Part shown: positions 1 through 64,000 of the stretch, piece by piece
Layout of the letters: each line of letters opens with the position of its first letter
How positions within the stretch are numbered: the first letter of the stretch is position 1
Notes under the pieces: generated by a model
Told to the model about the DNA's origin: nothing
Databases searched by the model: none
The model's input: only the letters and a program-made list of their open reading frames with translations
Assembly (NCBI RefSeq): GCF_022267315.1
Contig: NZ_JAIKLE010000006.1
Location: 62,001 to 126,000 of the forward strand
Source of the DNA: Maribellus maritimus
Lineage (GTDB): Bacteria > Bacteroidota > Bacteroidia > Bacteroidales > Prolixibacteraceae
DNA: 64,000 nt
Reading direction: 5' to 3'
Position numbers and translations under genes: made by a program

Positions 1-107
1 TCCAGATACCTGGATTTCAGTTCATCAATATTGGTGAACATCATTTCGGGAATCCAAGCCCCGCCAAATTCACCGTAATATCCTTTTTCGTTAACCTGAT
101 ATTTCAT
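1..107 (-). CDS. trpB: Tryptophan synthase beta subunit, N-terminal fragment
   Basis: Only the first ~35 codons lie in the window; the gene runs off the left edge. Reading from the ATG at 107, the peptide starts MKYQVNEKGYYGEFGGAWIP. It carries the G-x-F-G-G-x-x-x-P-E segment that opens TrpB proteins. TrpB condenses indole with serine using PLP. It is the last visible gene of the minus-strand trp operon, 72 bp after trpF, and trpA would be expected beyond the edge. Identity is confident from the N-terminal motif and context, although most of the protein, including the PLP lysine, is not seen. Confidence 0.85.
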   Translation of the reverse strand, partial: MKYQVNEKGYYGEFGGAWIPEMMFTNIDELKSRYL

Positions 108-179
108 ATTTGTAAAGTTGGAAGTCAGAAGACAGAAGCCGGAAAAAAATGATTCCAGACAGCATGTCTCCCAATAAAA

Positions 180-806
180 TTATTTCTTTATTTCCTCAAT
201 AAACTGTTTCAATTTTTCAATATTTTTTAATCCGGGTTCATCTTCAAAACCACTGTTTAAATCCACTCCGGCAATTTGAGGATGTTCAATTTTTTTTATT
301 TCAGCCACGTCTTCCTGTTTAATTCCTCCGCTCAAAAAGAAAGGAGTGTTTCTGTTATATTTATCCAATATTTCCCAGTTAAATTTCTTTCCGGAACCAC
401 CGGGCAAATTTGTTTTTGTATCAAATAAAAAGTAATCGGCAATTCCCTCAAACGGTTTGGTTTTATGAAACTGGAAAGTTTCATCTACGCGAAAAGCCTT
501 AATGATTTTTAATCCCTGATTTTTTAAAATCTGACAGGTTTTTGGATTTTCCTTGCCGTGCAACTGCACCCATTCAAAATCCAGATTTTTTGCCAAAGCC
601 ATAATTTCAAAAGCATTCTCATCGACAAAAACACCTACTTTGGGCTTTGCCGAATTGAATAAACCCGTTTGTGGATTTTCCCCCACATATCTTTTCGATG
701 GCGGATAAAAAATGTAGCCCAGCAAATCAACCGGAAGTTCTTCAACCGCTTCCCGGTTGGAGGAAAATTTCATTCCGCAAACTTTTATTTTTAATTCATT
801 TTTCAT
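180..806 (-). CDS. trpF: Phosphoribosylanthranilate isomerase
   Basis: Amadori isomerase converting N-(5'-phosphoribosyl)anthranilate to CdRP in tryptophan synthesis. The 208-aa length fits a stand-alone TrpF barrel. Visible family marks are the KVCGM strand with the catalytic Cys at residue 10, the general acid Asp at 129 in LFDTKT, the phosphate-binding SGG at 159-161 and GVDLNSG at 180-186. It starts at the ATG at 806. It lies downstream of trpC, but the two are separated by about 420 bp holding a GIY-YIG gene and two repeat copies. In most Bacteroidota operons trpC and trpF are adjacent, so the interruption looks acquired (inference). Confidence 0.95.
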   Translation of the reverse strand: MKNELKIKVCGMKFSSNREAVEELPVDLLGYIFYPPSKRYVGENPQTGLFNSAKPKVGVFVDENAFEIMALAKNLDFEWVQLHGKENPKTCQILKNQGLKIIKAFRVDETFQFHKTKPFEGIADYFLFDTKTNLPGGSGKKFNWEILDKYNRNTPFFLSGGIKQEDVAEIKKIEHPQIAGVDLNSGFEDEPGLKNIEKLKQFIEEIKK

Positions 807-825
807 AATTGCAGCCTAAGATTGC

Positions 826-858
826 TGTCATTTCGACGAGTAAACGAGGAGAAATCTG
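826..858 (+). repeat. Repeat family 1, copy A (left flank of GIY-YIG gene)
   Basis: Short repeat opening TGTCATTTCGA and closing GAGAAATCTG on the plus strand. It begins 19 bp after the trpF start codon and ends 3 bp before the stop codon of the GIY-YIG gene. An inverted copy (1191-1224) lies at the other side of that gene, and a close head-to-head pair lies at 2038-2118. The middle of copy A (ACGAG..ACGAGGAG) is almost the same as in the copy at 2038. Confidence 0.85.
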
Positions 859-861
859 TTT

Positions 862-1164
862 CTAAAATGCATCATAAATTTCAGCATTTAAAAATTTCCA
901 CTCTGGATTAAATTCAATTATCAATTTCACTTTTTTCTCACGCCTCCATTTTTTTAATTCCTTTTCCCTTGAAATTGCATCATTAATGTCTTGAAAATGT
1001 TCATAATAAATCAGATAATGACAATTGTATTTTTCAGTAAATCCAGACAAAAGTTCGTTTTCATGTTCATAAATCCTACGTTGCAAGTCGTTTGTAACTC
1101 CAATATAAAGAACTGTTTTATTCTTATTCGTTACGACGTAAACGAAGTAATTATGGTCTCTCAT
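862..1164 (-). CDS. Small GIY-YIG nuclease-family protein inside the trp operon
   Basis: A 100-aa single-domain GIY-YIG protein of the kind related to the UvrC N-terminal module and YhbQ/UPF0213. Seen: FVYVVT at 7-12 (the GIY strand), YIG at 20-22, Arg-Arg at 29-30 followed by a Tyr and a His, and a Glu at 67 in SREKELKKW, the usual metal-binding position. Nothing follows the domain, so DNA specificity would come from the fold itself or a partner. The gene is transcribed with the trp genes and sits exactly between two inverted copies of a short repeat, with its stop codon 3 bp from copy A and its start 26 bp from copy B. No function in tryptophan synthesis is expected. A role in spreading or processing the flanking repeats is inference; general DNA repair is an alternative. 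Confidence 0.9.
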   Translation of the reverse strand: MRDHNYFVYVVTNKNKTVLYIGVTNDLQRRIYEHENELLSGFTEKYNCHYLIYYEHFQDINDAISREKELKKWRREKKVKLIIEFNPEWKFLNAEIYDAF

Positions 1165-1190
1165 TTAGTTTATTTCATTTCTTTATTTTA

Positions 1191-1224
1191 CAGATTTCTC
1201 AGTCGTTCCTCCTTCGAAATGACA
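1191..1224 (-). repeat. Repeat family 1, copy B (inverted right flank of GIY-YIG gene)
   Basis: Read on the minus strand it opens TGTCATTTCGA and closes GAGAAATCTG, the same ends as copy A, but in opposite orientation. The centre differs (AGGAGGAACGACT). It lies 26 bp upstream of the GIY-YIG start codon and 5 bp from the trpC stop codon. Copies A and B thus bracket the gene as terminal inverted repeats of a ~400-bp unit. Confidence 0.85.
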
Positions 1225-1229
1225 AGTTA

Positions 1230-2024
1230 TTATTGCACCTTCAACTCCTCAATAAAATTTTTACAGGTTTTCCCCGGGTTTTCTGTTTTCATAAATGTTT
1301 CTCCGATTAAAAATCCACTGAATCCGTTTTCGCGTAAATATTGAATCTCTTTTGGACCGGCCAACCCGCTTTCTGAAATTTTCACAAAATGTTCAGGAAT
1401 CAGTTTTGCCAGTTTTACTGAAGTCTCAACATCTACATCAAAAGTTTTAAGATTACGATTATTCACACCGACAATGTCAACAAAATTGTTTACTTTTTCC
1501 AATTCTTCGGCGTTGTGAACTTCCATTAAAACTTCAAGCCCCAAACTTTTTGCTTCCTTTGTCAGCATTTCGGCCTGCTTTTTTTCGAGACAGGCAGCAA
1601 TGAGTAAAATAACATCGGCACCATACGCTTTTGCCTCGACCAATTGATAGGAATCAATCATAAAATCTTTTCGAAGAATTGGAATATCGGGATTTGTTTC
1701 ACGCGCTTTTACCAGATTGGATTGTGAACCGCCAAAAAACCTTGATTCTGTTAAAACCGATAATCCTGCTGCCCCCGCTTCAACATACGCTTTTGTGACC
1801 TCTTCCACTTTTGCCGAGAGATTTATATCTCCTTTTGAAGGCGACTTCTGTTTAAATTCAGCAATAATTCCCGAGGACCCTTTTTTCAGCAAACTTGCCT
1901 TAAGCGAATTACATTCGCGGTCGAATCCGGGAACCTCTTTTAACATTTCCAAATCAACCACTGTTTTTTGGTGAGCCACCTCTTCTTTTTTGGCTTCGAT
2001 AATTTTGTCGAGAATTGTCATCAT
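1230..2024 (-). CDS. trpC: Indole-3-glycerol phosphate synthase
   Basis: Cyclises CdRP to indole-3-glycerol phosphate. The 264-aa length is normal for a monofunctional TrpC barrel. Motifs visible in order: IIAEFKQKSPSKG (residues 53-65, with the catalytic Glu/Lys and the phosphate-binding SPS), LRKDFMID, GVNNRNLKTF, ISESGL and IGETFM. The first two codons are both ATG, so either could serve. It lies between trpD and the GIY-YIG insertion. An inverted repeat pair occupies the whole 95-bp spacer to trpD. Confidence 0.95.
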   Translation of the reverse strand: MMTILDKIIEAKKEEVAHQKTVVDLEMLKEVPGFDRECNSLKASLLKKGSSGIIAEFKQKSPSKGDINLSAKVEEVTKAYVEAGAAGLSVLTESRFFGGSQSNLVKARETNPDIPILRKDFMIDSYQLVEAKAYGADVILLIAACLEKKQAEMLTKEAKSLGLEVLMEVHNAEELEKVNNFVDIVGVNNRNLKTFDVDVETSVKLAKLIPEHFVKISESGLAGPKEIQYLRENGFSGFLIGETFMKTENPGKTCKNFIEELKVQ

Positions 2025-2037
2025 TTTATTTTTAATC

Positions 2038-2118
2038 TGTCATTTCGACGAGTTTGCGAGGAGAAATCTTCTGATTGAAACAGATTTCTCACCTTCGTAC
2101 CTCAGATTCGAAATAACA
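2038..2118. repeat. Repeat family 1, head-to-head pair C/D between trpD and trpC
   Basis: Copy C (2038-2073) reads TGTCATTTCGA...GAGAAATCT on the plus strand. Copy D (2081-2118) is the inverse, ending TTCGAAATAACA on the plus strand, with only a 7-bp spacer between them. The whole can fold into a long imperfect hairpin. It ends 1 bp before the trpD stop codon and begins 13 bp before the trpC start. Its ends match copies A and B, so it looks like a compact, gene-less form of the GIY-YIG unit. Confidence 0.85.
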
Positions 2119-2119
2119 A

Positions 2120-3106
2120 CTAATTTATCACTGCTTTTAATTTCTCCAGCGCTTTCCCACTTTTTAATGATTCGGCTGCAATTTTAACACATTCAATTAA
2201 ATCTTTTTCAGGAAAAACAACATTCAATCCGAGCGCTGCATTGGCCACCACAACATTGGTCTGTTCATTTGTTGCTTTTCCTTCCAACACATTCATAAAT
2301 ATTGTTGCAGCTTCTTCTACTGAATTTCCACCAAAAAGTTTTTCAGGAGTAATTTTTTCGAACCCAAATTCGGAAGGAGAAATATTGCCCTCTTTTTTAT
2401 TATTCGCAAAATGCGTGTCGGCAGTCAATGAAACCTCATCGTAGCCATCGTTGCTGTTGACAATCATAAAATTCACATCCATAGTTTTGTATACATTTTT
2501 GTAATGGTTGAAATTTTCATCGTTGTTCACACCCAGCAACTGATATTTTGGCGAAGAAGGATTTATCATCGGGCCTAAAATGTTGAAAAAAGTGGGCACT
2601 TTTAATGCGCGGCGAACCGGTGCAATATGTTTCATCGCCGGGTGAAAAAGAGGCGCATGCATAAAACAGAAATTTCCTTTATCTAAATCGGTCTTTAATT
2701 TTTCAATATCGTTGCTGAATTTATAGCCCAAATATTCCAGAACATTCGAAGAACCGCTTGTTGAAGTCGCTGCATAATTTCCATGTTTGGTCACGTTTAC
2801 ACCGGCACCTGCAATAACAAAACAAGCCAGCGTTGAAATGTTAAAAGTATTTTTTCCGTCACCACCGGTGCCAACAACGTCAATCGCGTTATAATCATCG
2901 AGGTTAGTAATAACGCTCAATTCAGCCATTGCCTCACGAAAACCGGCTAACTCTTCCGATGCCAGCGGACGCATTTTAAAAACAGTTAGAAAAGAGGCAA
3001 ACTCAGCATCACTGTGTTTTCCATTTCCAACCTCCATTAAACTTGATTTTGCCTGCTCGCGAGAAAGTATATTTCCTTCAAAAAGGTATTGTAATGTATC
3101 TTTCAT
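2120..3106 (-). CDS. trpD: Anthranilate phosphoribosyltransferase
   Basis: Joins anthranilate and PRPP. 328 aa, normal for a stand-alone TrpD. The PRPP/Mg-binding GTGGDGKNTFNIST loop is visible, followed by KHGNYAATSTSGSSNVLEYLG-like residues (the KHGN and SGS positions of the family) and NILGPMINP. It starts 10 bp after the trpG stop codon, so the two are surely cotranscribed. The stop codon lies against a repeat pair. Confidence 0.95.
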   Translation of the reverse strand: MKDTLQYLFEGNILSREQAKSSLMEVGNGKHSDAEFASFLTVFKMRPLASEELAGFREAMAELSVITNLDDYNAIDVVGTGGDGKNTFNISTLACFVIAGAGVNVTKHGNYAATSTSGSSNVLEYLGYKFSNDIEKLKTDLDKGNFCFMHAPLFHPAMKHIAPVRRALKVPTFFNILGPMINPSSPKYQLLGVNNDENFNHYKNVYKTMDVNFMIVNSNDGYDEVSLTADTHFANNKKEGNISPSEFGFEKITPEKLFGGNSVEEAATIFMNVLEGKATNEQTNVVVANAALGLNVVFPEKDLIECVKIAAESLKSGKALEKLKAVIN

Positions 3107-3116
3107 TTTTTCAAAA

Positions 3117-3749
3117 TTAGCTGTTCAACCAGTTTTCAATCATTTTTTCGCCAAGCGGTGTTAACACTGATTCCGGATGAAATTGTACTCCCTGAACGTC
3201 GTATTCCTTGTGTTTCATGCTCATAATAAAACCATCATTATCATAGCTCGTAACTTCGAGGCAATCCGGCAATTCCTCCTGTTGAACAATCCATGAGTGG
3301 TATCGCCCGACCTCCATTGTTTTTGGTAATCCTTCGAAAAGCACCGATTTTGTTTCGGTTAATTCCACCGGGGTTGCAATGCCGTGCAAAACCCTGCTCA
3401 TATTATGAAGTTTGCCGCCAAAAGCCTCGCCAATGGCCTGATGTCCCAAACAAACACCCAGTATGCTTTTTTTCGGTGCGTATTCTTTAATAATATTTAG
3501 AAGAAGTCCTGCTTCTTCAGGAATTCCAGGTCCGGGTGAAAGTACTATTTTATCGTACTTTTCCAAATCTTTCAGGGCAATTTCGTCGTTTCGGAAAACA
3601 TCCACCGGCAACCCGGAAATTTTTTTGATTGCGTGCACCAGGTTGTAGGTGAACGAATCGTAATTATCGATTACTACGATACGGCCTCCCCCGGCCCCTC
3701 CAAAGGAGGGGAGTGAAGAAGTTGTCCTTATTGAATTATTATTTTTCAT
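3117..3749 (-). CDS. trpG: Anthranilate synthase component II (glutamine amidotransferase)
   Basis: Supplies ammonia to TrpE. Class I amidotransferase with catalytic Cys100 in LGVCLGHQ, and His191/Glu193 in FHPES. The conserved start of the domain (IVVIDNYDSFTYN) only begins at residue 24. The extra 20-odd residues, rich in Ser and Gly (SLPSFGGAGGG), are encoded by a copy of a CCTCC/GGAGG repeat that is open in this frame. No ATG, GTG or TTG lies between the repeat and the domain, so the repeat appears to be really translated from the ATG at 3749. Other TrpG proteins begin about where residue 22 is here. The extension probably tolerates insertion because it is outside the fold (inference). 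Confidence 0.93.
   Translation of the reverse strand: MKNNNSIRTTSSLPSFGGAGGGRIVVIDNYDSFTYNLVHAIKKISGLPVDVFRNDEIALKDLEKYDKIVLSPGPGIPEEAGLLLNIIKEYAPKKSILGVCLGHQAIGEAFGGKLHNMSRVLHGIATPVELTETKSVLFEGLPKTMEVGRYHSWIVQQEELPDCLEVTSYDNDGFIMSMKHKEYDVQGVQFHPESVLTPLGEKMIENWLNS
3683..3721 (+). repeat. Repeat family 2, copy within the 5' end of trpG
   Basis: Plus-strand copy reading GGCCTCCCCC then GGCCCCTCCAAAGGAGGGG. Its core is the palindrome CCCCTCC-AA-GGAGGGG. It is read through in frame by trpG. An inverted, related copy lies 52 bp away at 3773-3807. Confidence 0.8.
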
Positions 3750-3772
3750 ATTATTTAAATTTTTTCTTTTCT

Positions 3773-3807
3773 CTTTTCCCTCCTTAGGAGGGGTTAGGGG
3801 AGGCTTC
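3773..3807 (-). repeat. Repeat family 2, copy in the trpE-trpG spacer
   Basis: On the minus strand it reads AAGCCTCCCCTAACCCCTCC then TAAGGAGGG. It matches the 3683 copy in the GCCTCCCC, CCCCTCC and AGGAGGG blocks. Orientation is opposite, and it directly abuts the trpE stop codon (TAG, 3810-3808). The two copies could pair into a stem around the trpG start region. Confidence 0.8.
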
Positions 3808-5217
3808 CTAATTAATTTCCTTTGCCATTTCGATTGCTTTTTTGAGCGCAGCCAGTTTGTTGTTCACCTCCTGCAACTCACTCTCTTCTTGAGAATCCGC
3901 AACAATTCCAGCACCTGCCTGGTAAAAAAGTGAATTGTTTTTACTCAGGAAGGAACGAATCATAATTGCGTGATTTAACGTTCGGTCGAATCCCAAGTAA
4001 CCAATGCAGCCGCCGTAGTACCCACGGTTTTGATTTTCATATTTATCAATCAATTCCATGGCTTTGTATTTTGGTGCTCCGGAAAGTGTTCCGGCCGGAA
4101 ACGTTTCGCCCAATACTTTTATCAGGTTGGTATCGTCGGTAATTTCACCCGAAACCTGGGAAACCAAATGAATGACATGTGAATAGAACTGGATTTCACG
4201 ATAAGTTTCTACAACCACATGGTTGGCATTACGGCTTAAATCGTTTCTGGCCAAATCAACCAGCATAACATGTTCTGCATTTTCTTTTGGGTCTTTGCTC
4301 AGTTTTTCTGCCAGTTCACGGTCCTGCTCATCGTTTCCGGTACGTTTAAAAGTTCCGGCAATGGGATGAATGTATGCTTTATTGTCTTTAATGCGCAGTT
4401 CGGCTTCCGGACTTGAACCAAAAATCCGGTAGTCGCCATAATCGAAATAAAAAAGATAAGGCGAAGGATTAATGGAACGCAGCGAACGATACACATTAAA
4501 ATCGTCGCCTTCAAATTCCTGTGAAAACTGACGACTTAATACAATCTGGAAAACGTCGCCACGGTAACAATGTTCTTTCCCTCTGGTTACCATGTGTTTA
4601 TATTCTTCATTGGTAATGTTGGAAGTCTCGTCTCCAACCGGCTTAAATTTGGTGGTTGAAAAATTCAGATTCACCAGCAAATGATGAACATAGTCCATTT
4701 GCGACTTTTCGTCTTCCAAAAGATTTTCTACAATGTGAATAATGTTTTTGTGGTGGTCGATGGCAACCACATACTTATAAAAGCAATATTTTACTTCCGG
4801 AATTTGGTAATCTTCCTTTTTTGTGGAAGAAAACTTAATGGTCTCAAAATGCTGAATGGCATCGAAATTCATGTAGCCAAACAAACCGTTGGCGGGTAAT
4901 TCAATTTTATCAGATTCGACATTGAATGTTTTGAAAAATTTGTCCAACTCATCATCCAATTTCTTTTCATCTGAAAGTTGGAATTCTTCATTTTTACCAT
5001 CGGGAAGTTCTTTCAGGACTTGCCTATTATTCACCGTAAAACAAGCTACAGGACTAAAACAGATGAAGGAATAAGCATTTTCATTCCCATGATAATCCGA
5101 GCTCTCCAAAAGAATAGCTTTCGGATAAAGCGTTCGCAGTCGCAAATAAATACTTACCGGTGTTACGGTGTCAGCGAGTATTTTCCGGACGACTGGTTTG
5201 TAATTTAATTTTTTCAT
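3808..5217 (-). CDS. trpE: Anthranilate synthase component I
   Basis: Chorismate plus ammonia to anthranilate; first gene of the operon. From the ATG at 5217 the protein is 469 aa, normal for TrpE. An in-frame upstream start at 5271 would put the N-terminus inside a terminator hairpin and is rejected. Motifs: LLESSDY near the N-terminus (the Trp feedback site of the family), GDVFQIVLSRQ, GSSPEA, HPIAGTFKRTG, LVDLARNDL and TFPAGTLSGAPKYKAM, ending with GGCIGYLG. All chorismate-binding blocks are present, so it should be active and feedback-sensitive. It lies 40 bp downstream of the second leader terminator. Confidence 0.95.
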   Translation of the reverse strand: MKKLNYKPVVRKILADTVTPVSIYLRLRTLYPKAILLESSDYHGNENAYSFICFSPVACFTVNNRQVLKELPDGKNEEFQLSDEKKLDDELDKFFKTFNVESDKIELPANGLFGYMNFDAIQHFETIKFSSTKKEDYQIPEVKYCFYKYVVAIDHHKNIIHIVENLLEDEKSQMDYVHHLLVNLNFSTTKFKPVGDETSNITNEEYKHMVTRGKEHCYRGDVFQIVLSRQFSQEFEGDDFNVYRSLRSINPSPYLFYFDYGDYRIFGSSPEAELRIKDNKAYIHPIAGTFKRTGNDEQDRELAEKLSKDPKENAEHVMLVDLARNDLSRNANHVVVETYREIQFYSHVIHLVSQVSGEITDDTNLIKVLGETFPAGTLSGAPKYKAMELIDKYENQNRGYYGGCIGYLGFDRTLNHAIMIRSFLSKNNSLFYQAGAGIVADSQEESELQEVNNKLAALKKAIEMAKEIN

Positions 5218-5256
5218 TGTATCGTTTTTAATTTTTGTCTTTTCAAAATTTGAACT

Positions 5257-5291
5257 AAAAAAAAGGCTCACCGTGATTCGATGAGCCTTTT
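5257..5291 (-). terminator. Second trp leader terminator (attenuator)
   Basis: Perfect 10-bp stem: plus-strand AAAAGGCTCA at 5261-5270 pairs with TGAGCCTTTT at 5282-5291, with an 11-nt loop. On the transcript (minus) it is followed by eight U. It lies between leader peptide 2 and trpE. A competing 7-bp pairing exists: transcript ACCGTGA (5330-5324), in the last codons of leader 2, can pair with TCACGGT (5276-5270) in the loop and 3' arm. Confidence 0.88.
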
Positions 5292-5313
5292 CTCTGCCTT
5301 TTGAGCAATAGCA

Positions 5314-5382
5314 TTACTTCTCTTCACGGTTTTGTAAAAAGTTGCTTTGCCACCACCAAATATTTTTATTTATCAATTTCAT
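5314..5382 (-). CDS. trp leader peptide 2 (WWW)
   Basis: A 22-codon ORF from ATG at 5382 to TAA at 5314: MKLINKNIWWWQSNFLQ followed by NREEK. Three consecutive Trp codons at positions 9-11 (5358-5350) are far above chance. It is followed after 22 nt by an intrinsic terminator and then trpE. A ribosome finishing at the stop codon would cover the antiterminator segment at 5330-5324. One stalled at the Trp codons would leave it free. This is the expected logic of Trp-codon attenuation; the function is inferred from layout. Confidence 0.85.
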   Translation of the reverse strand: MKLINKNIWWWQSNFLQNREEK

Positions 5383-5398
5383 TGTCTATTCTTAAAAT

Positions 5399-5425
5399 AA
5401 AAAAACCTGCTCTTTTAGGAGCAGG
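5399..5425 (-). terminator. First trp leader terminator (attenuator)
   Basis: Transcript stem CCTGCTC (5425-5419) with GAGCAGG (5412-5406), 6-nt loop, followed by seven U. It lies between the two leader peptides. A competing 7-bp antiterminator is available: transcript TTAGGAG (5471-5465), just after the stop codon of leader 1, with CTCCTAA (5421-5415) in the terminator's 5' arm and loop. Confidence 0.88.
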
Positions 5426-5472
5426 CCTTTTAAATATTTTGAAAAATACCAATATGGCTCTTAACTCCTAAC

Positions 5473-5523
5473 TTACGTAAGAAGACCCCACCACGGAAGC
5501 CATATTGTATTTAATTTTTTCAT
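5473..5523 (-). CDS. trp leader peptide 1 (WxxWW)
   Basis: A 16-aa ORF, MKKLNTIWLPWWGLLT, from ATG at 5523 to TAA at 5475-5473. Trp codons are at positions 8, 11 and 12. The segment with the first Trp codon (5507-5498) is perfectly complementary over 10 bp to a downstream segment (5459-5450), a candidate pause hairpin. The first leader terminator follows. Leader status is inferred from Trp density and position upstream of trpE. Confidence 0.85.
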   Translation of the reverse strand: MKKLNTIWLPWWGLLT

Positions 5524-5562
5524 TCGTTTTTCTTAATTCGATTCAAAAGAATAAAAAATTTT

Positions 5563-5590
5563 CAAATTATACAACCATCCGCTCCCAAAA
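5563..5590 (-). promoter_or_regulatory. Possible trp operon promoter
   Basis: On the minus strand, TATAATTTG (5571-5563) lies 40 nt upstream of leader peptide 1, with TTTTGG (5590-5585) 13 nt further upstream. This only loosely fits the Bacteroidota TTTG/TAnnTTTG pattern and the spacing is short. It is offered because this is the only gap between sprA and the leader, and a promoter is needed here unless the operon is read from sprA. Confidence 0.25.
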
Positions 5591-5607
5591 GTTTAAATAA
5601 AATAATA

Positions 5608-8600
5608 TTACTGCGTAAGTGTAAACCTGAAACTCAATCCAAAATTAGTTGTCGATGTTTTATAGGATTGCGAGATAAACGGATCGTTTAAAACTTTATC
5701 AAAGAAGACTCTCAGCTGGAAGCGATCGCTCAATTGATAATCAGCAGTAGTTTCAATAGAGAAAGTACTTTGTCCTCCAGTGATCTGGTCATCGTCTTCA
5801 ACCAATTTGCGTAGAACCGTTTTGTTTTTACGATAGGAAAAATCGGCTCTCAGGTTAAGATCGTTTGAATAAGAACGCTGTGAGTTTTTGGTTTTGATAA
5901 TTAGATCCATGTGTGTAAAACGGTATCCCATTCCAACAGTGTATTCGTTACTCAGGACTTCTGTCAACTGGTTATTTGCAAAGGACAAGGTCATGTTTCT
6001 GGTCCTTCTAATAGCAGCGCGGCTGGTATAATCGTTCACCCAAATAACATCAACGTCAATTAACGGGCTGAATGTTTCAACGATACTCACGGAATTAAAA
6101 TCGTAGGGCGAAATGAAGTTATCAGCCATATCGCGAATGTAACTAAATCCGTCACCTTCTTCCGAGTAGTTCAGATTGGTGATGTACGAACCAACAGTAT
6201 AGCTCGAATTATAGGCATGCGAAAAATTAAGTGATTGCATGATTTTATTTAGTCCCGGAATTTTTGAAACCATACCTTCATACTGAATCTGCCAGTTTGG
6301 TCTGATATATTTTATGGAAGGGAATAAGCCAAGAGAAACTTTTTCCGGATCTTTATTTTGGTAAGCGGCTAAAAATGCCGGTACTAAAACTTCTACCGAA
6401 GTTGGCCCGTAACCGTCCTTGAAATTAGGATTATCAGGATGAGATGCAGTTGGATCGTATCCAAAACCATTGTTTGGATTCCGTTGTGCAGCGAGTCTTC
6501 TCGATATTATTGAACGATATTCCTTTAGATTTTCAAATGCCTGCGACTGGTGGACTTTCTCTTTACCAATGGCAAAAAATGCAGTTCCCCATGTTAGAGT
6601 TGACATACTAAAGCTGCCACTCTCCGTTAAACTATTTGCTCTAAACCTGTTTGACGAGGGATCGTAATTATAAAATTCTGTGATATTTTTTGAAAACGAG
6701 CGATTGGCATTTACATTGATACGTAAATCCGGTAACGGTTCAATAACAGCCCTGATGTTAAAACGTTCGTTTTGAGAAAATGAATATGGATTATTTAAAG
6801 TAGAATCGGTAGTTACCCAACCGTTTTGTGCTGCTGTTTGTCCAAAATTTCTGTCTTGCCACCCTATAAGGAATGGCATTCCGGGAGCAAATTCAGTTGG
6901 AATACTGCGGTTAAATATATCCTGTTCAGGAGTATACCTACCTGCCCCCATAAATGTTGGTTCAGGCAAATATCCAGGAAGAACGGTTCCTCCATTTTTA
7001 GAATAGGTTACCTGAATGGTTCGAACACCAATCAGCATTCGTGTAGTGAGATCCAGCACATCTTTCAAAAATGACTGATCCCCCGGCTTCCCTGTAACAG
7101 AAATCATTGCCTGTGAAGCATCGCCAAGGGGAGTAAACTCGATATTATTTACGTCAACAACATTTACCCTTCCGCGAACTACTTTGCCATCAACACCTGT
7201 GGCAACCACCTGCACTTTTTTTGTGTTTAATTTATGGTTTATTTTTTGCACCTTCTCTGCGACCAATTTTACATTGGCTGTAAAAGTTTTCTTTTCGTTA
7301 TTGCTCGGTTGCTGATTTGCAGCCTGGTTTTGAGAGGATCTGCTGTTTCGGTTCAAACTGTATCTGCTCCGGCCGGTTCTTCTGAATTTTTGGTTTAATT
7401 CCTGAAAGTAAGGTACTTTATTGTACAGATTGGTTAAATTCATATTTCCCATAAACTGCCAGCTGCCTGAGTTTTGGATTATATTTCCAAGATTGATGGT
7501 ATCTGCTGTTATTGGTCCGGCCTGCCAGTTATAGGTTCCGGTATAACGTACACTTGAACTCAGGAAATTTAAAAATTTTATCCGGTTTAACGGGATTGTA
7601 TACTGTGCGTTTAAAGTATGGCCATAAAGTGTAGGACGTCCCAAATCCCAGAGATTCTGCATAATTGAATCTTTTTTCATTTGATAATCATCCTCATTCC
7701 GGTTTAACCTTCCTTCCGGTTCATCAATTCTTGCTGTGCTGTTTGAAGAAAAATCGACTTTTAAAGAACGGGTTACATCGTACCTTACATCCAAATAACT
7801 GTTTAAAAGGAAATCTTTTTCATAAGTTGCCGGCAAAATCAGGTTGGGATTGGTAATATTTCTGCTTTTTGTCTCGTGATATAAACGATACAATTCTGCC
7901 CTGTAAGAAATAAGTGTTGGCAGTGGATAAAAATTGAAGTCGCCAATTAAACTTAACGGGCCTTTATTCAAAAAGCCAATTTTATTGAATGGCTGAATAA
8001 GTTTTGGCCTGTTGTTATAGTTATAAGAAAACATTCCACGGTAGGTTTTACTTGTGTTGTATTCCGTGTTAATGTCTCTTCTGTATATTTCGTTATAGGA
8101 ATAAGAAACCGAGAAGTTTTCAGGATCCCACAGGTGTGTTTTTGTTCTCTCCCTTTGTGGTTCCACCCTTACATTTGTGAAGTTGATACTTTTCCGGGTA
8201 ATAACATCCTGAGATATGTGCTTTAATGAATCTTTTTCCTCATTTGTATCCAGTCTGTCAAGTGATTCATCCAACTCGATATCCGGCTCAAGCGGATTGT
8301 ATTTTGGTGTACTTACACTTTGCGAATATCCGTAGTACATTGGCAGGCGAACGCCTGTTTTTTCAGGAAGAAAACGTCCCAAATCGATAGAAGAAGATAC
8401 ATCAAATTCGGTAAGGTCATCTTGCGGGCGACTGTTCATATTCTCGCTGATTCCCCCAAATCCCGCAGTACGTGTACGGCCTGCAACCGTAACACTTCCC
8501 AAATCGGCCAAGCGTGTAGTGACTCTCGCATTGGCAGCCCAGCCACCACTTTCATCAAAATCAGTTAAACGTAGTTCATTCGCCCAAACTTCAACTGATT

Positions 8601-11600
8601 TTGGTCCGGTGTTTAACTGCCCGCGTTTATTTCGAATCCCCATCATAACAACCTCAACATTACCCAGGTTGGGGCTCCCTTTTACTTTTACAATGTTTTT
8701 TCCGTTGTTTCTGTCCAAATGATTGGTTTCGTATACATCCTGCAATGTTATACTGGAACCGGCTCTTCTTAACTCGTCGTTTCTATCCAGTTTTGCGTTG
8801 GTAAATAAATCCAAAGGTATATCAATCCGGTTTTCATCCGGCCAAACAATGTAGCGATCTGATTCAATTGTTCCGTTGTATCTTCCTTCAGGTGTTAGTT
8901 TTAAAGGAACTTCATATTCGTAGTAGTTATAATTATAGTCGGAACCTAAACGAATAAAAAAGTAGAGCTCGTCATCTTCTAACGGGTAGTCTTCCAATTC
9001 TTCTGCATGAACTTCCAGTTTTAACCTTTTGTATCTTCTGAAGTCCATATAAATTGATTTATAAGCAGCTTTTGAAACACCTTGTTCTAAATCGGTGACT
9101 TTCAGTACCATCGACTGCTCATTTAAATTTCTGAGTTGTGGGTTGGTTGGGTCAATAACGCGGGAAATTCCCGGAGGCAGTATATAGTTAACAGGTTCGC
9201 GGCTTCCGTTTTCTTCTATACTTACCGCAGAAATATCAAAACTTGCATTTCCTGAAACTCCGGTATCATCTTTAAATTCTTTTGTATAATTACGCCAGTC
9301 TGCCCTAACCAAATCGAGCGATGCAAAACGTAACACTACAGGATCCTGAAATTGTGTCAAAAACATCCTCAGGAACCGAATGGATTTGAAATCGTAAATA
9401 TTACCAACTGTTTGGTCAGGTTGATGAACCGGAATTTTGAACTGATACCATTTTACTTCGCCAATCTGGCCATTTTTAAGCTGAACCCGGCTTTCCTTTA
9501 TATCGTTAATGTAGTTTTGTCCAAGTTGCAAATCTCCTGGCCGGATACTAACCTTGTACTGATAATATCTTTCATATTCATTTAGTGTATTATCATCGTT
9601 AATATCTTCAATGTCGGGAATGGAAGAAGCAGAAGTTGGATACGATTCGTCCGACATTTCAGTCGTTGGCGAGTTATTTTCTGGTCCGTTAAATTGTTTA
9701 TACCGTTCAAGAATTCCAAGTTGCTGTTCGTCGTAATCTGAACCGCGGAAATAATGGAAGTCATCAGAAGAAGGGTCTTCCAAAGCCCTTTCATAAACAT
9801 CCTGGCTTACATGAAGACGCAACTCTTCCAAATATTGCTGAAAGAAAGTCCGCTCGTCAGCGTTGCCTAATCCATCAAAACCAATATCCTGATACTGACG
9901 CGACTGAGTGTCATTGTCAAACGCATTTACAAGTGATTGCAGGGTTGAAACACGTCCCCATATTGTTGTGTCAACATTTGAAACAAGTCCGGTTGTCGGA
10001 AGTCCGTTTTCAAACGACTTTCTTGAGTCTTTCAGCACATCTTCCGAAATATCACCCAAGTTGAAATACAAATCTCCACCTTCCATCTGATTCATTGTAT
10101 CATTTACAAAAGGATCCATCATCCAGAACTCAATAAACTGAATATTTGCTGTTTCAAAATCGTTGGTTTCTATTTCGCGCATGATACCTCCCCAGCGTGA
10201 TTCAGGAGATTTTAACGTTCCATCCTCGTTTACTCCGGCAGAGTGGGAAGAAGGTTCTGTATCATAATTGTACGGACCGCGTTCTTCAGGATAAAAAGCC
10301 AGATCGAAAACAGCAATATTTGTAGGTTGCCCCACTACCGTTTCTTTGTCGGGGAAAATTTCATTTTCAAATACTTCGCGAACCAGATGATTTGACTGCA
10401 GATTTTTATCATTTTTAATATGAGTCGGTGTTAAACTGGTATTTCTTAAAAATAAGGGGTCGACGATGTACCATGCCAGTTTTGCCCTGTTATATCCGTA
10501 TTCAAGAGAGTTGTTAACCCTTCCCTCCGGGAATAAATCATCTTGTAACTGCGGTGTACTGGCCAACATCCACGACTGACGTGTTTTTAAGCTAATCGCT
10601 GTTTTCGTTCCTTCAAAATCATCGATGTAAACTGTACCGCTTTTATCAATTACATTTGAATGCCCAGGTAAAAGCTGTGCAAATTCACCTTCAAAATCGA
10701 TGGAAGAAGGAGCATTGGTATTGTAAAAGGGGAGTGCATCAACTGCCTTTGTAAGAAACTTACTTTCGGAAGAATAGTTTGCGTCCAAACCTAGCATTAA
10801 ATTTGATATCGGATCCTCTCCGTAATCCACCTTTTGGGTTAAAGGCCGTTCATGCATATAAAGTGCGGTGGCACCAAGATTAAAATTATCGGAAAATGCA
10901 TAATTTGCATGGGCTCCCATCAATGTCTTTCTTTGCATGGTAAACAGGTCTTCACTCTCTGTTGTAACACTAATGGGGGTGCCTGCATTTAGTAGAGCCT
11001 GGTTAATAATTTTAACACGACCGAGTGTATAATCCACTGTATAATCCACATTCTCGGTGAGTGTTCTTCCTCCTGCAGTTACAGTAACTCCGCCCTGAGC
11101 GAGATTTAATGTATTCAAAACAATATCGGAACTTGATGACCCCTTATAACTTCCTGAAAGTACAAACTTATTATGCTCAGCATCTTGCTCGGCATATACT
11201 TTAGTTGAGTCATAAAGCGACTGAAAAGCATATTTATCAACAAGAGCAGGACTGTTGATTGAATCTGCCAGATGGCTGCCAAATGGTTCGAGTACAGGAA
11301 ATATAATCCTGCCATTGGAGGAGTTTACAGTAATTCCTTCAACATAGTCAAAGATACCGTCTTTATAGGGATCCTTTTGTTTGTTTAATTTATCCAGATT
11401 CATTACCTCCAGCAAAATATGTCCTTCCAGCCGACCTTCGGGGAGGTAATTGATGTACGTACCAGTTGAATCGTTCATGTACATCACATTCAGTTCAAAT
11501 TCTTCGCTACTCAGTTGATAAGCATTCAGGTTGTAGATGTTTTTCATCATCAACTTCCAGGTCGGCAGTTTAGGTGTGAGGGTAGTCCCTTTTAAAAGTT

Positions 11601-13116
11601 TAAGGATCAATGTCTGGGGAGCACTAACACCATCTGTTGAGAACTCTCCAACCTGGAAAGTCTGGCCGTTGGACGTATAACTAAATGCCACTGCCAGAAC
11701 TTCGTCAGCATTCAGAGCCGAATTCAGTGAGATGTATCCAAGATTATAATTAATGGTATACTCGCTTTCATTCAGTTTGCGTGCCTGTTCTATTTTTTCA
11801 AAATCCTGTCCTCCAACAAATCCGGAAGCAGAAAATTGCGACATCACCGATGTAATATTTGCGGCTTCTCTAATTCCGTTATAGGTATTTGCCATTTCGT
11901 AATAAAGGCCATTTGCGTTACTGTGTGGATACATATTTTCCGGGTAGGGTAATCCACCAATTTCCTGGAAAGCAGGTACTGTATTATAAATGTTTTCTCG
12001 GTGTTCTCCTAAATCCTGAAAAGCCAGGATATTTCTCGATTCGTCGAAATTGCTTGATTTATTGGTAACCCAAATTTCTATTTTATTAATGTAAATGGGC
12101 GACCGCGGCACGGCGGTGTTACGCAACCACTCATCATAATGATCTCTGAAATACTGGGCAAGAAAAAAGTGACGGTTTGCATCGTAATCGACCGCCGAAA
12201 TTTCAAAAGTTGAGATTTGTGCTCCACCTTCTGTTTCAACAGTTTGAGTTTCTCCCTTGCTTTGCGAAAAAAGGGTTGTCAGCGAGAGCCTTCCAAACTG
12301 CATATCGGCTTTTACACCAAATAAATTCGACGCACCGGTAATTAAAGTACCATTTAACGGAAGTGAAACATTCCCCGCTTCAATTCGTTTTAAAATTTCA
12401 TCTTCGTCACCGGTGTATTCAAGATTCATTTTATTTTCATAGTCGAAGGTAGCTTCGGTGTTATAATTCACCCGCATATTCATTTTTGTACCTATCTGAC
12501 CGGTAACATTCATCTGAATTTTTTCATCAAAATCAAATGTTGGTACTTTTCTTAGGCGTTCAGGAATAGAGGGATTATCAGTAGTATTCATCTGGTACCC
12601 AAAGCTTACCTCCACATAACCCTGTGGTTGAATATTTACTGTATTTCCCCCAAAAATCCGGTTAAAAGCTTCTCCGCCAATTGTTAACTTTGGAATAAGC
12701 CCTCCCTGTGTTTCCATATCCTGAATCCTGGAGCGTTGCTTCCAGTAGTCACTTATTGATTTTTCAAAGTCGTAGTCAATATAATCATCCAGCGACATGG
12801 TTTGCGGCAGACGGTAATTTAAATCGCCTATTTTTTCATAAAAAACATATTTACCGCTAATTGGATCGTATTCTACCTCGTAACGAATGTTACGGGGCTT
12901 ATTCAAAAATAATTTTGATGAATCCTGTTGTGTTTGCCCAAATGCCGGCTGATCCTTAAAAGGAAAAGGAAGATCCGATGTGGTGTCAACCGTAACCGTA
13001 TCCTGCAGCTGCAGAGATACATCAACCACAAAAGTACTTTCACTGAAGCATTTTTGAGTAACGGTTAGAAAAAGAATTGTTATTAAAAAGTAGAATATAG
13101 ATTTAGTAAATTCCAT
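5608..13116 (-). CDS. sprA: SprA, type IX secretion outer-membrane translocon
   Basis: Very large (2502 aa) outer-membrane protein. It matches the SprA/Sov family, the 36-stranded barrel through which T9SS substrates leave the cell; SprA was first described in Flavobacterium gliding. Seen: an N-terminal signal segment (hydrophobic residues 5-25), two SprA_N-type regions with repeated RxxIxxxxMxVNYxxxATFDYENKMNLxY-like beta strands near residues 200-240, an IDDFEGTK block in the central third, and a C-terminus of alternating aromatic strands ending in Phe-rich FRFTLTQ. It is followed directly upstream by ruvA (6-bp gap), an arrangement common for this gene. Full length with no frameshift. A T9SS-sorted substrate is encoded at 31149-33617. 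Confidence 0.93.
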   Translation of the reverse strand: MEFTKSIFYFLITILFLTVTQKCFSESTFVVDVSLQLQDTVTVDTTSDLPFPFKDQPAFGQTQQDSSKLFLNKPRNIRYEVEYDPISGKYVFYEKIGDLNYRLPQTMSLDDYIDYDFEKSISDYWKQRSRIQDMETQGGLIPKLTIGGEAFNRIFGGNTVNIQPQGYVEVSFGYQMNTTDNPSIPERLRKVPTFDFDEKIQMNVTGQIGTKMNMRVNYNTEATFDYENKMNLEYTGDEDEILKRIEAGNVSLPLNGTLITGASNLFGVKADMQFGRLSLTTLFSQSKGETQTVETEGGAQISTFEISAVDYDANRHFFLAQYFRDHYDEWLRNTAVPRSPIYINKIEIWVTNKSSNFDESRNILAFQDLGEHRENIYNTVPAFQEIGGLPYPENMYPHSNANGLYYEMANTYNGIREAANITSVMSQFSASGFVGGQDFEKIEQARKLNESEYTINYNLGYISLNSALNADEVLAVAFSYTSNGQTFQVGEFSTDGVSAPQTLILKLLKGTTLTPKLPTWKLMMKNIYNLNAYQLSSEEFELNVMYMNDSTGTYINYLPEGRLEGHILLEVMNLDKLNKQKDPYKDGIFDYVEGITVNSSNGRIIFPVLEPFGSHLADSINSPALVDKYAFQSLYDSTKVYAEQDAEHNKFVLSGSYKGSSSSDIVLNTLNLAQGGVTVTAGGRTLTENVDYTVDYTLGRVKIINQALLNAGTPISVTTESEDLFTMQRKTLMGAHANYAFSDNFNLGATALYMHERPLTQKVDYGEDPISNLMLGLDANYSSESKFLTKAVDALPFYNTNAPSSIDFEGEFAQLLPGHSNVIDKSGTVYIDDFEGTKTAISLKTRQSWMLASTPQLQDDLFPEGRVNNSLEYGYNRAKLAWYIVDPLFLRNTSLTPTHIKNDKNLQSNHLVREVFENEIFPDKETVVGQPTNIAVFDLAFYPEERGPYNYDTEPSSHSAGVNEDGTLKSPESRWGGIMREIETNDFETANIQFIEFWMMDPFVNDTMNQMEGGDLYFNLGDISEDVLKDSRKSFENGLPTTGLVSNVDTTIWGRVSTLQSLVNAFDNDTQSRQYQDIGFDGLGNADERTFFQQYLEELRLHVSQDVYERALEDPSSDDFHYFRGSDYDEQQLGILERYKQFNGPENNSPTTEMSDESYPTSASSIPDIEDINDDNTLNEYERYYQYKVSIRPGDLQLGQNYINDIKESRVQLKNGQIGEVKWYQFKIPVHQPDQTVGNIYDFKSIRFLRMFLTQFQDPVVLRFASLDLVRADWRNYTKEFKDDTGVSGNASFDISAVSIEENGSREPVNYILPPGISRVIDPTNPQLRNLNEQSMVLKVTDLEQGVSKAAYKSIYMDFRRYKRLKLEVHAEELEDYPLEDDELYFFIRLGSDYNYNYYEYEVPLKLTPEGRYNGTIESDRYIVWPDENRIDIPLDLFTNAKLDRNDELRRAGSSITLQDVYETNHLDRNNGKNIVKVKGSPNLGNVEVVMMGIRNKRGQLNTGPKSVEVWANELRLTDFDESGGWAANARVTTRLADLGSVTVAGRTRTAGFGGISENMNSRPQDDLTEFDVSSSIDLGRFLPEKTGVRLPMYYGYSQSVSTPKYNPLEPDIELDESLDRLDTNEEKDSLKHISQDVITRKSINFTNVRVEPQRERTKTHLWDPENFSVSYSYNEIYRRDINTEYNTSKTYRGMFSYNYNNRPKLIQPFNKIGFLNKGPLSLIGDFNFYPLPTLISYRAELYRLYHETKSRNITNPNLILPATYEKDFLLNSYLDVRYDVTRSLKVDFSSNSTARIDEPEGRLNRNEDDYQMKKDSIMQNLWDLGRPTLYGHTLNAQYTIPLNRIKFLNFLSSSVRYTGTYNWQAGPITADTINLGNIIQNSGSWQFMGNMNLTNLYNKVPYFQELNQKFRRTGRSRYSLNRNSRSSQNQAANQQPSNNEKKTFTANVKLVAEKVQKINHKLNTKKVQVVATGVDGKVVRGRVNVVDVNNIEFTPLGDASQAMISVTGKPGDQSFLKDVLDLTTRMLIGVRTIQVTYSKNGGTVLPGYLPEPTFMGAGRYTPEQDIFNRSIPTEFAPGMPFLIGWQDRNFGQTAAQNGWVTTDSTLNNPYSFSQNERFNIRAVIEPLPDLRINVNANRSFSKNITEFYNYDPSSNRFRANSLTESGSFSMSTLTWGTAFFAIGKEKVHQSQAFENLKEYRSIISRRLAAQRNPNNGFGYDPTASHPDNPNFKDGYGPTSVEVLVPAFLAAYQNKDPEKVSLGLFPSIKYIRPNWQIQYEGMVSKIPGLNKIMQSLNFSHAYNSSYTVGSYITNLNYSEEGDGFSYIRDMADNFISPYDFNSVSIVETFSPLIDVDVIWVNDYTSRAAIRRTRNMTLSFANNQLTEVLSNEYTVGMGYRFTHMDLIIKTKNSQRSYSNDLNLRADFSYRKNKTVLRKLVEDDDQITGGQSTFSIETTADYQLSDRFQLRVFFDKVLNDPFISQSYKTSTTNFGLSFRFTLTQ

Positions 13117-13122
13117 CCCTGT

Positions 13123-13704
13123 TTATAACCTTTTTAACGCCTGTTTTATCACGCTCTCGACTGTCGCCTCCGGTTGCTCCTGCAAAATTTTAGAAACTGC
13201 TTTTTCTGCCTCTTTTTTGGTAAAGCCAAGCATGACTAATGCAGATAACGATTCATTTCGTATAGTATTGTTTGGTACTAATAAAATTTGGCTGGTTTCG
13301 GAGATTTTCCCAAGCTTATCTTTTAAATCAATTATTATACGTTGTGCTGTTTTTGCTCCAATGCCTTTCACCGCTTTCAATACAGCAACATTCTCGGTTG
13401 TTATTGCCGATACAATCTCTTCACTGGATAAAGAAGAAAGCATCATAATTGCAGTATTTGCACCAACTCCGTTTACTGAAATCAGGTTCCGGAATAAGTC
13501 ACGTTCATTTTTATCTGCAAATCCATACAGAATATGAGCATCTTCCCTCACTACCTGGTGAAGCAAAATCTTTGTTTCTTTTTTTCCATTTAACTTGCTG
13601 TAGGTGTTAAGCGAGATGTTAACAAAATAACCAACGCCGCCGGCTTCTACAACAATACTCGCCGGATTTAAATCAGCAACTGTACCTTTAATAAACTCGT
13701 ACAT
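13123..13704 (-). CDS. ruvA: Holliday junction branch migration protein RuvA
   Basis: 193 aa, normal size. The N-terminal OB-fold (residues 1-62) begins MYEFIKGTV. Two helix-hairpin-helix motifs follow: SVNGVGANTA (about 73-82) and AVKGIGAKTAQRI (about 108-120). The small C-terminal domain that contacts RuvB is present. RuvA holds the four-way junction for the RuvB motor. It sits between pdxA (12-bp gap) and sprA (6-bp gap), so all three probably share a transcript. No ruvB is in the window. Confidence 0.95.
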   Translation of the reverse strand: MYEFIKGTVADLNPASIVVEAGGVGYFVNISLNTYSKLNGKKETKILLHQVVREDAHILYGFADKNERDLFRNLISVNGVGANTAIMMLSSLSSEEIVSAITTENVAVLKAVKGIGAKTAQRIIIDLKDKLGKISETSQILLVPNNTIRNESLSALVMLGFTKKEAEKAVSKILQEQPEATVESVIKQALKRL

Positions 13705-13716
13705 TGAAAAACAGGT

Positions 13717-14820
13717 TTAAAGCGTTTGATCATCTTCCGCCTCAATATCTACACTTTCGTCTACCTGGTTGGGATTGATTTCATATTTTTTGAGCGGATT
13801 TTTTGAAATCTCCTCGTAAATTTTACGGTTTTTGTAAATATCAATTGCCAGGTATAAAGCCTGTCTGAATGATTCGGGCGATGCTTTATCCTCTCCAGCT
13901 ATTGAATAAGCAGTTCCGTGTGCAGGCGAAGTACGGATAAATGGCAGTCCGGCTGTGTAATTTACTCCCCTGTCAAACGAAGCCAGTTTAAAAGGAATTA
14001 GTCCCTGGTCGTGATACATGGCCAGTATGGCATCAAATTTTCTGTAATCTTCAGTTCCAAAGAAACCATCTGCCGGATAAGGACCAAGCGCGATAATACC
14101 TTCTTTTTTTGCCTGAATTATTGCCGGGAGTATAATGTCTTTTTCTTCAGAACCCAATAACCCGTTATCTCCGGCGTGCGGATTTAATCCAAAAACGGCA
14201 ATACGTGGTTTGGTTATGGCAAAATCCTGCTGAAGGGAACGTGAAATGATACGGATCTTATTCAGAATAATATCTTTGGAAAGACTTTCAGAAACCCTGG
14301 AAAGCGGCATGTGTGTAGTAACAACTCCTACCTTCATGGTTTCGCTAACCATTAACATGATGTAATCTTCAGAATTAAATTTTTGAGCTAAAAACTCTGT
14401 ATGCCCCGGAAAATTAAAATGATCGCTCTGGATGTTGTCTTTGTTAATTGGTGCTGTTACCAAAACTTCGATATACCCTTTCTCTAAATCAGAAGAAGCG
14501 CGATCCAATGCCATAAACGAAGATTCGCCGGCGATGGGTGTTGATTTTCCTAACTCCACCCTTACATTGTCGTCGATACAGTTAATGATATGAGCCCTTC
14601 GGGGACTTGCTTCTTTTGTTGTTCGGATATGATTAAAACTGAGATTTTCTATATTCAGTGCCTTTCTGTGATAGGCCGCAACTTTTGGGGAGCCATAAAC
14701 AATAGGCGTGCACATCTCCAAAATTCTTGGATCAAGCAGCGTTTTCATAATTACTTCATATCCGATGCCGTTGATGTCGCCATGTGAAATTCCGACCCTT
14801 ATTATATCCTGTTGTGTCAT
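13717..14820 (-). CDS. pdxA: 4-hydroxythreonine-4-phosphate dehydrogenase
   Basis: NAD-dependent, metal-containing enzyme of the DXP-dependent vitamin B6 pathway. 367 aa. Family marks: GISHGDINGIGYEV near the start, TAPINKDNIQ and PGHTEFLA (a metal-ligand His), LNPHAGDNGLLG, MYHDQGLIPFK and SPAHGTAYSIAG. The protein has the usual length with a short acidic tail (VDIEAEDDQTL). The start at 14820 is preceded by a 62-bp gap to the aminopeptidase gene. Confidence 0.94.
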   Translation of the reverse strand: MTQQDIIRVGISHGDINGIGYEVIMKTLLDPRILEMCTPIVYGSPKVAAYHRKALNIENLSFNHIRTTKEASPRRAHIINCIDDNVRVELGKSTPIAGESSFMALDRASSDLEKGYIEVLVTAPINKDNIQSDHFNFPGHTEFLAQKFNSEDYIMLMVSETMKVGVVTTHMPLSRVSESLSKDIILNKIRIISRSLQQDFAITKPRIAVFGLNPHAGDNGLLGSEEKDIILPAIIQAKKEGIIALGPYPADGFFGTEDYRKFDAILAMYHDQGLIPFKLASFDRGVNYTAGLPFIRTSPAHGTAYSIAGEDKASPESFRQALYLAIDIYKNRKIYEEISKNPLKKYEINPNQVDESVDIEAEDDQTL

Positions 14821-14882
14821 CTTATTATCTTTTCATAATGAATGGTTTCTCTTTTTTCTAAAAGAGGGGCAAAGTTACGTTT

Positions 14883-16304
14883 TTAATTGAATTTTTTCAA
14901 AAAGTTATAAAGCAAGCGCACACCCTGTCCGGTACCACCCGCCGGACGATAGCCATCTTTTTCAAAAAGGAACGAAACCCCTGCTGAATCCAGGTGTATC
15001 CAATCATAAGATGTAAAATGTTCCAGAAACTTCCCTGCAATTGTCGACTGCGCCTCGCGAGCACCTAAATTATTCAAATCAGCGATTGCCGATTTCAGAG
15101 GTTTTCCGTATTCTTCCCACAAAGGAACTTCCACAATTCTTTCGTATGTTTCTTCTCCTGCTTCCTTTAGCTTTTCCATTTTTTCTTTTGTATTTCCCAT
15201 CCCTATAGTTCCATGAGATCCTGCAACAATTTCGGCTGCTCCGGTTAATGTCGCAATGTTGATGACCAGCTCCGGCGAATATTTTTTTGCATAACTCAGT
15301 GCATCGGCCAAAATGAGTCGACCTTCTGCGTCGGTATTTTTTATTTCAACGGTTGTTCCGTCAAACATCGTGATTACATCGCCGGGGACATATGCATTTC
15401 CGTCCGGGCGGTTGTCTGTTGCAGGAATCAATCCAATGACGTGCACCGGTAACTTATTCTTTGCTGTTGCATAAAGTGTTGATACAACAGTGGCAGCTCC
15501 GGCCATGTCGCTTTTCATATAATCCATCGATTTTGGGGTTGGCTTTAAACTCAATCCGCCTGTATCGTATACAACCCCTTTCCCGACTAAAATTACCGGT
15601 TTTTTATTTGTTGCATTTTCAGGTTTCCATTCCAAAATGTTAAACGTTGGTGGATCGATACTTCCTTTATTAACAGCTATTAATCCTCCCATTTTCAAAC
15701 TCTGTATTTTTTGCTTGTTGAAAACTTCAACAGAAAAACCAGCGTCTTCGCCTAATTTTTCCATTTCTTCGGAAAATTGAGTTGCCGTTAAAAAAGAAAG
15801 CGGCTCGTTTACCAAATCCCTAGCAAAAAATACCGCTTGCGTAAGGTTTAATAACTCATTTGTTTGTTTCGATGTCGTTTCTTGGTCAAAAATGAAAACC
15901 TCTTTCAAAGTAAAATCATCCTTTTCTTTTTTGTATTTTGAAAATGAATAGCCGGAAAGAAGAAGCCCCTCGAGAAATGCAACCATTAATTCAGGTTCAC
16001 AAAAATTTAGTAACTGAACCGATTCTGTTTTTTCGGATTTTAAGGCATCAAAAAGTTTAGAACCGGCTAAACGAGCTGCTTGCAGCCTTAAGTGCGTTTC
16101 ATTTGTATCCCTTATCTTTCCAAAGAATAGAATCTCGGGATATTTATAAACAACACACTCATTCTCCTTCTCCAATTTTTTCTTTACATATGAAATTTCA
16201 TTTTCTGCCAAAAAAGAAAGTGAAAGCTTGTCTGGATTGCTCAATATGGTGGCAGTTGAAATTTTCTCTGTTAATTCTGTGATTTTAGTGACTACTGGTT
16301 GCAT
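14883..16304 (-). CDS. pepA: Leucyl aminopeptidase, M17 family
   Basis: 473-aa cytosolic aminopeptidase with two metal ions. The C-terminal catalytic domain shows VGKGVVYDTGGLSLKP (metal Lys/Asp), KSDMAGAA and the family signature NTDAEGRLILADAL. ATLTGAAE and the substrate-pocket AREAQSTIAGKF follow. The divergent N-terminal domain (about 1-160) is normal for M17. It removes N-terminal residues in peptide turnover. It is upstream of pdxA on the minus strand, with a 267-bp gap on its own upstream side in which I see no gene. Confidence 0.93.
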   Translation of the reverse strand: MQPVVTKITELTEKISTATILSNPDKLSLSFLAENEISYVKKKLEKENECVVYKYPEILFFGKIRDTNETHLRLQAARLAGSKLFDALKSEKTESVQLLNFCEPELMVAFLEGLLLSGYSFSKYKKEKDDFTLKEVFIFDQETTSKQTNELLNLTQAVFFARDLVNEPLSFLTATQFSEEMEKLGEDAGFSVEVFNKQKIQSLKMGGLIAVNKGSIDPPTFNILEWKPENATNKKPVILVGKGVVYDTGGLSLKPTPKSMDYMKSDMAGAATVVSTLYATAKNKLPVHVIGLIPATDNRPDGNAYVPGDVITMFDGTTVEIKNTDAEGRLILADALSYAKKYSPELVINIATLTGAAEIVAGSHGTIGMGNTKEKMEKLKEAGEETYERIVEVPLWEEYGKPLKSAIADLNNLGAREAQSTIAGKFLEHFTSYDWIHLDSAGVSFLFEKDGYRPAGGTGQGVRLLYNFLKKFN

Positions 16305-16571
16305 CCTATTTTTTTGCTAAAAATAATACAATAAATTGTCAACACATACTTTGTTAAACAGGTTGTGCCAGCAATTATATAAGTGCTTGAAACAGTGTTC
16401 GGTTTGCAGAGAGTAGATTTTGATAAAAAATTATTTATGTGTCAGGAGAATCTGAGAAATCTTTAGCAAAAAGAATTATTCCTTGGTTTTTCTATAGAAA
16501 AGATCAAACCCGTTTTTTGAAAAGAAAGAACAAAGTCGTTGAATAATGGAAAAGCAGAAAAGAGACGTGTT

Positions 16572-17678
16572 TTAGTTCTCATTCCTCAAACAACGTACTG
16601 AAAAGGCATAGTTTTTAGGTGCTGAATTAAAACGCCCAACATTATCTGCGTCTTTATCCAAAGTTCTTTGCCAGGCTTTTTCACTGCCACTCTCTGTGGA
16701 TGTCCACAAATACTCAATCTTATCCAAATAACTGTATGTCTTATCACCTTTCATTCTGCCTGAAAGAAGTGCATCAAACCCTGATGAACCACCAAATTTT
16801 AATTTGGCTCCAACATCTGCACCACGCCAGGTATTGCTCTTATCTGCGTCCTGCCGTGTCATTCCAAGCGCCATCTCCAGAATTTTATATTCTTCATCGG
16901 TAGGAATATGCCAGCCATCGGGACAAATTCCCTGTGCGCCATCTTCTGTAAAACCATTCATTGCCGCCTCCCATGTATACAATCTTCCATAACTTCCCGC
17001 CAAAGAGTCCTCGTTCCGATATACAAAACTTTCTATTTCTTCACCTTTGGCGGTATGTTGAACTCTTAAATTCTGTTTCATCCAGGTTTGGGTTCCAATT
17101 GTCACCGTGCCGTAACTGTTTCCTTCAGCATCAACAATAAAATCTCGCAGGGAGATGGTTTCGGTTTTAGTTAATCCCAAATTATCGGTTACGGTGACAG
17201 AATAGAGGTTAGCACTTAGGCCGGAAATGTCTTTACTCTGTGATCCTGTGGACCACAAATAGGAATAAGGAGGATATCCTCCTCTTACAGTCAGAATAAC
17301 AGAACCGTCGCTTCCTTCGTTTGTCGTTGGGTAATTAATTTCGTATCTCAAAATTATGGAGTCAGGATCAGGTTGTAATACTTCTATGGTGTCTGCTTTT
17401 ATCTGGTGTAACTTATCGGTAACAATTATAACATAAATACCGCCGTCCAAACTGTCAATATCTTCTGTAACTTCTCCGTTTGACCAAAAAAAACCATAAG
17501 GGGGAGCACCGCCTGTAACTGACAAATTTATAGCTCCATCATAAGCTGCATAGGATGAAACATCAGTAACAATATAACTTAATTCAATTGGACCGTTCCC
17601 AATCATTTTTTCTTTCTGGCACTGAACTATAATGATTACCAGAAACACAAACAGGAATATTTGAAATATTTTTTTCAA
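16572..17678 (-). CDS. Lipoprotein with SprB-like repeats and a FISUMP domain
   Basis: 368 aa. Lipoprotein signal with a Cys at residue 20 (IIIVQC). Two ~70-residue SprB-type beta repeats follow (about 30-100 and 108-178), each with a GGxPPYxxxWSxG core, as seen in the gliding adhesin SprB. The C-terminal half (about 185-368) is a FISUMP domain (Fibrobacter succinogenes major paralogous), beginning DAEGNSYGTVTIGTQTWMKQN and ending FSVRCLRN. The start codon is TTG at 17678, preceded 12 nt upstream by a clear GGAGG (17695-17691), unusual in this phylum. The protein is probably displayed on the cell surface; the role is unknown. Confidence 0.85.
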   Translation of the reverse strand: MKKIFQIFLFVFLVIIIVQCQKEKMIGNGPIELSYIVTDVSSYAAYDGAINLSVTGGAPPYGFFWSNGEVTEDIDSLDGGIYVIIVTDKLHQIKADTIEVLQPDPDSIILRYEINYPTTNEGSDGSVILTVRGGYPPYSYLWSTGSQSKDISGLSANLYSVTVTDNLGLTKTETISLRDFIVDAEGNSYGTVTIGTQTWMKQNLRVQHTAKGEEIESFVYRNEDSLAGSYGRLYTWEAAMNGFTEDGAQGICPDGWHIPTDEEYKILEMALGMTRQDADKSNTWRGADVGAKLKFGGSSGFDALLSGRMKGDKTYSYLDKIEYLWTSTESGSEKAWQRTLDKDADNVGRFNSAPKNYAFSVRCLRNEN

Positions 17679-17713
17679 CTATTTTTTAGCCTCCTTTTTT
17701 TTGAGCTAAAATA

Positions 17714-17744
17714 CAAAATTAAGTTTTGGTCCTTCTATTGTAAA
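17714..17744 (-). promoter_or_regulatory. Candidate Bacteroidota promoter for the FISUMP lipoprotein
   Basis: Minus-strand TAATTTTG (17721-17714) fits the TAnnTTTG -7 consensus exactly. TTTA (17744-17741) lies 19 nt upstream, a weak -33 match with correct spacing. It is 36 nt before the TTG start, with GGAGG in between. Confidence 0.5.
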
Positions 17745-17881
17745 AAATTAGCTCGAAAAATATATTTTTAATTATTTCGCAAAAGAAATAATTAGTCATA
17801 ACAGAAAAATATAAAGCTAGTTACCGGTAAAAATGTGTATTATTTTTTGAGCTTAAGATTATATCAATAGGCTTTAAAAGG

Positions 17882-17914
17882 AAGAGGCAGGAAATTTTTC
17901 CTTTCCTGCTTCTT
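17882..17914 (-). terminator. Terminator after the tricorn-like protease gene
   Basis: 13-bp stem with one wobble: AAGAAGCAGGAAA and TTTCCTGCCTCTT on the minus strand, 7-nt loop, then CCTTTTAA. It starts next to the stop codon of the protease gene at 17916. Confidence 0.7.
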
Positions 17915-17915
17915 T

Positions 17916-20900
17916 TTATCTGTTATATTCAACCGATTTATCGGGTAATGGTGGGAATTCCGGAATGGTAACCGGTTCTTCTTTCATTTTCTTTTCCAGG
18001 AATTGAATAGCAGCATCCAGTTGGGCATCTTTTCCGTTAAAAGTCTCATGTGGTAAATTATCAATTACGATATCCGGTTCAACACCATGTCCTTCAATCA
18101 GCCACTCTCCTTCTTCAGAATAAACACCCATTTCAGAAGCAGTGGCAATTCCATTATCCACCAGGCGGTTACTTGAAGTCAGCCAAATTTCTCCTCCCCA
18201 GGTACGGGTACCAATGACTGTTCCAAGGTCCAATCTTTTAATTCCTTCAGAAAATGCCTCTCCATCGGAAGCCGTTGATTCATTACACAAAACAACGATA
18301 TGTCCGCGAAAAGCATATTGCATATTCCAATACGGGCTGCCGGCCCGCGACTGCCAATAAAACCAGGCTTTTCGGAGCAGGCGGCTCAATATCCAGCTAT
18401 CAATATTCCCACCGCGGTTATTGCGGACATCAATAATTAGTCCTTCACGATTAAATACCGGATAGTACCCTTTTACAAACTCCTGAAAATTGCCACCACT
18501 CATCGCGCGCAGGTGCAGATATCCGATTCTGCTGTCGCCTTTGTCTTCCACTTCAAGCCGCCGGGTATATTCCCATTCGCAGTATCTGAGATTGGCATCT
18601 GCACTCATGCTTATTGGTTTTACAATTTCGTCGTATGTTTTTCCGGCACTGTTTTTTAGCGTTAAACGTACTTCTTGTGCAGCCTTTTCATTCAACAACT
18701 GGTTAATATGCCCTGCCTTCAACACATCAACACCATTTACTTTTGTAATGATATCGCCTTCTTTAATTTTAAGGTGAGGTTCCGAAAGCGGAGAGCGTTC
18801 TTCGGGCAAATCAGGTTCTCCGTTAAAAATATGTTCTATTACATACCCTCCTTTTGAAGTGTTCTTTTCTAACCGGGCTCCCAAAGAAGCAGGTTGAATA
18901 TCTTCATCAGCTTCGCGTTTCTCGCCACCCCCTACAAAGGTATGAAGTGCCGATAGCTCTGAAACCATATCTGCCATCAAATCATCCAGCTCGTAACGGT
19001 CAGTAAGTCTGTTTACCAGGGGGAGATGTCTTTCCAGAACGGCATCCCAGTCCACACCATGCATATTTTTATCATAGAAGTAATCTCTTTCCAAACGCCA
19101 GGCATCAAGCATCATTTGCTTCCAGTCTTCCACCGGATCAATTTTGAATGTCCAGTCCTTCAGACTTATTTTTGCGTCCTTTAAATCGGCCTTTTTCCCA
19201 TTGGCATCAGTAACATAAATTCCGTCTGATTTACGAATAAGTAGCTTTTTACCATCACCCGAAATTTCGTACCCGGAAACCTTATCAGTAACTTCAACTG
19301 GTTTGTTGCCTTTTTTATTTGAAATTTCGAAACTAAATAATTTCCTGTTTCTACGGTCGTCGACATCACTCTGAATCCAGTACAGATATTTATCCGTTAC
19401 TGCCAAGCCCCCAATGTTATCAGCAGGAACAGGAATTTCATAAAGTCGAGTTATCGCTTTTTCCATGTCAGGGGCTGGCATTTCTTTGACTGACTCTTTT
19501 TTGTCTTTTCCTTCCTCCTTTTTTGGATTCAACTCATTGTTTTCAAGGAAAGGTGAACGAATGGTGTCGTTTAGCGCCAACATATAAATTTTGCTCGTTT
19601 TATTATAAAAAGGCTCTGGCTGACGTGGTCCCCAAGGACTTCCAACTGATGTGTTAAATGTTCTGTCGGAAATAAAATAGAGCCAGTTTCCATCGGTACT
19701 AAAAACAGGATTATAATTTTCAAACCGGTTTGTTGTCAGATAATACGACTTTCCATTTTCAACGTTCAGAACCTTAATCTGCTCAGCCTGATTATCTGCC
19801 GGATCGGTATAGGTTAGCCACTTGCTGTCAGGTGACCAGGCCAGATTACCAAAACCACCAACGTTGTCCAAATCAATTTGTTTTGTGGTTTTCTTTTCGA
19901 CATCACACAATTTCAGCGCATAATCTTTTTCGGTGTAAACAACGTATTTCCCGTTTGGCGACGGCAGGAAATTCATAATCAAAACATCACTTCCTTTTGT
20001 TAATTGCTCCGGTTTTGAAAACCCGTCTTTGGCGGTTTTCCAAAGTTCCATTTCTCCTGATTCATCGGAAAGAAAAAAGATCTCATCTTTTCCGCCTCCA
20101 AATTGCGCAAGTTTATAACGAATACCGCTTTTTCGGGTGATTTCAATCCAACGGCCACCGTCTGCCGGAGCAGTAAAAATTCGTCCTCGCGAGGTTAAAA
20201 CAACATTTTCTCCTTTTTCCGAAATATCCACTGCCTGAATCTTTTTTTCGGGTTCTTCCACCCAAAAAGGGCGCTTTTGGTCGAAATCGGAAATCAAAGA
20301 AATATCAAGTAAACTTTCTTCTCCGGAAGCGATATCAAAAACAAAAAGATCTGCTTTTTTTTGATAAATTATTTTTCCATCCTGAAGTTTCGCATTTTTT
20401 AAGTCCCAGCTTACCGACTTTGTAAGTTGGTTCAAATCTCTTCCATCGGGTAGCATCGACCACAAATTCATTGTTCCGTCTCGGTCGGTAAGAAAATAAA
20501 TTTTTCCGTTATAAAACATAGGATTCATACTGGTTCCGGCATAATCTGCTGTTAGCGGGACCGCTTCATTTGAACCATCAAACTTCCACAGATTCTGAGC
20601 TGTACCTCCCTTATATCGTTTGGTAAAACTTGATTGTTTTGCCAGTCTTGTAAAATACAAATTGCCCTCATTGTCAAATACCCCTTCATCAGCCTGCGCC
20701 AGAGGAACTCTTTCATACTCCAAATTGTCAGGGTCAATCAAAACCAGCTGTTTGCCGGGAAGGGTATTAAAATAACTGGTGGAAACAATCAGCTTCCCAT
20801 CTTTTGTCCAGTTGTACAACACCGGGCCATTTCTTCCACTCAGCCCTTCAAAGGTAATTCGCTTTGGAATACCCCCTTCCAAAGGAATAGTGTATATTTC

Positions 20901-21161
20901 TGTCGGACCATCGTATTCAGCATTAAATGCAACCGATTTCCCGTCGGGAGATATCGCTGCGTTAGATTCCATTCCATGATGCGTAGTTAGCCTGTAACAT
21001 AAATTTGTTTCTTGGTTGTATTGCCAAAGGTCACCTTCAGCCGTAAAAACAGTGTAATTTTTGTACAATGTTGGAAAGCGGTAATATCCTTTTTCCTGTG
21101 CAAATACGTTCAAAATGAGAAACGCAAGTGCAAGTGTCAGAAGCGACTTATAAATGTTCAT
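17916..21161 (-). CDS. Tricorn-like S41 peptidase, exported
   Basis: 1081 aa. A signal peptide (MNIYKSLLTLALAFLILNVFA) points to the periplasm. Residues about 30-540 form WD40/PD40-like beta-propeller repeats (motifs such as ISPDGKSVAF, WSPDSKWLTY, FSTDGNWLYF). They are followed by a lysine-rich linker, the tricorn C1 region, a PDZ domain (about 760-850, with GDIITKVNGVDVL) and the S41 catalytic core. Catalytic candidates: His in SALHTF, the nucleophile Ser in NESTASDGEAFSEG, and Glu in the late YSEEGEWLIEGHGVEPD segment. It probably degrades peptides from exported protein turnover. It is separated from the kinase gene by 101 bp. Confidence 0.9.
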   Translation of the reverse strand: MNIYKSLLTLALAFLILNVFAQEKGYYRFPTLYKNYTVFTAEGDLWQYNQETNLCYRLTTHHGMESNAAISPDGKSVAFNAEYDGPTEIYTIPLEGGIPKRITFEGLSGRNGPVLYNWTKDGKLIVSTSYFNTLPGKQLVLIDPDNLEYERVPLAQADEGVFDNEGNLYFTRLAKQSSFTKRYKGGTAQNLWKFDGSNEAVPLTADYAGTSMNPMFYNGKIYFLTDRDGTMNLWSMLPDGRDLNQLTKSVSWDLKNAKLQDGKIIYQKKADLFVFDIASGEESLLDISLISDFDQKRPFWVEEPEKKIQAVDISEKGENVVLTSRGRIFTAPADGGRWIEITRKSGIRYKLAQFGGGKDEIFFLSDESGEMELWKTAKDGFSKPEQLTKGSDVLIMNFLPSPNGKYVVYTEKDYALKLCDVEKKTTKQIDLDNVGGFGNLAWSPDSKWLTYTDPADNQAEQIKVLNVENGKSYYLTTNRFENYNPVFSTDGNWLYFISDRTFNTSVGSPWGPRQPEPFYNKTSKIYMLALNDTIRSPFLENNELNPKKEEGKDKKESVKEMPAPDMEKAITRLYEIPVPADNIGGLAVTDKYLYWIQSDVDDRRNRKLFSFEISNKKGNKPVEVTDKVSGYEISGDGKKLLIRKSDGIYVTDANGKKADLKDAKISLKDWTFKIDPVEDWKQMMLDAWRLERDYFYDKNMHGVDWDAVLERHLPLVNRLTDRYELDDLMADMVSELSALHTFVGGGEKREADEDIQPASLGARLEKNTSKGGYVIEHIFNGEPDLPEERSPLSEPHLKIKEGDIITKVNGVDVLKAGHINQLLNEKAAQEVRLTLKNSAGKTYDEIVKPISMSADANLRYCEWEYTRRLEVEDKGDSRIGYLHLRAMSGGNFQEFVKGYYPVFNREGLIIDVRNNRGGNIDSWILSRLLRKAWFYWQSRAGSPYWNMQYAFRGHIVVLCNESTASDGEAFSEGIKRLDLGTVIGTRTWGGEIWLTSSNRLVDNGIATASEMGVYSEEGEWLIEGHGVEPDIVIDNLPHETFNGKDAQLDAAIQFLEKKMKEEPVTIPEFPPLPDKSVEYNR

Positions 21162-21262
21162 TGAATACTGATTTAATTATTACTGGAAAATATACTCCAA
21201 AGTAATAATTAAGGCAATAAAATACAAAGTTGTTTTTAACCTTATTTTATCGCCCCGGGAAT

Positions 21263-24200
21263 TTAGTTTGAATAATTCAAATATTTTTCCATTTTCTCGA
21301 TAAGATAATTTATTTGAATTGGCTTCGACAGATAATCGTCACAACCTGCTTTCAGCGCTTTCTCTTTATCTCCGGATACAGCATAAGCGGTTTGAGCAAT
21401 AATGGGCATTTTGGGCAAGTGCGACTTAATTATTCTTGTGGCCTCGTAACCATTCATTATGGGCAGGTTTATATCCATTAATACCATTTTTATGTGCGAA
21501 TCCGACATACAGATATCAACGGCCTCCTGTCCGTTTGCGGCTCGAATAATATTTATTCCGGCCCTTTCAAGAACCGTTTTTAAATAATAGTAGCTCGATT
21601 CATCATCTTCAACAACCAAAACCCGTCCGGATTTTAGACGATCCATGTTACTTAATTCCGATTTAACTTCATGAGTGTTGCTTTCACTCTTTTCATAAGG
21701 TATTGTGAAATAAAATGTGCTGCCTTTTTTTTCCTCGGATTCCAGCCAAATTTCTCCACCCAGAAGTTCTGTTAACTTTTTTGCCACCGATAATCCAATT
21801 CCTGCCCCCCCGTACCTTCGTGTACTTGTATCCTCAACCTGGCGGAAAATATCAAAAATCACATCTTGTTTATCCGAAGAAATTCCAATACCTGAATCTT
21901 CAACAAAAAAACGTATGAATGATTTGTCCTCCTCCTGAGTCAGTTCATATCCATAGTGAATATAACCACTGTCGGTAAATTTATATGCGTTTTTCAACAG
22001 ATTAATCAATATCTGTTTTAATTTGTTTGCATCGGTGTAAACTAAAACTTCTTCGTTGTTAGCTGACTCAACATATTCTATTGTAATATCTTTTGATTCT
22101 TTATCGTTGATATTATCGATAACGTTATAAACATCGGTCAATATACTTTTCAGCTTTACATATTCCTTTCTAATTTTTGTTTCTCCCGACTCAATTAAGG
22201 TGATGTCAAACAAATCGTTCACAATACTTAACAAATGATTTCCGCTGCTATTGATTATCTTGCCAAAATTCGAAACATCTTCCGGAGGCAAGGTTGTGTC
22301 GAAAAACTCCGAGAAACCAATTATGGCGTTCAAAGGCGTCCGAAGCTCATGAGACATGGTTGCCAAAAATGATGATTTCAACCGGTCTGATTCGTTTGCT
22401 TTTTCCAATGCCTCTTTTAATTCTTCCTCTGCTTTTACCCGTTGAATCGCAATACTTATTTGTTCCGACACAAATTCAAGCATTTTCATATCGGCTTCAC
22501 TAAAGGCATTTTCGTCCTTGTAGCTTTGTACGGCCAGAACTCCTGTTATTTTTCCTTCCGTTTTTAACGGAACCCCCAACCAGACTTTTGACATGCTGCC
22601 CATTTGTTCAAGTTTCCCTTCGGCAATGAGTTTATTTTTAACTTCAATATTTGCCAAAAGAGATTTCTGAGTATCAATTACATATTTTGTTAACGATTTT
22701 CCATGAGGAATATGAGTGTGATTGTCTTTTTCATCCGTAAAAAATGGCAATGAAATAGTATCAGTCTTTTCATCATATAGTGCGACGAAGAAATTGGTGG
22801 TGTCAATAATAATTCCCAATTCTTTTCGAATTAACTGGATCAGCCTTTCAAGATTAGCAGAGTTAACAACAGCATTGGAAATTTGATATAGTACGGTTTG
22901 AATCTGATTTGCTCTTTTTTGCTCAGTGATGTCTTCAACCATTGCGGTTTGAAACATCGGATTTCCCATATGATCGTGGATCAGCTGTGAGCGTATAAAA
23001 ACATAAACAATGTTACCATTTTTATGAATGTATCTTTTTTCCAGATCAAAAAAAGAAATTTCGCCGTTAACCAGCAAGTAAAATTTGTTCGCATTTAAAT
23101 CCACATCTTCGGGATGCGAAAAATCGTTAAAGTGACGGTTTAACATCTCTCCGCGAGAATAGCCTGTAATTTTTGACAAGGCTGGATTTATGTCGATAAA
23201 CCTTCCTTCTAAATCGGTAATGCTTATTCCTACCGGAGAATTATTAAAGATAAGACGCAATTTTTCTTCACTCTCTTTTAGCGTTTTTTCCCATTTTTTC
23301 CGTTGGGAAATATCGACAATAACACCGCGCATTCCGGTGGGTTTATCTTTTTCAAAAATGACACTTGAATATACCAGGATAGGAAACTGTTCGCCATTTT
23401 TTCTTTGTGCAAGATATTCAGGGTTTCCACCTACATTTTGTAGCGAAATATTTTGGAGTATTCCATCTGCACGGTCCCTGTCTTCAGGAGCAATACCTTC
23501 TAAAATGTTAATGCCTCCGTTAAAGTCATTCTCATCGTATCCAAAGGTTTTCAACCCAAGTTCGTTTATGTAGGTCAAATTACCTTCAAGATCAGCTTCA
23601 TAAATTATCTGGGGAAGGAGATTAGCCAAATCTTTAAATTTTCGCTCGCTTTCAATCAAAGCCTCTCTGGCGCGTATTCGTTCTGTTATGTCGCGAAGCG
23701 TTCCCTGAAAACCAACTAGATTGTCATTTTCGTCAAGCATCAGGCTCCCTGAAAATTCCACACTTATCTCCTTGTTGTTTTTATTGATAACCTTGCTTTC
23801 GAAATATATAGATGAGAACTTTTGATATTCCCTTATTGCTTTGCTTGTAAATGCACTGGCTTTTGTAAATTCATCTTTTGTAAAATGTGTAAACAGTTTT
23901 GTTCCAATCCATTCTTCAGGCTTAAACCCGGTAATGGTTTCCAGAGCGGGGCTCAAATAAGTAAATTTTAAATTTTTGTCTAAAGTCCAGATACAATCGA
24001 CTGAATTTTTTGCCAAAAATCTGTACTTTTCTTCCGATTCTTTTAAGGCTTTTTCAGCAATCACCTGGTTTGTTATATCCGATATAAAACCTTCCAGTGC
24101 AATTACTTTGCCGGCTGTTTTATCATAAATCCCAACACCTTTTTCCAGTACATGTCTTATTTCGTCAGTAGCCGTTTTAATTCTGTATTTAATTTCAAAT

Positions 24201-25639
24201 CCCTTATGCTTTTCAATAGCCAGGTTTATTTTGGAATTAACAATATCGCGATCCTCTTCAAGAATTATATCGTTGAATGAAAACTTGTTGTTCCATAAAA
24301 CATCTTTAGATGAATAGCCTGTAAGATGCTCAAAACCGTCGCTTACAAACTCCATTGTCCAGTCTTTGTCTAACTTACACCGGTAGGCAATTCCCTGTAA
24401 ATTATTTAGAAGCGTATTTAGTTTTCTCTCACTTTCTACAAGTTCCCTTTCTGCTCTCTTTTTTTCAGTAATATTTCTGGTAATATTTATGTGATGTTGT
24501 ACGCCATCCAGTTCAATAACTGCCGCCGACATAAGACCATCTATAATTTCGCCAGATTTAGTCCTGAATTTTGCCTCAAAATTTTCGACTTTCCCTTCCT
24601 TTTTTAGCTGCTCAACGATTCGTTTTCTATCATCAAGATCTACCCATATATCTATTTCAAGAGAAGTTTTTCCGGTAATGTCTTCCTCTGAATATCCTGT
24701 AATTCTCGTAAAGCCTTTATTGATAGAAATATAAAGGCCGTCTTCAATCCGGTTAATATTCACAGAATCAGGACTTGTTTCGAATGCTTTCCTGAATCGT
24801 TCTTCGCTTTGTTTAAGCGCCTGTTCTATTTTTTTTCTTATCGTGATATCCTGAAAAACGCAAAAAGTTTGTTTAAACCCCCCTTCAATATCGTAGCCAA
24901 TCCTTCCTTCCAGCAGAATGTCTAAATAATATCCCTCTTTATGCCTGATTTTAAAGAATACATTATGAACAGACCCAGTGTCTTTAAATTTTGGAAATTT
25001 ATTTTGAAACTCTGTTATAAAGTCAGGATGAAGAAAATCTCCGAACCATTTACCAATTACTTCCTGTCTTTTATAGCCCAGTAGGTTTAACCAGGCCATA
25101 TTTACATCTTTAAAAATACCGTCTTCGCTTAAAGAATGATAAGGAAGAGGCGCATCGTAATACAAAGCTTTGTATTTTTTTTCGCTTTCTTTCAATTCAC
25201 GGGTTCTCTCCTCTACTAAAACTTCCAATTGCTCTTTTTCTGTTCTTAATTTGTCTTCTGCTTCCTTGATACGAAGCATTACATTAACCTGTGCCGAAAG
25301 TTCTACTGCTTCAATTGGTTTTGATAAAAATGCATCTGCTCCGGTATTCAGACCTTTTGCGCGGCTTAATGCGTCGGTTTTAATCGCAGTAACCATTATC
25401 ACCGGAATGTGTTGGGTCGCCGTGTTTGATTTTAGTTGTCTACAGACCTCATAACCATCCATTCCAGGCATTATAATATCAAGCAGAATCGTATCCGGTT
25501 GTTCTTTTTTAGCCAGTTCAATACCTTCCTGGCCTGATTGGGCGAGGAGAATCCTGCAATCGGGAATATTGTTTTTTATGACGGCCTTAATGGTTATTAA
25601 GTTATCTACTTGATCATCTATGGCTAAAATGGTTTTCAT
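21263..25639 (-). CDS. Hybrid histidine kinase, REC-PASx6-GAF-HK-REC
   Basis: 1458-aa cytosolic sensor kinase with no membrane segment. Order: receiver (1-120; phosphoacceptor Asp54 in LLDIIMPGMDG), coiled linker, six PAS domains between about 155 and 915, GAF (about 925-1070), HisKA with the phospho-His near 1095 (MSHELRTP), ATPase (N-box LINLLKNAYKF, VEDSGIGIS, GGAGIGLS) and a second receiver at the C-terminus (LLM-DINLPIMNG region). No DNA-binding output is fused. The receiver at both ends suggests a phosphorelay. The first PAS is strikingly like the first PAS of the 330-aa protein at 29084-30076. It is 41 bp from the next kinase and likely in the same operon. Confidence 0.92.
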   Translation of the reverse strand: MKTILAIDDQVDNLITIKAVIKNNIPDCRILLAQSGQEGIELAKKEQPDTILLDIIMPGMDGYEVCRQLKSNTATQHIPVIMVTAIKTDALSRAKGLNTGADAFLSKPIEAVELSAQVNVMLRIKEAEDKLRTEKEQLEVLVEERTRELKESEKKYKALYYDAPLPYHSLSEDGIFKDVNMAWLNLLGYKRQEVIGKWFGDFLHPDFITEFQNKFPKFKDTGSVHNVFFKIRHKEGYYLDILLEGRIGYDIEGGFKQTFCVFQDITIRKKIEQALKQSEERFRKAFETSPDSVNINRIEDGLYISINKGFTRITGYSEEDITGKTSLEIDIWVDLDDRKRIVEQLKKEGKVENFEAKFRTKSGEIIDGLMSAAVIELDGVQHHINITRNITEKKRAERELVESERKLNTLLNNLQGIAYRCKLDKDWTMEFVSDGFEHLTGYSSKDVLWNNKFSFNDIILEEDRDIVNSKINLAIEKHKGFEIKYRIKTATDEIRHVLEKGVGIYDKTAGKVIALEGFISDITNQVIAEKALKESEEKYRFLAKNSVDCIWTLDKNLKFTYLSPALETITGFKPEEWIGTKLFTHFTKDEFTKASAFTSKAIREYQKFSSIYFESKVINKNNKEISVEFSGSLMLDENDNLVGFQGTLRDITERIRAREALIESERKFKDLANLLPQIIYEADLEGNLTYINELGLKTFGYDENDFNGGINILEGIAPEDRDRADGILQNISLQNVGGNPEYLAQRKNGEQFPILVYSSVIFEKDKPTGMRGVIVDISQRKKWEKTLKESEEKLRLIFNNSPVGISITDLEGRFIDINPALSKITGYSRGEMLNRHFNDFSHPEDVDLNANKFYLLVNGEISFFDLEKRYIHKNGNIVYVFIRSQLIHDHMGNPMFQTAMVEDITEQKRANQIQTVLYQISNAVVNSANLERLIQLIRKELGIIIDTTNFFVALYDEKTDTISLPFFTDEKDNHTHIPHGKSLTKYVIDTQKSLLANIEVKNKLIAEGKLEQMGSMSKVWLGVPLKTEGKITGVLAVQSYKDENAFSEADMKMLEFVSEQISIAIQRVKAEEELKEALEKANESDRLKSSFLATMSHELRTPLNAIIGFSEFFDTTLPPEDVSNFGKIINSSGNHLLSIVNDLFDITLIESGETKIRKEYVKLKSILTDVYNVIDNINDKESKDITIEYVESANNEEVLVYTDANKLKQILINLLKNAYKFTDSGYIHYGYELTQEEDKSFIRFFVEDSGIGISSDKQDVIFDIFRQVEDTSTRRYGGAGIGLSVAKKLTELLGGEIWLESEEKKGSTFYFTIPYEKSESNTHEVKSELSNMDRLKSGRVLVVEDDESSYYYLKTVLERAGINIIRAANGQEAVDICMSDSHIKMVLMDINLPIMNGYEATRIIKSHLPKMPIIAQTAYAVSGDKEKALKAGCDDYLSKPIQINYLIEKMEKYLNYSN

Positions 25640-25680
25640 TTCAAACAGTTTGGTTTTAATTTCAACAAAAGGTTAGATTT

Positions 25681-28600
25681 TTATTTCAATAAGTTTCTGA
25701 TTTCATTAATTAAATTTTCAAGGTCAATTGGTTTTGACACATAGCCGTCAAACCCAAAATTTATGAATTTTTCTTTGTCTCCTTTCATAGCCTGAGCAGT
25801 AACTGCAATAACAGGGATATCACTAAATTCTTTCTTTTCTCTAACCTGAGATAAAAACCGGTTTCCGCTCATTTGAGGGAGTGACATGTCGACCAATATT
25901 AAATCGGGTCTTTTTTCATATATTAATTTTAGACCTTCCTCTCCGCTTGCTGCGTCCTTCAGCAAATATTTATCGGCCAACAAAGCCTTAATAGTTACAA
26001 GATTATCAATATTGTCTTCTACGATTAAAATTTCTATATTTTTGTCCGTTAACGTTTGTCGATTTTTTTTGTCAAGACCAGACTGATCTTTGACGTCCAG
26101 CAATAACTCTACTTCTGAAACTAAATGATTCAAATTTACATCTCCTTTTCGAATTATTGACTGAATGTTGAATTTCTCTAATTTTTCTGTTTCCTTTTGA
26201 GTTAAATACTTGGCCGTTAAGATTAGTACAGGAATTTCTTTTGTTTTTTTTGAATTTCTTATTTTTTTCAGAAACTCAAATCCATCCATTTCAGGCATCA
26301 TCAAGTCTAGAATAATTCCCCGGGGGCGCAAATTTTCAATTTTTTTTAATGCTTCTAGTCCGTTTTCTGCCACAACAACCGAATATCCTTTCTTCCCGAG
26401 TATATTTTTCATTTGTATAACCGTATCGGGGTTATCTTCTACCATTAGTATTTCAATATTTTCTGTCGCCCCTGTCTCTCTTCTGGTTTTTGAAATACTT
26501 TTATCGCCATCTTCTTTTTGAATTATTTCTTTTGTATCCGATACATTTTCATCCTCCGTTTCTTTTTTCAGCGGAAGAGAAAGCGTGAACTCAGAACCAT
26601 AGCCGAGTTTACTCTTAACAGAAATATTACCACCCAGGATTAACATTGTTTTCTTTGCAATTGCCAGCCCAAGTCCTGTTCCTTCATAACGCCGTGAAAT
26701 CGATCCGTCAACTTGTCGGAATTCATCAAAAATATGCTCCAGCATTTCTTCCGATATTCCTATTCCAGTGTCTTCCACTTTAATTTTTACAAATTCCACA
26801 TCATAACTTGCTGAAATAATTACCTCCCCGTTTTCTGTAAATTTTATCGCATTTCCGATTACGTTGGTAAGTACCTGATGTAACCTGAATTCATCCGTTA
26901 TTACCATAGGCAAATCCTTGGGGACACGGACATCCAGTCTTAAATTCTTTTTTTCTGCAAGCGTTTGCAGATTTTCTGCGGTAGTGTAAAGTAAAGAAGC
27001 TATCGATACATTTTGAGGTATTATATCCATTTTGCCGGCTTCTATTTTCGATAAATCGAGTATATCATTGATAATAGCCAAAAGTCGCCTGCCATTTCTT
27101 TCTATAATTTCAAGGTAGTTGTTTTCCTCTTCGTTCAATTTTATTTTAGCCTGTTCAAGCAAAACTTTTGAAAGCGCCATGATGGAATTTAAAGGTGTGC
27201 GTAATTCGTGACTCATATTGGAAAGAAATTCGCTTTTTAGTTTATTTGCTTCTTCAACCTGCTTACGCTGGATTTCGAGTAAAACATTTTGTTTTTGCAG
27301 CTCGGTTGTTGTACTTTTCAACTCATTTGCCTGGTCTTGAAGTTCTTCAGCCTGATCCTGTAACTCTTCCGTTTGCTCTTCCAGTTGTTGATTGATTACG
27401 GTAAGTTGTTCAGACAAAATGCGGGTTCTTTCACTTGCCAAAAGGTTTGAATAAGAAGTGTTGATTCCGATTTGAGATTGTTCAATAACCTGAAGGCTTT
27501 CATTGTTAAACCTGGAAATACTAACCAAAGATATTATTGCAACTACTATATTATCGTTGACTATAGGGATAGTGATGATTTCGTTAGGGACCAACTCTCC
27601 TGCCAAAGTTTTATGCTTAAAAACAGTCTCCTCCGCAATATTTTTCAGATGATATATTTTTTTAAAAAAGATAGCCTGAGCAATTTCTCCTGCCGGGTTC
27701 TTTACGTCAAATGTTTCCAGCATTTTTTCATTTGCCCCGATTGAAAAGAAAGGTTCATAAACAGACTGGGCTTCGTTTAAAATATAAAACACCCCCATAT
27801 TTGCATCTGAAATCTTCATCATCCGCCTTAACAAATTCACGCTAAATTCCTTCATTTCGTTCTGCTTTAGCATCGTTTCCGAAATTTTATGAATTTGACT
27901 TTGTATTTTTATTCTCGATTCTATTTCATCTGCCATGTTGTTAAATTCCAACTCGAGCATACCAAGTTCGTCTGTTGAATGAATTTCATTACGCTGTGAA
28001 AAGTCCCCCAATCTCATCCTTTGGGCAATGTCGTTCATTTGGACAATAGGAGTAGAAATTGATTTACTAAAACGCAACGTTATTACAATTATAGTGGCAC
28101 CAACTAAAAGTAAAATAAGTATAAAACTGAATGCTGTTCTGTGCAAAGCAACATTTAACTCTTTAGTATCTTGTTTACAGATAAGTCCCCAGCCTGTTCT
28201 TGGAATGTAGGTATATGCTGCCAAAACTTTTACATCTCTGTAATCAGCAGTTTCTATTATTCCTGTCTCTCCTTTTGCTGCCTTTACTGCAGGTTGAGCT
28301 GTAATTTGTAAACGTAAAGGTGCGTTGCCAAACCAACGCAGTTCATTTAAAGCAACTACATCCTGGTTTACAATCAATGTTTCACCTGTTTTTCCCAGGC
28401 CAACACGGTTGAGTAATAGATTATAAAGCGAAATATCCAAATTGATTTGTGCAACGAGCACTCCAATAGCTTCGGAATTGCCTTCAGAAGCATAAACCGG
28501 CATTGAAAAATACATCTCCGGGTTTTGAGTCGCTTTTGAACGTGTAATTTTCGAGATGTATAACTCTCCTGTCTCCAGCGGTTGGGTAAAATATAGTTCT

Positions 28601-29031
28601 GTTGATTTTTCTTTATTTTTAAATTCCTGAGTTGTTGATATTTTAATCTTACCCGAAGTTGAACTTATTATAAATATGTGAGAATAATCTTTGTAGCTAT
28701 TTAAGCTTCGTTTTAGTGATTCTTCCGCAATTACTATTTTTTCAAAATCACTGTCAGACAGTTTCTCTGTATTTAAAATCTTTTCTAAATTTTCAATTTC
28801 ATAGTCATGGGCAATAACTTTCATGTCACCAGTTCTCTCGTCCAGCCATTTATTTACTTGATTGGCTTTTAAATCACGAATTGATACAAGTTTTTCGAAA
28901 GTATTTAGGGTGTTAACTCTTTGTCTTTCTACATAAAAGATAACCATTGATATTAATAACGGAATAAAGGAGGTTATGAGAAACCAAAATACAAGGCGGG
29001 ATCGTATTTTTTTAAATTCGATAAACTTCAT
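25681..29031 (-). CDS. Membrane hybrid histidine kinase, dCache-HAMP-GAF-HK-REC-REC
   Basis: 1116 aa. A transmembrane helix (about 14-33) is followed by a ~260-residue periplasmic dCache-type sensor. A second helix (ILILLLVGATIIVITL, near 305) leads to HAMP and a GAF domain. A heptad coiled coil (ELQDQAEELQDQANEL) precedes HisKA with His near 607 (MSHELRTP). The ATPase shows VEDTGIGIS and YEGTGLGLA. Two receivers end the protein (IILDLMMPEMDG and LILVDMSLPQMSG), each with its Asp. The extracytoplasmic sensor makes this the probable signal entry of the operon; the ligand is unknown. Confidence 0.9.
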   Translation of the reverse strand: MKFIEFKKIRSRLVFWFLITSFIPLLISMVIFYVERQRVNTLNTFEKLVSIRDLKANQVNKWLDERTGDMKVIAHDYEIENLEKILNTEKLSDSDFEKIVIAEESLKRSLNSYKDYSHIFIISSTSGKIKISTTQEFKNKEKSTELYFTQPLETGELYISKITRSKATQNPEMYFSMPVYASEGNSEAIGVLVAQINLDISLYNLLLNRVGLGKTGETLIVNQDVVALNELRWFGNAPLRLQITAQPAVKAAKGETGIIETADYRDVKVLAAYTYIPRTGWGLICKQDTKELNVALHRTAFSFILILLLVGATIIVITLRFSKSISTPIVQMNDIAQRMRLGDFSQRNEIHSTDELGMLELEFNNMADEIESRIKIQSQIHKISETMLKQNEMKEFSVNLLRRMMKISDANMGVFYILNEAQSVYEPFFSIGANEKMLETFDVKNPAGEIAQAIFFKKIYHLKNIAEETVFKHKTLAGELVPNEIITIPIVNDNIVVAIISLVSISRFNNESLQVIEQSQIGINTSYSNLLASERTRILSEQLTVINQQLEEQTEELQDQAEELQDQANELKSTTTELQKQNVLLEIQRKQVEEANKLKSEFLSNMSHELRTPLNSIMALSKVLLEQAKIKLNEEENNYLEIIERNGRRLLAIINDILDLSKIEAGKMDIIPQNVSIASLLYTTAENLQTLAEKKNLRLDVRVPKDLPMVITDEFRLHQVLTNVIGNAIKFTENGEVIISASYDVEFVKIKVEDTGIGISEEMLEHIFDEFRQVDGSISRRYEGTGLGLAIAKKTMLILGGNISVKSKLGYGSEFTLSLPLKKETEDENVSDTKEIIQKEDGDKSISKTRRETGATENIEILMVEDNPDTVIQMKNILGKKGYSVVVAENGLEALKKIENLRPRGIILDLMMPEMDGFEFLKKIRNSKKTKEIPVLILTAKYLTQKETEKLEKFNIQSIIRKGDVNLNHLVSEVELLLDVKDQSGLDKKNRQTLTDKNIEILIVEDNIDNLVTIKALLADKYLLKDAASGEEGLKLIYEKRPDLILVDMSLPQMSGNRFLSQVREKKEFSDIPVIAVTAQAMKGDKEKFINFGFDGYVSKPIDLENLINEIRNLLK

Positions 29032-29083
29032 AATTTAAGCAGGCTTTAAACATCAATTTGGTTAAACATTTATTATTTTCAAT

Positions 29084-30076
29084 TTATAACTTACCTCCAA
29101 GTGCTTTGACTTTATTTTGCAGCTCTTTTATCAACATTTCTCTGCCAACAAAAACTTTTAAAGCTTTATCCAGTTCTCTGTTTTTCTCTTGTAATTTTTT
29201 TGTCCTCTCTTCCACAATCGTTTCAAGATTTTTCCTGTGTAACTCAAGCTCATCTGCATTTTTTTTTCTTTCTGTGATATCAGTAACAAAGGCAAATAAG
29301 TGAATCAGATTGCCACTTTCATCAAATTTGGCTTTAACATATAATTCTACTGGAATAATTCTACCCGATTTGTGGATATATTCTTTTTCATACCTAACCT
29401 GTTTTTTTTCCAGGCATAATTCGCTGAGTATTTCCTCCTCTATATTTCTCCACTTTTGGGGAGTTAGAATAACATTCCAGCTGATCCCCCGAAGTTCTTC
29501 TTCAGAATATCCGGTTAAGTCTTCAAATGCCTTATTAAATAATTCAATACTGCCATTGGGATATCCTAATGCAAAAGCAAGAGGGGAATTGCGTAAAATA
29601 TCAGCCAGAACCTTCTCGCGGGCAATACTTCTTTTTGATTTTTCTTCAGTTTCAATCCTTTTTGTGATATCCTGAAAGACACAATATGTTTGTTTAAAGC
29701 TTCCATCAGGATTATAAGCAATACAACCTTCAAAAGATATGTGGATAAAATGACCTTCTTTATGTTTTAGTTTAAAAATAACATCGTGAACATATCCCCG
29801 TTTTTTGAAGGCAGGGAAATTTTCATTAAAATGTGTTTTCCAATCAGGATGAAGAAAATCACTGAATTTTTTACCAACTACTTCTTCTCTTTGGTAACCC
29901 AATGTTTTCAACCATGTTGGGTTGATATCCAAAAATACACCATCCTCGTCCAATGATTGGTATGACATGGGAGCCTTCTCAAAAAAAGCCTGGTATTTTT
30001 CTAATTCTGAAAATTTGGCTTTTAATACCTTATTTTCTTCCCAAAGCTGCTCCATTGACGTCGCTTCATTTTTCAT
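29084..30076 (-). CDS. PAS-PAS protein without an output domain
   Basis: 330 aa. Short N-terminal coiled coil (1-22), PAS 1 (about 22-145; GVFLDINPTWLKTLGY), PAS 2 (about 160-280; YSEEELRGIS), then a charged coiled coil ending GREMLIKELQNKVKALGG. No kinase, GGDEF or HTH follows. Rather than a truncated gene this looks complete: it has a normal stop and the tail matches the hinge seen after PAS domains in larger sensors. It lies between cheR (28 bp) and the dCache kinase (52 bp). It may act as a sensory partner of the neighbouring kinases (inference). Confidence 0.85.
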   Translation of the reverse strand: MKNEATSMEQLWEENKVLKAKFSELEKYQAFFEKAPMSYQSLDEDGVFLDINPTWLKTLGYQREEVVGKKFSDFLHPDWKTHFNENFPAFKKRGYVHDVIFKLKHKEGHFIHISFEGCIAYNPDGSFKQTYCVFQDITKRIETEEKSKRSIAREKVLADILRNSPLAFALGYPNGSIELFNKAFEDLTGYSEEELRGISWNVILTPQKWRNIEEEILSELCLEKKQVRYEKEYIHKSGRIIPVELYVKAKFDESGNLIHLFAFVTDITERKKNADELELHRKNLETIVEERTKKLQEKNRELDKALKVFVGREMLIKELQNKVKALGGKL

Positions 30077-30104
30077 ATAAAATATGATTTACAAACACCT
30101 TTAA

Positions 30105-30938
30105 CTAGTCGCTCTTTACATAGATTTTACAGTAATTATTTTCACGCCTAAAACTGTATTTATAGTCTTTAATTATGGTTTCTGCCTCTCCCAAAATTAA
30201 GTAACCATTTTGATTTAATGAATTATACAACCTATCAAATATAAGCTTCTGTATTTCAATGTCATAATATATTAGGACATTTCTGCAAAAAACAATGTCA
30301 AACCCGCCGTAAATACTTTCGCTGGGGAAACGACTATGTTTATTTACCAAGTCGAAGAAAGAAAACCTGACCATCTTTTTTATCTCATCGCTCAAAATAA
30401 AATTATCATCTTCTGCAACAAAATATTTATTTAAAATGCCATATTTTATGTTTCTTAGGCTTGAAGCTTTGTAAATTCCTTTTCTTCCTTTATTCAAAGA
30501 TTTTTCATCAAAATCGGTTGCAAATAAATTAATTTGAAAGTTGTTTTCTTTTCTGTCTAAAAATTCTTTGCAAATGATGGCAACAGAATAAGGCTCATCT
30601 CCATTTGCACAACCAGCTGACCAAATTCTGATGTTGTTTTCATTTTGTATCTTTTTTTTGTTCAGAATTTCTGGTATTATTTTTTTTCTGAGAAGCTCAA
30701 ATGTTAGTGCATTTCGAAAAAAATGACTTACGTTAAGCGCTAAAACATCAAACAGGTTATTGAGCTCGGCAGGACTATTACGCAGGTATTCATAATATTC
30801 ATTAAAGTTTTCGGTGTTTGTATAATAAAATCTTTTCTGAATTCTACGCTCCAGAATTTGTAACCTGTAACCGGAAAAATCGATTCCTTTCGTTGATTTC
30901 AAAAAATAAACAATTTCGTATATCTTTTGCTTATCCAT
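30105..30938 (-). CDS. cheR: CheR-type methyltransferase
   Basis: 277 aa. N-terminal helical CheR domain (1-75) with RIQKRF, and ALNVSHFFRN at 67-76. The SAM-binding Rossmann domain has WSAGCANGDEPYS (106-118), FATDFDEKSL and VFCRNVLIYYD. CheR classically methylates glutamates of chemoreceptors. No chemoreceptor, CheB, CheA or CheW lies in the window, and the gene heads a PAS/histidine-kinase operon. A target in the neighbouring sensors is thus possible, as is a genome-wide partner elsewhere. It lacks the C-terminal VTYRP-binding or TPR additions of some CheR proteins. Confidence 0.88.
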   Translation of the reverse strand: MDKQKIYEIVYFLKSTKGIDFSGYRLQILERRIQKRFYYTNTENFNEYYEYLRNSPAELNNLFDVLALNVSHFFRNALTFELLRKKIIPEILNKKKIQNENNIRIWSAGCANGDEPYSVAIICKEFLDRKENNFQINLFATDFDEKSLNKGRKGIYKASSLRNIKYGILNKYFVAEDDNFILSDEIKKMVRFSFFDLVNKHSRFPSESIYGGFDIVFCRNVLIYYDIEIQKLIFDRLYNSLNQNGYLILGEAETIIKDYKYSFRRENNYCKIYVKSD

Positions 30939-31148
30939 TAGTTAAGTTTAGCTTAGCTTTTATCTTGTTCTCAAGATATTAGAAATTATTTAATTCCGAC
31001 AGCTTTACAGCAAAGATTTTTTTGAGGTAACTACCATCGCCTCCACTATTTTGCTTCCACGTAAAATCTGAAGAAAAAGAATAACTATCTTAAAGTAATA
31101 GGTTACAACAACCTGGCTTGAGTAAAAGTAATGTAAAAAAATCCCGGA

Positions 31149-33617
31149 TTATTTTTTTAAAATCTTTTGTATCAGTCTATTTGAATGATGATTGTTTATG
31201 TTGACTAAATAAAATCCCTTCTCTAACCCCGATAAATCTATTTCTTTTGTATCCAGAAAACTCTGTTTTTCCCAAATCTCGGTATAAATTACTTTTCCGG
31301 TCAAATCTAAAATTCTAATTTCTATATTTCCCGGTGCACCGTATTCTGTACTTCCATAATCAATATTTATCGAATTTGAAAAAGGATTGGGAAAAACAGC
31401 AATATTCCCATTCTTAGCCAGCTTATCCGAACTCGTATATGTTTGCTGAATTTCAAGATTGTCGATAGCCCAACCCCAGCCATTGACTGCTTTATCGGAG
31501 GAAAGTCTGAACCTGAAAACTACAACATCTTCTTCTTTAAATGTTGACTCTTCAATAATGTTAATTTTGTGTTGGCGGTACATTTCTTTCATCCGCGAAC
31601 TAACTAATGTGCTATCGGTAGCAGAATATCCCAAAAAAAAGGAGTTCCATTCTTCGAAAATATTAGAATCATAACCTTTGGTAATCGGCAGCCAGGTTTT
31701 TCCGTAGTCTTTACTTCCTTCAATAATAACATAATCCCAAAAATATTTGTCAGTGTAACTTGCCCCGACTTCCGCCGGCTCCACGAGTACAATTTCGTCA
31801 AATTGCATTAAACCACCCTTTTTCAAAATAACAGGATACTTTAAAACCGCATAATGATTATAGTATTCACTTTCAATATCGGAGGTATGATAAGGGTTTT
31901 CTGTGTGTAAATTTCCGTTATTAAATCCAGTTGGTTTTGAGATAAAGAAATCAGATAATACAAAATCGTTTGTTGCTGCATCAAAATTGTTTTGATAGGA
32001 TTCCACTTCGTTAAGCGCCTCAAAAATTTCGACTCTGTAAAAACCGTTGACTGGACTAGTGCTATAATTTCCAACCGTCGATTCATCTTTTGCCACAAGC
32101 CTGTATTCTACAAAGCTTGCATCATCAAACTCATCAAACACTGATATTTCTGCTGAAAAATAATCTTTTTCCGGGTGGATAGAATTTAACGATACCTCTT
32201 TTATTATACCATCTACTTTCAGTTCTGCTTTTACTTCGGCAACCCCTATATTGTCAGTTACCTGGGCAATTAAATCAAAATCAGAATTATTTTTTTCAAT
32301 AAACTTTTTTGGATTATGAAATATTTCCGGAGGATAATAGTCAGGCCCAATACGAAAACTCATTTGTTTTTCCGGTGCAATAGAAGGGAATCTGAAGATC
32401 CTGTTATCTGTTGAATTCACTTCGAAATAATAGTGAATAAATCCCTGGTGAAAATCAAGTGGAAGTTCTCCATAAAAACTGTCGTTAGCAGAATTGTAGG
32501 AAAACCAAATCGTATCAGCAGTTGAAAAATTATCAGTCGAAAAAATAGCCTTGAAACTCGAAACATTTAAGGGCAAGTCAGAAGAAATTCCCACTGATAA
32601 CGGAAATTTTTCACAGGGAATCTCAAAATCCTTTATTTCTTCAAAAGTAAAAGAAACCGACTCCCAACCTATTTCAGACAGCACTTTAATGGTTGTTTCT
32701 CCCGGATGATGGATGGCTTTTCCTTTTTTAGTTTCAAATGACATAAGCTCATTGCGGTTTGTCGATTCTTTAAAATGGTAAATGCTGGAACCATCTACCC
32801 ACTCACCCGGAGAATAAATCCAGTCCAAAGTTTCCTGGCTATCAGAGACTGTATTGGTATGGTTCAACTTCAATTTATTGGAAGTTAATTGCTCGTGCAG
32901 TTCCACCGAAGGACTTTCGAAAAGTGCTTTGTTTGAAATTTGCTGTTCCAGGTCGTTAAAAACATGATAATCGTATATACTTGGCAGATTACTTGTATTA
33001 TTAAAATAACCCATTCCATTTACATCTTTAAAAAAGCCATAAAAACCAAGCCCGTGCGCAATCTCATGCAAAACAGAAGTTACAAAATCGTAACTGGAGG
33101 AAGGAGTATTTCCATCAGTTCCCAAATACCAGGGTACATTTTTATTGAAACTACATATAATATCGGATTTCCCGGGATTAACCTCCTCTGCCAAAAGTTT
33201 TTCCACTAGTGCTACCGGATAATAAACTTCCGGGACAGGTGCTCCTTCAAAAATTCTAAAATTTAATGAAGGTCGACTTTCCGAAACGATGTAATTATCA
33301 AGTGAATCCCAACGGGCTATAATATGAATTGTTACCGGAGAAGAGAGAATGCTCTCCCAGATAGAAACTGCATATAAAAACGCTGTTTTTGCACTTTGTG
33401 GAAAATCAATAAATGTAACGTCAATATCCGACTTTTGCTCTGAAAGAGATTTAAGTTGACTAAATTCAACAGGTGGAGGGATAAAACACTTTTCTACACC
33501 GTCAGAAGCAATGTTTATTGCATTTGCACCGTCAACCCCCTGCATGAACAATTGCTTTTGCCCATTTACACTATTTGCAGAGATAATGCAAATGGCACCA
33601 AAAATCGCCCATTTCAT
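31149..33617 (-). CDS. T9SS-sorted putative zinc metallopeptidase
   Basis: 822 aa. Signal peptide (1-19, ...SANSVNG). HEIAHGLGF at 184-192 is an HExxH zinc site followed by G-x-G-F, as in surface metallopeptidases of this phylum with lectin-like or PA-type neighbours. The middle region (about 340-700) is beta-rich and has Ig-like and jelly-roll character. The last ~75 residues are a type A T9SS sorting domain (VFPNPFSNSINI, LDLTGKVIY, LEKGFYLVNI). This fits export by SprA at 5608-13116. The natural substrate is unknown. Single gene, flanked by intergenic gaps. Confidence 0.85.
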   Translation of the reverse strand: MKWAIFGAICIISANSVNGQKQLFMQGVDGANAINIASDGVEKCFIPPPVEFSQLKSLSEQKSDIDVTFIDFPQSAKTAFLYAVSIWESILSSPVTIHIIARWDSLDNYIVSESRPSLNFRIFEGAPVPEVYYPVALVEKLLAEEVNPGKSDIICSFNKNVPWYLGTDGNTPSSSYDFVTSVLHEIAHGLGFYGFFKDVNGMGYFNNTSNLPSIYDYHVFNDLEQQISNKALFESPSVELHEQLTSNKLKLNHTNTVSDSQETLDWIYSPGEWVDGSSIYHFKESTNRNELMSFETKKGKAIHHPGETTIKVLSEIGWESVSFTFEEIKDFEIPCEKFPLSVGISSDLPLNVSSFKAIFSTDNFSTADTIWFSYNSANDSFYGELPLDFHQGFIHYYFEVNSTDNRIFRFPSIAPEKQMSFRIGPDYYPPEIFHNPKKFIEKNNSDFDLIAQVTDNIGVAEVKAELKVDGIIKEVSLNSIHPEKDYFSAEISVFDEFDDASFVEYRLVAKDESTVGNYSTSPVNGFYRVEIFEALNEVESYQNNFDAATNDFVLSDFFISKPTGFNNGNLHTENPYHTSDIESEYYNHYAVLKYPVILKKGGLMQFDEIVLVEPAEVGASYTDKYFWDYVIIEGSKDYGKTWLPITKGYDSNIFEEWNSFFLGYSATDSTLVSSRMKEMYRQHKINIIEESTFKEEDVVVFRFRLSSDKAVNGWGWAIDNLEIQQTYTSSDKLAKNGNIAVFPNPFSNSINIDYGSTEYGAPGNIEIRILDLTGKVIYTEIWEKQSFLDTKEIDLSGLEKGFYLVNINNHHSNRLIQKILKK

Positions 33618-34044
33618 TTTAATTTAAATTTTGGAAAGTTCGTAAATCAAATCATTCCCTTAAAGGTACTAGTATTCAATAATGTATGAAATATATTCAA
33701 TCTTATATAAATGGTTATAATTGCTGATTTGTTGACTGAAATTTTCTGATCTCACCTTAAATAAAACTGATGATTTCAATTTATTTATTTCAAAAGCAAG
33801 AATACAGATAGTTTAATTTTCAAAATAGATACCCTACTGTATTATGTTAAGTTCGATTAAAAAAGTTAAATCTACCCTTTTAAATTGACGCTCAAAAACC
33901 TATCATTATTTAAAAAGTTTCAGGTTTTTTTATACTTTTATGGTTAATTAGTTCAATACAAATATTACTTTGGATTGAGCTTTAAAGGATGCTTGAATTT
34001 ACATTAGAAAGATAAAATCGAAATAAATCTCTTTAAAATATTCT
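33618..34044. other. Divergent intergenic region
   Basis: 427 bp between the T9SS peptidase gene (minus) and the kinase gene at 34045 (plus). Very AT-rich, no ORF I would support. It should hold both promoters; ATTACTTTGG at 33965-33974 is near, but does not exactly fit, a TAnnTTTG box. Confidence 0.5.
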
Positions 34045-35562
34045 ATGAAGAAGATCTTGGCCATTGATGACAGTGAGATCAATTTAGAATTACTATTTCG
34101 CATTTTTAAATTGCATTATCCGGAATATCAGTTTTTAAAAGCACTTTCGGGGAAACAGGGTATTGATTTGGCAATTAAAGAGCGACCGGAAATTATTTTA
34201 CTTGATATTATTATGCCGGAAATGAATGGGTATGAAGTATGCAAATTTTTAAAAAAAGAGGCTACCACACAAGACATTCCAATAATAATGATCTCTGCTT
34301 TAGGCCAGAATTCAGAGGAAAGAACCAAGGGCTTAAATGTTGGAGCCGACGCTTTTATCTCAAAACCCTTTAGTCAGAGCGAATTAAGAGCGCAGATAAA
34401 TGTAGCCCTGCGAATTAAAAAAGTTGAAGATTTACTGCGGAAACGGAATGAAAGTCTTGAGTTGTTTATTAAAGATCAAACAAATAAGTACCTGCAAAAT
34501 GAAGAGAGATTCCTTCAGATATCTGCTCATGCACTTGAATTTTACTGGGAGGTAGACTCAAAAGGAGTTTTTACATATGTTAGCCCGGCCATTGAAAAAA
34601 TTTTGTTTATAGAGCCCCAGAAAATTATTGGGGAAATGCATTACCTCGATTTTTTTCAGGTAAAAGACTGGAAAACCAAAAAAAGCAAAATCGAACTTAG
34701 TTTTATGGAAAGATCTAGTTTTAATGACTTCGAACTTGAACTGAAGCTGAGCAATAAAGGAAAAATCTGGCTGGCAGTAAGCGGTTTTGCTGTTTTCGAT
34801 AAGAAAAATAATTTTTATGGTTTTCGTGGTGTTTGTTACGATATTACCACAAGGAAAAATGCAGAAATAGCCCTTAATAAAAATGTAAGACAAATTAAAA
34901 ACTACCAAAAGAAATTAAAAAAATTAAACACCGAAATCACGTTGGTAGAGGAAAGGGAGAGACGGCGAATTGCAGAAAATCTTCACGACAGTTTAGGGCA
35001 AACGCTGTCTCTGGCATTTATTAAACTGTCATCAATAGTTGATGAAAATACGTCTCCACATGTAAGTAAAGTAATTGTGGAAACATCAGATTTGCTGGAT
35101 AAGGCAATTTCAGAATCACGAACACTCACTTACGATTTAAGCCCGCCTATTTTGTACGAACTAGGCCTAATTGCCGCTTTTAAATGGAAATTGGAACAAA
35201 TAAGCAAAAATAATGGAATACAAACAGCTTTGCTTGGTGAGAATCAAAATATAAATATAAAAAAGGAGTTCAATATATTTCTGTATCGAATTGTGAGTGA
35301 ACTTCTAACCAACATCATAAAACACGCAAGTGCAAATTTAATTACGCTAAATATTCATAAAGGAAAAAAATATTACTATATTTCTGTTGAAGATGACGGT
35401 ATAGGTTTTAAAAAATCAAGAAACCAAAAAGCTAGCAAAGAAGGAGGATTTGGTTTGTTAAGTATAATTGAACGTTTAGACAGTATTAAAGGACAGTTTA
35501 ACATCGAATCGGAGCCGGGAAAAGGAACGAGAGCGACAGTATTAATCCCACTTGAAGAATAG
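34045..35562 (+). CDS. REC-PAS-histidine kinase, NarX/LytS-like (HisKA_3)
   Basis: 505 aa, cytosolic. N-terminal receiver (Asp54 in LLDIIMPEMNG), a PAS domain (about 155-275), then a HisKA_3-type dimerisation helix with His314 (ENLHDSLGQT) and a HATPase domain (LLTNIIKHA, VEDDGIGF, GGFGLLSIIERL). This kinase class pairs with NarL-type regulators, and one follows 5 bp downstream. The receiver at the N-terminus suggests it takes phosphate from another kinase, perhaps those at 21-29 kb or 36.6 kb, before passing a signal on (inference). Confidence 0.92.
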   Translation: MKKILAIDDSEINLELLFRIFKLHYPEYQFLKALSGKQGIDLAIKERPEIILLDIIMPEMNGYEVCKFLKKEATTQDIPIIMISALGQNSEERTKGLNVGADAFISKPFSQSELRAQINVALRIKKVEDLLRKRNESLELFIKDQTNKYLQNEERFLQISAHALEFYWEVDSKGVFTYVSPAIEKILFIEPQKIIGEMHYLDFFQVKDWKTKKSKIELSFMERSSFNDFELELKLSNKGKIWLAVSGFAVFDKKNNFYGFRGVCYDITTRKNAEIALNKNVRQIKNYQKKLKKLNTEITLVEERERRRIAENLHDSLGQTLSLAFIKLSSIVDENTSPHVSKVIVETSDLLDKAISESRTLTYDLSPPILYELGLIAAFKWKLEQISKNNGIQTALLGENQNINIKKEFNIFLYRIVSELLTNIIKHASANLITLNIHKGKKYYYISVEDDGIGFKKSRNQKASKEGGFGLLSIIERLDSIKGQFNIESEPGKGTRATVLIPLEE

Positions 35563-35567
35563 AAATT

Positions 35568-36212
35568 ATGACAATTAAAGTTTTAATCGCCGATGATCAC
35601 CAATTATTTAGAGAAGGCTTGGTGAATCTGCTTACATCAGCTCCTGACATTGAAGTGATCGGGCAGGCTAAAGATGGAAAAGACGCAATGGAAAAAACAT
35701 TCCAGCTAAAACCTGATGTGGTATTAATTGATATTGGTATGCCTCAGATGAATGGTATTGATGCAACCCGCCAATTAAAAAAGGAACTGCCCGATGTTAA
35801 AATAATAGCAGTTTCAATGCATTCCGACAGACAGTATGTAAAAGGTATTTTAGAAGCCGGAGCTGATGGTTATCTTCTTAAAAACTGTACCTATCACCAA
35901 CTAACTGATGCGATACAGTCTGTCTTTTCCGGCAAAAAAATTCTTAGTGACGACATTACTGATCTGGTAATAAAAGGATATCTTGAACCAGCTGAAACTG
36001 AGGCCGATGGTTTTTCAGATTTATCGGAGCGTGAAGTAGAGATATTACAATTGTATGCAGAAGGTAAATCGACACGTGAAATATCCGAAAAATTGTTTAT
36101 CAGTGTAAAAACAGTTGGAACCCACAAACAACATATTCTTGAAAAATTGAATCTTAAAAATAATGCCGACATTATAAAATTCGCTTTGAAGAAAGGGATG
36201 ATCCATTTGTAA
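35568..36212 (+). CDS. NarL/FixJ-family response regulator
   Basis: 214 aa. Receiver (Asp55 in LIDIGMPQMNG; acidic pair at 9-10) and a LuxR-type HTH at the C-terminus (LSEREVEILQLYAEGKST and the recognition helix region SVKTVGTHKQHILEKL). Starts 5 bp after the kinase stop codon, so it is its cognate output. It is the only DNA-binding response regulator among the signalling genes of this window. Confidence 0.93.
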   Translation: MTIKVLIADDHQLFREGLVNLLTSAPDIEVIGQAKDGKDAMEKTFQLKPDVVLIDIGMPQMNGIDATRQLKKELPDVKIIAVSMHSDRQYVKGILEAGADGYLLKNCTYHQLTDAIQSVFSGKKILSDDITDLVIKGYLEPAETEADGFSDLSEREVEILQLYAEGKSTREISEKLFISVKTVGTHKQHILEKLNLKNNADIIKFALKKGMIHL

Positions 36213-36533
36213 TCTAAAATCAACAGTATACCTCCTAATTTATAAGCCTATTTGAAGGAAGAAATCAGAATTATTGTGCGCTAAATTCAGTTTTGGAAAT
36301 TAGCTTTTTGTGCCTTCATTCCCTTAATTTGGTTTGTGTTTAGAACCAAGAATAATAGAAAATGAATTTTCCAAAATACTATTTGAAAAAGGAGTTCAAG
36401 ATGCTTCTTCTTGACTCACAGGAAGGGGAGAAATGGACGGGAAAGAGGAGAAAACAAAGTATAAATCAATCTTTTTTTAGGATTTAGTGCACCCATTAAG
36501 TTCTATAAGCCAGTAGATTAGTTTTATAAAGCC
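36213..36533. other. Intergenic region
   Basis: About 320 bp between the NarL-type regulator and the hybrid kinase at 36594. No ORF with family or codon support is seen; a 41-codon ORF at 36362-36487 is not convincing. The right edge is the hairpin at 36534-36563. Confidence 0.5.
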
Positions 36534-36563
36534 AAAGCTGTCCTGAAAAATCAGGATAGCTTT
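36534..36563 (+). terminator. Hairpin just upstream of the hybrid kinase start
   Basis: AAAGCTGTCCTGA pairs with TCAGGATAGCTTT (13 bp, one G-U), 4-nt loop, then CCCCTTTATT. It is 30 nt before the ATG at 36594. It could end the upstream operon or sit in the 5' leader; the weak T tract makes termination uncertain. Confidence 0.5.
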
Positions 36564-36593
36564 CCCCTTTATTAACTAAAAAATAGGTTACAA

Positions 36594-39500
36594 ATGAAAA
36601 AAATATTAGCCATCGACGATCAAAAAGTCAATTTAACAGACTTAAAAATCAAAATAAAATTTATTTCTCCAGACATAGAATTTTTAGGTGCAACATGTCC
36701 TAAAAAAGGTTTGGAATTGGCTCTAACAGAAAAACCGGATATCATTATTCTCGATATTATGATGCCGGGTATTGATGGTTACGAGGTGTGTAGTCAGTTG
36801 AAAAGTAACGAACTAACCGAAAGCATACCTGTGATATTTTTAACTGTTTTGGACAACAACAGGGAAAACAGAATTAAAGCCATTGAAGTTGGTGGTGATG
36901 CATTCCTTTCCAAACCAGTTGATGATATTGAACTTAGAGTTCAAATAAATGCTATGTTGAAAATAAGCGAGAGTTGCATAAAAAGACAAGAAGAGAAACT
37001 CAAACTTGAAAAGCTGGTTGAAAAACGAACATATGAGTTAAAAAGAGAACTGGAGAAACGGAGAGAAACAGAAATCCGTCTTCGTGAAAACGAAAAAAAA
37101 TATCGTGAACTTGTCGAAAGTTCCCCCGATATTATTTACATTATTTCCAGTAAAGAAGGCGTAACATTTGGAGCCAAACGTGTGACAGAAATCCTTGGTA
37201 TTCAGCAAGAAGATTTTAAAAAAAATCCATTCCTCTGGTTGAAACTTGTCCATCCGGATGACCAGGATATGGTTAAGAAAATTACCGATACAAATTTTAA
37301 AGAAACAAGTTTTGATATTGAATATAGAATTAAAGACGCAAAGAATAACTGGCATTGGTTTAGGGATCGTTCCATAAGCAGACATATTCAAAACGACGAA
37401 GTAATAGTTCAGGGAATTGCAACTGATATTACAAAACGAAAATTGGCTGAGCAAAAATTAAAAGAAAACGAAAAAGAGCGTCAAAGAATAACAGACAATA
37501 TTCCAGGTGTTGTATATCAATTAAAAAAATACACAACCGGAGAAGTCAATTTTACGTTTCTGGGATCAAAATCAATAAGTGATATTGAACTTACCGAAGA
37601 AGAAGTAAAAAACAATCCAAACTTATTTTATAAATCTGTCCACCCTGAAGACTTAGAGAAACTAATAAAAATAAGAGAAGAGTCAATAAAGAACAATGAA
37701 CCCTTCCAAATCGATGTAAGGTTTATAAAATCAGACGATAGCATTGTTTGGCTGCGGGTAAGATCAATACCCGAAACACTTGACGATGGTACAGTTTCGA
37801 TAACCGGAATCGCAATGAACATTAGCGAGAATAAACATGCAGAAGAAAAAATAAGGGAAAGTGAGGAGAAATATCGTTTGCTTATAACTCAAATGGCACA
37901 AGGCCTGGCGGTACATGAAGGTATTTTTGATGAAAAGGGTAAGATGACAGATTACAGGTTTGTCGATTTTAATAATAGTTTTGAAACACAAACCGGTCTA
38001 AAGAGAAACGAAACTATAGGAAAATCTCTTTTTGAAATATTTCCGAATTTTGAATCCTATTGGATAGAAAATTACGAAAAAGTACTTCAAACCGGAAACG
38101 CATTACATTTTGAAAACTATGCGGCCGAATTAGGGAAGTATTTTGAAGTGATCGCTTATAAAATACGCGAAAATCAGTTTGCTACAGTAGTTACTGATGT
38201 AACTGAGAAAAAAAGAGATTTTAAAGAATTGTGTTTGCACAATCAAAGGCAGGAAGTCTTGCTCAAAATATTCAGATATAATTCGAACCACACCCGGGAA
38301 CTCTTAAATTATGCGCTAAAAGAAGCCATTCATTTGACAGAAAGCAAACATGGAATATTATTCTTATACAACGAAAATAGTAAACAGATTACTATTGGAA
38401 GCTGTTCAAAACAATTTACAAATAACAAACAAGTTCCCGATGTTGTCTATGAGCTCGAACAAATAGGTATTTGGGGAGAAGCAGCAAAAAAACGCAGCCC
38501 AATAACATTAAACAATACTAAATTAAGAAAAGATACTTTCAAATGTGTTTCAAAGTGTAACTACGCACCTAAAAACCTGCTTGCAATACCTGTTATTGTA
38601 AAAGACGACATAAAAGCCATAATTGGAGTATCAGACAAAGCAGAAGGCTACAACGAAAAAGATATTAAACAAATTTCGCTTTTAATTGAAGCGGCTTGGA
38701 CTGTTATAGAAAGAAGCAGGCACATCGAAGAACTTAGAAGGGCAAAGGAAAGGGCGGAGGAAAGCGACAGGTTAAAATCAGCATTTTTGGCAAATATGAG
38801 CCACGAAATACGAACACCTATGAATGGAATTATGGGGTTTGCTGAGTTACTAAAAAATTCGCAGTTAACTGAAGAAGAACAACAAAGTTACCTGTCCATT
38901 ATTGAAAAAAGTGGCGAAAGAATGCTAAATACAATCAACGATTTGATTGACATATCAAGAATAGAGTCTAATCTTGTCGAAGTAAATTTTTCTGAGTTTA
39001 ATATTAATGAGCAAATGATTTATTTGTATCATTTCTTCAAGCTGGAAACAAAAAACAAAGGATTGCAACTAAATTACAAGACCACTTTACTCGACGGAAG
39101 AGCACTGATTATCTCAGATAAAGATAAGGTTAACGCAATTTTAATGAATCTGATAAAAAACTCAATAAAATACACCAATCAGGGTGAAATAGAATTTGGA
39201 TATTCGGTAAAAGACAATTTTCTGGAATTTTATGTAAATGACACAGGAGTTGGAGTACAAAAAGACAGGCAGGAAGCTATATTCGAGCGTTTTGTTCAAG
39301 CCGATGTTAGTATTTCCAGACCTTATGAAGGCGTTGGGTTGGGGCTATCAATTGCAAAAGCATACGTCGAAATGCTACATGGAACCATCGGAATTGAATC
39401 GGAAGAAGGTAAAGGCTCACATTTCTATTTTAGAATCCCTTATAAAACTAATACTATTCACTTTTTTGATAACAGTTCTTCCAATTTTACAAGTGCTGTC

Positions 39501-39899
39501 GATTCAGAGAACGTTTTAAAAGAGATGACGATCCTCGTTGCGGAAGACGATGAAACAGGCAGAATGTATATGGAGCAGATGTTAGACGGGAAATGCAAAA
39601 AAGTAATTTTTGCGAAAAATGGAACAGAGGCCGTTGAATGTTACGAAAATAACCATGACGTTGATTTGGTATTAATGGATATGAAAATGCCTGAAATGGA
39701 TGGTTATACGGCAACAAAAAAAATAAAGGGAATAAATGGAGAAGTACTGATTATAGGACAGTCGGCATTTGCATTACCCGGGGACAGAGAAAAATCGATA
39801 GCTGCTGGTTGTGACGATTATCTTACTAAGCCTTTAGATAAAAACAAATTGTTCCAAACAGTATATAAACACTTTAAAAACTCTGTTGAAATTCACTAA
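36594..39899 (+). CDS. Hybrid histidine kinase, REC-PASx3-GAF-HK-REC
   Basis: 1101 aa, no membrane segment. Receiver (Asp54 in ILDIMMPGIDG), three PAS domains (about 155-275, 285-415, 420-545), GAF (about 555-715), HisKA with His737 (MSHEIRTPMNG) and an ATPase domain (MNLIKNSIKY, VNDTGVGV, YEGVGLGLS). A C-terminal receiver ends it (LVLMDMKMPEMDG, late Lys in DYLTKP). The layout parallels the 1458-aa kinase at 21263, with fewer PAS modules. No DNA-binding output is next to it, so the partner is unknown. Confidence 0.92.
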   Translation: MKKILAIDDQKVNLTDLKIKIKFISPDIEFLGATCPKKGLELALTEKPDIIILDIMMPGIDGYEVCSQLKSNELTESIPVIFLTVLDNNRENRIKAIEVGGDAFLSKPVDDIELRVQINAMLKISESCIKRQEEKLKLEKLVEKRTYELKRELEKRRETEIRLRENEKKYRELVESSPDIIYIISSKEGVTFGAKRVTEILGIQQEDFKKNPFLWLKLVHPDDQDMVKKITDTNFKETSFDIEYRIKDAKNNWHWFRDRSISRHIQNDEVIVQGIATDITKRKLAEQKLKENEKERQRITDNIPGVVYQLKKYTTGEVNFTFLGSKSISDIELTEEEVKNNPNLFYKSVHPEDLEKLIKIREESIKNNEPFQIDVRFIKSDDSIVWLRVRSIPETLDDGTVSITGIAMNISENKHAEEKIRESEEKYRLLITQMAQGLAVHEGIFDEKGKMTDYRFVDFNNSFETQTGLKRNETIGKSLFEIFPNFESYWIENYEKVLQTGNALHFENYAAELGKYFEVIAYKIRENQFATVVTDVTEKKRDFKELCLHNQRQEVLLKIFRYNSNHTRELLNYALKEAIHLTESKHGILFLYNENSKQITIGSCSKQFTNNKQVPDVVYELEQIGIWGEAAKKRSPITLNNTKLRKDTFKCVSKCNYAPKNLLAIPVIVKDDIKAIIGVSDKAEGYNEKDIKQISLLIEAAWTVIERSRHIEELRRAKERAEESDRLKSAFLANMSHEIRTPMNGIMGFAELLKNSQLTEEEQQSYLSIIEKSGERMLNTINDLIDISRIESNLVEVNFSEFNINEQMIYLYHFFKLETKNKGLQLNYKTTLLDGRALIISDKDKVNAILMNLIKNSIKYTNQGEIEFGYSVKDNFLEFYVNDTGVGVQKDRQEAIFERFVQADVSISRPYEGVGLGLSIAKAYVEMLHGTIGIESEEGKGSHFYFRIPYKTNTIHFFDNSSSNFTSAVDSENVLKEMTILVAEDDETGRMYMEQMLDGKCKKVIFAKNGTEAVECYENNHDVDLVLMDMKMPEMDGYTATKKIKGINGEVLIIGQSAFALPGDREKSIAAGCDDYLTKPLDKNKLFQTVYKHFKNSVEIH

Positions 39900-39997
39900 A
39901 GAGAGTAAAATATAATCTTTGTCAACTCAAATTATTAAAAGGGCTCAAAATAAGATTTAATCTAAATCGAGTATTATGGATGGTCCACATAAAAAAA

Positions 39998-40020
39998 AAT
40001 CCCGGTTTTTCACCGGGATT
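39998..40020 (+). terminator. Terminator after the hybrid kinase
   Basis: AATCCCGG (39998-40005) pairs with CCGGGATT (40013-40020), 7-nt loop, with A9 before and TTTT after, so it could work in both directions. It lies about 100 bp after the kinase stop codon. Confidence 0.85.
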
Positions 40021-40201
40021 TTACTTGTCCTTTAAGCGTCGAACTTTTTGTTCGATGGAATGAAAATCCACACAAATTTATCTCTACTAATATTTAAAAC
40101 TGCAAATCTTGGGCTGATTATGCAGGTTGAAAAATCTGAATTTTCATTTCAAAAATGCTGAGCTTTGGGTTTTGCTCAACGTAAATCTACCGATACTAAA
40201 A

Positions 40202-40423
40202 CTAACTAATTAAAGCAATATCTTTTTCTCTTCGTTGTAAACAAGCATTATGATAAATCAAAATTTTATCAATTTCTTTATCGTCACATTGAAAAGCGAA
40301 TTTAAATTTCTCTTCACTTTTCAAATTCCGATACTTATTTAGCGGACAACTTTCATCCTCTTCGTCCATCGGACAGGAAATCAGAAGTCCAAAAAGCCAT
40401 GTACATTTATTCAATGAACTCAT
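40202..40423 (-). CDS. Small Cys-containing hypothetical protein
   Basis: 73 aa. Cysteines at 7, 17, 26, 45 and 60 in a pattern C-x9-CP-x7-CP, and a charged C-terminal half. No signal peptide (residues 8-16 are hydrophobic but short) and no known family recognised. The composition and Cys-Pro spacing look more protein-like than a random ORF. Nothing overlaps it on the other strand. It is bracketed by the terminator at 39998 and a minus-strand terminator at 40573. Moderate confidence that it is real. Confidence 0.5.
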   Translation of the reverse strand: MSSLNKCTWLFGLLISCPMDEEDESCPLNKYRNLKSEEKFKFAFQCDDKEIDKILIYHNACLQRREKDIALIS

Positions 40424-40572
40424 AATGTGCTTTATTGAGTTAATAGTACAAAGTTAATCAATAGTACTACTGAGTGAGAAATTATATTGCTGATTTTAAG
40501 GGGGTAAAATGCCGATTTTTATTCAATAAAATGGAAATAACTTTCAAAGAAGAATTGATAAAAAGGAGAAAA

Positions 40573-40600
40573 AAAAGGCTAGTTCAATAACCAGCCTTTT
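40573..40600 (-). terminator. Minus-strand terminator of an unassigned transcript
   Basis: AAAAGGCT (40573-40580) pairs with AGCCTTTT (40593-40600), extended by GTT/AAC after one mismatch, CAAT loop. On the minus strand eight U follow. No ORF lies directly upstream, so it ends a noncoding transcript or a leader. Confidence 0.75.
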
Positions 40601-40670
40601 CTCAATCAACCTAAACCTAAACTAAACCAAAAACCAAACTATCTAATTAGTGAGTAACTTTGAAATAAAC
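40601..40670 (-). ncRNA. Candidate small RNA or leader ahead of the 40573 terminator
   Basis: The minus strand carries a G/T-rich run built from repeats of GGTTT(A/T) (about 40610-40645), leading straight into an intrinsic terminator. No start codon is in it. It could be a short independent RNA or the 5' leader of the 73-aa gene 150 bp further on. No family recognised; the 5' end is not defined. Confidence 0.3.
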
Positions 40671-41133
40671 TCTTGCTAATAAAACAGCGTTCTAAAAAAA
40701 AAGTTTAAAAATTAGAATATTTTTTATTTTTTAGAAAAACTTATAATTTTTGGGTTTTAAATTCACATCAGAACTCGTGTTTGACTGATTTATTTTTGCG
40801 TAAAGAATTTGGCATAAGATCCTCTGTTTGCCGCTGCTGAGCCGCTATTTTTTTCTTTTGAGAAATCTGTTGGATCCCAATTTTATCTTATCTTTTCTTT
40901 AAAAGCAAGCAATGTTTATGTCTTCTATTTTCTAAAAATTCTATTTTACTACCTGTGTTTACAAAACAACGTGCTTAACTTCTGAATAGAATTCGGATAT
41001 AATTTGTTGATTATGTATTAGTAGGATGGTGATTGTCATGTGATAGTTGTTTATAATTGAATGATAAAAACAGAAAAAACTGAATCGACTTCGACTTAAT
41101 ATTTTATTATTTTGTTGGGACAAAGGAACAGAT
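40671..41133. other. Gene-poor AT-rich stretch
   Basis: About 460 bp upstream of the methylase gene. I see no supported ORF, tRNA or clear repeat. It must hold the methylase promoter. Confidence 0.5.
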
Positions 41134-41967
41134 ATGCAAAAAAATAAACTAATAACACCCTTTTTAAAATGGGTTGGGGGGAAACGACAGATTATCCCAA
41201 CTATTAGTAAATTAATACCCAAGAATCTACCAAACTACTACGAACCATTCATTGGAGGAGGAGCGCTTTTGTTCCATTTGCAACCTTCAAAAGCAGTGAT
41301 TAACGATTGTAATACAGAATTAATTACTGTTTATGAAGTTATTCGCGATAACGTGGAAGAGCTCATTGAAGATTTAAAAAAACACAAAAACGAGGAGTCT
41401 TATTTTTATAAAATTAGAGCGATAGACAGAACGGATGAGTATAAAGATCTTTCAAAAATCAAAAAAGCTTCAAGAGTTATTTTTTTAAATAAAACCTGCT
41501 ACAATGGATTGTACAGAGTAAACAGTTCTGGTGAATTTAACTCACCTTTCGGGAAATATAAAAACCCAAAAATTGTTAATGAAATAACCTTGAGGGCTGT
41601 TAGTAAGTATCTGAATTCAAATGATATAAATATCTTTAATCAAGATTTTGAAGAGGTTTTAATAAATATAAAAGAAGGATCATTTGTTTATTTTGACCCG
41701 CCGTATGACCCTATATCAAAAAGCTCAAATTTTACAGGATACAGCCACAACGGATTTAATGAAGAAGAACAAATCAGATTGAGGAACCTTTGTGATAAGA
41801 TAAACCACCAGGGAATAAGTTTTCTTTTGTCTAATTCTGCTACTCCATTCATATTGGAACTATACAAAGACTATGATATAACTTTTGTTAAGGCAAATCG
41901 CTCTATAAATTCTGTAGCAAACAGAAGGGGTGAGATTGATGAAGTCTTAATCAGGAATTATAACTAA
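41134..41967 (+). CDS. dam: DNA adenine methylase, D12 class
   Basis: 277 aa, alpha-class N6-adenine methyltransferase. SAM motif FLKWVGGKRQ at 10-19, a second FIGGGALLFHL at about 39-49, and catalytic DPPYD near 187. NRRGEIDEVLI closes the fold. Dam/DpnM-type enzymes methylate GATC, but specificity cannot be read from sequence here. No restriction endonuclease or HTH gene flanks it, so it looks like an orphan methylase, in an accessory stretch with an AAAGGA sequence before the ATG. It may be regulatory, a phage relic or the residue of a restriction system. Confidence 0.9.
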   Translation: MQKNKLITPFLKWVGGKRQIIPTISKLIPKNLPNYYEPFIGGGALLFHLQPSKAVINDCNTELITVYEVIRDNVEELIEDLKKHKNEESYFYKIRAIDRTDEYKDLSKIKKASRVIFLNKTCYNGLYRVNSSGEFNSPFGKYKNPKIVNEITLRAVSKYLNSNDINIFNQDFEEVLINIKEGSFVYFDPPYDPISKSSNFTGYSHNGFNEEEQIRLRNLCDKINHQGISFLLSNSATPFILELYKDYDITFVKANRSINSVANRRGEIDEVLIRNYN

Positions 41968-42236
41968 GTCAAAAATCGATATAGCTTGTTAACCGAAAAG
42001 TAAACACAACGGCTTTTTTGGGAATAGACGCTAAATATATCAATTCCGGGAAGTTTACAAAAGGTGATGCTAAATGGCTGCCTTGACTCTTTTTGAAACG
42101 GATTGGATGTTTTTGGTCCTCTGGATGAGAAGTTGCCAGAGGAATTCCTTCGGTTTTTTGAAATGCATCTTTTCAACTTTTCTTTTCGAGACAATTCTAA
42201 ATTCCGTCGATAAAAAATCCTTGTTTTTCGATTTCA
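41968..42236. other. Intergenic region after the methylase
   Basis: No supported ORF in about 270 bp. Short open frames on both strands lack any family pattern, so I cannot say whether this is the remains of a restriction gene. Confidence 0.5.
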
Positions 42237-42268
42237 TTTTAGGAAGAAACATTTTGAACGTAGTTTTG
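42237..42268 (+). promoter_or_regulatory. Candidate Bacteroidota promoter for the WM-repeat gene
   Basis: TAGTTTTG at 42261-42268 fits TAnnTTTG exactly. TTTT at 42237-42240 lies 20 nt upstream, a weak -33 with correct spacing. The -7 box is 23 nt before the ATG at 42292. Confidence 0.5.
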
Positions 42269-42291
42269 AATCAAACAAAAATTTAAAAATT

Positions 42292-42696
42292 ATGAAAACA
42301 ATAGTAAAACAAATCGCAGCAGGAACATTTATCGCACTTTTTATATTGATTGGAAATGTAAAATCGGAAGCCGCAAAGACAAAAGGCAAAACTCATAAAG
42401 CTGTTGAAATAACCCTTCAATTAGAACAATGGATGACAGATGAAAACATTTGGAACACAATTGCGCTTAACACGACAGAATTTGGTCGGGAAACAGAAGC
42501 AGAACTGGAGCTTGAAAACTGGATGACAAATGGCAGCTCGTGGAATTTAAATAGCAGTTTTGCAGAAGAGATGGAAGCGGAGCTGGCTATTGAAAGCTGG
42601 ATGATGAGTGATGAAAGCTGGGAAGCAAATAAAATTGAAACCAAACCTGAATTGTTTATTGAGCCATGGATGATTGACGAAAATATTTGGAAATAG
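42292..42696 (+). CDS. Small exported protein with four WM...W repeats
   Basis: 134 aa. N-terminal signal peptide (about 1-27: hydrophobic AAGTFIALFILIG, then KSEA). The mature part is mostly four repeats of [LI]-E-x-W-M-x5-W: residues 44-54, 74-84, 100-110 and 123-133, with 12-19 acidic linker residues. The Glu, Trp, Met and final Trp are the same in each copy. The repeats are short and the linkers acidic, so an extended or multi-ligand binding role is plausible. No known family is assigned. It is monocistronic, with a candidate promoter upstream and a terminator shared with the sulfatase operon downstream. Confidence 0.8.
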   Translation: MKTIVKQIAAGTFIALFILIGNVKSEAAKTKGKTHKAVEITLQLEQWMTDENIWNTIALNTTEFGRETEAELELENWMTNGSSWNLNSSFAEEMEAELAIESWMMSDESWEANKIETKPELFIEPWMIDENIWK

Positions 42697-42742
42697 TTTG
42701 GGAGAGTAGAAACAAAAATGGTCAGTTTGGTTAAATAAAAAA

Positions 42743-42768
42743 GGCTGTAAAAAATACAGCCCTTTTTT
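42743..42768. terminator. Bidirectional terminator between convergent transcripts
   Basis: GGCTGTA (42743-42749) and TACAGCC (42755-42761) around a five-A loop, with A-rich sequence before and TTTTTT after. It ends the WM-repeat gene (plus) and the five-sulfatase operon (minus, stop at 42772). Confidence 0.85.
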
Positions 42769-42771
42769 ATT

Positions 42772-44259
42772 TTAGTTGCTAAAGTTTGTACGTAAAATTT
42801 CAGCTAATTTTTTTCTGATATTCTGATAATCTGGACTGTCTGCCAAATTTTTAAATTCTTTTGGATCTTTTTCATAGTCATAAAGTTCAGCCCCTAATCT
42901 TCCTTCGTCCCACTCGGTATAACGGTACCGTTTTACGCGAACCGAACGGCCAAAAATTGTTGGATTCTGGGAATCAACACGGGGATTAAAACTGTATTTT
43001 GATCCTCCTTCGCGAGGCCTCGGATTAACGGTTCTTGCTTGCAATGTAAATGCCGGGTAATCCCACTTCGTATCAGGATCTTTCAACAGTGGTACAAGGC
43101 TATGTCCCGCGAGATCACTCGGAGCATCAAAGCCTGATATATCTGCCAAAGTTGGATAAATGTCAACCATTTGTACAATGGCATCTGTAGCCGTTCCTTT
43201 AGGCATTCCGGGAACCGAAATGAGCAATGGCTGTTTTGATGACTTTTCAAACAGAGTTTGTTTTTGCCACTGGCCGTGTTCTCCCAGGTTGTAACCATGG
43301 TCGCTCCAGAAAACGATGATTGTATTATCCAGTAATCCAAATTCTTCCAGTCCATCCAGTAATTTACCGATTTGCGCATCAACAAACGATATACATGCAT
43401 AGTAGGCCTGAACGGCTTTTTTCTGCTGTTCTTCTGTGGCTCCGCCATTTAAAGGCAACGTCCAGGCTGCAGCATGGGGTTTATTGTCCCAGTCGTTTTT
43501 AGGGTTTTCACGCAGCTTAATTTTTTCCAGCGGATATAAATCAAAATATTTTTGGGGAGCCATGTAAGGGATATGTGGACGGTAGAAACCTACTGCCATA
43601 AAGAAAGGTTGAGGGTTTACACGTCCCTGCATATATCCGCCGTAGGCGCTGGCGGTAGCATTTCCTGTGCGCTCACGCAAAATGCTTATTGCTACATTGG
43701 CTGAAATAGCATCTGTTAATTCACCGTCATTACAGTCCATGGCAAGATAGGTGCCCAGCATCGGGGCATCAGCTACTAATTTATACTCATCCGTTTTATC
43801 TTTTCCTATGGGGTTGTAGGTTGTCGTCCACGACGCAGGATCATCGTGCCCCGGCTGTCCGATACCGCTTGGCACTCCCTGATGAAATATTTTTCCTATT
43901 CGACATGTATAATATCCATTGTTTTTGAACATCTGGGCTATGGTTACAGCATCGGGCAGTGCGTCACGAAAAGTTGGGTAGAGGTCATAAACTCCGGTTT
44001 TATCCGGAAGATAACCCGTCATTAAAGAAGCGCGGCTTGGTGCACACAACGGTGCCTGGTTGTAGGCATTGTTGAAGACAACTCCCCTTTCAGCCAGCTT
44101 GTCAAAATTGGGTGTGTAAACATCCGGGTTTCCAAAGGCATTTAAATCACTGCTCATGTCATCGGAAGCGATGAACAGAACGTTCATTTTCTCTTGCTGT
44201 GCAACTGATGTAAAACTCACACCAAGCAAAACAATTAATGAGATTATAATTTTTTTCAT
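42772..44259 (-). CDS. Sulfatase (iduronate-2-sulfatase-like)
   Basis: 495 aa. Signal peptide about 1-20 (ends SVAQ). The sulfatase core has CAPSRASLMTG with the formylglycine Cys at 72, metal-binding SDD at 32-34, and FWSDHGYNLGEHGQW late in the domain, typical of the iduronate/choline-sulfatase branch. The C-terminal subdomain ends with DYEKDPKEFKNL. It hydrolyses sulfate esters of sugars after Cys-to-formylglycine maturation, for which no enzyme is in the window. Last gene of the five-sulfatase run. The exact substrate cannot be assigned. Confidence 0.92.
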   Translation of the reverse strand: MKKIIISLIVLLGVSFTSVAQQEKMNVLFIASDDMSSDLNAFGNPDVYTPNFDKLAERGVVFNNAYNQAPLCAPSRASLMTGYLPDKTGVYDLYPTFRDALPDAVTIAQMFKNNGYYTCRIGKIFHQGVPSGIGQPGHDDPASWTTTYNPIGKDKTDEYKLVADAPMLGTYLAMDCNDGELTDAISANVAISILRERTGNATASAYGGYMQGRVNPQPFFMAVGFYRPHIPYMAPQKYFDLYPLEKIKLRENPKNDWDNKPHAAAWTLPLNGGATEEQQKKAVQAYYACISFVDAQIGKLLDGLEEFGLLDNTIIVFWSDHGYNLGEHGQWQKQTLFEKSSKQPLLISVPGMPKGTATDAIVQMVDIYPTLADISGFDAPSDLAGHSLVPLLKDPDTKWDYPAFTLQARTVNPRPREGGSKYSFNPRVDSQNPTIFGRSVRVKRYRYTEWDEGRLGAELYDYEKDPKEFKNLADSPDYQNIRKKLAEILRTNFSN

Positions 44260-44293
44260 TGTTTATGTTTTAGTTCAATAACTCGATGATTTT

Positions 44294-45697
44294 CTATTTT
44301 TCCAGCTGATTCTCAACCGCAACTACTGTTTTGAGATGTTCTGCCAGAACCTGCTTGATTTCTTTAATAATTTCCGGATGTTTTTCCGCAATGTTGTATT
44401 TTTCTGAAGGATCAACATTCAAATTATATAAAAGTGGCGGATCCTGAACTGTTTTCTCATTACTCCCGTATTCCGGTTGTGTAATAAAGTGCACTTTGTA
44501 GGCACCCTTTCTAACCGCAAAAACTTCTGTACCGCGATAATAAAATACTACATCCCTTTTACTTTTCCCGGTTCCGGAAAGAACAGGGGAAATGTCGTAA
44601 CCGTCATATACTCTGTCTGAGGGAAGTTGAACATTGGCCAGTTTTGCAAATGTGGGGAGAAGGTCCATTGTTGTGCCAAGCTCAGCAACAACACCAGGTC
44701 GTATTTTTCCCGGGCTCCAAAAAATGGTTGGTTCACGCATTCCGCCTTCATATGTGCCTCCTTTACCGCCACTGAGCAAGCCTGCGCTTCCTCCCTGTTC
44801 GCGAAAAACCAGCCAGGGCCCATTATCCGATGTAAATACAACAATCGTATTTTCATCCAATCCGGTTTCCTTTAAGGCATTTGCTATTTGGCCAACACTC
44901 CAGTCGAGTTCCTGAATTACATCTCCGTAGATTCCGCGCAAACTAACGTTTTCAAAATCCTTTGAACGAAAAAGAGGAATGTGGGGCATAGAATGTGCCA
45001 GGTAAATAAAAAAAGGTTTTTCTTTATTTTGCCGGATAAATTTAACTGCTTCCTGAGTGTAGCGTTTGGTGATTGTTGTTTGGTCGGCAGGCCTTTCCAC
45101 AATTTTATTGTTTCGCATCAGCGGCACATTAAAATAATCGATTTGAGGATTGGTGTTAATTTCCATGTAATTACCTTCTTTTACACGATCCATGTCATTA
45201 CTGTAAGGTATTCCAAAATAAAAATCGAACCCGTGAGAAGTTGGTAAATATTGTGAATGGTGGCCAAGATGCCATTTACCAATACATGCGGTGGCATAAC
45301 CAGCCTTTTTTAACGCTGAGGCGATGGTTATTTCGTTTTCCGGCAGACCTCCGTTGGAGTCCGGGAACAATACCCGGCGTTTTCCGCTGCACATCCCCGA
45401 GCGGATGGGTAATCTTCCTGTCATCAGCCCCGCCCGGGATGGAGTACAAACCGGCGCGGCTACGTAAAAGTTGGTCCATTTTTGTCCTTCGTATGCCAAA
45501 CGATCCAAATTGGGTGTTTTAATCGTTGGGTGCCCAAAAGTTCCCATGTCTCCGTAACCCATATCGTCGGCAAAGATGATTACAAAATTCGGAGTTGGAG
45601 TACTTCCCTTTTCAACCGCAAAAGTGGTTTGATTTGAAAATATCCCGGTCGTAAAAGCGAGGATTAGAATTGTCAGTTTTATGTGTAAACGTCTCAT
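44294..45697 (-). CDS. Sulfatase (arylsulfatase-like)
   Basis: 467 aa. Signal peptide about 1-27. The formylglycine Cys is residue 84 in CTPSRAGLMTGRLPIRSG. ADDMGYGD at 43-50 provides metal ligands, and TSDNGPW near 290 is the family's second metal site. Resembles the arylsulfatase A / N-acetylgalactosamine-6-sulfatase branch by this RLPIRSGM pattern. 34 bp upstream of the iduronate-like gene and cotranscribed. Active-site residues are complete. Confidence 0.92.
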   Translation of the reverse strand: MRRLHIKLTILILAFTTGIFSNQTTFAVEKGSTPTPNFVIIFADDMGYGDMGTFGHPTIKTPNLDRLAYEGQKWTNFYVAAPVCTPSRAGLMTGRLPIRSGMCSGKRRVLFPDSNGGLPENEITIASALKKAGYATACIGKWHLGHHSQYLPTSHGFDFYFGIPYSNDMDRVKEGNYMEINTNPQIDYFNVPLMRNNKIVERPADQTTITKRYTQEAVKFIRQNKEKPFFIYLAHSMPHIPLFRSKDFENVSLRGIYGDVIQELDWSVGQIANALKETGLDENTIVVFTSDNGPWLVFREQGGSAGLLSGGKGGTYEGGMREPTIFWSPGKIRPGVVAELGTTMDLLPTFAKLANVQLPSDRVYDGYDISPVLSGTGKSKRDVVFYYRGTEVFAVRKGAYKVHFITQPEYGSNEKTVQDPPLLYNLNVDPSEKYNIAEKHPEIIKEIKQVLAEHLKTVVAVENQLEK

Positions 45698-45759
45698 TGT
45701 TGTTATTTAAAATTTTTATTCATCTGAAGTTGACCGAAAATGCATCCTGAAAGTTTATT

Positions 45760-47097
45760 TTAGTTGGTTTGTTGCTTATACGTGTCCATTTCGGTTTCCC
45801 ATTGTTTTAATAAAGCCTTTAGTTCATCTGCTTTTTCGGCGTTTGAACCCATCAAATTGTCTTTCTCGCCCAGGTCGTTTTTTAAATTGAAGAGGTATTC
45901 GTCTTCCTTGATCTTTAAATATTTCCATTCCCCTTTCCGAACAGCGCACTGCCCCCGGTACCTCCAGAATACAGGGCGTTCTTCCGGGTTTTTATTGTTG
46001 AACATCAGGTTTGAAAAATCAATTCCGTCAAGGTTGTCTTCCGGTGTGGTTCCAATAATTTTTAGGAATGTGGGTAAAATATCCATACTCAAAATTGTGG
46101 CATCAGTGGTTTGGCCGGCATCAATTTTTTTGGGATACCAGGCAATCGCCGGAACACGATGTCCTCCTTCCCATAAGGAGGTTTTGAGACCATTCAGGCT
46201 TCCATTGCTTCCCATGTTTGTTGCGCCATTATCGGAACAGAAAAATACGAGCGTATTATTTTGAAGATTTAGTTGGTTTAGCTTTTCAAAAATGCGCCCG
46301 ATATTTTCATCCATAATTTCAATCATTTCTTTATAAGCCTGCTTTTTATCCGGTCTGGAACCATGAGCCTCAAACTCCGCTCCCGGCAAACGATCAGCTT
46401 TGTCGTTCCGGCCCTGGTAAGGATAGTGCGGAGCTTCATGCGGTAAATACAAAAAGAAAGGTTTATCCTGATTGCTTTCAATAAATTCCAGGGCATGGTT
46501 TGAAATGAGGTCGGTAACATAACCTTTTTCATAAGATGTATCTGCATTCAACCACCAGTCGTGCAGCCCAATTCCGTCGCGGTGCGAAATATAGTCTACG
46601 TTGCCGCTCACATAACCGTAAAACTGATCAAAACCGTGATGCACCGGATTAAATTCAGGTTTATATCCGAGGTGCCATTTCCCAAAAGCTCCGGTAGTGT
46701 AACCGGCATCCTTCATATATTCAGCGATGGTTTTTTCATTTTGTGAAATACCATACATTCTTCTGCCAAGCTGTGCATAGATTACTCCTTCCAGTCCGGC
46801 CCGTTGTTGGTAATTTCCCGTCATTAATGCGGCCCGTGTTGGTGAACAAACTGCACCATTTGAATGGTAATCGCTAAATCTTAATCCTTCTGAAGCCATC
46901 TTATCCAACACCGGTGTTTGGATGGTTTCATTTCCGAAGCAACTTATATCGCCATAACCCAAATCATCCGCCATGATTAGAATAATATTCGGCGATTTTG
47001 ATGATGGATTGGAACAGGAAAAGAGCAACAGTAAGAAAAAAACACAAACACTTTTTGCCGGTGAAAAATTGACTGATTTGAAGAATTTAAATTTCAT
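45760..47097 (-). CDS. Sulfatase, lipoprotein
   Basis: 445 aa. The N-terminus ends LLLFSCSN, a lipobox with Cys at 28, so it is probably membrane-anchored, unlike the other sulfatases, which have cleavable signals. Active-site CSPTRAALMTG with formylglycine Cys 84, MADDLGYGD, and SDNGATN as the second metal site. Lies 5 bp from the next sulfatase. The lipid anchor may place it at the surface or periplasmic face (inference). Confidence 0.91.
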   Translation of the reverse strand: MKFKFFKSVNFSPAKSVCVFFLLLLFSCSNPSSKSPNIILIMADDLGYGDISCFGNETIQTPVLDKMASEGLRFSDYHSNGAVCSPTRAALMTGNYQQRAGLEGVIYAQLGRRMYGISQNEKTIAEYMKDAGYTTGAFGKWHLGYKPEFNPVHHGFDQFYGYVSGNVDYISHRDGIGLHDWWLNADTSYEKGYVTDLISNHALEFIESNQDKPFFLYLPHEAPHYPYQGRNDKADRLPGAEFEAHGSRPDKKQAYKEMIEIMDENIGRIFEKLNQLNLQNNTLVFFCSDNGATNMGSNGSLNGLKTSLWEGGHRVPAIAWYPKKIDAGQTTDATILSMDILPTFLKIIGTTPEDNLDGIDFSNLMFNNKNPEERPVFWRYRGQCAVRKGEWKYLKIKEDEYLFNLKNDLGEKDNLMGSNAEKADELKALLKQWETEMDTYKQQTN

Positions 47098-47102
47098 TGG
47101 TT

Positions 47103-48470
47103 TTATTTTTTTTGTTTTTGCCAGGGAATGTTACCTGATTCGCGAATGTGCTGAGACAAATTATATCTTAATTCGTTAAACTTTTCAGTGTTTTCATTCA
47201 ATGTTGATTTTTCAGCCGGATCATTCCCAAGATTAAATAACTCCAGTGGCTCAAAAGGAGTGTTTTGTAATAATTTAAATGGACCCTGACGTATTGCGTA
47301 ATAACACATTCCAGCATATTTCCCGCCTTCGCGTCGCATAAAATATACATTCCGGCTGTTTGTATCCTGTTCTTCGCCATTTATACTTTTGAATAAACTA
47401 ATCCCGTCAATTTTAGTATCAACTGTTGCTCCTGCTATTTCACACAGAGTAGGGAAGATGTCCATTGTTAGTCCGAGATTGTAACTCTCCGATTTCGATT
47501 GAATTTTCCCTTGCCAAACAAAACAGGTTGGCACTTTAATTCCTCCTTCATACATGTCCTGTTTTCCGCCACGGAGACTTCCGTTTGATGCGCCGCTGGG
47601 CAGATGTCCTCCGTTATCGGAAGAAAAAATAATCAGCGTATTTTCACTCAAATCCAATTCATCAAGCGTATTTAATACTCTTCCAATTCCGTCATCCAAA
47701 TGTTCCACAAAAGCCACATTTTTCGCTCTTTTTTCGGAGAGTTGCGGCTCGCGCTTCTTCACTTTTTCAAACCAGTCCTCTGGCGGTTGAATGGGAAAGT
47801 GTGGCGCGTTGTATGCGAGATAAAGAAAAAAAGGAGAATCGTTTTCCTTTTGATTCTTTAAATAATCGATTGCCCAATTTGAAAAAACATCTGTTGCGTG
47901 ACCTTCAGGATCAACCACCTGGCTGTTTAAACGCATATAATTATTTCCATGTCTCAGATGAGTCCAGTAATCATCCATCATATCGCCCAAAAATCCATGA
48001 AAAAAGTCGAAACCTCTCTCGTTTGGAGTATTTGGCGACTCCAGACCCAAATGCCATTTTCCGACAATTGCGGTTTTGTATCCTGCCTTTTTAAGCATTT
48101 CGGGCAAGGTTGGAACATCTTCTCTTAAATATCCCCAACTGTTGTCTTCGTGTGTCCGGATTACTCCCGGAACTCCAACCATGTCGGGGTAGCAACCTGT
48201 AATTAAACTTGCCCGTGTTGGCGAACAAACCGTACAGTTGGCATAAAAATTTTTGAAATGCATTCCTTTTTTAAAAAGTTTGTCGATGTTTGGCGTGTAA
48301 ATATCTTCGCCGCCTTGTACCGACAAATCGCCATATCCAAGGTCATCAACAAGAATTACAATGATATTGGGTTTTGCATTGCCCCGTGTTAAATCAGCAC
48401 ATTTCCCCTGAAATGAAAGAACAAAAATAATTAAAACGGCAAATATTTTTTTTGGAAAGACAGCATTCAT
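47103..48470 (-). CDS. Sulfatase
   Basis: 455 aa. Hydrophobic N-terminal signal (about 8-25). VDDLGYGDLS at 41-50 and CSPTRASLITG with Cys 82 form the active site. GKWHLG and SSDNGGH give the remaining sulfate and metal ligands. 26 bp downstream of the fifth sulfatase and 5 bp upstream of the lipoprotein sulfatase, so in the same transcript. The closest relatives are unclear from sequence alone; the substrate is not assigned. Confidence 0.91.
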   Translation of the reverse strand: MNAVFPKKIFAVLIIFVLSFQGKCADLTRGNAKPNIIVILVDDLGYGDLSVQGGEDIYTPNIDKLFKKGMHFKNFYANCTVCSPTRASLITGCYPDMVGVPGVIRTHEDNSWGYLREDVPTLPEMLKKAGYKTAIVGKWHLGLESPNTPNERGFDFFHGFLGDMMDDYWTHLRHGNNYMRLNSQVVDPEGHATDVFSNWAIDYLKNQKENDSPFFLYLAYNAPHFPIQPPEDWFEKVKKREPQLSEKRAKNVAFVEHLDDGIGRVLNTLDELDLSENTLIIFSSDNGGHLPSGASNGSLRGGKQDMYEGGIKVPTCFVWQGKIQSKSESYNLGLTMDIFPTLCEIAGATVDTKIDGISLFKSINGEEQDTNSRNVYFMRREGGKYAGMCYYAIRQGPFKLLQNTPFEPLELFNLGNDPAEKSTLNENTEKFNELRYNLSQHIRESGNIPWQKQKK

Positions 48471-48496
48471 AAGTATAGAATATTAAGTGTTTAAAA

Positions 48497-49927
48497 TTAA
48501 TTCCCTGCAAACCAGTCTCCTCCTTCCTGTACCATTTCCGTCCGGAGCAGAAGCATTTCCCTTTTTAACTCTTTCACCACTTCCGGGTATTTTTCTGCAA
48601 GATTATTTTCCTGCTCCACATCGTCTTTTAAATTGTACAATTCGAATTGAGTCGGAACCAGGTTTTTCAGATATTCCATGTGATTCTTTTCAAAACTCCA
48701 GGGACGGATATTTGCCAGTTCACTCTCATTTAATGTTTCCGCAAGCGGAATTAATTTCTGATAACCCAGTAAACACCAGTCTCCTTTTCGAATCATACAA
48801 ATCGGATCGTGAAAATAACGGTAAAAGAAAATGGGCTCCTCTCTTTCCACATTATCTTTTTCGCCAAAAAATACAGGTGAAATATCAATTCCATCATATT
48901 TTCGATCCGTTGGTAGCGGAATATCAGTTATTGATGCAATGGTAGGTAAAATATCGGTAAAACTGCCGTTAAACTGACTAATTTTCCCTTTTGGAACATG
49001 GGGAGGCCAGGAAACAATAAATGGTTCGCGCAGCCCGCCTTCGTAATTAAAACATTTTTCTCCGCGTAAGGGGTCATTTGAATGATCCCAGCGGGAACCG
49101 TTATCAGAGGAGAACATTATAATTGTATTTTCGATGAGATTGTTCTCTTTGAGATAATCCATTAAACGTCCAACAGCAATATCCATATTTTCGATGGCTC
49201 CGTAATATTCCGCGTTGTACTTGTGTTTTTTTGTCAACTCTTCGGGAGCTGCTACTTTTAAATGTGGTTCATTAAACCAAACATCAATATAAAATGGAGT
49301 TGTATTGCCGTTGTTTTTATCAAGCCACTGAAGCGCTTCGTTTACTACCAACTGGCAGGCATATCCCTCCAGTTTTCCAACGGGTTCTCCGTTTCGGTAA
49401 TAGTTTTCCGGATTGTGGTGAGACGGGACCGCATTGTTGTATGCATAAAAACTGTAGTCAAATCCCTGATTATTGGGTAAAGGTTGATCGGTTCCCTGTG
49501 ATGTCAGATGCCATTTCCCAAAGTGGCCTGTTTTATAATTTTTCTTTTTCAGAAGCTCGGCTATTGTAATTTCCCGCGCTCTCATATGCATAGGTGAATT
49601 TTCCGGAACCCAGTTGAAAATCCCCACACGTGTAGCATTTCGTCCGGTCATTAATGCTGACCGTGACGGGCTGCAAACAGCTGCTCCGCAATAAAAATCG
49701 GTAAAGCGTATTCCCTGTTCAGCAAGTTTGTCAATATTTGGTGTTTGCGACGTGGGCGGAAATGTTTCAGACTGACCGGAATTAAAATTTCGGTAACAGC
49801 TTAAATCGTTGTATCCAAGGTCGTCAGCCAGAATGAGTATTACATTTGGAGTTTTCGGACGATTCCCAAAAACGGAGAAAACACAAACGAAAACAAAGAT
49901 TTGGATTAGAAAAGTAAATTTCTTCAT
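48497..49927 (-). CDS. Sulfatase, first of the five-gene run
   Basis: 476 aa from the ATG at 49927, which gives a proper signal peptide (MKKFTFLIQIFVFVCVFSVFG). An in-frame start 13 codons upstream is rejected because it precedes this signal. Formylglycine Cys 85 in CSPSRSALMTGRNATR, LADDLGYNDLS, and SSDNGSRW. First gene after SusD, separated by a hairpin at 49948-49980. Substrate not assigned. Confidence 0.91.
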   Translation of the reverse strand: MKKFTFLIQIFVFVCVFSVFGNRPKTPNVILILADDLGYNDLSCYRNFNSGQSETFPPTSQTPNIDKLAEQGIRFTDFYCGAAVCSPSRSALMTGRNATRVGIFNWVPENSPMHMRAREITIAELLKKKNYKTGHFGKWHLTSQGTDQPLPNNQGFDYSFYAYNNAVPSHHNPENYYRNGEPVGKLEGYACQLVVNEALQWLDKNNGNTTPFYIDVWFNEPHLKVAAPEELTKKHKYNAEYYGAIENMDIAVGRLMDYLKENNLIENTIIMFSSDNGSRWDHSNDPLRGEKCFNYEGGLREPFIVSWPPHVPKGKISQFNGSFTDILPTIASITDIPLPTDRKYDGIDISPVFFGEKDNVEREEPIFFYRYFHDPICMIRKGDWCLLGYQKLIPLAETLNESELANIRPWSFEKNHMEYLKNLVPTQFELYNLKDDVEQENNLAEKYPEVVKELKREMLLLRTEMVQEGGDWFAGN

Positions 49928-49947
49928 TATAGTTGAAAAGTTAAAAG

Positions 49948-49980
49948 AAAGGATCCAGTACAACAATTCCTGAATCCTTT
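49948..49980 (-). terminator. Hairpin between susD and the sulfatase run
   Basis: Transcript (minus) AAAGGATTCAG pairs with CTGGATCCTTT over 11 bp with one G-U, 11-nt loop, then CTTTTAAC. It could act as a partial terminator lowering sulfatase relative to SusCD, or as an RNA-stability structure. The tract after the stem is weak. Confidence 0.5.
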
Positions 49981-50001
49981 TTATTTTAGTTCGTTAGAAT
50001 T

Positions 50002-51603
50002 TTACCACCCTGGGTTTTGTTCCAGGTTTTCGTTCAATGAAAGTTCATTATTTGGAATGGGCAACAAATTAAAATGTTCTTTGTAACCATCCGGAAATTT
50101 GGTTTCAACCAACCCGCCAGTGTGATCCCTTATTTCAATTGGATATACTCCGTTAAGGAACCCGTCCATTTTATGCCAGCGTTTAATATCCATCCAATAC
50201 AGACCTTCCAGGGCAAATTCAATTCTTCTTTCGTGTCTTAATTTTGCCCGGGCCTCCTCGCGAGATATACCCGTAGGTACGGGTGTCATTTTAACATCAT
50301 CTCGCTCTGTTCTTATTCTGTTAATTAAGGCAATTGCTTCATCTACATTACCTCCGGATTCAATGAGCGCTTCGGCTTTCGATAATATAACGTCGGCATA
50401 TCGGATAACGATGTTATTTAAATCTGATTGATCGGTAGGGGCCAAATCTGCTTCATTATCTTCCCTGTATTTGCGGGTGCTGAGATGTTTTATCCTGTTT
50501 CCGGGATGGTTGTATGCTCCCCCCGGATAGAGATAATTTGGGAAACGGTAACCAAGATAATACGAACCCGGAACTACACAAGTAGCTGCAAGCCTTGGAT
50601 CCCAGCCTTCATATGGATTATCCAAATCAATTTCCGATTCAAAATATTTACCGGGAGTGCCATCAATTCTTTCGTAGGCATTTACCAAATCTTCAGTTGG
50701 TGTGTACCTTGTCCCCCTCGTCCAACTGCCTGTTCCCGTTCCGGTAAACTGGTCGAGTCGCGTTCCCTGAGAATTTTCACCCCTCATATATTGAATATCA
50801 AAAATTACCTCTTCGTTGTTTTCGTTTTCCAACTGAAATATACCTTCGTAGCTTGGAAATAACGAATATTTTCCAAGCGCCATAATTTGGTCTGCAAGGC
50901 TTATAACTTCGCTAAATTTGTTTTGATACAAAAGTGCTCTCATTTTCATTGCCATTGCTGCTCCCTTGGTTGCTCTGCCAACCTGCGGCGCATCAACGTC
51001 AAGGTTGGCAATTGCAAAGTCGTAGTCTGAAATTGCCTGGTTCCAGGTTTCTTCAGCAGTATTTCTGCTAATTGTTCGTGCATCTTCTGTTGAAATTGCG
51101 TCTAAAACAATAGGGACTCCTCCGTATGATTCTACAAGTGTTGCATAAGCTACTCCTCTCAGAAATCTGGCTTCTGCTTCATACATTGACTTAACACTTG
51201 CATCCAGTTCAACATCTTCCAGTGCCTTAATTAAGTAATTCGCCCTGAAAATAATTGCATACCCTCTTGTCCAACGGAAATTTACAATTTGTTCGTCGGT
51301 TGCAGAAAGTTGCCCGTTGCCAATTTTTGTGATGGATAAATTTCCCCAGTTCCATCCGTTTGGTGTCGCCCCGTCCAACACGCCAAAGGCGAAGAACCCT
51401 TCGTTATACAGCGTGTTTTCGCAAATTTGTCCGTAAAGTCCGTTGAGGAGTAAATCCATATCGTCCTCATTTACAGGGAAATTAGCGGAAGTGATTTTAT
51501 CTTCCGGAAAGAAATCCAGAAACTTTTCGACACATCCGCCGGAAGTTAAAATCAGTAATGATAGTAAACTATAAGTTATAATATTTTTTAGTTTCATTTT
51601 CAT
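50002..51603 (-). CDS. SusD-family glycan-binding lipoprotein
   Basis: 533 aa. Lipobox with Cys at 24 (LTSGGC), followed by the SusD start pattern VEKFLDFFPEDK. TPR-like helices and the RagB/SusD C-terminal region are visible (RHERRIEFALEGLYWMDIKRW, ENLEQNPGW at the end). Lid over the partner TonB receptor; binds the oligosaccharide at the surface. It begins 4 bp after the SusC stop codon. Ligand unknown, presumably sulfated given the next five genes. Confidence 0.95.
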   Translation of the reverse strand: MKMKLKNIITYSLLSLLILTSGGCVEKFLDFFPEDKITSANFPVNEDDMDLLLNGLYGQICENTLYNEGFFAFGVLDGATPNGWNWGNLSITKIGNGQLSATDEQIVNFRWTRGYAIIFRANYLIKALEDVELDASVKSMYEAEARFLRGVAYATLVESYGGVPIVLDAISTEDARTISRNTAEETWNQAISDYDFAIANLDVDAPQVGRATKGAAMAMKMRALLYQNKFSEVISLADQIMALGKYSLFPSYEGIFQLENENNEEVIFDIQYMRGENSQGTRLDQFTGTGTGSWTRGTRYTPTEDLVNAYERIDGTPGKYFESEIDLDNPYEGWDPRLAATCVVPGSYYLGYRFPNYLYPGGAYNHPGNRIKHLSTRKYREDNEADLAPTDQSDLNNIVIRYADVILSKAEALIESGGNVDEAIALINRIRTERDDVKMTPVPTGISREEARAKLRHERRIEFALEGLYWMDIKRWHKMDGFLNGVYPIEIRDHTGGLVETKFPDGYKEHFNLLPIPNNELSLNENLEQNPGW

Positions 51604-51607
51604 GATT

Positions 51608-54600
51608 TTAGAAATTAAGATTTAAACCTAAAGATATTATCCTTGGAACCGGATATTGATTTGTACCATGTGAAAATGCACTCTTCTCAGGATCGTAGCC
51701 TTCAAATTTTTCATCTACAAGTACAAAAACGTTTTGCGCATTTATGTAAAAATAAATTTTTTGCAATCCAATTCGTGTAGTAAGTTCATTTGGCACTGCA
51801 TAGCCCAGTTGTACATTTTTAAGTTTCAAAAAACTTATTTCTTTAACCCAATAAGAAGATTCCAGGTTATCCCATGAGTTATTAAAGTATAAAATTGGAA
51901 CATCAGTATCTTTATTCTCCGGCGACCAGGCATCTCTCCACCTTGTTGAAATTGTTCTGTTTTCATAATTCAAAGTGGTTAAAGCATTATTATTATAGGA
52001 ATGTACGCCCAAAAGTCCCTGGAATAAAAGATTTAAATCAAATCCTTTATATTTAAAAGAGGTAGTTAAACCATAAGTAACTTTGGGGATGGTATTTCCG
52101 ATTTCCTGTTTGTCTTCAAATCCCAGTTTCCCATCGTTGTTTACATCTTCGAATTTGAGGTTTCCGGCAATGGGTTTATAACTATTGTTACTCATGTGTT
52201 GTTCCGCTTCGTCATCCGACTGATAGATGCCAATCGCTTTATATCCGTAAAGTGACCGGTATGAGTATCCTTCTCTGATTAGATACAATTGATCCGGTGA
52301 ATCACCCCCCCGAAATTTAGTGACTTCATTTTCGATAAAAGTTGCATTTAACCCAATATTGTATCCAAAGCGGTCGCGGTTTATGGATTGATTGTCATAG
52401 TTAATTGTAAATTCAAAACCGTTGTTGACCATTTCACCCACATTTTCATAAGGAGGTGTTATATCACCCATTATATCCGGGATTGGTAATTGTACGATAA
52501 TATCTGTTGTTTTCTTTTGGAAATAATCAGCTTCAACAGTTATTCTGTTATTCAGGAATCCCGCGTCAAAACCAATGTCAAGTGTGGTAGTTGTTTCCCA
52601 GGTAATATCTTCATCTATTAACGAGGTTACAGCTGCTCCCGGGGCAAAGTTACCGGCATAACTATAACTTAAATCATTATTTTGAGTAATGATTGTTAAA
52701 TAGGGCCAATAACCTGAAATGTTTTGATTTCCCAATTGTCCCCACGATGCTCTGAGTTTTAAATTGGTAAAAATATTCTGGTTTTCCATGAATGATTCGT
52801 CAATAGCTCTCCAACCTACCGAGAATCCAGGGAAAACTCCCCATCTTTTTCCTTTCTTGAACCGGGATGAAGCATCCGCTCTTATATTAGCTTCAAATAA
52901 ATATTTGCTGGAAAGTGCATAGTTAAAACGTCCGAAATACGAGAACATTCTCAATCCGACCATATTTCCTTCACCCTGAATTCCGGATGTACCGGCGTCT
53001 ACCTGGGTTAATCCCTCTTTTGGTGGTTCCGATCTTCTTGCATACACGTTTTTAATTTGCCGATCTTCCACCTGTAATCCGGCGATCGCCGAGAAATCAT
53101 GAATCTTCGCAACGGTTTTGTTAAAATTCAATGTTGAAAACACATTGTTTACGAGTGACGATACCTGGTTGCGGGAAATTTCAATTCCTTCTCTGTTGTA
53201 GTTTTTAGTCATCATCGGAATTCCTGAGTCAGTATATCCAATAATGGTTTCATTGTAATTATCAGTCATATTCCAGTTTCCTGTAGATGCAACGGTTGTT
53301 TTCCAGTTTAAAAACTCAAAAAGTTTAACATTTGCAGAAGCATTGATACTTAAAAAATTCTCTTCTGCGGTTTTCTTTCCATTATTTGCATCAATTAAAG
53401 GATTTCTGTTGTCAAACAGAATATTTCCATCATCAGTTATGGCTTCAACTGCTCCAAATTCCCCATCCCTGGTATAGGGTGCGGTATATGGAGTGACGCC
53501 ATTCAGCATATCAAAAAAACGACCCATCGATCCATAAACAATATCGTTATATGGTTCTACCGCTACCTGATGGCTATAACTTATTCGGGCATCTACAGTA
53601 AACCAGTCGTTTACTTTTGAATCAAGGTTCGCTCTGATCCCATATCTTTCTGTATTTGTATTTGGAACCATTCCATCCTGATTCATATAATTAAATGAAA
53701 GGAATGAAGAACTTTTTTCTGTTCCTCCTTTTATGGATAAATTGTGTTCCTGAATTGGGGCGCTATCGAATACTACGTCAAACCAATCGGTACTCGGATA
53801 TTTGTACTTATCTGTTCCGTTTTCAAATGCTGAAATCATACTTTCAGGAAACAAGGGGCTTCCGCCTTCATTCTCTAGGGCGGTGTTTGTCATTCTCATG
53901 CTTTCGGCACTACTGGTAATGAGGTCGTAGCTTCTTCCTAATGTTTGAATTCCATAATAGGAAGATAAATTTACTTGCATTCGTTCGCCGGCATTTCCCG
54001 TTTTTGTTGTAACCAGAATTACACCATTTGCGGCTTTTGAACCATAAATTGCGGCACTGGCTGCATCTTTTAGTATGGAGACACTTTCAATATCGTTTGG
54101 ATTTAACTGGTCGAAATCGCCTTCTATCCCATCAATTATTACCAATGGGTTCGAATTGTTCAAGGTTCCCCACCCCCTAACACGGATTTGCGCTCCATCA
54201 CTTCCCGGTTTCCCTGAGTTTTGACTCACCCAAATCCCCGGAGTTTTGCCACTAAGTGCCTGAGATGCATTTGTGATTGGCCTGTTTTCCATTTCTTCAT
54301 CAAAAGTTATCATTGAAACAGAGCCAGTCATGTTGACTTTCTTTTGAACACCGTAACCAACAGCCACAACTTCCTCCAGACCAATGGTTTCCCTTTCGAG
54401 GGTGACATTAACATTTGTTTGGTCACCAACAGGAATCTCCTGTGCTCTCATACCAACAAAAGAGAAAAGTAAAATGGCATCGTCAGGAACATTGTTTAAT
54501 GTGTACTCACCATCCTCATTGGTTATTGTTCCCTGTGTAGTGCCCTTGACAACAACGGTTACGCCAGGCATTGTTGCCCCTGTATCATCGATCACCCGAC

Positions 54601-55018
54601 CGTTAATTGTTTTTTGTTGTTCACTATCAAGATTATACTCTGCGTGACCATTTGAAGCTTTTTTCAATAAAACAAGATTGTCTTGTCTTATTTCGAAAGT
54701 GACATCTTGTCCGCTAAATAGCTGATTTAAAATTGTTTCGACATTCTGGTCTTTTGCGTCTATTGTAATAGTTTGTTCAACGTCAACCTGTTCTCTTTGG
54801 TAGAAAAAACGGAAGTCGGTGGTTTCTTCTATTTCACGAAGTACATCTTCTACCCGTTTATTTTCTATTTCCAGCGATATTTTGGTACTCTGAGAATACA
54901 CGGATGCGGACAGTTGCATAAAACAAGCCAGAAGTAATATTAAAGTTAGTTTCATAATTAGCAATAGCTTGTGTTTCCCCCCAAAATAGGAGAAACGATC
55001 CAATTCATTTTTTTTCAT
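51608..55018 (-). CDS. SusC-type TonB-dependent receptor with STN signalling domain
   Basis: 1136 aa from the ATG at 55018; an earlier start at 55102 reads through the upstream direct repeats and is unlikely. Order: signal anchor (KLTLILLLACFMQLSASVYSQ), STN domain with the VLREIEETTDFRF pattern, carboxypeptidase-regulatory-like domain (INGRVIDDTGATMPGV), plug (GYGVQKKVNMTGS) and a barrel ending ISLGLNLNF. The STN domain lets the receptor signal through FecR and the ECF sigma factor just upstream, so intake should induce the operon. Imports the glycan fragments handled by the sulfatases. Confidence 0.93.
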   Translation of the reverse strand: MKKNELDRFSYFGGKHKLLLIMKLTLILLLACFMQLSASVYSQSTKISLEIENKRVEDVLREIEETTDFRFFYQREQVDVEQTITIDAKDQNVETILNQLFSGQDVTFEIRQDNLVLLKKASNGHAEYNLDSEQQKTINGRVIDDTGATMPGVTVVVKGTTQGTITNEDGEYTLNNVPDDAILLFSFVGMRAQEIPVGDQTNVNVTLERETIGLEEVVAVGYGVQKKVNMTGSVSMITFDEEMENRPITNASQALSGKTPGIWVSQNSGKPGSDGAQIRVRGWGTLNNSNPLVIIDGIEGDFDQLNPNDIESVSILKDAASAAIYGSKAANGVILVTTKTGNAGERMQVNLSSYYGIQTLGRSYDLITSSAESMRMTNTALENEGGSPLFPESMISAFENGTDKYKYPSTDWFDVVFDSAPIQEHNLSIKGGTEKSSSFLSFNYMNQDGMVPNTNTERYGIRANLDSKVNDWFTVDARISYSHQVAVEPYNDIVYGSMGRFFDMLNGVTPYTAPYTRDGEFGAVEAITDDGNILFDNRNPLIDANNGKKTAEENFLSINASANVKLFEFLNWKTTVASTGNWNMTDNYNETIIGYTDSGIPMMTKNYNREGIEISRNQVSSLVNNVFSTLNFNKTVAKIHDFSAIAGLQVEDRQIKNVYARRSEPPKEGLTQVDAGTSGIQGEGNMVGLRMFSYFGRFNYALSSKYLFEANIRADASSRFKKGKRWGVFPGFSVGWRAIDESFMENQNIFTNLKLRASWGQLGNQNISGYWPYLTIITQNNDLSYSYAGNFAPGAAVTSLIDEDITWETTTTLDIGFDAGFLNNRITVEADYFQKKTTDIIVQLPIPDIMGDITPPYENVGEMVNNGFEFTINYDNQSINRDRFGYNIGLNATFIENEVTKFRGGDSPDQLYLIREGYSYRSLYGYKAIGIYQSDDEAEQHMSNNSYKPIAGNLKFEDVNNDGKLGFEDKQEIGNTIPKVTYGLTTSFKYKGFDLNLLFQGLLGVHSYNNNALTTLNYENRTISTRWRDAWSPENKDTDVPILYFNNSWDNLESSYWVKEISFLKLKNVQLGYAVPNELTTRIGLQKIYFYINAQNVFVLVDEKFEGYDPEKSAFSHGTNQYPVPRIISLGLNLNF

Positions 55019-55050
55019 AAATTTGCTTTGTTTAATGTTAAATAATAAAT

Positions 55051-55102
55051 GGTGTGACAGCACCTTTGTTAAACACATTGATTCCGGCAGGTGTGACAGC
55101 AC
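55051..55102. repeat. Direct 13-bp repeats upstream of susC
   Basis: GGTGTGACAGCAC occurs at 55051-55063 and again at 55090-55102, 39 bp apart (about four helical turns). On the minus strand they lie 33-45 and 72-84 nt before the ATG. The 55051 copy with one more C is partly palindromic (GGTG-TGACAG-CACC). Likely sites for a regulator or the ECF sigma factor of the operon; no such motif is known to me. Confidence 0.6.
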
Positions 55103-55116
55103 GTGCCGGTTTTTTT
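55084..55116 (+). terminator. Plus-strand hairpin with T tract upstream of susC
   Basis: CCGGCA (55084-55089) pairs with TGCCGG (55104-55109), followed by seven T on the plus strand, opposite to all genes here. It could stop antisense or incoming plus-strand transcription. It overlaps the second direct repeat. Confidence 0.45.
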
Positions 55117-55156
55117 GTTAGGCATACATCAATTTATTTCATACGTTTATCCTCCT

Positions 55157-56164
55157 TTATCTTTTTTGAATAATAACTTGTTGTCCTTCAATTCTATAGT
55201 TTATAGGTAGGGTTTCCTGTAGTAATTCAAGTACCTCTAAAATAGTTTCATTTTTTATTGTTCCGTCATAATGGTAATCCAGAACGATATTGTCGGCAAC
55301 AACAATGTCGACGCCAAATTTTCTTTCCAGCAGTATAATCAACTCCTTTAGATTCATATTGATGAAAATTAATTTGTTATCTCTCCATGAGCTGAAAAGT
55401 TTAGTGTTTACGTGTTTTGTTTCAAAGATGTTTTGTTCAGAATCAAAAATAAACTGCTCTCCCGGTTCTAAAACCGTGGTAGTTTTGAAATTTGGATTGG
55501 AAGAAGGAATAATTTGTATTTTTCCTTCTTCAAGGGTTGTTGTAACTTTTGATTCTGTTTTGTAACCCTTTACATTAAATTTTGTACCTATTACTTTTAT
55601 TTTGTAGGAAGGAGTAATGACTACAAATGGTTTTTTTGAGTTTTTGGTAACATCGAACCAACCTTCGCCATCGAGAAAAACTACCCTGTTTCTATCTGCT
55701 CCTGAGGTTGTGTAGGTAATTTTTGATCCGGAGTTTAGATATACCATTGAACTATCGGGGAGGATAACCTGGGAAACTGATCCGATAGGAGCAATGCTGG
55801 TGTAGTATACCGGCTGCTCTTTTTTCATCAGGTGCACAAAAAAACCAGCCAGAAAACCAAGAACCAGAATTGCTGCGATTCTTGAATATTTAATTATTAT
55901 TTTTTTACTTTTCTTTTGTGGCTGAACTTGCCCTAAATTTATTTGATGGTGTATTTTGTCTAAAATTTCAGAGAGATTGTCTGGTTTTGGTTGGGATTCC
56001 AACTCTTTTTCATTGTTCCACCATTCAAAAATTATTTTTCTCAGATTTAAGTTTTTATAAGGTGATTCAAATAGTTTGAATGCATTTTGCAATTCTTCCG
56101 GCGAACTCTCTCCCGCTAGATATTTATTGATGATTGAAATGTTATTGTCTTTCTCAAATTCCAT
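55157..56164 (-). CDS. FecR-type anti-sigma factor
   Basis: 335 aa from the ATG at 56164 (a TTG three codons upstream is the only longer option). Cytosolic N-terminal part (1-90), a single membrane helix (IAAILVLGFLAGFFVHLM, near 100-118), a FecR domain in the periplasm (DSSMVYLNSGSKITY ... LDGEGWFDVTK) and a C-terminal DUF4974 module. It passes the STN signal of the SusC receptor to the ECF sigma factor. Lies downstream of the sigma gene with a 169-bp gap. Confidence 0.92.
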   Translation of the reverse strand: MEFEKDNNISIINKYLAGESSPEELQNAFKLFESPYKNLNLRKIIFEWWNNEKELESQPKPDNLSEILDKIHHQINLGQVQPQKKSKKIIIKYSRIAAILVLGFLAGFFVHLMKKEQPVYYTSIAPIGSVSQVILPDSSMVYLNSGSKITYTTSGADRNRVVFLDGEGWFDVTKNSKKPFVVITPSYKIKVIGTKFNVKGYKTESKVTTTLEEGKIQIIPSSNPNFKTTTVLEPGEQFIFDSEQNIFETKHVNTKLFSSWRDNKLIFINMNLKELIILLERKFGVDIVVADNIVLDYHYDGTIKNETILEVLELLQETLPINYRIEGQQVIIQKR

Positions 56165-56186
56165 TTTTTTCAATTGAAAATTTTTT

Positions 56187-56239
56187 ACGGTCAGAAATAA
56201 GGAATGCCGCAGGTAAAGGGTTTCTTTTTCCCTGACCGT
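56187..56239. repeat. Inverted repeat in the sigma/anti-sigma gap
   Basis: ACGGTCAG (56187-56194) and CTGACCGT (56232-56239), a perfect 8-bp stem with a 37-nt loop. No T tract follows on the minus strand, so it is not a terminator. It might be an operator or RNA structure near the anti-sigma start. Confidence 0.45.
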
Positions 56240-56333
56240 GAATCAACTTATTTGCCGGCTCATACTTGTTATACGTAAATTTAAGTGATACCCCCCAAAT
56301 TTTTTTTACTATTCGTATTTGATAAAAGGTGTT

Positions 56334-56921
56334 TCAGAGGAATAGAGAAAAAAATAACAAAACGGGTAGAATATCTCTACCAAGTTGTTGTCTCATATGT
56401 TTTAAAGTCAGGTTTATCTGGTTCTCAACTGTTTTTACCGATATTCCCAATTGTTCTGCAATTTCCTGATGAGAAAGGCCTTTCTCCCTGCTTAACTGAA
56501 AAATTTTTTTTCGTTTCCCAGGGAGTTTTTCTATGATTTCTGAAATCTGGTGATTTAAAAAGTTATAATCAGAACTGTGGTCGGTGCAAAAACTGTTGTC
56601 TTTAAAATTAACTTCCAGAAATTGTCTGAATTCTTTGTCTTTTAGTCTGAGCCTTAACTGATCCATAATCAGATTATATGAAACAGTAAAAAGAAATGAT
56701 TTGAACGATTTTGAGGAATCAATTTCATTTCTTTTATTCCAAATTTTGTAAAACGTCTCCTGAACTATTTCTTTTGAATCTTCCTGATTTTTGAGCAGAG
56801 AAAATGAAAATCGGAACAATCTGTCACCGTACCTATGAAACAATTCATCAAATGCTTTCACTTCATTATTAATGAGTTGTGAAACCAGTTGTTTGTCGTT
56901 TTTGGAAGAAAAGTCGGACAT
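56334..56921 (-). CDS. ECF-type RNA polymerase sigma factor (FecI-like)
   Basis: 195 aa. Sigma region 2 (LFHRYGDRLFRFSFSLLKNQEDSKEIVQETFYKIW) and region 4 (REKGLSHQEIAEQLGISVKTVENQINLTLKHMRQ) are visible. Directs transcription of the SusCD-sulfatase operon when released by FecR. It is the first gene of its group, with 236 bp to the GH26 gene, a gap that contains a terminator of the other operon. Confidence 0.93.
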   Translation of the reverse strand: MSDFSSKNDKQLVSQLINNEVKAFDELFHRYGDRLFRFSFSLLKNQEDSKEIVQETFYKIWNKRNEIDSSKSFKSFLFTVSYNLIMDQLRLRLKDKEFRQFLEVNFKDNSFCTDHSSDYNFLNHQISEIIEKLPGKRKKIFQLSREKGLSHQEIAEQLGISVKTVENQINLTLKHMRQQLGRDILPVLLFFSLFL

Positions 56922-57100
56922 GTTGTTCGTTTAGAAGCTGCAAAGTAACAATTTTATTATCAAAGTTAGAAAGAAATGTTTCTGGTAAAGTCAATATAAG
57001 TAAGTCTTTTCAAGTTGAAGAAATTAGGACGAAGAAGTTGATTTGCCGTTTCAAATAAAAAATGCGGGGAATTAACAGAAACAGCTTGGAGGAAAATGAA

Positions 57101-57138
57101 AAAGAAGGAGTACCGGGAAATTGGTCTACTCCTTCTTT
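57101..57138 (-). terminator. Terminator of the GH26 glycan operon
   Basis: Perfect 12-bp stem AAAGAAGGAGTA / TACTCCTTCTTT, 14-nt loop, with T-rich sequence (TTCATTTTCC) after it on the minus strand. It ends the SusCD-TIG-GH26 transcript and separates it from the ECF sigma operon. Confidence 0.85.
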
Positions 57139-57160
57139 GGAACAAATTTATGAAAAAAAA

Positions 57161-58546
57161 CTACTTAAGATTTGGCATTTGCTCGCGTGTAATTACATAG
57201 CTCTGATTAGCCGCATTTATCCACCAGTCGGCGTTGGCAAACTGATGAGCGGGTTGGCTGAAATCAGCTTCATCTAAATTGTTCGTTCTTTCAAAGTCGT
57301 ACCAAGGCATAAAATACGACCATTTTGCCCCGGTAGCCCATTGAGACGAGATTGTTGCCACATTCCCCATTTCGCTTAATGTGACTATTTTGTTTGGATA
57401 TTCATTCTGGATAGAGAAAAATTGTTCAGCGATTGAATTTGCGTCTGAATTATTATAAATATCCCGACCAATAACATCAACATAATCATCACCGGGGTAA
57501 AAATCATTGTCGTTGGTCTGGGTGGTCCAGACCCATATTAGGTTGTCCAGTTCCATTTTCTGAAAATAGTCAAACATAAAAATCCAAAGTTGTTTAAAAG
57601 CCTCTGCTCCGTCGGCTCCCCACCAGAACCAAGCCTCTCCCGCCTGGTATTCGTAAATATTTCCCGCTGCTTCATGTAATGGTCTCCAGATCAATGGAAT
57701 GTTTTTTTCTTTAAGTATTTTAAGATAGCTTCCTATTTTTTCCAGGTCAGCTTTTACAATTTCATTTTCCCATGTTCCTTGAATTGTTGCGTTTGATGCT
57801 TTAAAAGAGGTTTCATCGGCATAAAAATGATAGTCGTCACTCCCTTGGTTTGATGGAACGTTCCAGTGCCAGCTGGCGCAAACAAGGCCGTTGTTGTTCC
57901 ACCATTCTTCAATAAATGCGGTTTCTGAATAATCAATCCAATTGGCTGGAGAGAAAGGCAGGTGTATGTAATCGAATGAAGTTATTGCCGGGTATTTTCC
58001 GGTGTGTTGTTTAATCCATTCTGCTTCGTTTGTGTTCCACGCTACGTTTGACATTGCGGCAGAAATTACTTTTTGACCATAGTTTTCTTTTAAAAAATTA
58101 TAGACATTTTTTACCTCCTTTGATGGATTTTCAGTTACAAGCTCAGCACTTATTTCTATCGGGTTATTTGTTTTTGTTGAAAATGAGAAGGAAAACTCTT
58201 CTGCATAGTTTTTGGCCAAATCAAGTACAGAAATTGCTGAAATTGTAACGGAGTAATCTGTATTATTTTCCAATACAGTTTCAATATTAAGTTGATTTTC
58301 GATTACATTCGCATCAACGGTTTTATTATTTACGGCTATTTGATGGGAATTTCCCAGTGTTATTGGCTCACTGTAAGTAATAACTATTTTGGAATTCAAC
58401 GAAACTCCGGTCTCCCCGTCGGAAGGTGTTACACTTTCCACTTGTGGCGAAATATTGTCAACGATATCTTCCCCTCCGTTGTTTTCCTCGCAACCAAAAC
58501 CACTAACTACTGTAACAGCCCAAAAAAATAGGCAAAACTTCTTCAT
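57161..58546 (-). CDS. GH26 glycoside hydrolase lipoprotein, probable mannanase
   Basis: 461 aa. Lipobox with Cys at 19 (GFGC), an Ig-like Big_5 domain (about 30-128), then the GH26 barrel. General acid Glu292 in WRPLHEA and nucleophile Glu392 in TLSEMGNV, both in the correct places. WFWWGADG and DVIGRDIYN also match the family. GH26 enzymes mostly cleave beta-1,4-mannan; some marine members cleave beta-1,3-xylan, which cannot be excluded. Last gene of the right-hand operon, after two glycan-binding proteins. Confidence 0.9.
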   Translation of the reverse strand: MKKFCLFFWAVTVVSGFGCEENNGGEDIVDNISPQVESVTPSDGETGVSLNSKIVITYSEPITLGNSHQIAVNNKTVDANVIENQLNIETVLENNTDYSVTISAISVLDLAKNYAEEFSFSFSTKTNNPIEISAELVTENPSKEVKNVYNFLKENYGQKVISAAMSNVAWNTNEAEWIKQHTGKYPAITSFDYIHLPFSPANWIDYSETAFIEEWWNNNGLVCASWHWNVPSNQGSDDYHFYADETSFKASNATIQGTWENEIVKADLEKIGSYLKILKEKNIPLIWRPLHEAAGNIYEYQAGEAWFWWGADGAEAFKQLWIFMFDYFQKMELDNLIWVWTTQTNDNDFYPGDDYVDVIGRDIYNNSDANSIAEQFFSIQNEYPNKIVTLSEMGNVATISSQWATGAKWSYFMPWYDFERTNNLDEADFSQPAHQFANADWWINAANQSYVITREQMPNLK

Positions 58547-58561
58547 AATATATTAAAAAGA

Positions 58562-58592
58562 ATAGTCTTCTTAACAGGAAAAAGAAGACTAT
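58562..58592 (-). terminator. Hairpin between the TIG lipoprotein gene and GH26
   Basis: Perfect 11-bp stem: transcript ATAGTCTTCTT (58592-58582) and AAGAAGACTAT (58572-58562), 9-nt loop, followed by TCTTTTT. A good intrinsic terminator shape, inside an operon, so possibly partial termination that sets the enzyme level below the binding proteins. Confidence 0.7.
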
Positions 58593-58608
58593 CCGTGAAT
58601 GATTTCTT

Positions 58609-60705
58609 TTATTTTGGGTCGAATCGCAGGTTGTCCAAACTGACGCCAGCCGGAATAACTCCGCCATACAAACCATTGGTTCCGGATGATAAATCAAATG
58701 TTCCGGTCAGTCCCCAGGTGCTTACCGGCACAGAAACTGTAATCCAGTCGCCGCTTGTGGTAGCAGGGAGTAATCCTGCTCCGTACCAGTAATTCCACTG
58801 GTCGGCAAACACAAATTGAAGTTGTGCATTCTCGGCACCGGTAATTCCTTCTTCGATACGAATGTCGAACTTGAGCACATAGTCTTCAACATTGTTTATA
58901 ACAGGAGCCGGAGCTCCGTTTGCCTGGTGATTGCAGTTCAATATCCATCCATCGAGCGCGCCGTTAACCCTTAGGAAGATATTTCCGTTTTCTTCCAGAA
59001 TTTCGGTATTTCCACTCCAGCCTGAATCCCAGTATCCATCGTGACCGCCGTGTTGTTCAAAATCCATTACAATAATCGTTTCGTCCGTAATCGGATCGGT
59101 ACCTCCAATAAATAAATCAGGGGATAAACCTTGTTCTCCTTCGTACGTAATAATTGTAATATTTCCGTATCCTTTTTCAACATCAATTGGCACATACACC
59201 TGAACCATTTCATCGGTTTTTACGCCGTATGCGGTTGCTTTGACGTCACCCGGGAAGATTAATTCTTTTATTAAAAGAAGGTTGGATCCCTCGATGGTCA
59301 GAATTTCTCCGGGGGTACCTTTGGGTTCTGAAAACCCTGTAATTTCGGGCAGATTGGCTGTAATGGTAATTTCGGAAGATGAAGCGATCAAGTTGCCATT
59401 TTTGGTAATTAGTTGGATCAACCCACTGGAAGCGCCTACAGGAACAGTTACCTGCAACTGGGTTTCAGTTTGAGATTCAATAACACCGGAAACTTCACCG
59501 GCAAATTTTACGTCTACAACCAAGTCCAAATCGGTTCCTTCGATGGTTATGGTATTATTGGCTTTTGATTCGTCCGGGCTAAAAGATGAGAAAACAGGAT
59601 CAATAATTGTAATTTCCGGCCCGCTAACTTCTTTTTGTGCTTTTGTTGTAAAACGTACTGTTCCGGTAACCGCAGCATCCGGGACAACGACCTTTATTTC
59701 GGTTTCAGTAGCACTGGCAATATTTCCTTCAGTATCGCCTCCGAAAAGAACTTTATCTACGAGGTCCAAATCGGTTCCGGTTACTGTTATTTCCTGTCCG
59801 TTTTTGACTGTTGTTGGAGAAACAGCAACAGTAGGTAGCACCAATATCAGATCTTCTGATGATTCAACACCAACCATTGATGCAGGAAACATAGTTATTT
59901 TACCATCCTGTGTATCTTCAGGAACCGAAAGTTCGATTGTCGTTTCTGAATGACTTACAAATTCTGCAATTGTTTTATCTCCTCCCAATACTATTTGTTT
60001 TACCAAATCAAGGTTGGTACCGGTTATGGTTAAAGAAGAGCCTGCTTTAACCGGGTTTGGAGATATTGTTGCAAATGCGGGCAATGTTACAGTTAGTTCT
60101 GCGCTTGAGTAGATAATAATAGGTTCTTCCGCTCCATTTGAAATGGCAATTTTGCCTGTTTGTGCTTCTTGAGGAACAACTAATTTTAGTTCTTTTCTGC
60201 TTTGACTTGTGAAAGCTGTATCGCCGACAGCAATGCGGTCGGTAAAAATAATTTCCTTTACAAGATTCAAATAGTCGCCGCTGATGGTTATTTCCTGTCC
60301 GGCTTTTAACGATACAGGAGAAAAATTGTCAATTGAAATTGGTTCAGAATAGGTTATTGGAGTTTTAGTTGTAATGTCTCCTTGTGGTGTTTTTAAAGTA
60401 ATTAATCCTTCCACGGCATCTTGTGGAATAGTTAATGTTAACAGATCAGATGTTTTTTCGTTGAAGGATGTAACTTCAATATTTGATGGCAAAACTACAG
60501 CCGATACCTGATTAAGATTATAGCCAATAAACACTAATTCTGCTCCCCTTGCAATGGGCATTGGGCCAAAGCTTTCAAGAACAACTCCGCTTATTTCATT
60601 TTCATCTTCCTTGTCGCAAGATGTAACCATCGGAAGGATTGTGACAGAGGCAAGTGTTAGAAACAGCAAGCCTCTATTGATATATTTTTTGAATTTTGTT
60701 TGCAT
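58609..60705 (-). CDS. Surface glycan-binding lipoprotein, six IPT/TIG domains
   Basis: 698 aa. Lipobox with Cys at 30 (VTSC). Residues about 40-500 hold six consecutive IPT/TIG repeats (each with a G-x-x-I/L-T-I-x-G-x-x-L-x-L-V core, e.g. ITISGDYLNLV and LTITGTNLDLV). The C-terminal domain (about 540-698) begins VMDFEQHGGHDGYWDSGW and ends ASGVSLDNLRF-like sequence, resembling a glycan-binding SGBP C-terminal module. The TIG stalk holds the binding domain off the cell. Follows the second TIG protein by 26 bp. Confidence 0.9.
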   Translation of the reverse strand: MQTKFKKYINRGLLFLTLASVTILPMVTSCDKEDENEISGVVLESFGPMPIARGAELVFIGYNLNQVSAVVLPSNIEVTSFNEKTSDLLTLTIPQDAVEGLITLKTPQGDITTKTPITYSEPISIDNFSPVSLKAGQEITISGDYLNLVKEIIFTDRIAVGDTAFTSQSRKELKLVVPQEAQTGKIAISNGAEEPIIIYSSAELTVTLPAFATISPNPVKAGSSLTITGTNLDLVKQIVLGGDKTIAEFVSHSETTIELSVPEDTQDGKITMFPASMVGVESSEDLILVLPTVAVSPTTVKNGQEITVTGTDLDLVDKVLFGGDTEGNIASATETEIKVVVPDAAVTGTVRFTTKAQKEVSGPEITIIDPVFSSFSPDESKANNTITIEGTDLDLVVDVKFAGEVSGVIESQTETQLQVTVPVGASSGLIQLITKNGNLIASSSEITITANLPEITGFSEPKGTPGEILTIEGSNLLLIKELIFPGDVKATAYGVKTDEMVQVYVPIDVEKGYGNITIITYEGEQGLSPDLFIGGTDPITDETIIVMDFEQHGGHDGYWDSGWSGNTEILEENGNIFLRVNGALDGWILNCNHQANGAPAPVINNVEDYVLKFDIRIEEGITGAENAQLQFVFADQWNYWYGAGLLPATTSGDWITVSVPVSTWGLTGTFDLSSGTNGLYGGVIPAGVSLDNLRFDPK

Positions 60706-60731
60706 AATTCTTCTATTAACAGGTTTTCATT

Positions 60732-61982
60732 CTATTGAGGTACAACTCGGATATTGTCGATACACATGTGTATGGTACAATCTTCTCCTGTAAGTCCTCC
60801 ATGCCAAACAAAAAATGTAAGTCCTCCAAGCATATCATTTGTAAGAGAATTGGCACTGGTTTGTCCTTCATGCGTATATTTAAAGTTGCTTAGCGGGATA
60901 GACACTGTAGTCCATCCTTCAGTTTGGTAAGATCCGGTTTCAGTCCAAGGAGTCCAAAGGGCACGGGGCACATTCGTGTCAGCAAGATAACTGTTGGTCC
61001 CGGTTGTTGAATACGGCGTAAAAATCATTTGCAAAGCAGCTGATTTCCACGGCTCAACAACATAACATTCAAATTTTAGTACTGCTTTGCTTAAATCACC
61101 CGAATAAAATGGTTCATCGGAACGGCCATTTGCCTGGTTCCACAGGTTAAAACTAAAACTGTCTTCATCCCATTTGCTGGAAGCATCGGCAGGCATGTCG
61201 CCCTGGAAGCGAACATAATTTCCGTCAATTGGATCCGGGTTTGAATTGCCTATCTTACCTGAACGCCATCCTCCGGCAGCAGTTAAATTGTCCCAATCGA
61301 GGATGAAATTGCGATCGTCGCGGAAATAGAATGAGGAACGGCTTGAACCGTACAATGATTTTACGGTTATCGGGCCAACCCCCGCTCCTTCAGGAACGGT
61401 TACTACAATTTCATTTATGGTTACGCTTTTTATTTCGGCTTCGAGGTTCCCCGGGAAAAATACCTGAAGTGGTTTATTGGGGTCGTCGAGAAAGAAGTTT
61501 CCCCGAATGAGAGCATTGTTGCCATCCTCAACATATTCACAAAGCATGGAGGCTACCATTGGTGCAGGTACATCTACTCCAAACGGATGAGTGGATTCTA
61601 CCTCACCTTTTGTAACAAGTCTTATTTCGTTGGTTACAATTTCAGGAATTTCGTTGGGAATTGTAACGACAATACTTGTATTGGTTATAAAACTGTTATT
61701 TAGGATGGCTTCCTGGTCGTTAAACCAAATTTCAACTACGGCACCTAAGTTTTCACCAATTATAGCAATTGTATTTCCCATAAAAGCATGAGTAACCAGT
61801 GAGTCGGATTTTTCGGATTCGGTTAACCTGATGTAGCGAACAACAGGTGTTGCATGCGAGGAGGTTACATCGTCATCATCATTCTCGCACGACTGAAACA
61901 GTATTCCGGATAATAGACCGGAGAGGACGAGAAAGATAAAGGCAACCGGAATTTTATCTAAAAAATATTTTTTTATTTCCAT
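60732..61982 (-). CDS. Surface glycan-binding lipoprotein, SGBP-B-like
   Basis: 416 aa from the ATG at 61982; the longer frame (to 62048) overlaps the susD stop and gives no signal. Lipobox Cys at 32 (LFQSC). Two IPT/TIG repeats (about 45-215, with TIAIIGENLGAVVEIWF) and a C-terminal domain starting FILDWDNLTAAGG that fits the SGBP-B xyloglucan-binding-type module. 19 bp downstream of susD. Surface display and oligosaccharide binding inferred from family and position. Confidence 0.9.
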   Translation of the reverse strand: MEIKKYFLDKIPVAFIFLVLSGLLSGILFQSCENDDDDVTSSHATPVVRYIRLTESEKSDSLVTHAFMGNTIAIIGENLGAVVEIWFNDQEAILNNSFITNTSIVVTIPNEIPEIVTNEIRLVTKGEVESTHPFGVDVPAPMVASMLCEYVEDGNNALIRGNFFLDDPNKPLQVFFPGNLEAEIKSVTINEIVVTVPEGAGVGPITVKSLYGSSRSSFYFRDDRNFILDWDNLTAAGGWRSGKIGNSNPDPIDGNYVRFQGDMPADASSKWDEDSFSFNLWNQANGRSDEPFYSGDLSKAVLKFECYVVEPWKSAALQMIFTPYSTTGTNSYLADTNVPRALWTPWTETGSYQTEGWTTVSIPLSNFKYTHEGQTSANSLTNDMLGGLTFFVWHGGLTGEDCTIHMCIDNIRVVPQ

Positions 61983-62001
61983 TTTGTTATAGTTTAGTCT
62001 G

Positions 62002-63702
62002 TTAGTATTCAATTGTACTGAAATCAAATGGAACAGGTTCCACGTCATCTCTCAGGTTCGGATTCATTGCCAGATCGACTTCCGGAAACGGCAGTTGGAA
62101 TTTGGAATCGCTGGTAATGTTTACTTTGAACGATTCAATCGTAACTTCCGATTTTTCAATTTCGGCATCATAATACTGACGTAATCCGTTGAAAGAACCT
62201 CTTTCCTGGTTATTTAGCCACTGTTTTGCCAATTCCGGTTTGTAATAGTGGAGTCGTACAAAATCATACCAGTTGTCACATTCAAGTGCGAGCTCCAGTC
62301 TGCGCTCTTTAAAAATATCTTCAAAAGAAATTGACGAGACATCGGTATGTGCTGAGATGGAACGTCTGCGAACTGCGTTAAAAGCTTTTAATGCTTCTGC
62401 ATCACTTGTGGTTTCATTGTTTCCAAGAATTGCTTCTGCATAAATTAGGTAAACATCAGCCAGACGTAAAATATGGGTTGCCAGATCGGTGGCCATTCTG
62501 CGTGCAGGAACCCCTGCTTCGTCTTTGTGGTCGCCTTCAAAGTGGCCAACGATGTGCTTTACGCAGTTTGCTCCCGTGCCGATACCAAAAGTTGCTCCTG
62601 CAACGTTGTTATCATCGTCCCATGTACAGGTAAAACCTCCAACATGACGCCAGAAGTATGGATAATAATCATCTTTCATCATCATTGTGGCCTTTCTGCG
62701 GTCGTCACGATTGTTTCGTGGTTCACGGGCGTCTTCATTAAAGGCAAACTGAAGATCGATTGTCGGGCCACGCCATGTTCCCCAGGAATCGTTCAGGCCT
62801 GTAAAACCGTTTAACGATAAATCGGATTGTAAAGAGTTTTGTGAAGTCCACTGGTCTGAAGCTACCCAGCGCCAGGAAAGTAGATTCTCCTCGTTGAAAT
62901 TTCCGGTTGAGATTCGGAAAAGATTACTGTACACCGGCTCCAGAGAGAGTCCGCTTTCATTTATTACTTTGGCTGCGTATTCTTTCGCTTTATCAAGATC
63001 CGCCTGATTGCGCGTTCCATTTTGTCCGTAACCTGAACGGGTTAAATACACTTTTGCCAAAAGTCCGTAAGCTGAGGTTTTGTTGATTCTCCCTTTTACG
63101 TTTTGTTCCGGAAGAAGTTCAATTGCTTTCAGCAATGTGCGAACGATGTATTCATAAACGTCTTCAATTTGGTTTTTAGGAAGTTCGGTAGCATTTCCGG
63201 CTCCAATTATTTCGCTGTTACTGTGAATAATCGGGATGGCTCCCCAGATGCGAACCAGGTAAAAGTAAGCCATTGCTTTCCATACCATTGCTTCTCCGGT
63301 TACCGTATTTTTTGTTTCTTCACTCACATTTGGGCCGGCTTTGGTTCTGATGTTTTCGATAACAGCATTACAATGGCCATTTACCAGCCAAAGTGAATTG
63401 GCAGCGTTTGCCAGATCCTCGTTTGAGGAAGTTAAGTTAAAATTCTGGTAGCTGTTATCGGTTCCAAGGTACATGTTGCCTGCCAAAACATCACCAATCC
63501 ATACAAAACCTCTCTGGAAATCGTACCATGGGGCACTGTACAAAACATTGGCAGCCTGAAAACACTGTTCATCAGTTTTATAAAAACTGTCAATCGTGTA
63601 GTTGTCTTCAGTCGGACGGTCGAGAAACTCTTCACAAGAGTAGCTGATAAAAAGAAGAGCTGTCAAAACCAGTATTTTATGGGTTTTAAATAGTTGTTTC
63701 AT
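62002..63702 (-). CDS. SusD-family glycan-binding lipoprotein
   Basis: 566 aa. Lipobox Cys at 23 (ISYSC) followed by EEFLDRPTED. Helical TPR-like core and C-terminal SusD pattern (FKERRLELALECDNWYDFVRL; FPEVDLAMNPNL). Partner of the SusC cut by the right edge, 18 bp upstream. First of the SusD-TIG-TIG-GH26 run. Confidence 0.95.
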   Translation of the reverse strand: MKQLFKTHKILVLTALLFISYSCEEFLDRPTEDNYTIDSFYKTDEQCFQAANVLYSAPWYDFQRGFVWIGDVLAGNMYLGTDNSYQNFNLTSSNEDLANAANSLWLVNGHCNAVIENIRTKAGPNVSEETKNTVTGEAMVWKAMAYFYLVRIWGAIPIIHSNSEIIGAGNATELPKNQIEDVYEYIVRTLLKAIELLPEQNVKGRINKTSAYGLLAKVYLTRSGYGQNGTRNQADLDKAKEYAAKVINESGLSLEPVYSNLFRISTGNFNEENLLSWRWVASDQWTSQNSLQSDLSLNGFTGLNDSWGTWRGPTIDLQFAFNEDAREPRNNRDDRRKATMMMKDDYYPYFWRHVGGFTCTWDDDNNVAGATFGIGTGANCVKHIVGHFEGDHKDEAGVPARRMATDLATHILRLADVYLIYAEAILGNNETTSDAEALKAFNAVRRRSISAHTDVSSISFEDIFKERRLELALECDNWYDFVRLHYYKPELAKQWLNNQERGSFNGLRQYYDAEIEKSEVTIESFKVNITSDSKFQLPFPEVDLAMNPNLRDDVEPVPFDFSTIEY

Positions 63703-63720
63703 AATATCTGATTTTCAGGA

Positions 63721-64000
63721 TTAAAAGGTTATACTTAAACCAAATGTGTAAATTCTTGGCGACGGATAACGGCCGTTGTCCAATCCGCTCACATTATCGT
63801 TTGTTTGGCTGGCGCCTACTTCCGGGTCAAAACCGGTATATTTCGTAATCGTCCACATATTTTGAATGTTGGAATAAACTCTCAAATTATCGATTGACAA
63901 ATTTCTAAGTAGTTTTTTGGGTACATAGTACGAAAGCGTTATGTTTTTGAAACGGAGGTAAGAACCGTCTTCAATAAACCGGTCAGAGATACGTTTATTA
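63721..64000 (-). CDS. SusC-type TonB-dependent receptor, C-terminal fragment
   Basis: Only about 92 C-terminal codons are visible; the gene continues past the right edge. The end of the barrel is seen: LRFKNITLSYYVPKK, then NMWTITKYTGFDPEVG and SPRIYTFGLSITF before the TAA at 63723-63721. This matches the usual SusC end, including the aromatic C-terminus. It lies directly before a SusD gene. Whether it has an STN domain cannot be told. Confidence 0.9.
   Translation of the reverse strand, partial: NKRISDRFIEDGSYLRFKNITLSYYVPKKLLRNLSIDNLRVYSNIQNMWTITKYTGFDPEVGASQTNDNVSGLDNGRYPSPRIYTFGLSITF

Follow-up and report, generated by a model that had tools for sequence, protein, structure and literature searches.

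A GIY-YIG nuclease gene lying inside a bacterial trp operon, together with the two inverted repeats that flank it, probably constitutes one dispersed unit, in which a repeat-specific nuclease forms a nuclease-based counterpart of the REP-plus-RAYT pairing. Sequence comparisons across many bacteria show that nuclease genes of this kind travel with a matching repeat of their own, which they probably recognise. They are therefore strong candidates for the enzyme that a large class of bacterial repeats is missing.

Overall organization of the unit

The window, the whole 64-kb stretch of DNA analysed here, covers positions 62001-126000 of one contig in a genome of 7.33 Mb and 201 contigs. In the window, the nuclease gene and its flanking repeats separate trpC from trpF (Table 1), and trpG and trpE, named by reading only, lie upstream of trpD on the minus strand. 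Repeat A has the outer end TGTCATTTCGA and the inner end GAGAAATCTG; repeat B carries the same ends on the opposite strand, so that the two are mutually inverted with TGTC facing outward. The nuclease stop codon lies 3 bp from repeat A. The sequence thus confirms the gene between two inverted repeats with common ends, and the 3-bp spacing, as originally predicted.

Table 1. Features of the nuclease unit and the surrounding trp genes, in window coordinates
Feature	Position	Strand	Basis
GIY-YIG nuclease gene, 100 aa	862..1164	-	PF01541 match; active-site residues conserved in relatives; confident model
Repeat A, 3-prime arm of unit, alpha type, core CGAGTAAACGAG	826..858	+	pattern match
Repeat B, 5-prime arm of unit, beta type, core AGGAGGAACGACT, inverted to A	1191..1224	-	pattern match
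Third repeat, alpha type; first member of the trpC-trpD gene-less inverted pair	2038..2070	+	pattern match
Degenerate inverted partner of the third repeat; the pair forms one hairpin when folded	2081..2118	-	sequence and folding
trpF, downstream of unit	180..806	-	best models are phosphoribosylanthranilate isomerase, under their cut-offs
trpC, upstream of unit	1230..2024	-	NF001377 above cut-off
trpD, adjoins the gene-less pair	2120..3106	-	TIGR01245 above cut-off

The pattern TCATTTCGA-N4..34-GAGAAATC has three exact matches in the window, compared to 0.00 expected from 100 shuffles. Each repeat takes the form TGTC-ATTTC ... GAAAT-C with a CTG tail. The original prediction overlooked the gene-less pair (2038-2118). 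The inversion of repeats A and B stands; the single repeats in the window are only weak palindromes, with a 5-bp ATTTC/GAAAT core and a loop of 15-16 nt, and when folded alone they are not stabler than shuffled sequences (z +1.1 and +0.7). The inverted pair is stabler than shuffles when folded (z -2.1).

The gene encodes a predicted GIY-YIG nuclease

The window protein matches PF01541 with 59.2 bits against a gathering cut-off of 22.6. GIY-YIG and T5orf172 are its only Pfam matches, and the Pfam search found no HUH tyrosine transposase domain in it. The putative catalytic residues Tyr20, Gly22, Arg30 and His34 are present in all 168 relatives, Glu67 in 167 and Asn86 in 165 of them. The structure model has a pLDDT of 93.1, and a Foldseek search with this model matched UPF0213, Slx1 and UvrC domains, with an E-value below 0.001 for UPF0213 only. 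The nearest solved proteins, by both sequence and fold, are the UPF0213 members 1zg2 and 1ywl in the PDB, yet the likeness is weak (E 1e-9 and 4e-7). Altogether, the domain, the active-site residues and the fold fit an apparently intact nuclease of the GIY-YIG superfamily.

Two other identities were considered and rejected. A phage or intron homing gene is ruled against by the lack of any relative at E 1e-5 in 50,697 phage records and by the position between operon genes. As to a defence gene, PADLOC gave a weak homing-endonuclease match alone (E 0.0045).

Family genes and repeats co-occur across phyla

Relatives of the protein were found at E ≤ 1e-5 in 90 of 149 genomes of the class. The first set comprises the best places by E-value, down to 2.8e-21 (leaving out G046:C39:43755 and the weaker class matches), in addition to 20 stretches from a genus search, two of which are weak arrays included for comparison, giving 84 stretches with 86 genes. 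The strict motif [C/T]GTC-ATNNN ... N'N'N'AT-C occurs 255 times in these 1.018 Mb, compared to 16 for the reversed control. Its density is 5.6 per kb at less than 100 bp from the 86 genes and 2.5 per kb at 100-200 bp, and falls to about 0.05 per kb (0.03-0.07; 44 motifs in 836 kb) past 600 bp, an enrichment of about 100-fold beside the genes. Within 300 bp, the strict motif lies on both sides of 33 genes, on one side of 27 and on neither side of 26, compared to 0, 30 and 451 of 481 control ORFs away from the genes. With a looser motif the counts become 42, 24 and 20 for the genes, against 1, 46 and 434 for the controls. Independently of any motif, the flanks are alike (score ≥16, either orientation) in 44 of 75 main-family genes and in 13 of 479 controls. 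Among nine lower-scoring genes, eight of which come from two tRNA-linked loci, one has the motif.

The second set, mostly cross-phylum, comprises the best 80 of 579 confirmed places (named genome loci) and 12 of 25 records from a plasmid collection, with 96 genes; many of its hosts are metagenome bins, whose individual names may be wrong. In this selection of the best 80 of 579 places plus 12 of 25 plasmid records, the strict motif lies on both sides of 52 genes, on one side of 26 and on neither side of 18; it occurs 407 times, compared to seven for the reversed control, and at 6.75 per kb within 100 bp against 0.14 per kb past 600 bp (110 motifs in 801 kb), an enrichment of about 50-fold. By record title, cases with motifs on both sides include Deltaproteobacteria (L192), Nitrospirae (L219), Clostridiales (L246), Parcubacteria (L227), Cyanobacteria (L243), Verrucomicrobiia (L228) and Pseudovibrio (L250).

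Whether relatives are always flanked by such repeats was left to be checked by the original prediction. Most are, and not all: repeats lie near 66 of the 86 first-set genes by the looser motif, some repeat evidence accompanies 69 of the 75 main-family genes (six show neither motif nor flank likeness), and the strict motif lies near 78 of the 96 second-set genes (best 80 of 579 places plus 12 of 25 plasmid records). Some of the genes without a motif within 300 bp, 20 and 18 in the respective sets, have other repeats. At the level of sequence, family genes and [C/T]GTC-AT...AT-C repeats co-occur across phyla.

Individual loci illustrate the arrangement. In Azospirillum lipoferum, a repeat pair, the gene and a second repeat pair lie in this order between sufB and sufC. 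In Sinorhizobium meliloti, an internally deleted nuclease copy that keeps its C-terminal end lies directly upstream of the gene. The relative in Neisseria gonorrhoeae, which scores 110.7 bits with the family profile, is surrounded by dispersed repeats of the form CGTCATTCCCGC...GCGGGAAT.

Several loci were observed in passing. In G001 (L060:7113-8059), a nuclease gene is followed by an identical tandem copy at a distance of 599 bp, and the repeats there are of the ATTCC type. On a Planktothrix agardhii plasmid (L271:6007-6291), a nuclease relative is surrounded by DISARM and restriction genes, its neighbours being mmeI-like and drmA. In G169 (L179:6304-8115), Pfam shows a GIY-YIG domain joined in frame to the 6-phosphogluconate dehydrogenase that follows it, and frames of 602-603 residues like this fusion occur in G152 (L181) and G168. 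A second GIY-YIG clade, without TGTC repeats, adjoins tRNA genes at L186, L187, L344, L113, L345, L348 and L110, in genomes G157, G150, G155, G174, G137 and G163. Partial tRNA copies follow the gene in L344 and L187, and L186 holds six tandem gene copies. At further loci, tRNA genes were found at five of eight weak-match loci compared to none of three main-clade loci.

Repeat type follows the nuclease lineage

The stem of the repeats varies among ATTTC, ATTCC, ATTGC, ATNCT and other types, and 13 genomes, such as G153, hold nucleases of different stem types. The repeat upstream of a gene has the stem type of the one downstream in 31 of 33 cases in the first set and in 43 of 52 in the second (best 80 of 579 places plus 12 of 25 plasmid records). 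On a tree of 168 proteins, from which 14 of 182 were dropped for low score and in which 33 have no stem label, the stem type changes 52 times, compared to a shuffled mean of 90.1, with none of 200 shuffles as low. The nearest nuclease in another host family has the same stem type in 64 of 135 cases (shuffled mean 18.5, maximum of 2000 shuffles 35), and the nearest under another class label in 66 of 135, with the plasmid-collection records treated as a single host and with coarse class labels. By these sequence comparisons, the inner stem bases track the nuclease lineage more than the host. Of the original suggestion that the protein may recognise or move the repeats, recognition is well supported by co-variation, whereas that the nuclease moves them is what we infer.

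The strongest correlations between residues and stem bases fall at protein positions 72-74 and 77. KWR at 72-74 goes with ATTTC in 23 of 29 proteins, KWK with ATTCC in nine of 10, AGS or GGS with ATTGC in 15 of 16, and Leu or His at 74 with T at stem base 5 in 13 of 14, the proteins counted being related by descent. A test restricted to independent changes had one to three supported pairs, too few for significance, and was not significant. In the model, residues 73-74 lie between the Glu67 helix and the next helix. Stem bases 4 and 5 are probably read by residues 72-74, where the chain bends at the end of the Glu67 helix.

The unit is dispersed and decays within the genus

Among 22 same-genus trpC-trpF junctions, the window included, 15 measure ≤95 bp and 20 ≤145 bp, and four congeners have junctions as tight as -7 to -4 bp; the long ones are the window (423 bp) and L078 (790 bp). 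The unit therefore does split two normally adjacent genes, as had been claimed. The nuclease gene occurs at trpC-trpF in the window only (1/22) and, among 21 trpD-trpC junctions, in the congener G164 only, a rarity by which it is not a stable member of the trp operon. Neither of the two refuting outcomes named in the original prediction, relatives mostly without repeats and a stable place in the operon, was thus observed. At the trpC-trpF junction of five congeners (G153, G156, G160, G161 and G172) there is a gene-less inverted pair with ends as in the window. The comparison of syntenic trp operons proposed earlier thus yielded tight junctions in congeners but neither a clean empty site nor a target duplication, the same-genus relatives being too divergent at base resolution.

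The window's nuclease clade occupies five sites in the genus, namely trpC-trpF, trpD-trpC and three more, each common to two to four close genomes; a sixth site is in a Draconibacterium. At the pgl site, four of 23 genomes have the gene, 11 have a junction of 2 to 38 bp, and G160 and G172 retain a single arm. Both nearest arms could be classed in eight of 11 units, and all eight have one alpha and one beta arm, with the gene running from beta to alpha in five and in reverse in three, all at one site. No gene-less pair, among 14 distinct ones, combines two arms of the same type. Gene-bearing and gene-less copies have terminal inverted repeats in common, and internally deleted or decayed copies lie between the same repeats in G155 (internally deleted), G064 (decayed, between two matching repeats) and S. 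meliloti. The different sites in related genomes, the gene-less pairs and the internally deleted units point, by comparison, to a dispersed unit. Dispersal and decay can be read from these sequences, and from them we infer the act of movement. Same-species variants in Sinorhizobium medicae plasmid records differ in length with breakpoints inside the repeats, so these are not clean insertions.

A single gene of this kind is intact in the window's genome. Contig C99 holds a decayed relative (L002:1460-1810) enclosed by inverted repeats of a different type, TCATTCCC...GGGAATGA, and 1.1 kb beyond it comes a gene-less TCATTCCC-type pair.

Other inverted repeats, such as the CACCCTTCGACTACGCTCAGGGTGAC and CCCCTCAAGGGG types, occupy trpC-trpF and trpD-trpC junctions of L064, L071, L081 and L083. 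At an ABC-permease site, some congeners have a GIY-YIG unit; in ten others (L306, L307, L308, L310, L311, L318 and a further four), AGCT-rich inverted repeats enclose a four-helix-bundle gene, which matched TIGR02436 in the single case examined. This may be a second example of a small gene with a repeat of its own.

Repeat copies across genomes

The window's genome has nine copies of TGTCATTTCGA-N4..34-GAGAAATC and none of the backwards control. In the genus, the nine genomes with the window's clade carry more copies (9-74) than the 16 without it (0-97, median 6; p 0.003, host phylogeny uncontrolled). Across the class, 48 of the 90 genomes that have a relative of any kind contain ATTGC repeats, as against nine of the 59 that have none (p 2e-6, host phylogeny likewise uncontrolled). 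Repeats far outnumber nuclease genes. There are exceptions: G155 has 97 copies and its internally deleted unit, G064 has 14 with its decayed nuclease, and G163 has 45 with only a short nuclease fragment at a contig edge, besides tRNA-linked genes. G047 has eight copies and no nuclease match. The single contig of G040 holds 421 ATTGC repeats, with a weak match in a 460-residue frame only and no credible intact family nuclease, indicating either a lost enzyme or other means of spread.

Comparison with known systems

CGTC-tagged REPs, often with TGTC, were defined by Di Nocera et al. in 2013 and are described there in five phyla, apparently without a dedicated transposase; their hosts include Bacteroidetes, rhizobia, Azospirillum and Neisseria, with A. 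lipoferum, S. meliloti and Neisseriae among those named (PMC3733652). By the definition given there, a CGTC or TGTC tag is followed by a stem starting with AT, the stem being 8-9 bp and the loop 4-5 nt, mostly with a CCA tail (PMC3733652). The window repeats resemble them in the tag, the AT-initial stem and the inverted dimers, but differ in the 5-bp core, the loop of 15-16 nt and the CTG tail instead of CCA. The repeats beside the A. lipoferum and N. gonorrhoeae relatives look like canonical CGTC-REPs in stem and loop. The accessible portion of a 2025 REP survey does not contain the word nuclease (PMC12306157), nor that of a 2018 survey of HUH enzymes the term GIY (PMC6006769).

A literature search, mostly on material short of full texts, yielded no paper linking a GIY-YIG nuclease to REP repeats. 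The unit resembles the RAYT/REPIN system (TnpA-REP with GTAG-tagged REPs), where an enzyme gene likewise lies between copies of a repeat that is scattered over the genome, commonly in inverted pairs, and where the repeat type matches the enzyme lineage. They differ in that RAYT is an HUH tyrosine transposase with a GTAG tag, whereas the unit has a GIY-YIG enzyme and a TGTC or CGTC tag (TGTC in the window). Compared to free-standing GIY-YIG homing endonucleases, the unit has the same catalytic domain and selfish-gene flavour, but it lacks a match in the phage records and an intron, and has dispersed repeats instead of one allelic site. Similar to insertion sequences and MITEs, it has terminal inverted repeats on gene-bearing and gene-less copies.

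A 2025 paper from the Veyrier group reportedly describes Ssn, GIY-YIG site-specific single-strand nucleases that cut single-stranded DNA at specific sequences; the Neisseria member is said to act on a repeat of hundreds of copies and to affect transformation. We take the window nuclease family to be Ssn, and the gonococcal relative is presumably the Ssn gene. Both comprise small GIY-YIG proteins, each with its own genomic target sequence, and the gonococcal relative lies among CGTCATTCCCGC repeats. If so, repeat recognition itself is probably known and the window gene would be a new member, and the original view that no such system had been firmly described is probably out of date. The Ssn work reportedly concerns cutting specificity and transformation and is not known to cover mobile units, gene-less pairs or a residue code; as far as the literature was searched, the anatomy of a mobile unit, its decay products and a candidate recognition code are new.

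Proposed mechanism and alternative explanations

We propose that the nuclease binds its repeat, probably as a single strand or as the hairpin made by the inverted pair, which might arise during replication, DNA uptake or repair, and nicks it close to the tag. The nick could then start repair or strand transfer by which the unit, or its ends only, is copied to other intergenic sites; alternatively, it is the gene that would be copied, into a repeat pair already in place. Deletion would account for the gene-less pairs, on which the same enzyme may still act. Several points speak against reading the nuclease and repeats as one unit, namely the lack of a clean insertion, the repeats without an intact nuclease in G040 and G163, the family genes without a motif, the non-significant test for independent changes of the residue code, and single repeats that barely fold. 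Moreover, a gene in either orientation relative to its arms is not what a simple transposon predicts.

The reported role of Ssn in Neisseria transformation lends itself to an account in which the nuclease serves its host and no transposon is involved: the genome repeats would be cutting sites by which an Ssn-type enzyme controls uptake or recombination of incoming single-stranded DNA, and gene and repeats would spread together by recombination between repeats. The great excess of repeats over nuclease genes fits this, as do the S. medicae variants, which resemble recombination or deletion between repeats. We nonetheless consider it unlikely, since in congeners the unit, its unlike arms unchanged, turns up at different sites, and pairs that have its ends but no gene fill the same junctions, which looks like an element and its decay products. 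It is also conceivable, and considerably less probable, that another enzyme spreads the repeats while the GIY-YIG gene is a homing passenger that copies itself into existing repeat pairs. The position of the gene between unlike arms in either orientation, the gene-less pair in five congeners at the very junction that holds the gene in the window, and the abundance of repeats without a nuclease in G040 would all suit a passenger; the tracking of nuclease lineage by stem type across host families and the several repeat types of multi-nuclease hosts are patterns that it need not show.

Least credible of all, to the point of being negligible, is an accidental neighbourhood of the nuclease with terminators or other generic intergenic palindromes. 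Although the repeats are intergenic, with one so close to a stop codon in the window, this is already contradicted by the enrichment in both sets and by type matching across hosts, and a different GIY-YIG clade sits at tRNA genes without such repeats. Returning to the dispersed unit, a bolder extension may be entertained tentatively, with confidence short of even: nucleases of this family might be, in many phyla, the dedicated enzymes that the CGTC/TGTC REP superfamily has seemed to lack, spreading REPIN-like pairs and themselves by single-strand nicking, with a short code at residues 72-74 reading the inner stem bases, in a form of transposition without a DDE or HUH enzyme.

Implications

The presence of a lineage-matched nuclease beside such repeats in Bacteroidota, rhizobia, Azospirillum, Neisseria and many uncultured lineages makes the question of the missing transposase directly testable. 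If these enzymes move the repeats, they would represent another way of spreading short elements, and the correlation between residues and stem bases would predict which repeat a given nuclease acts on.
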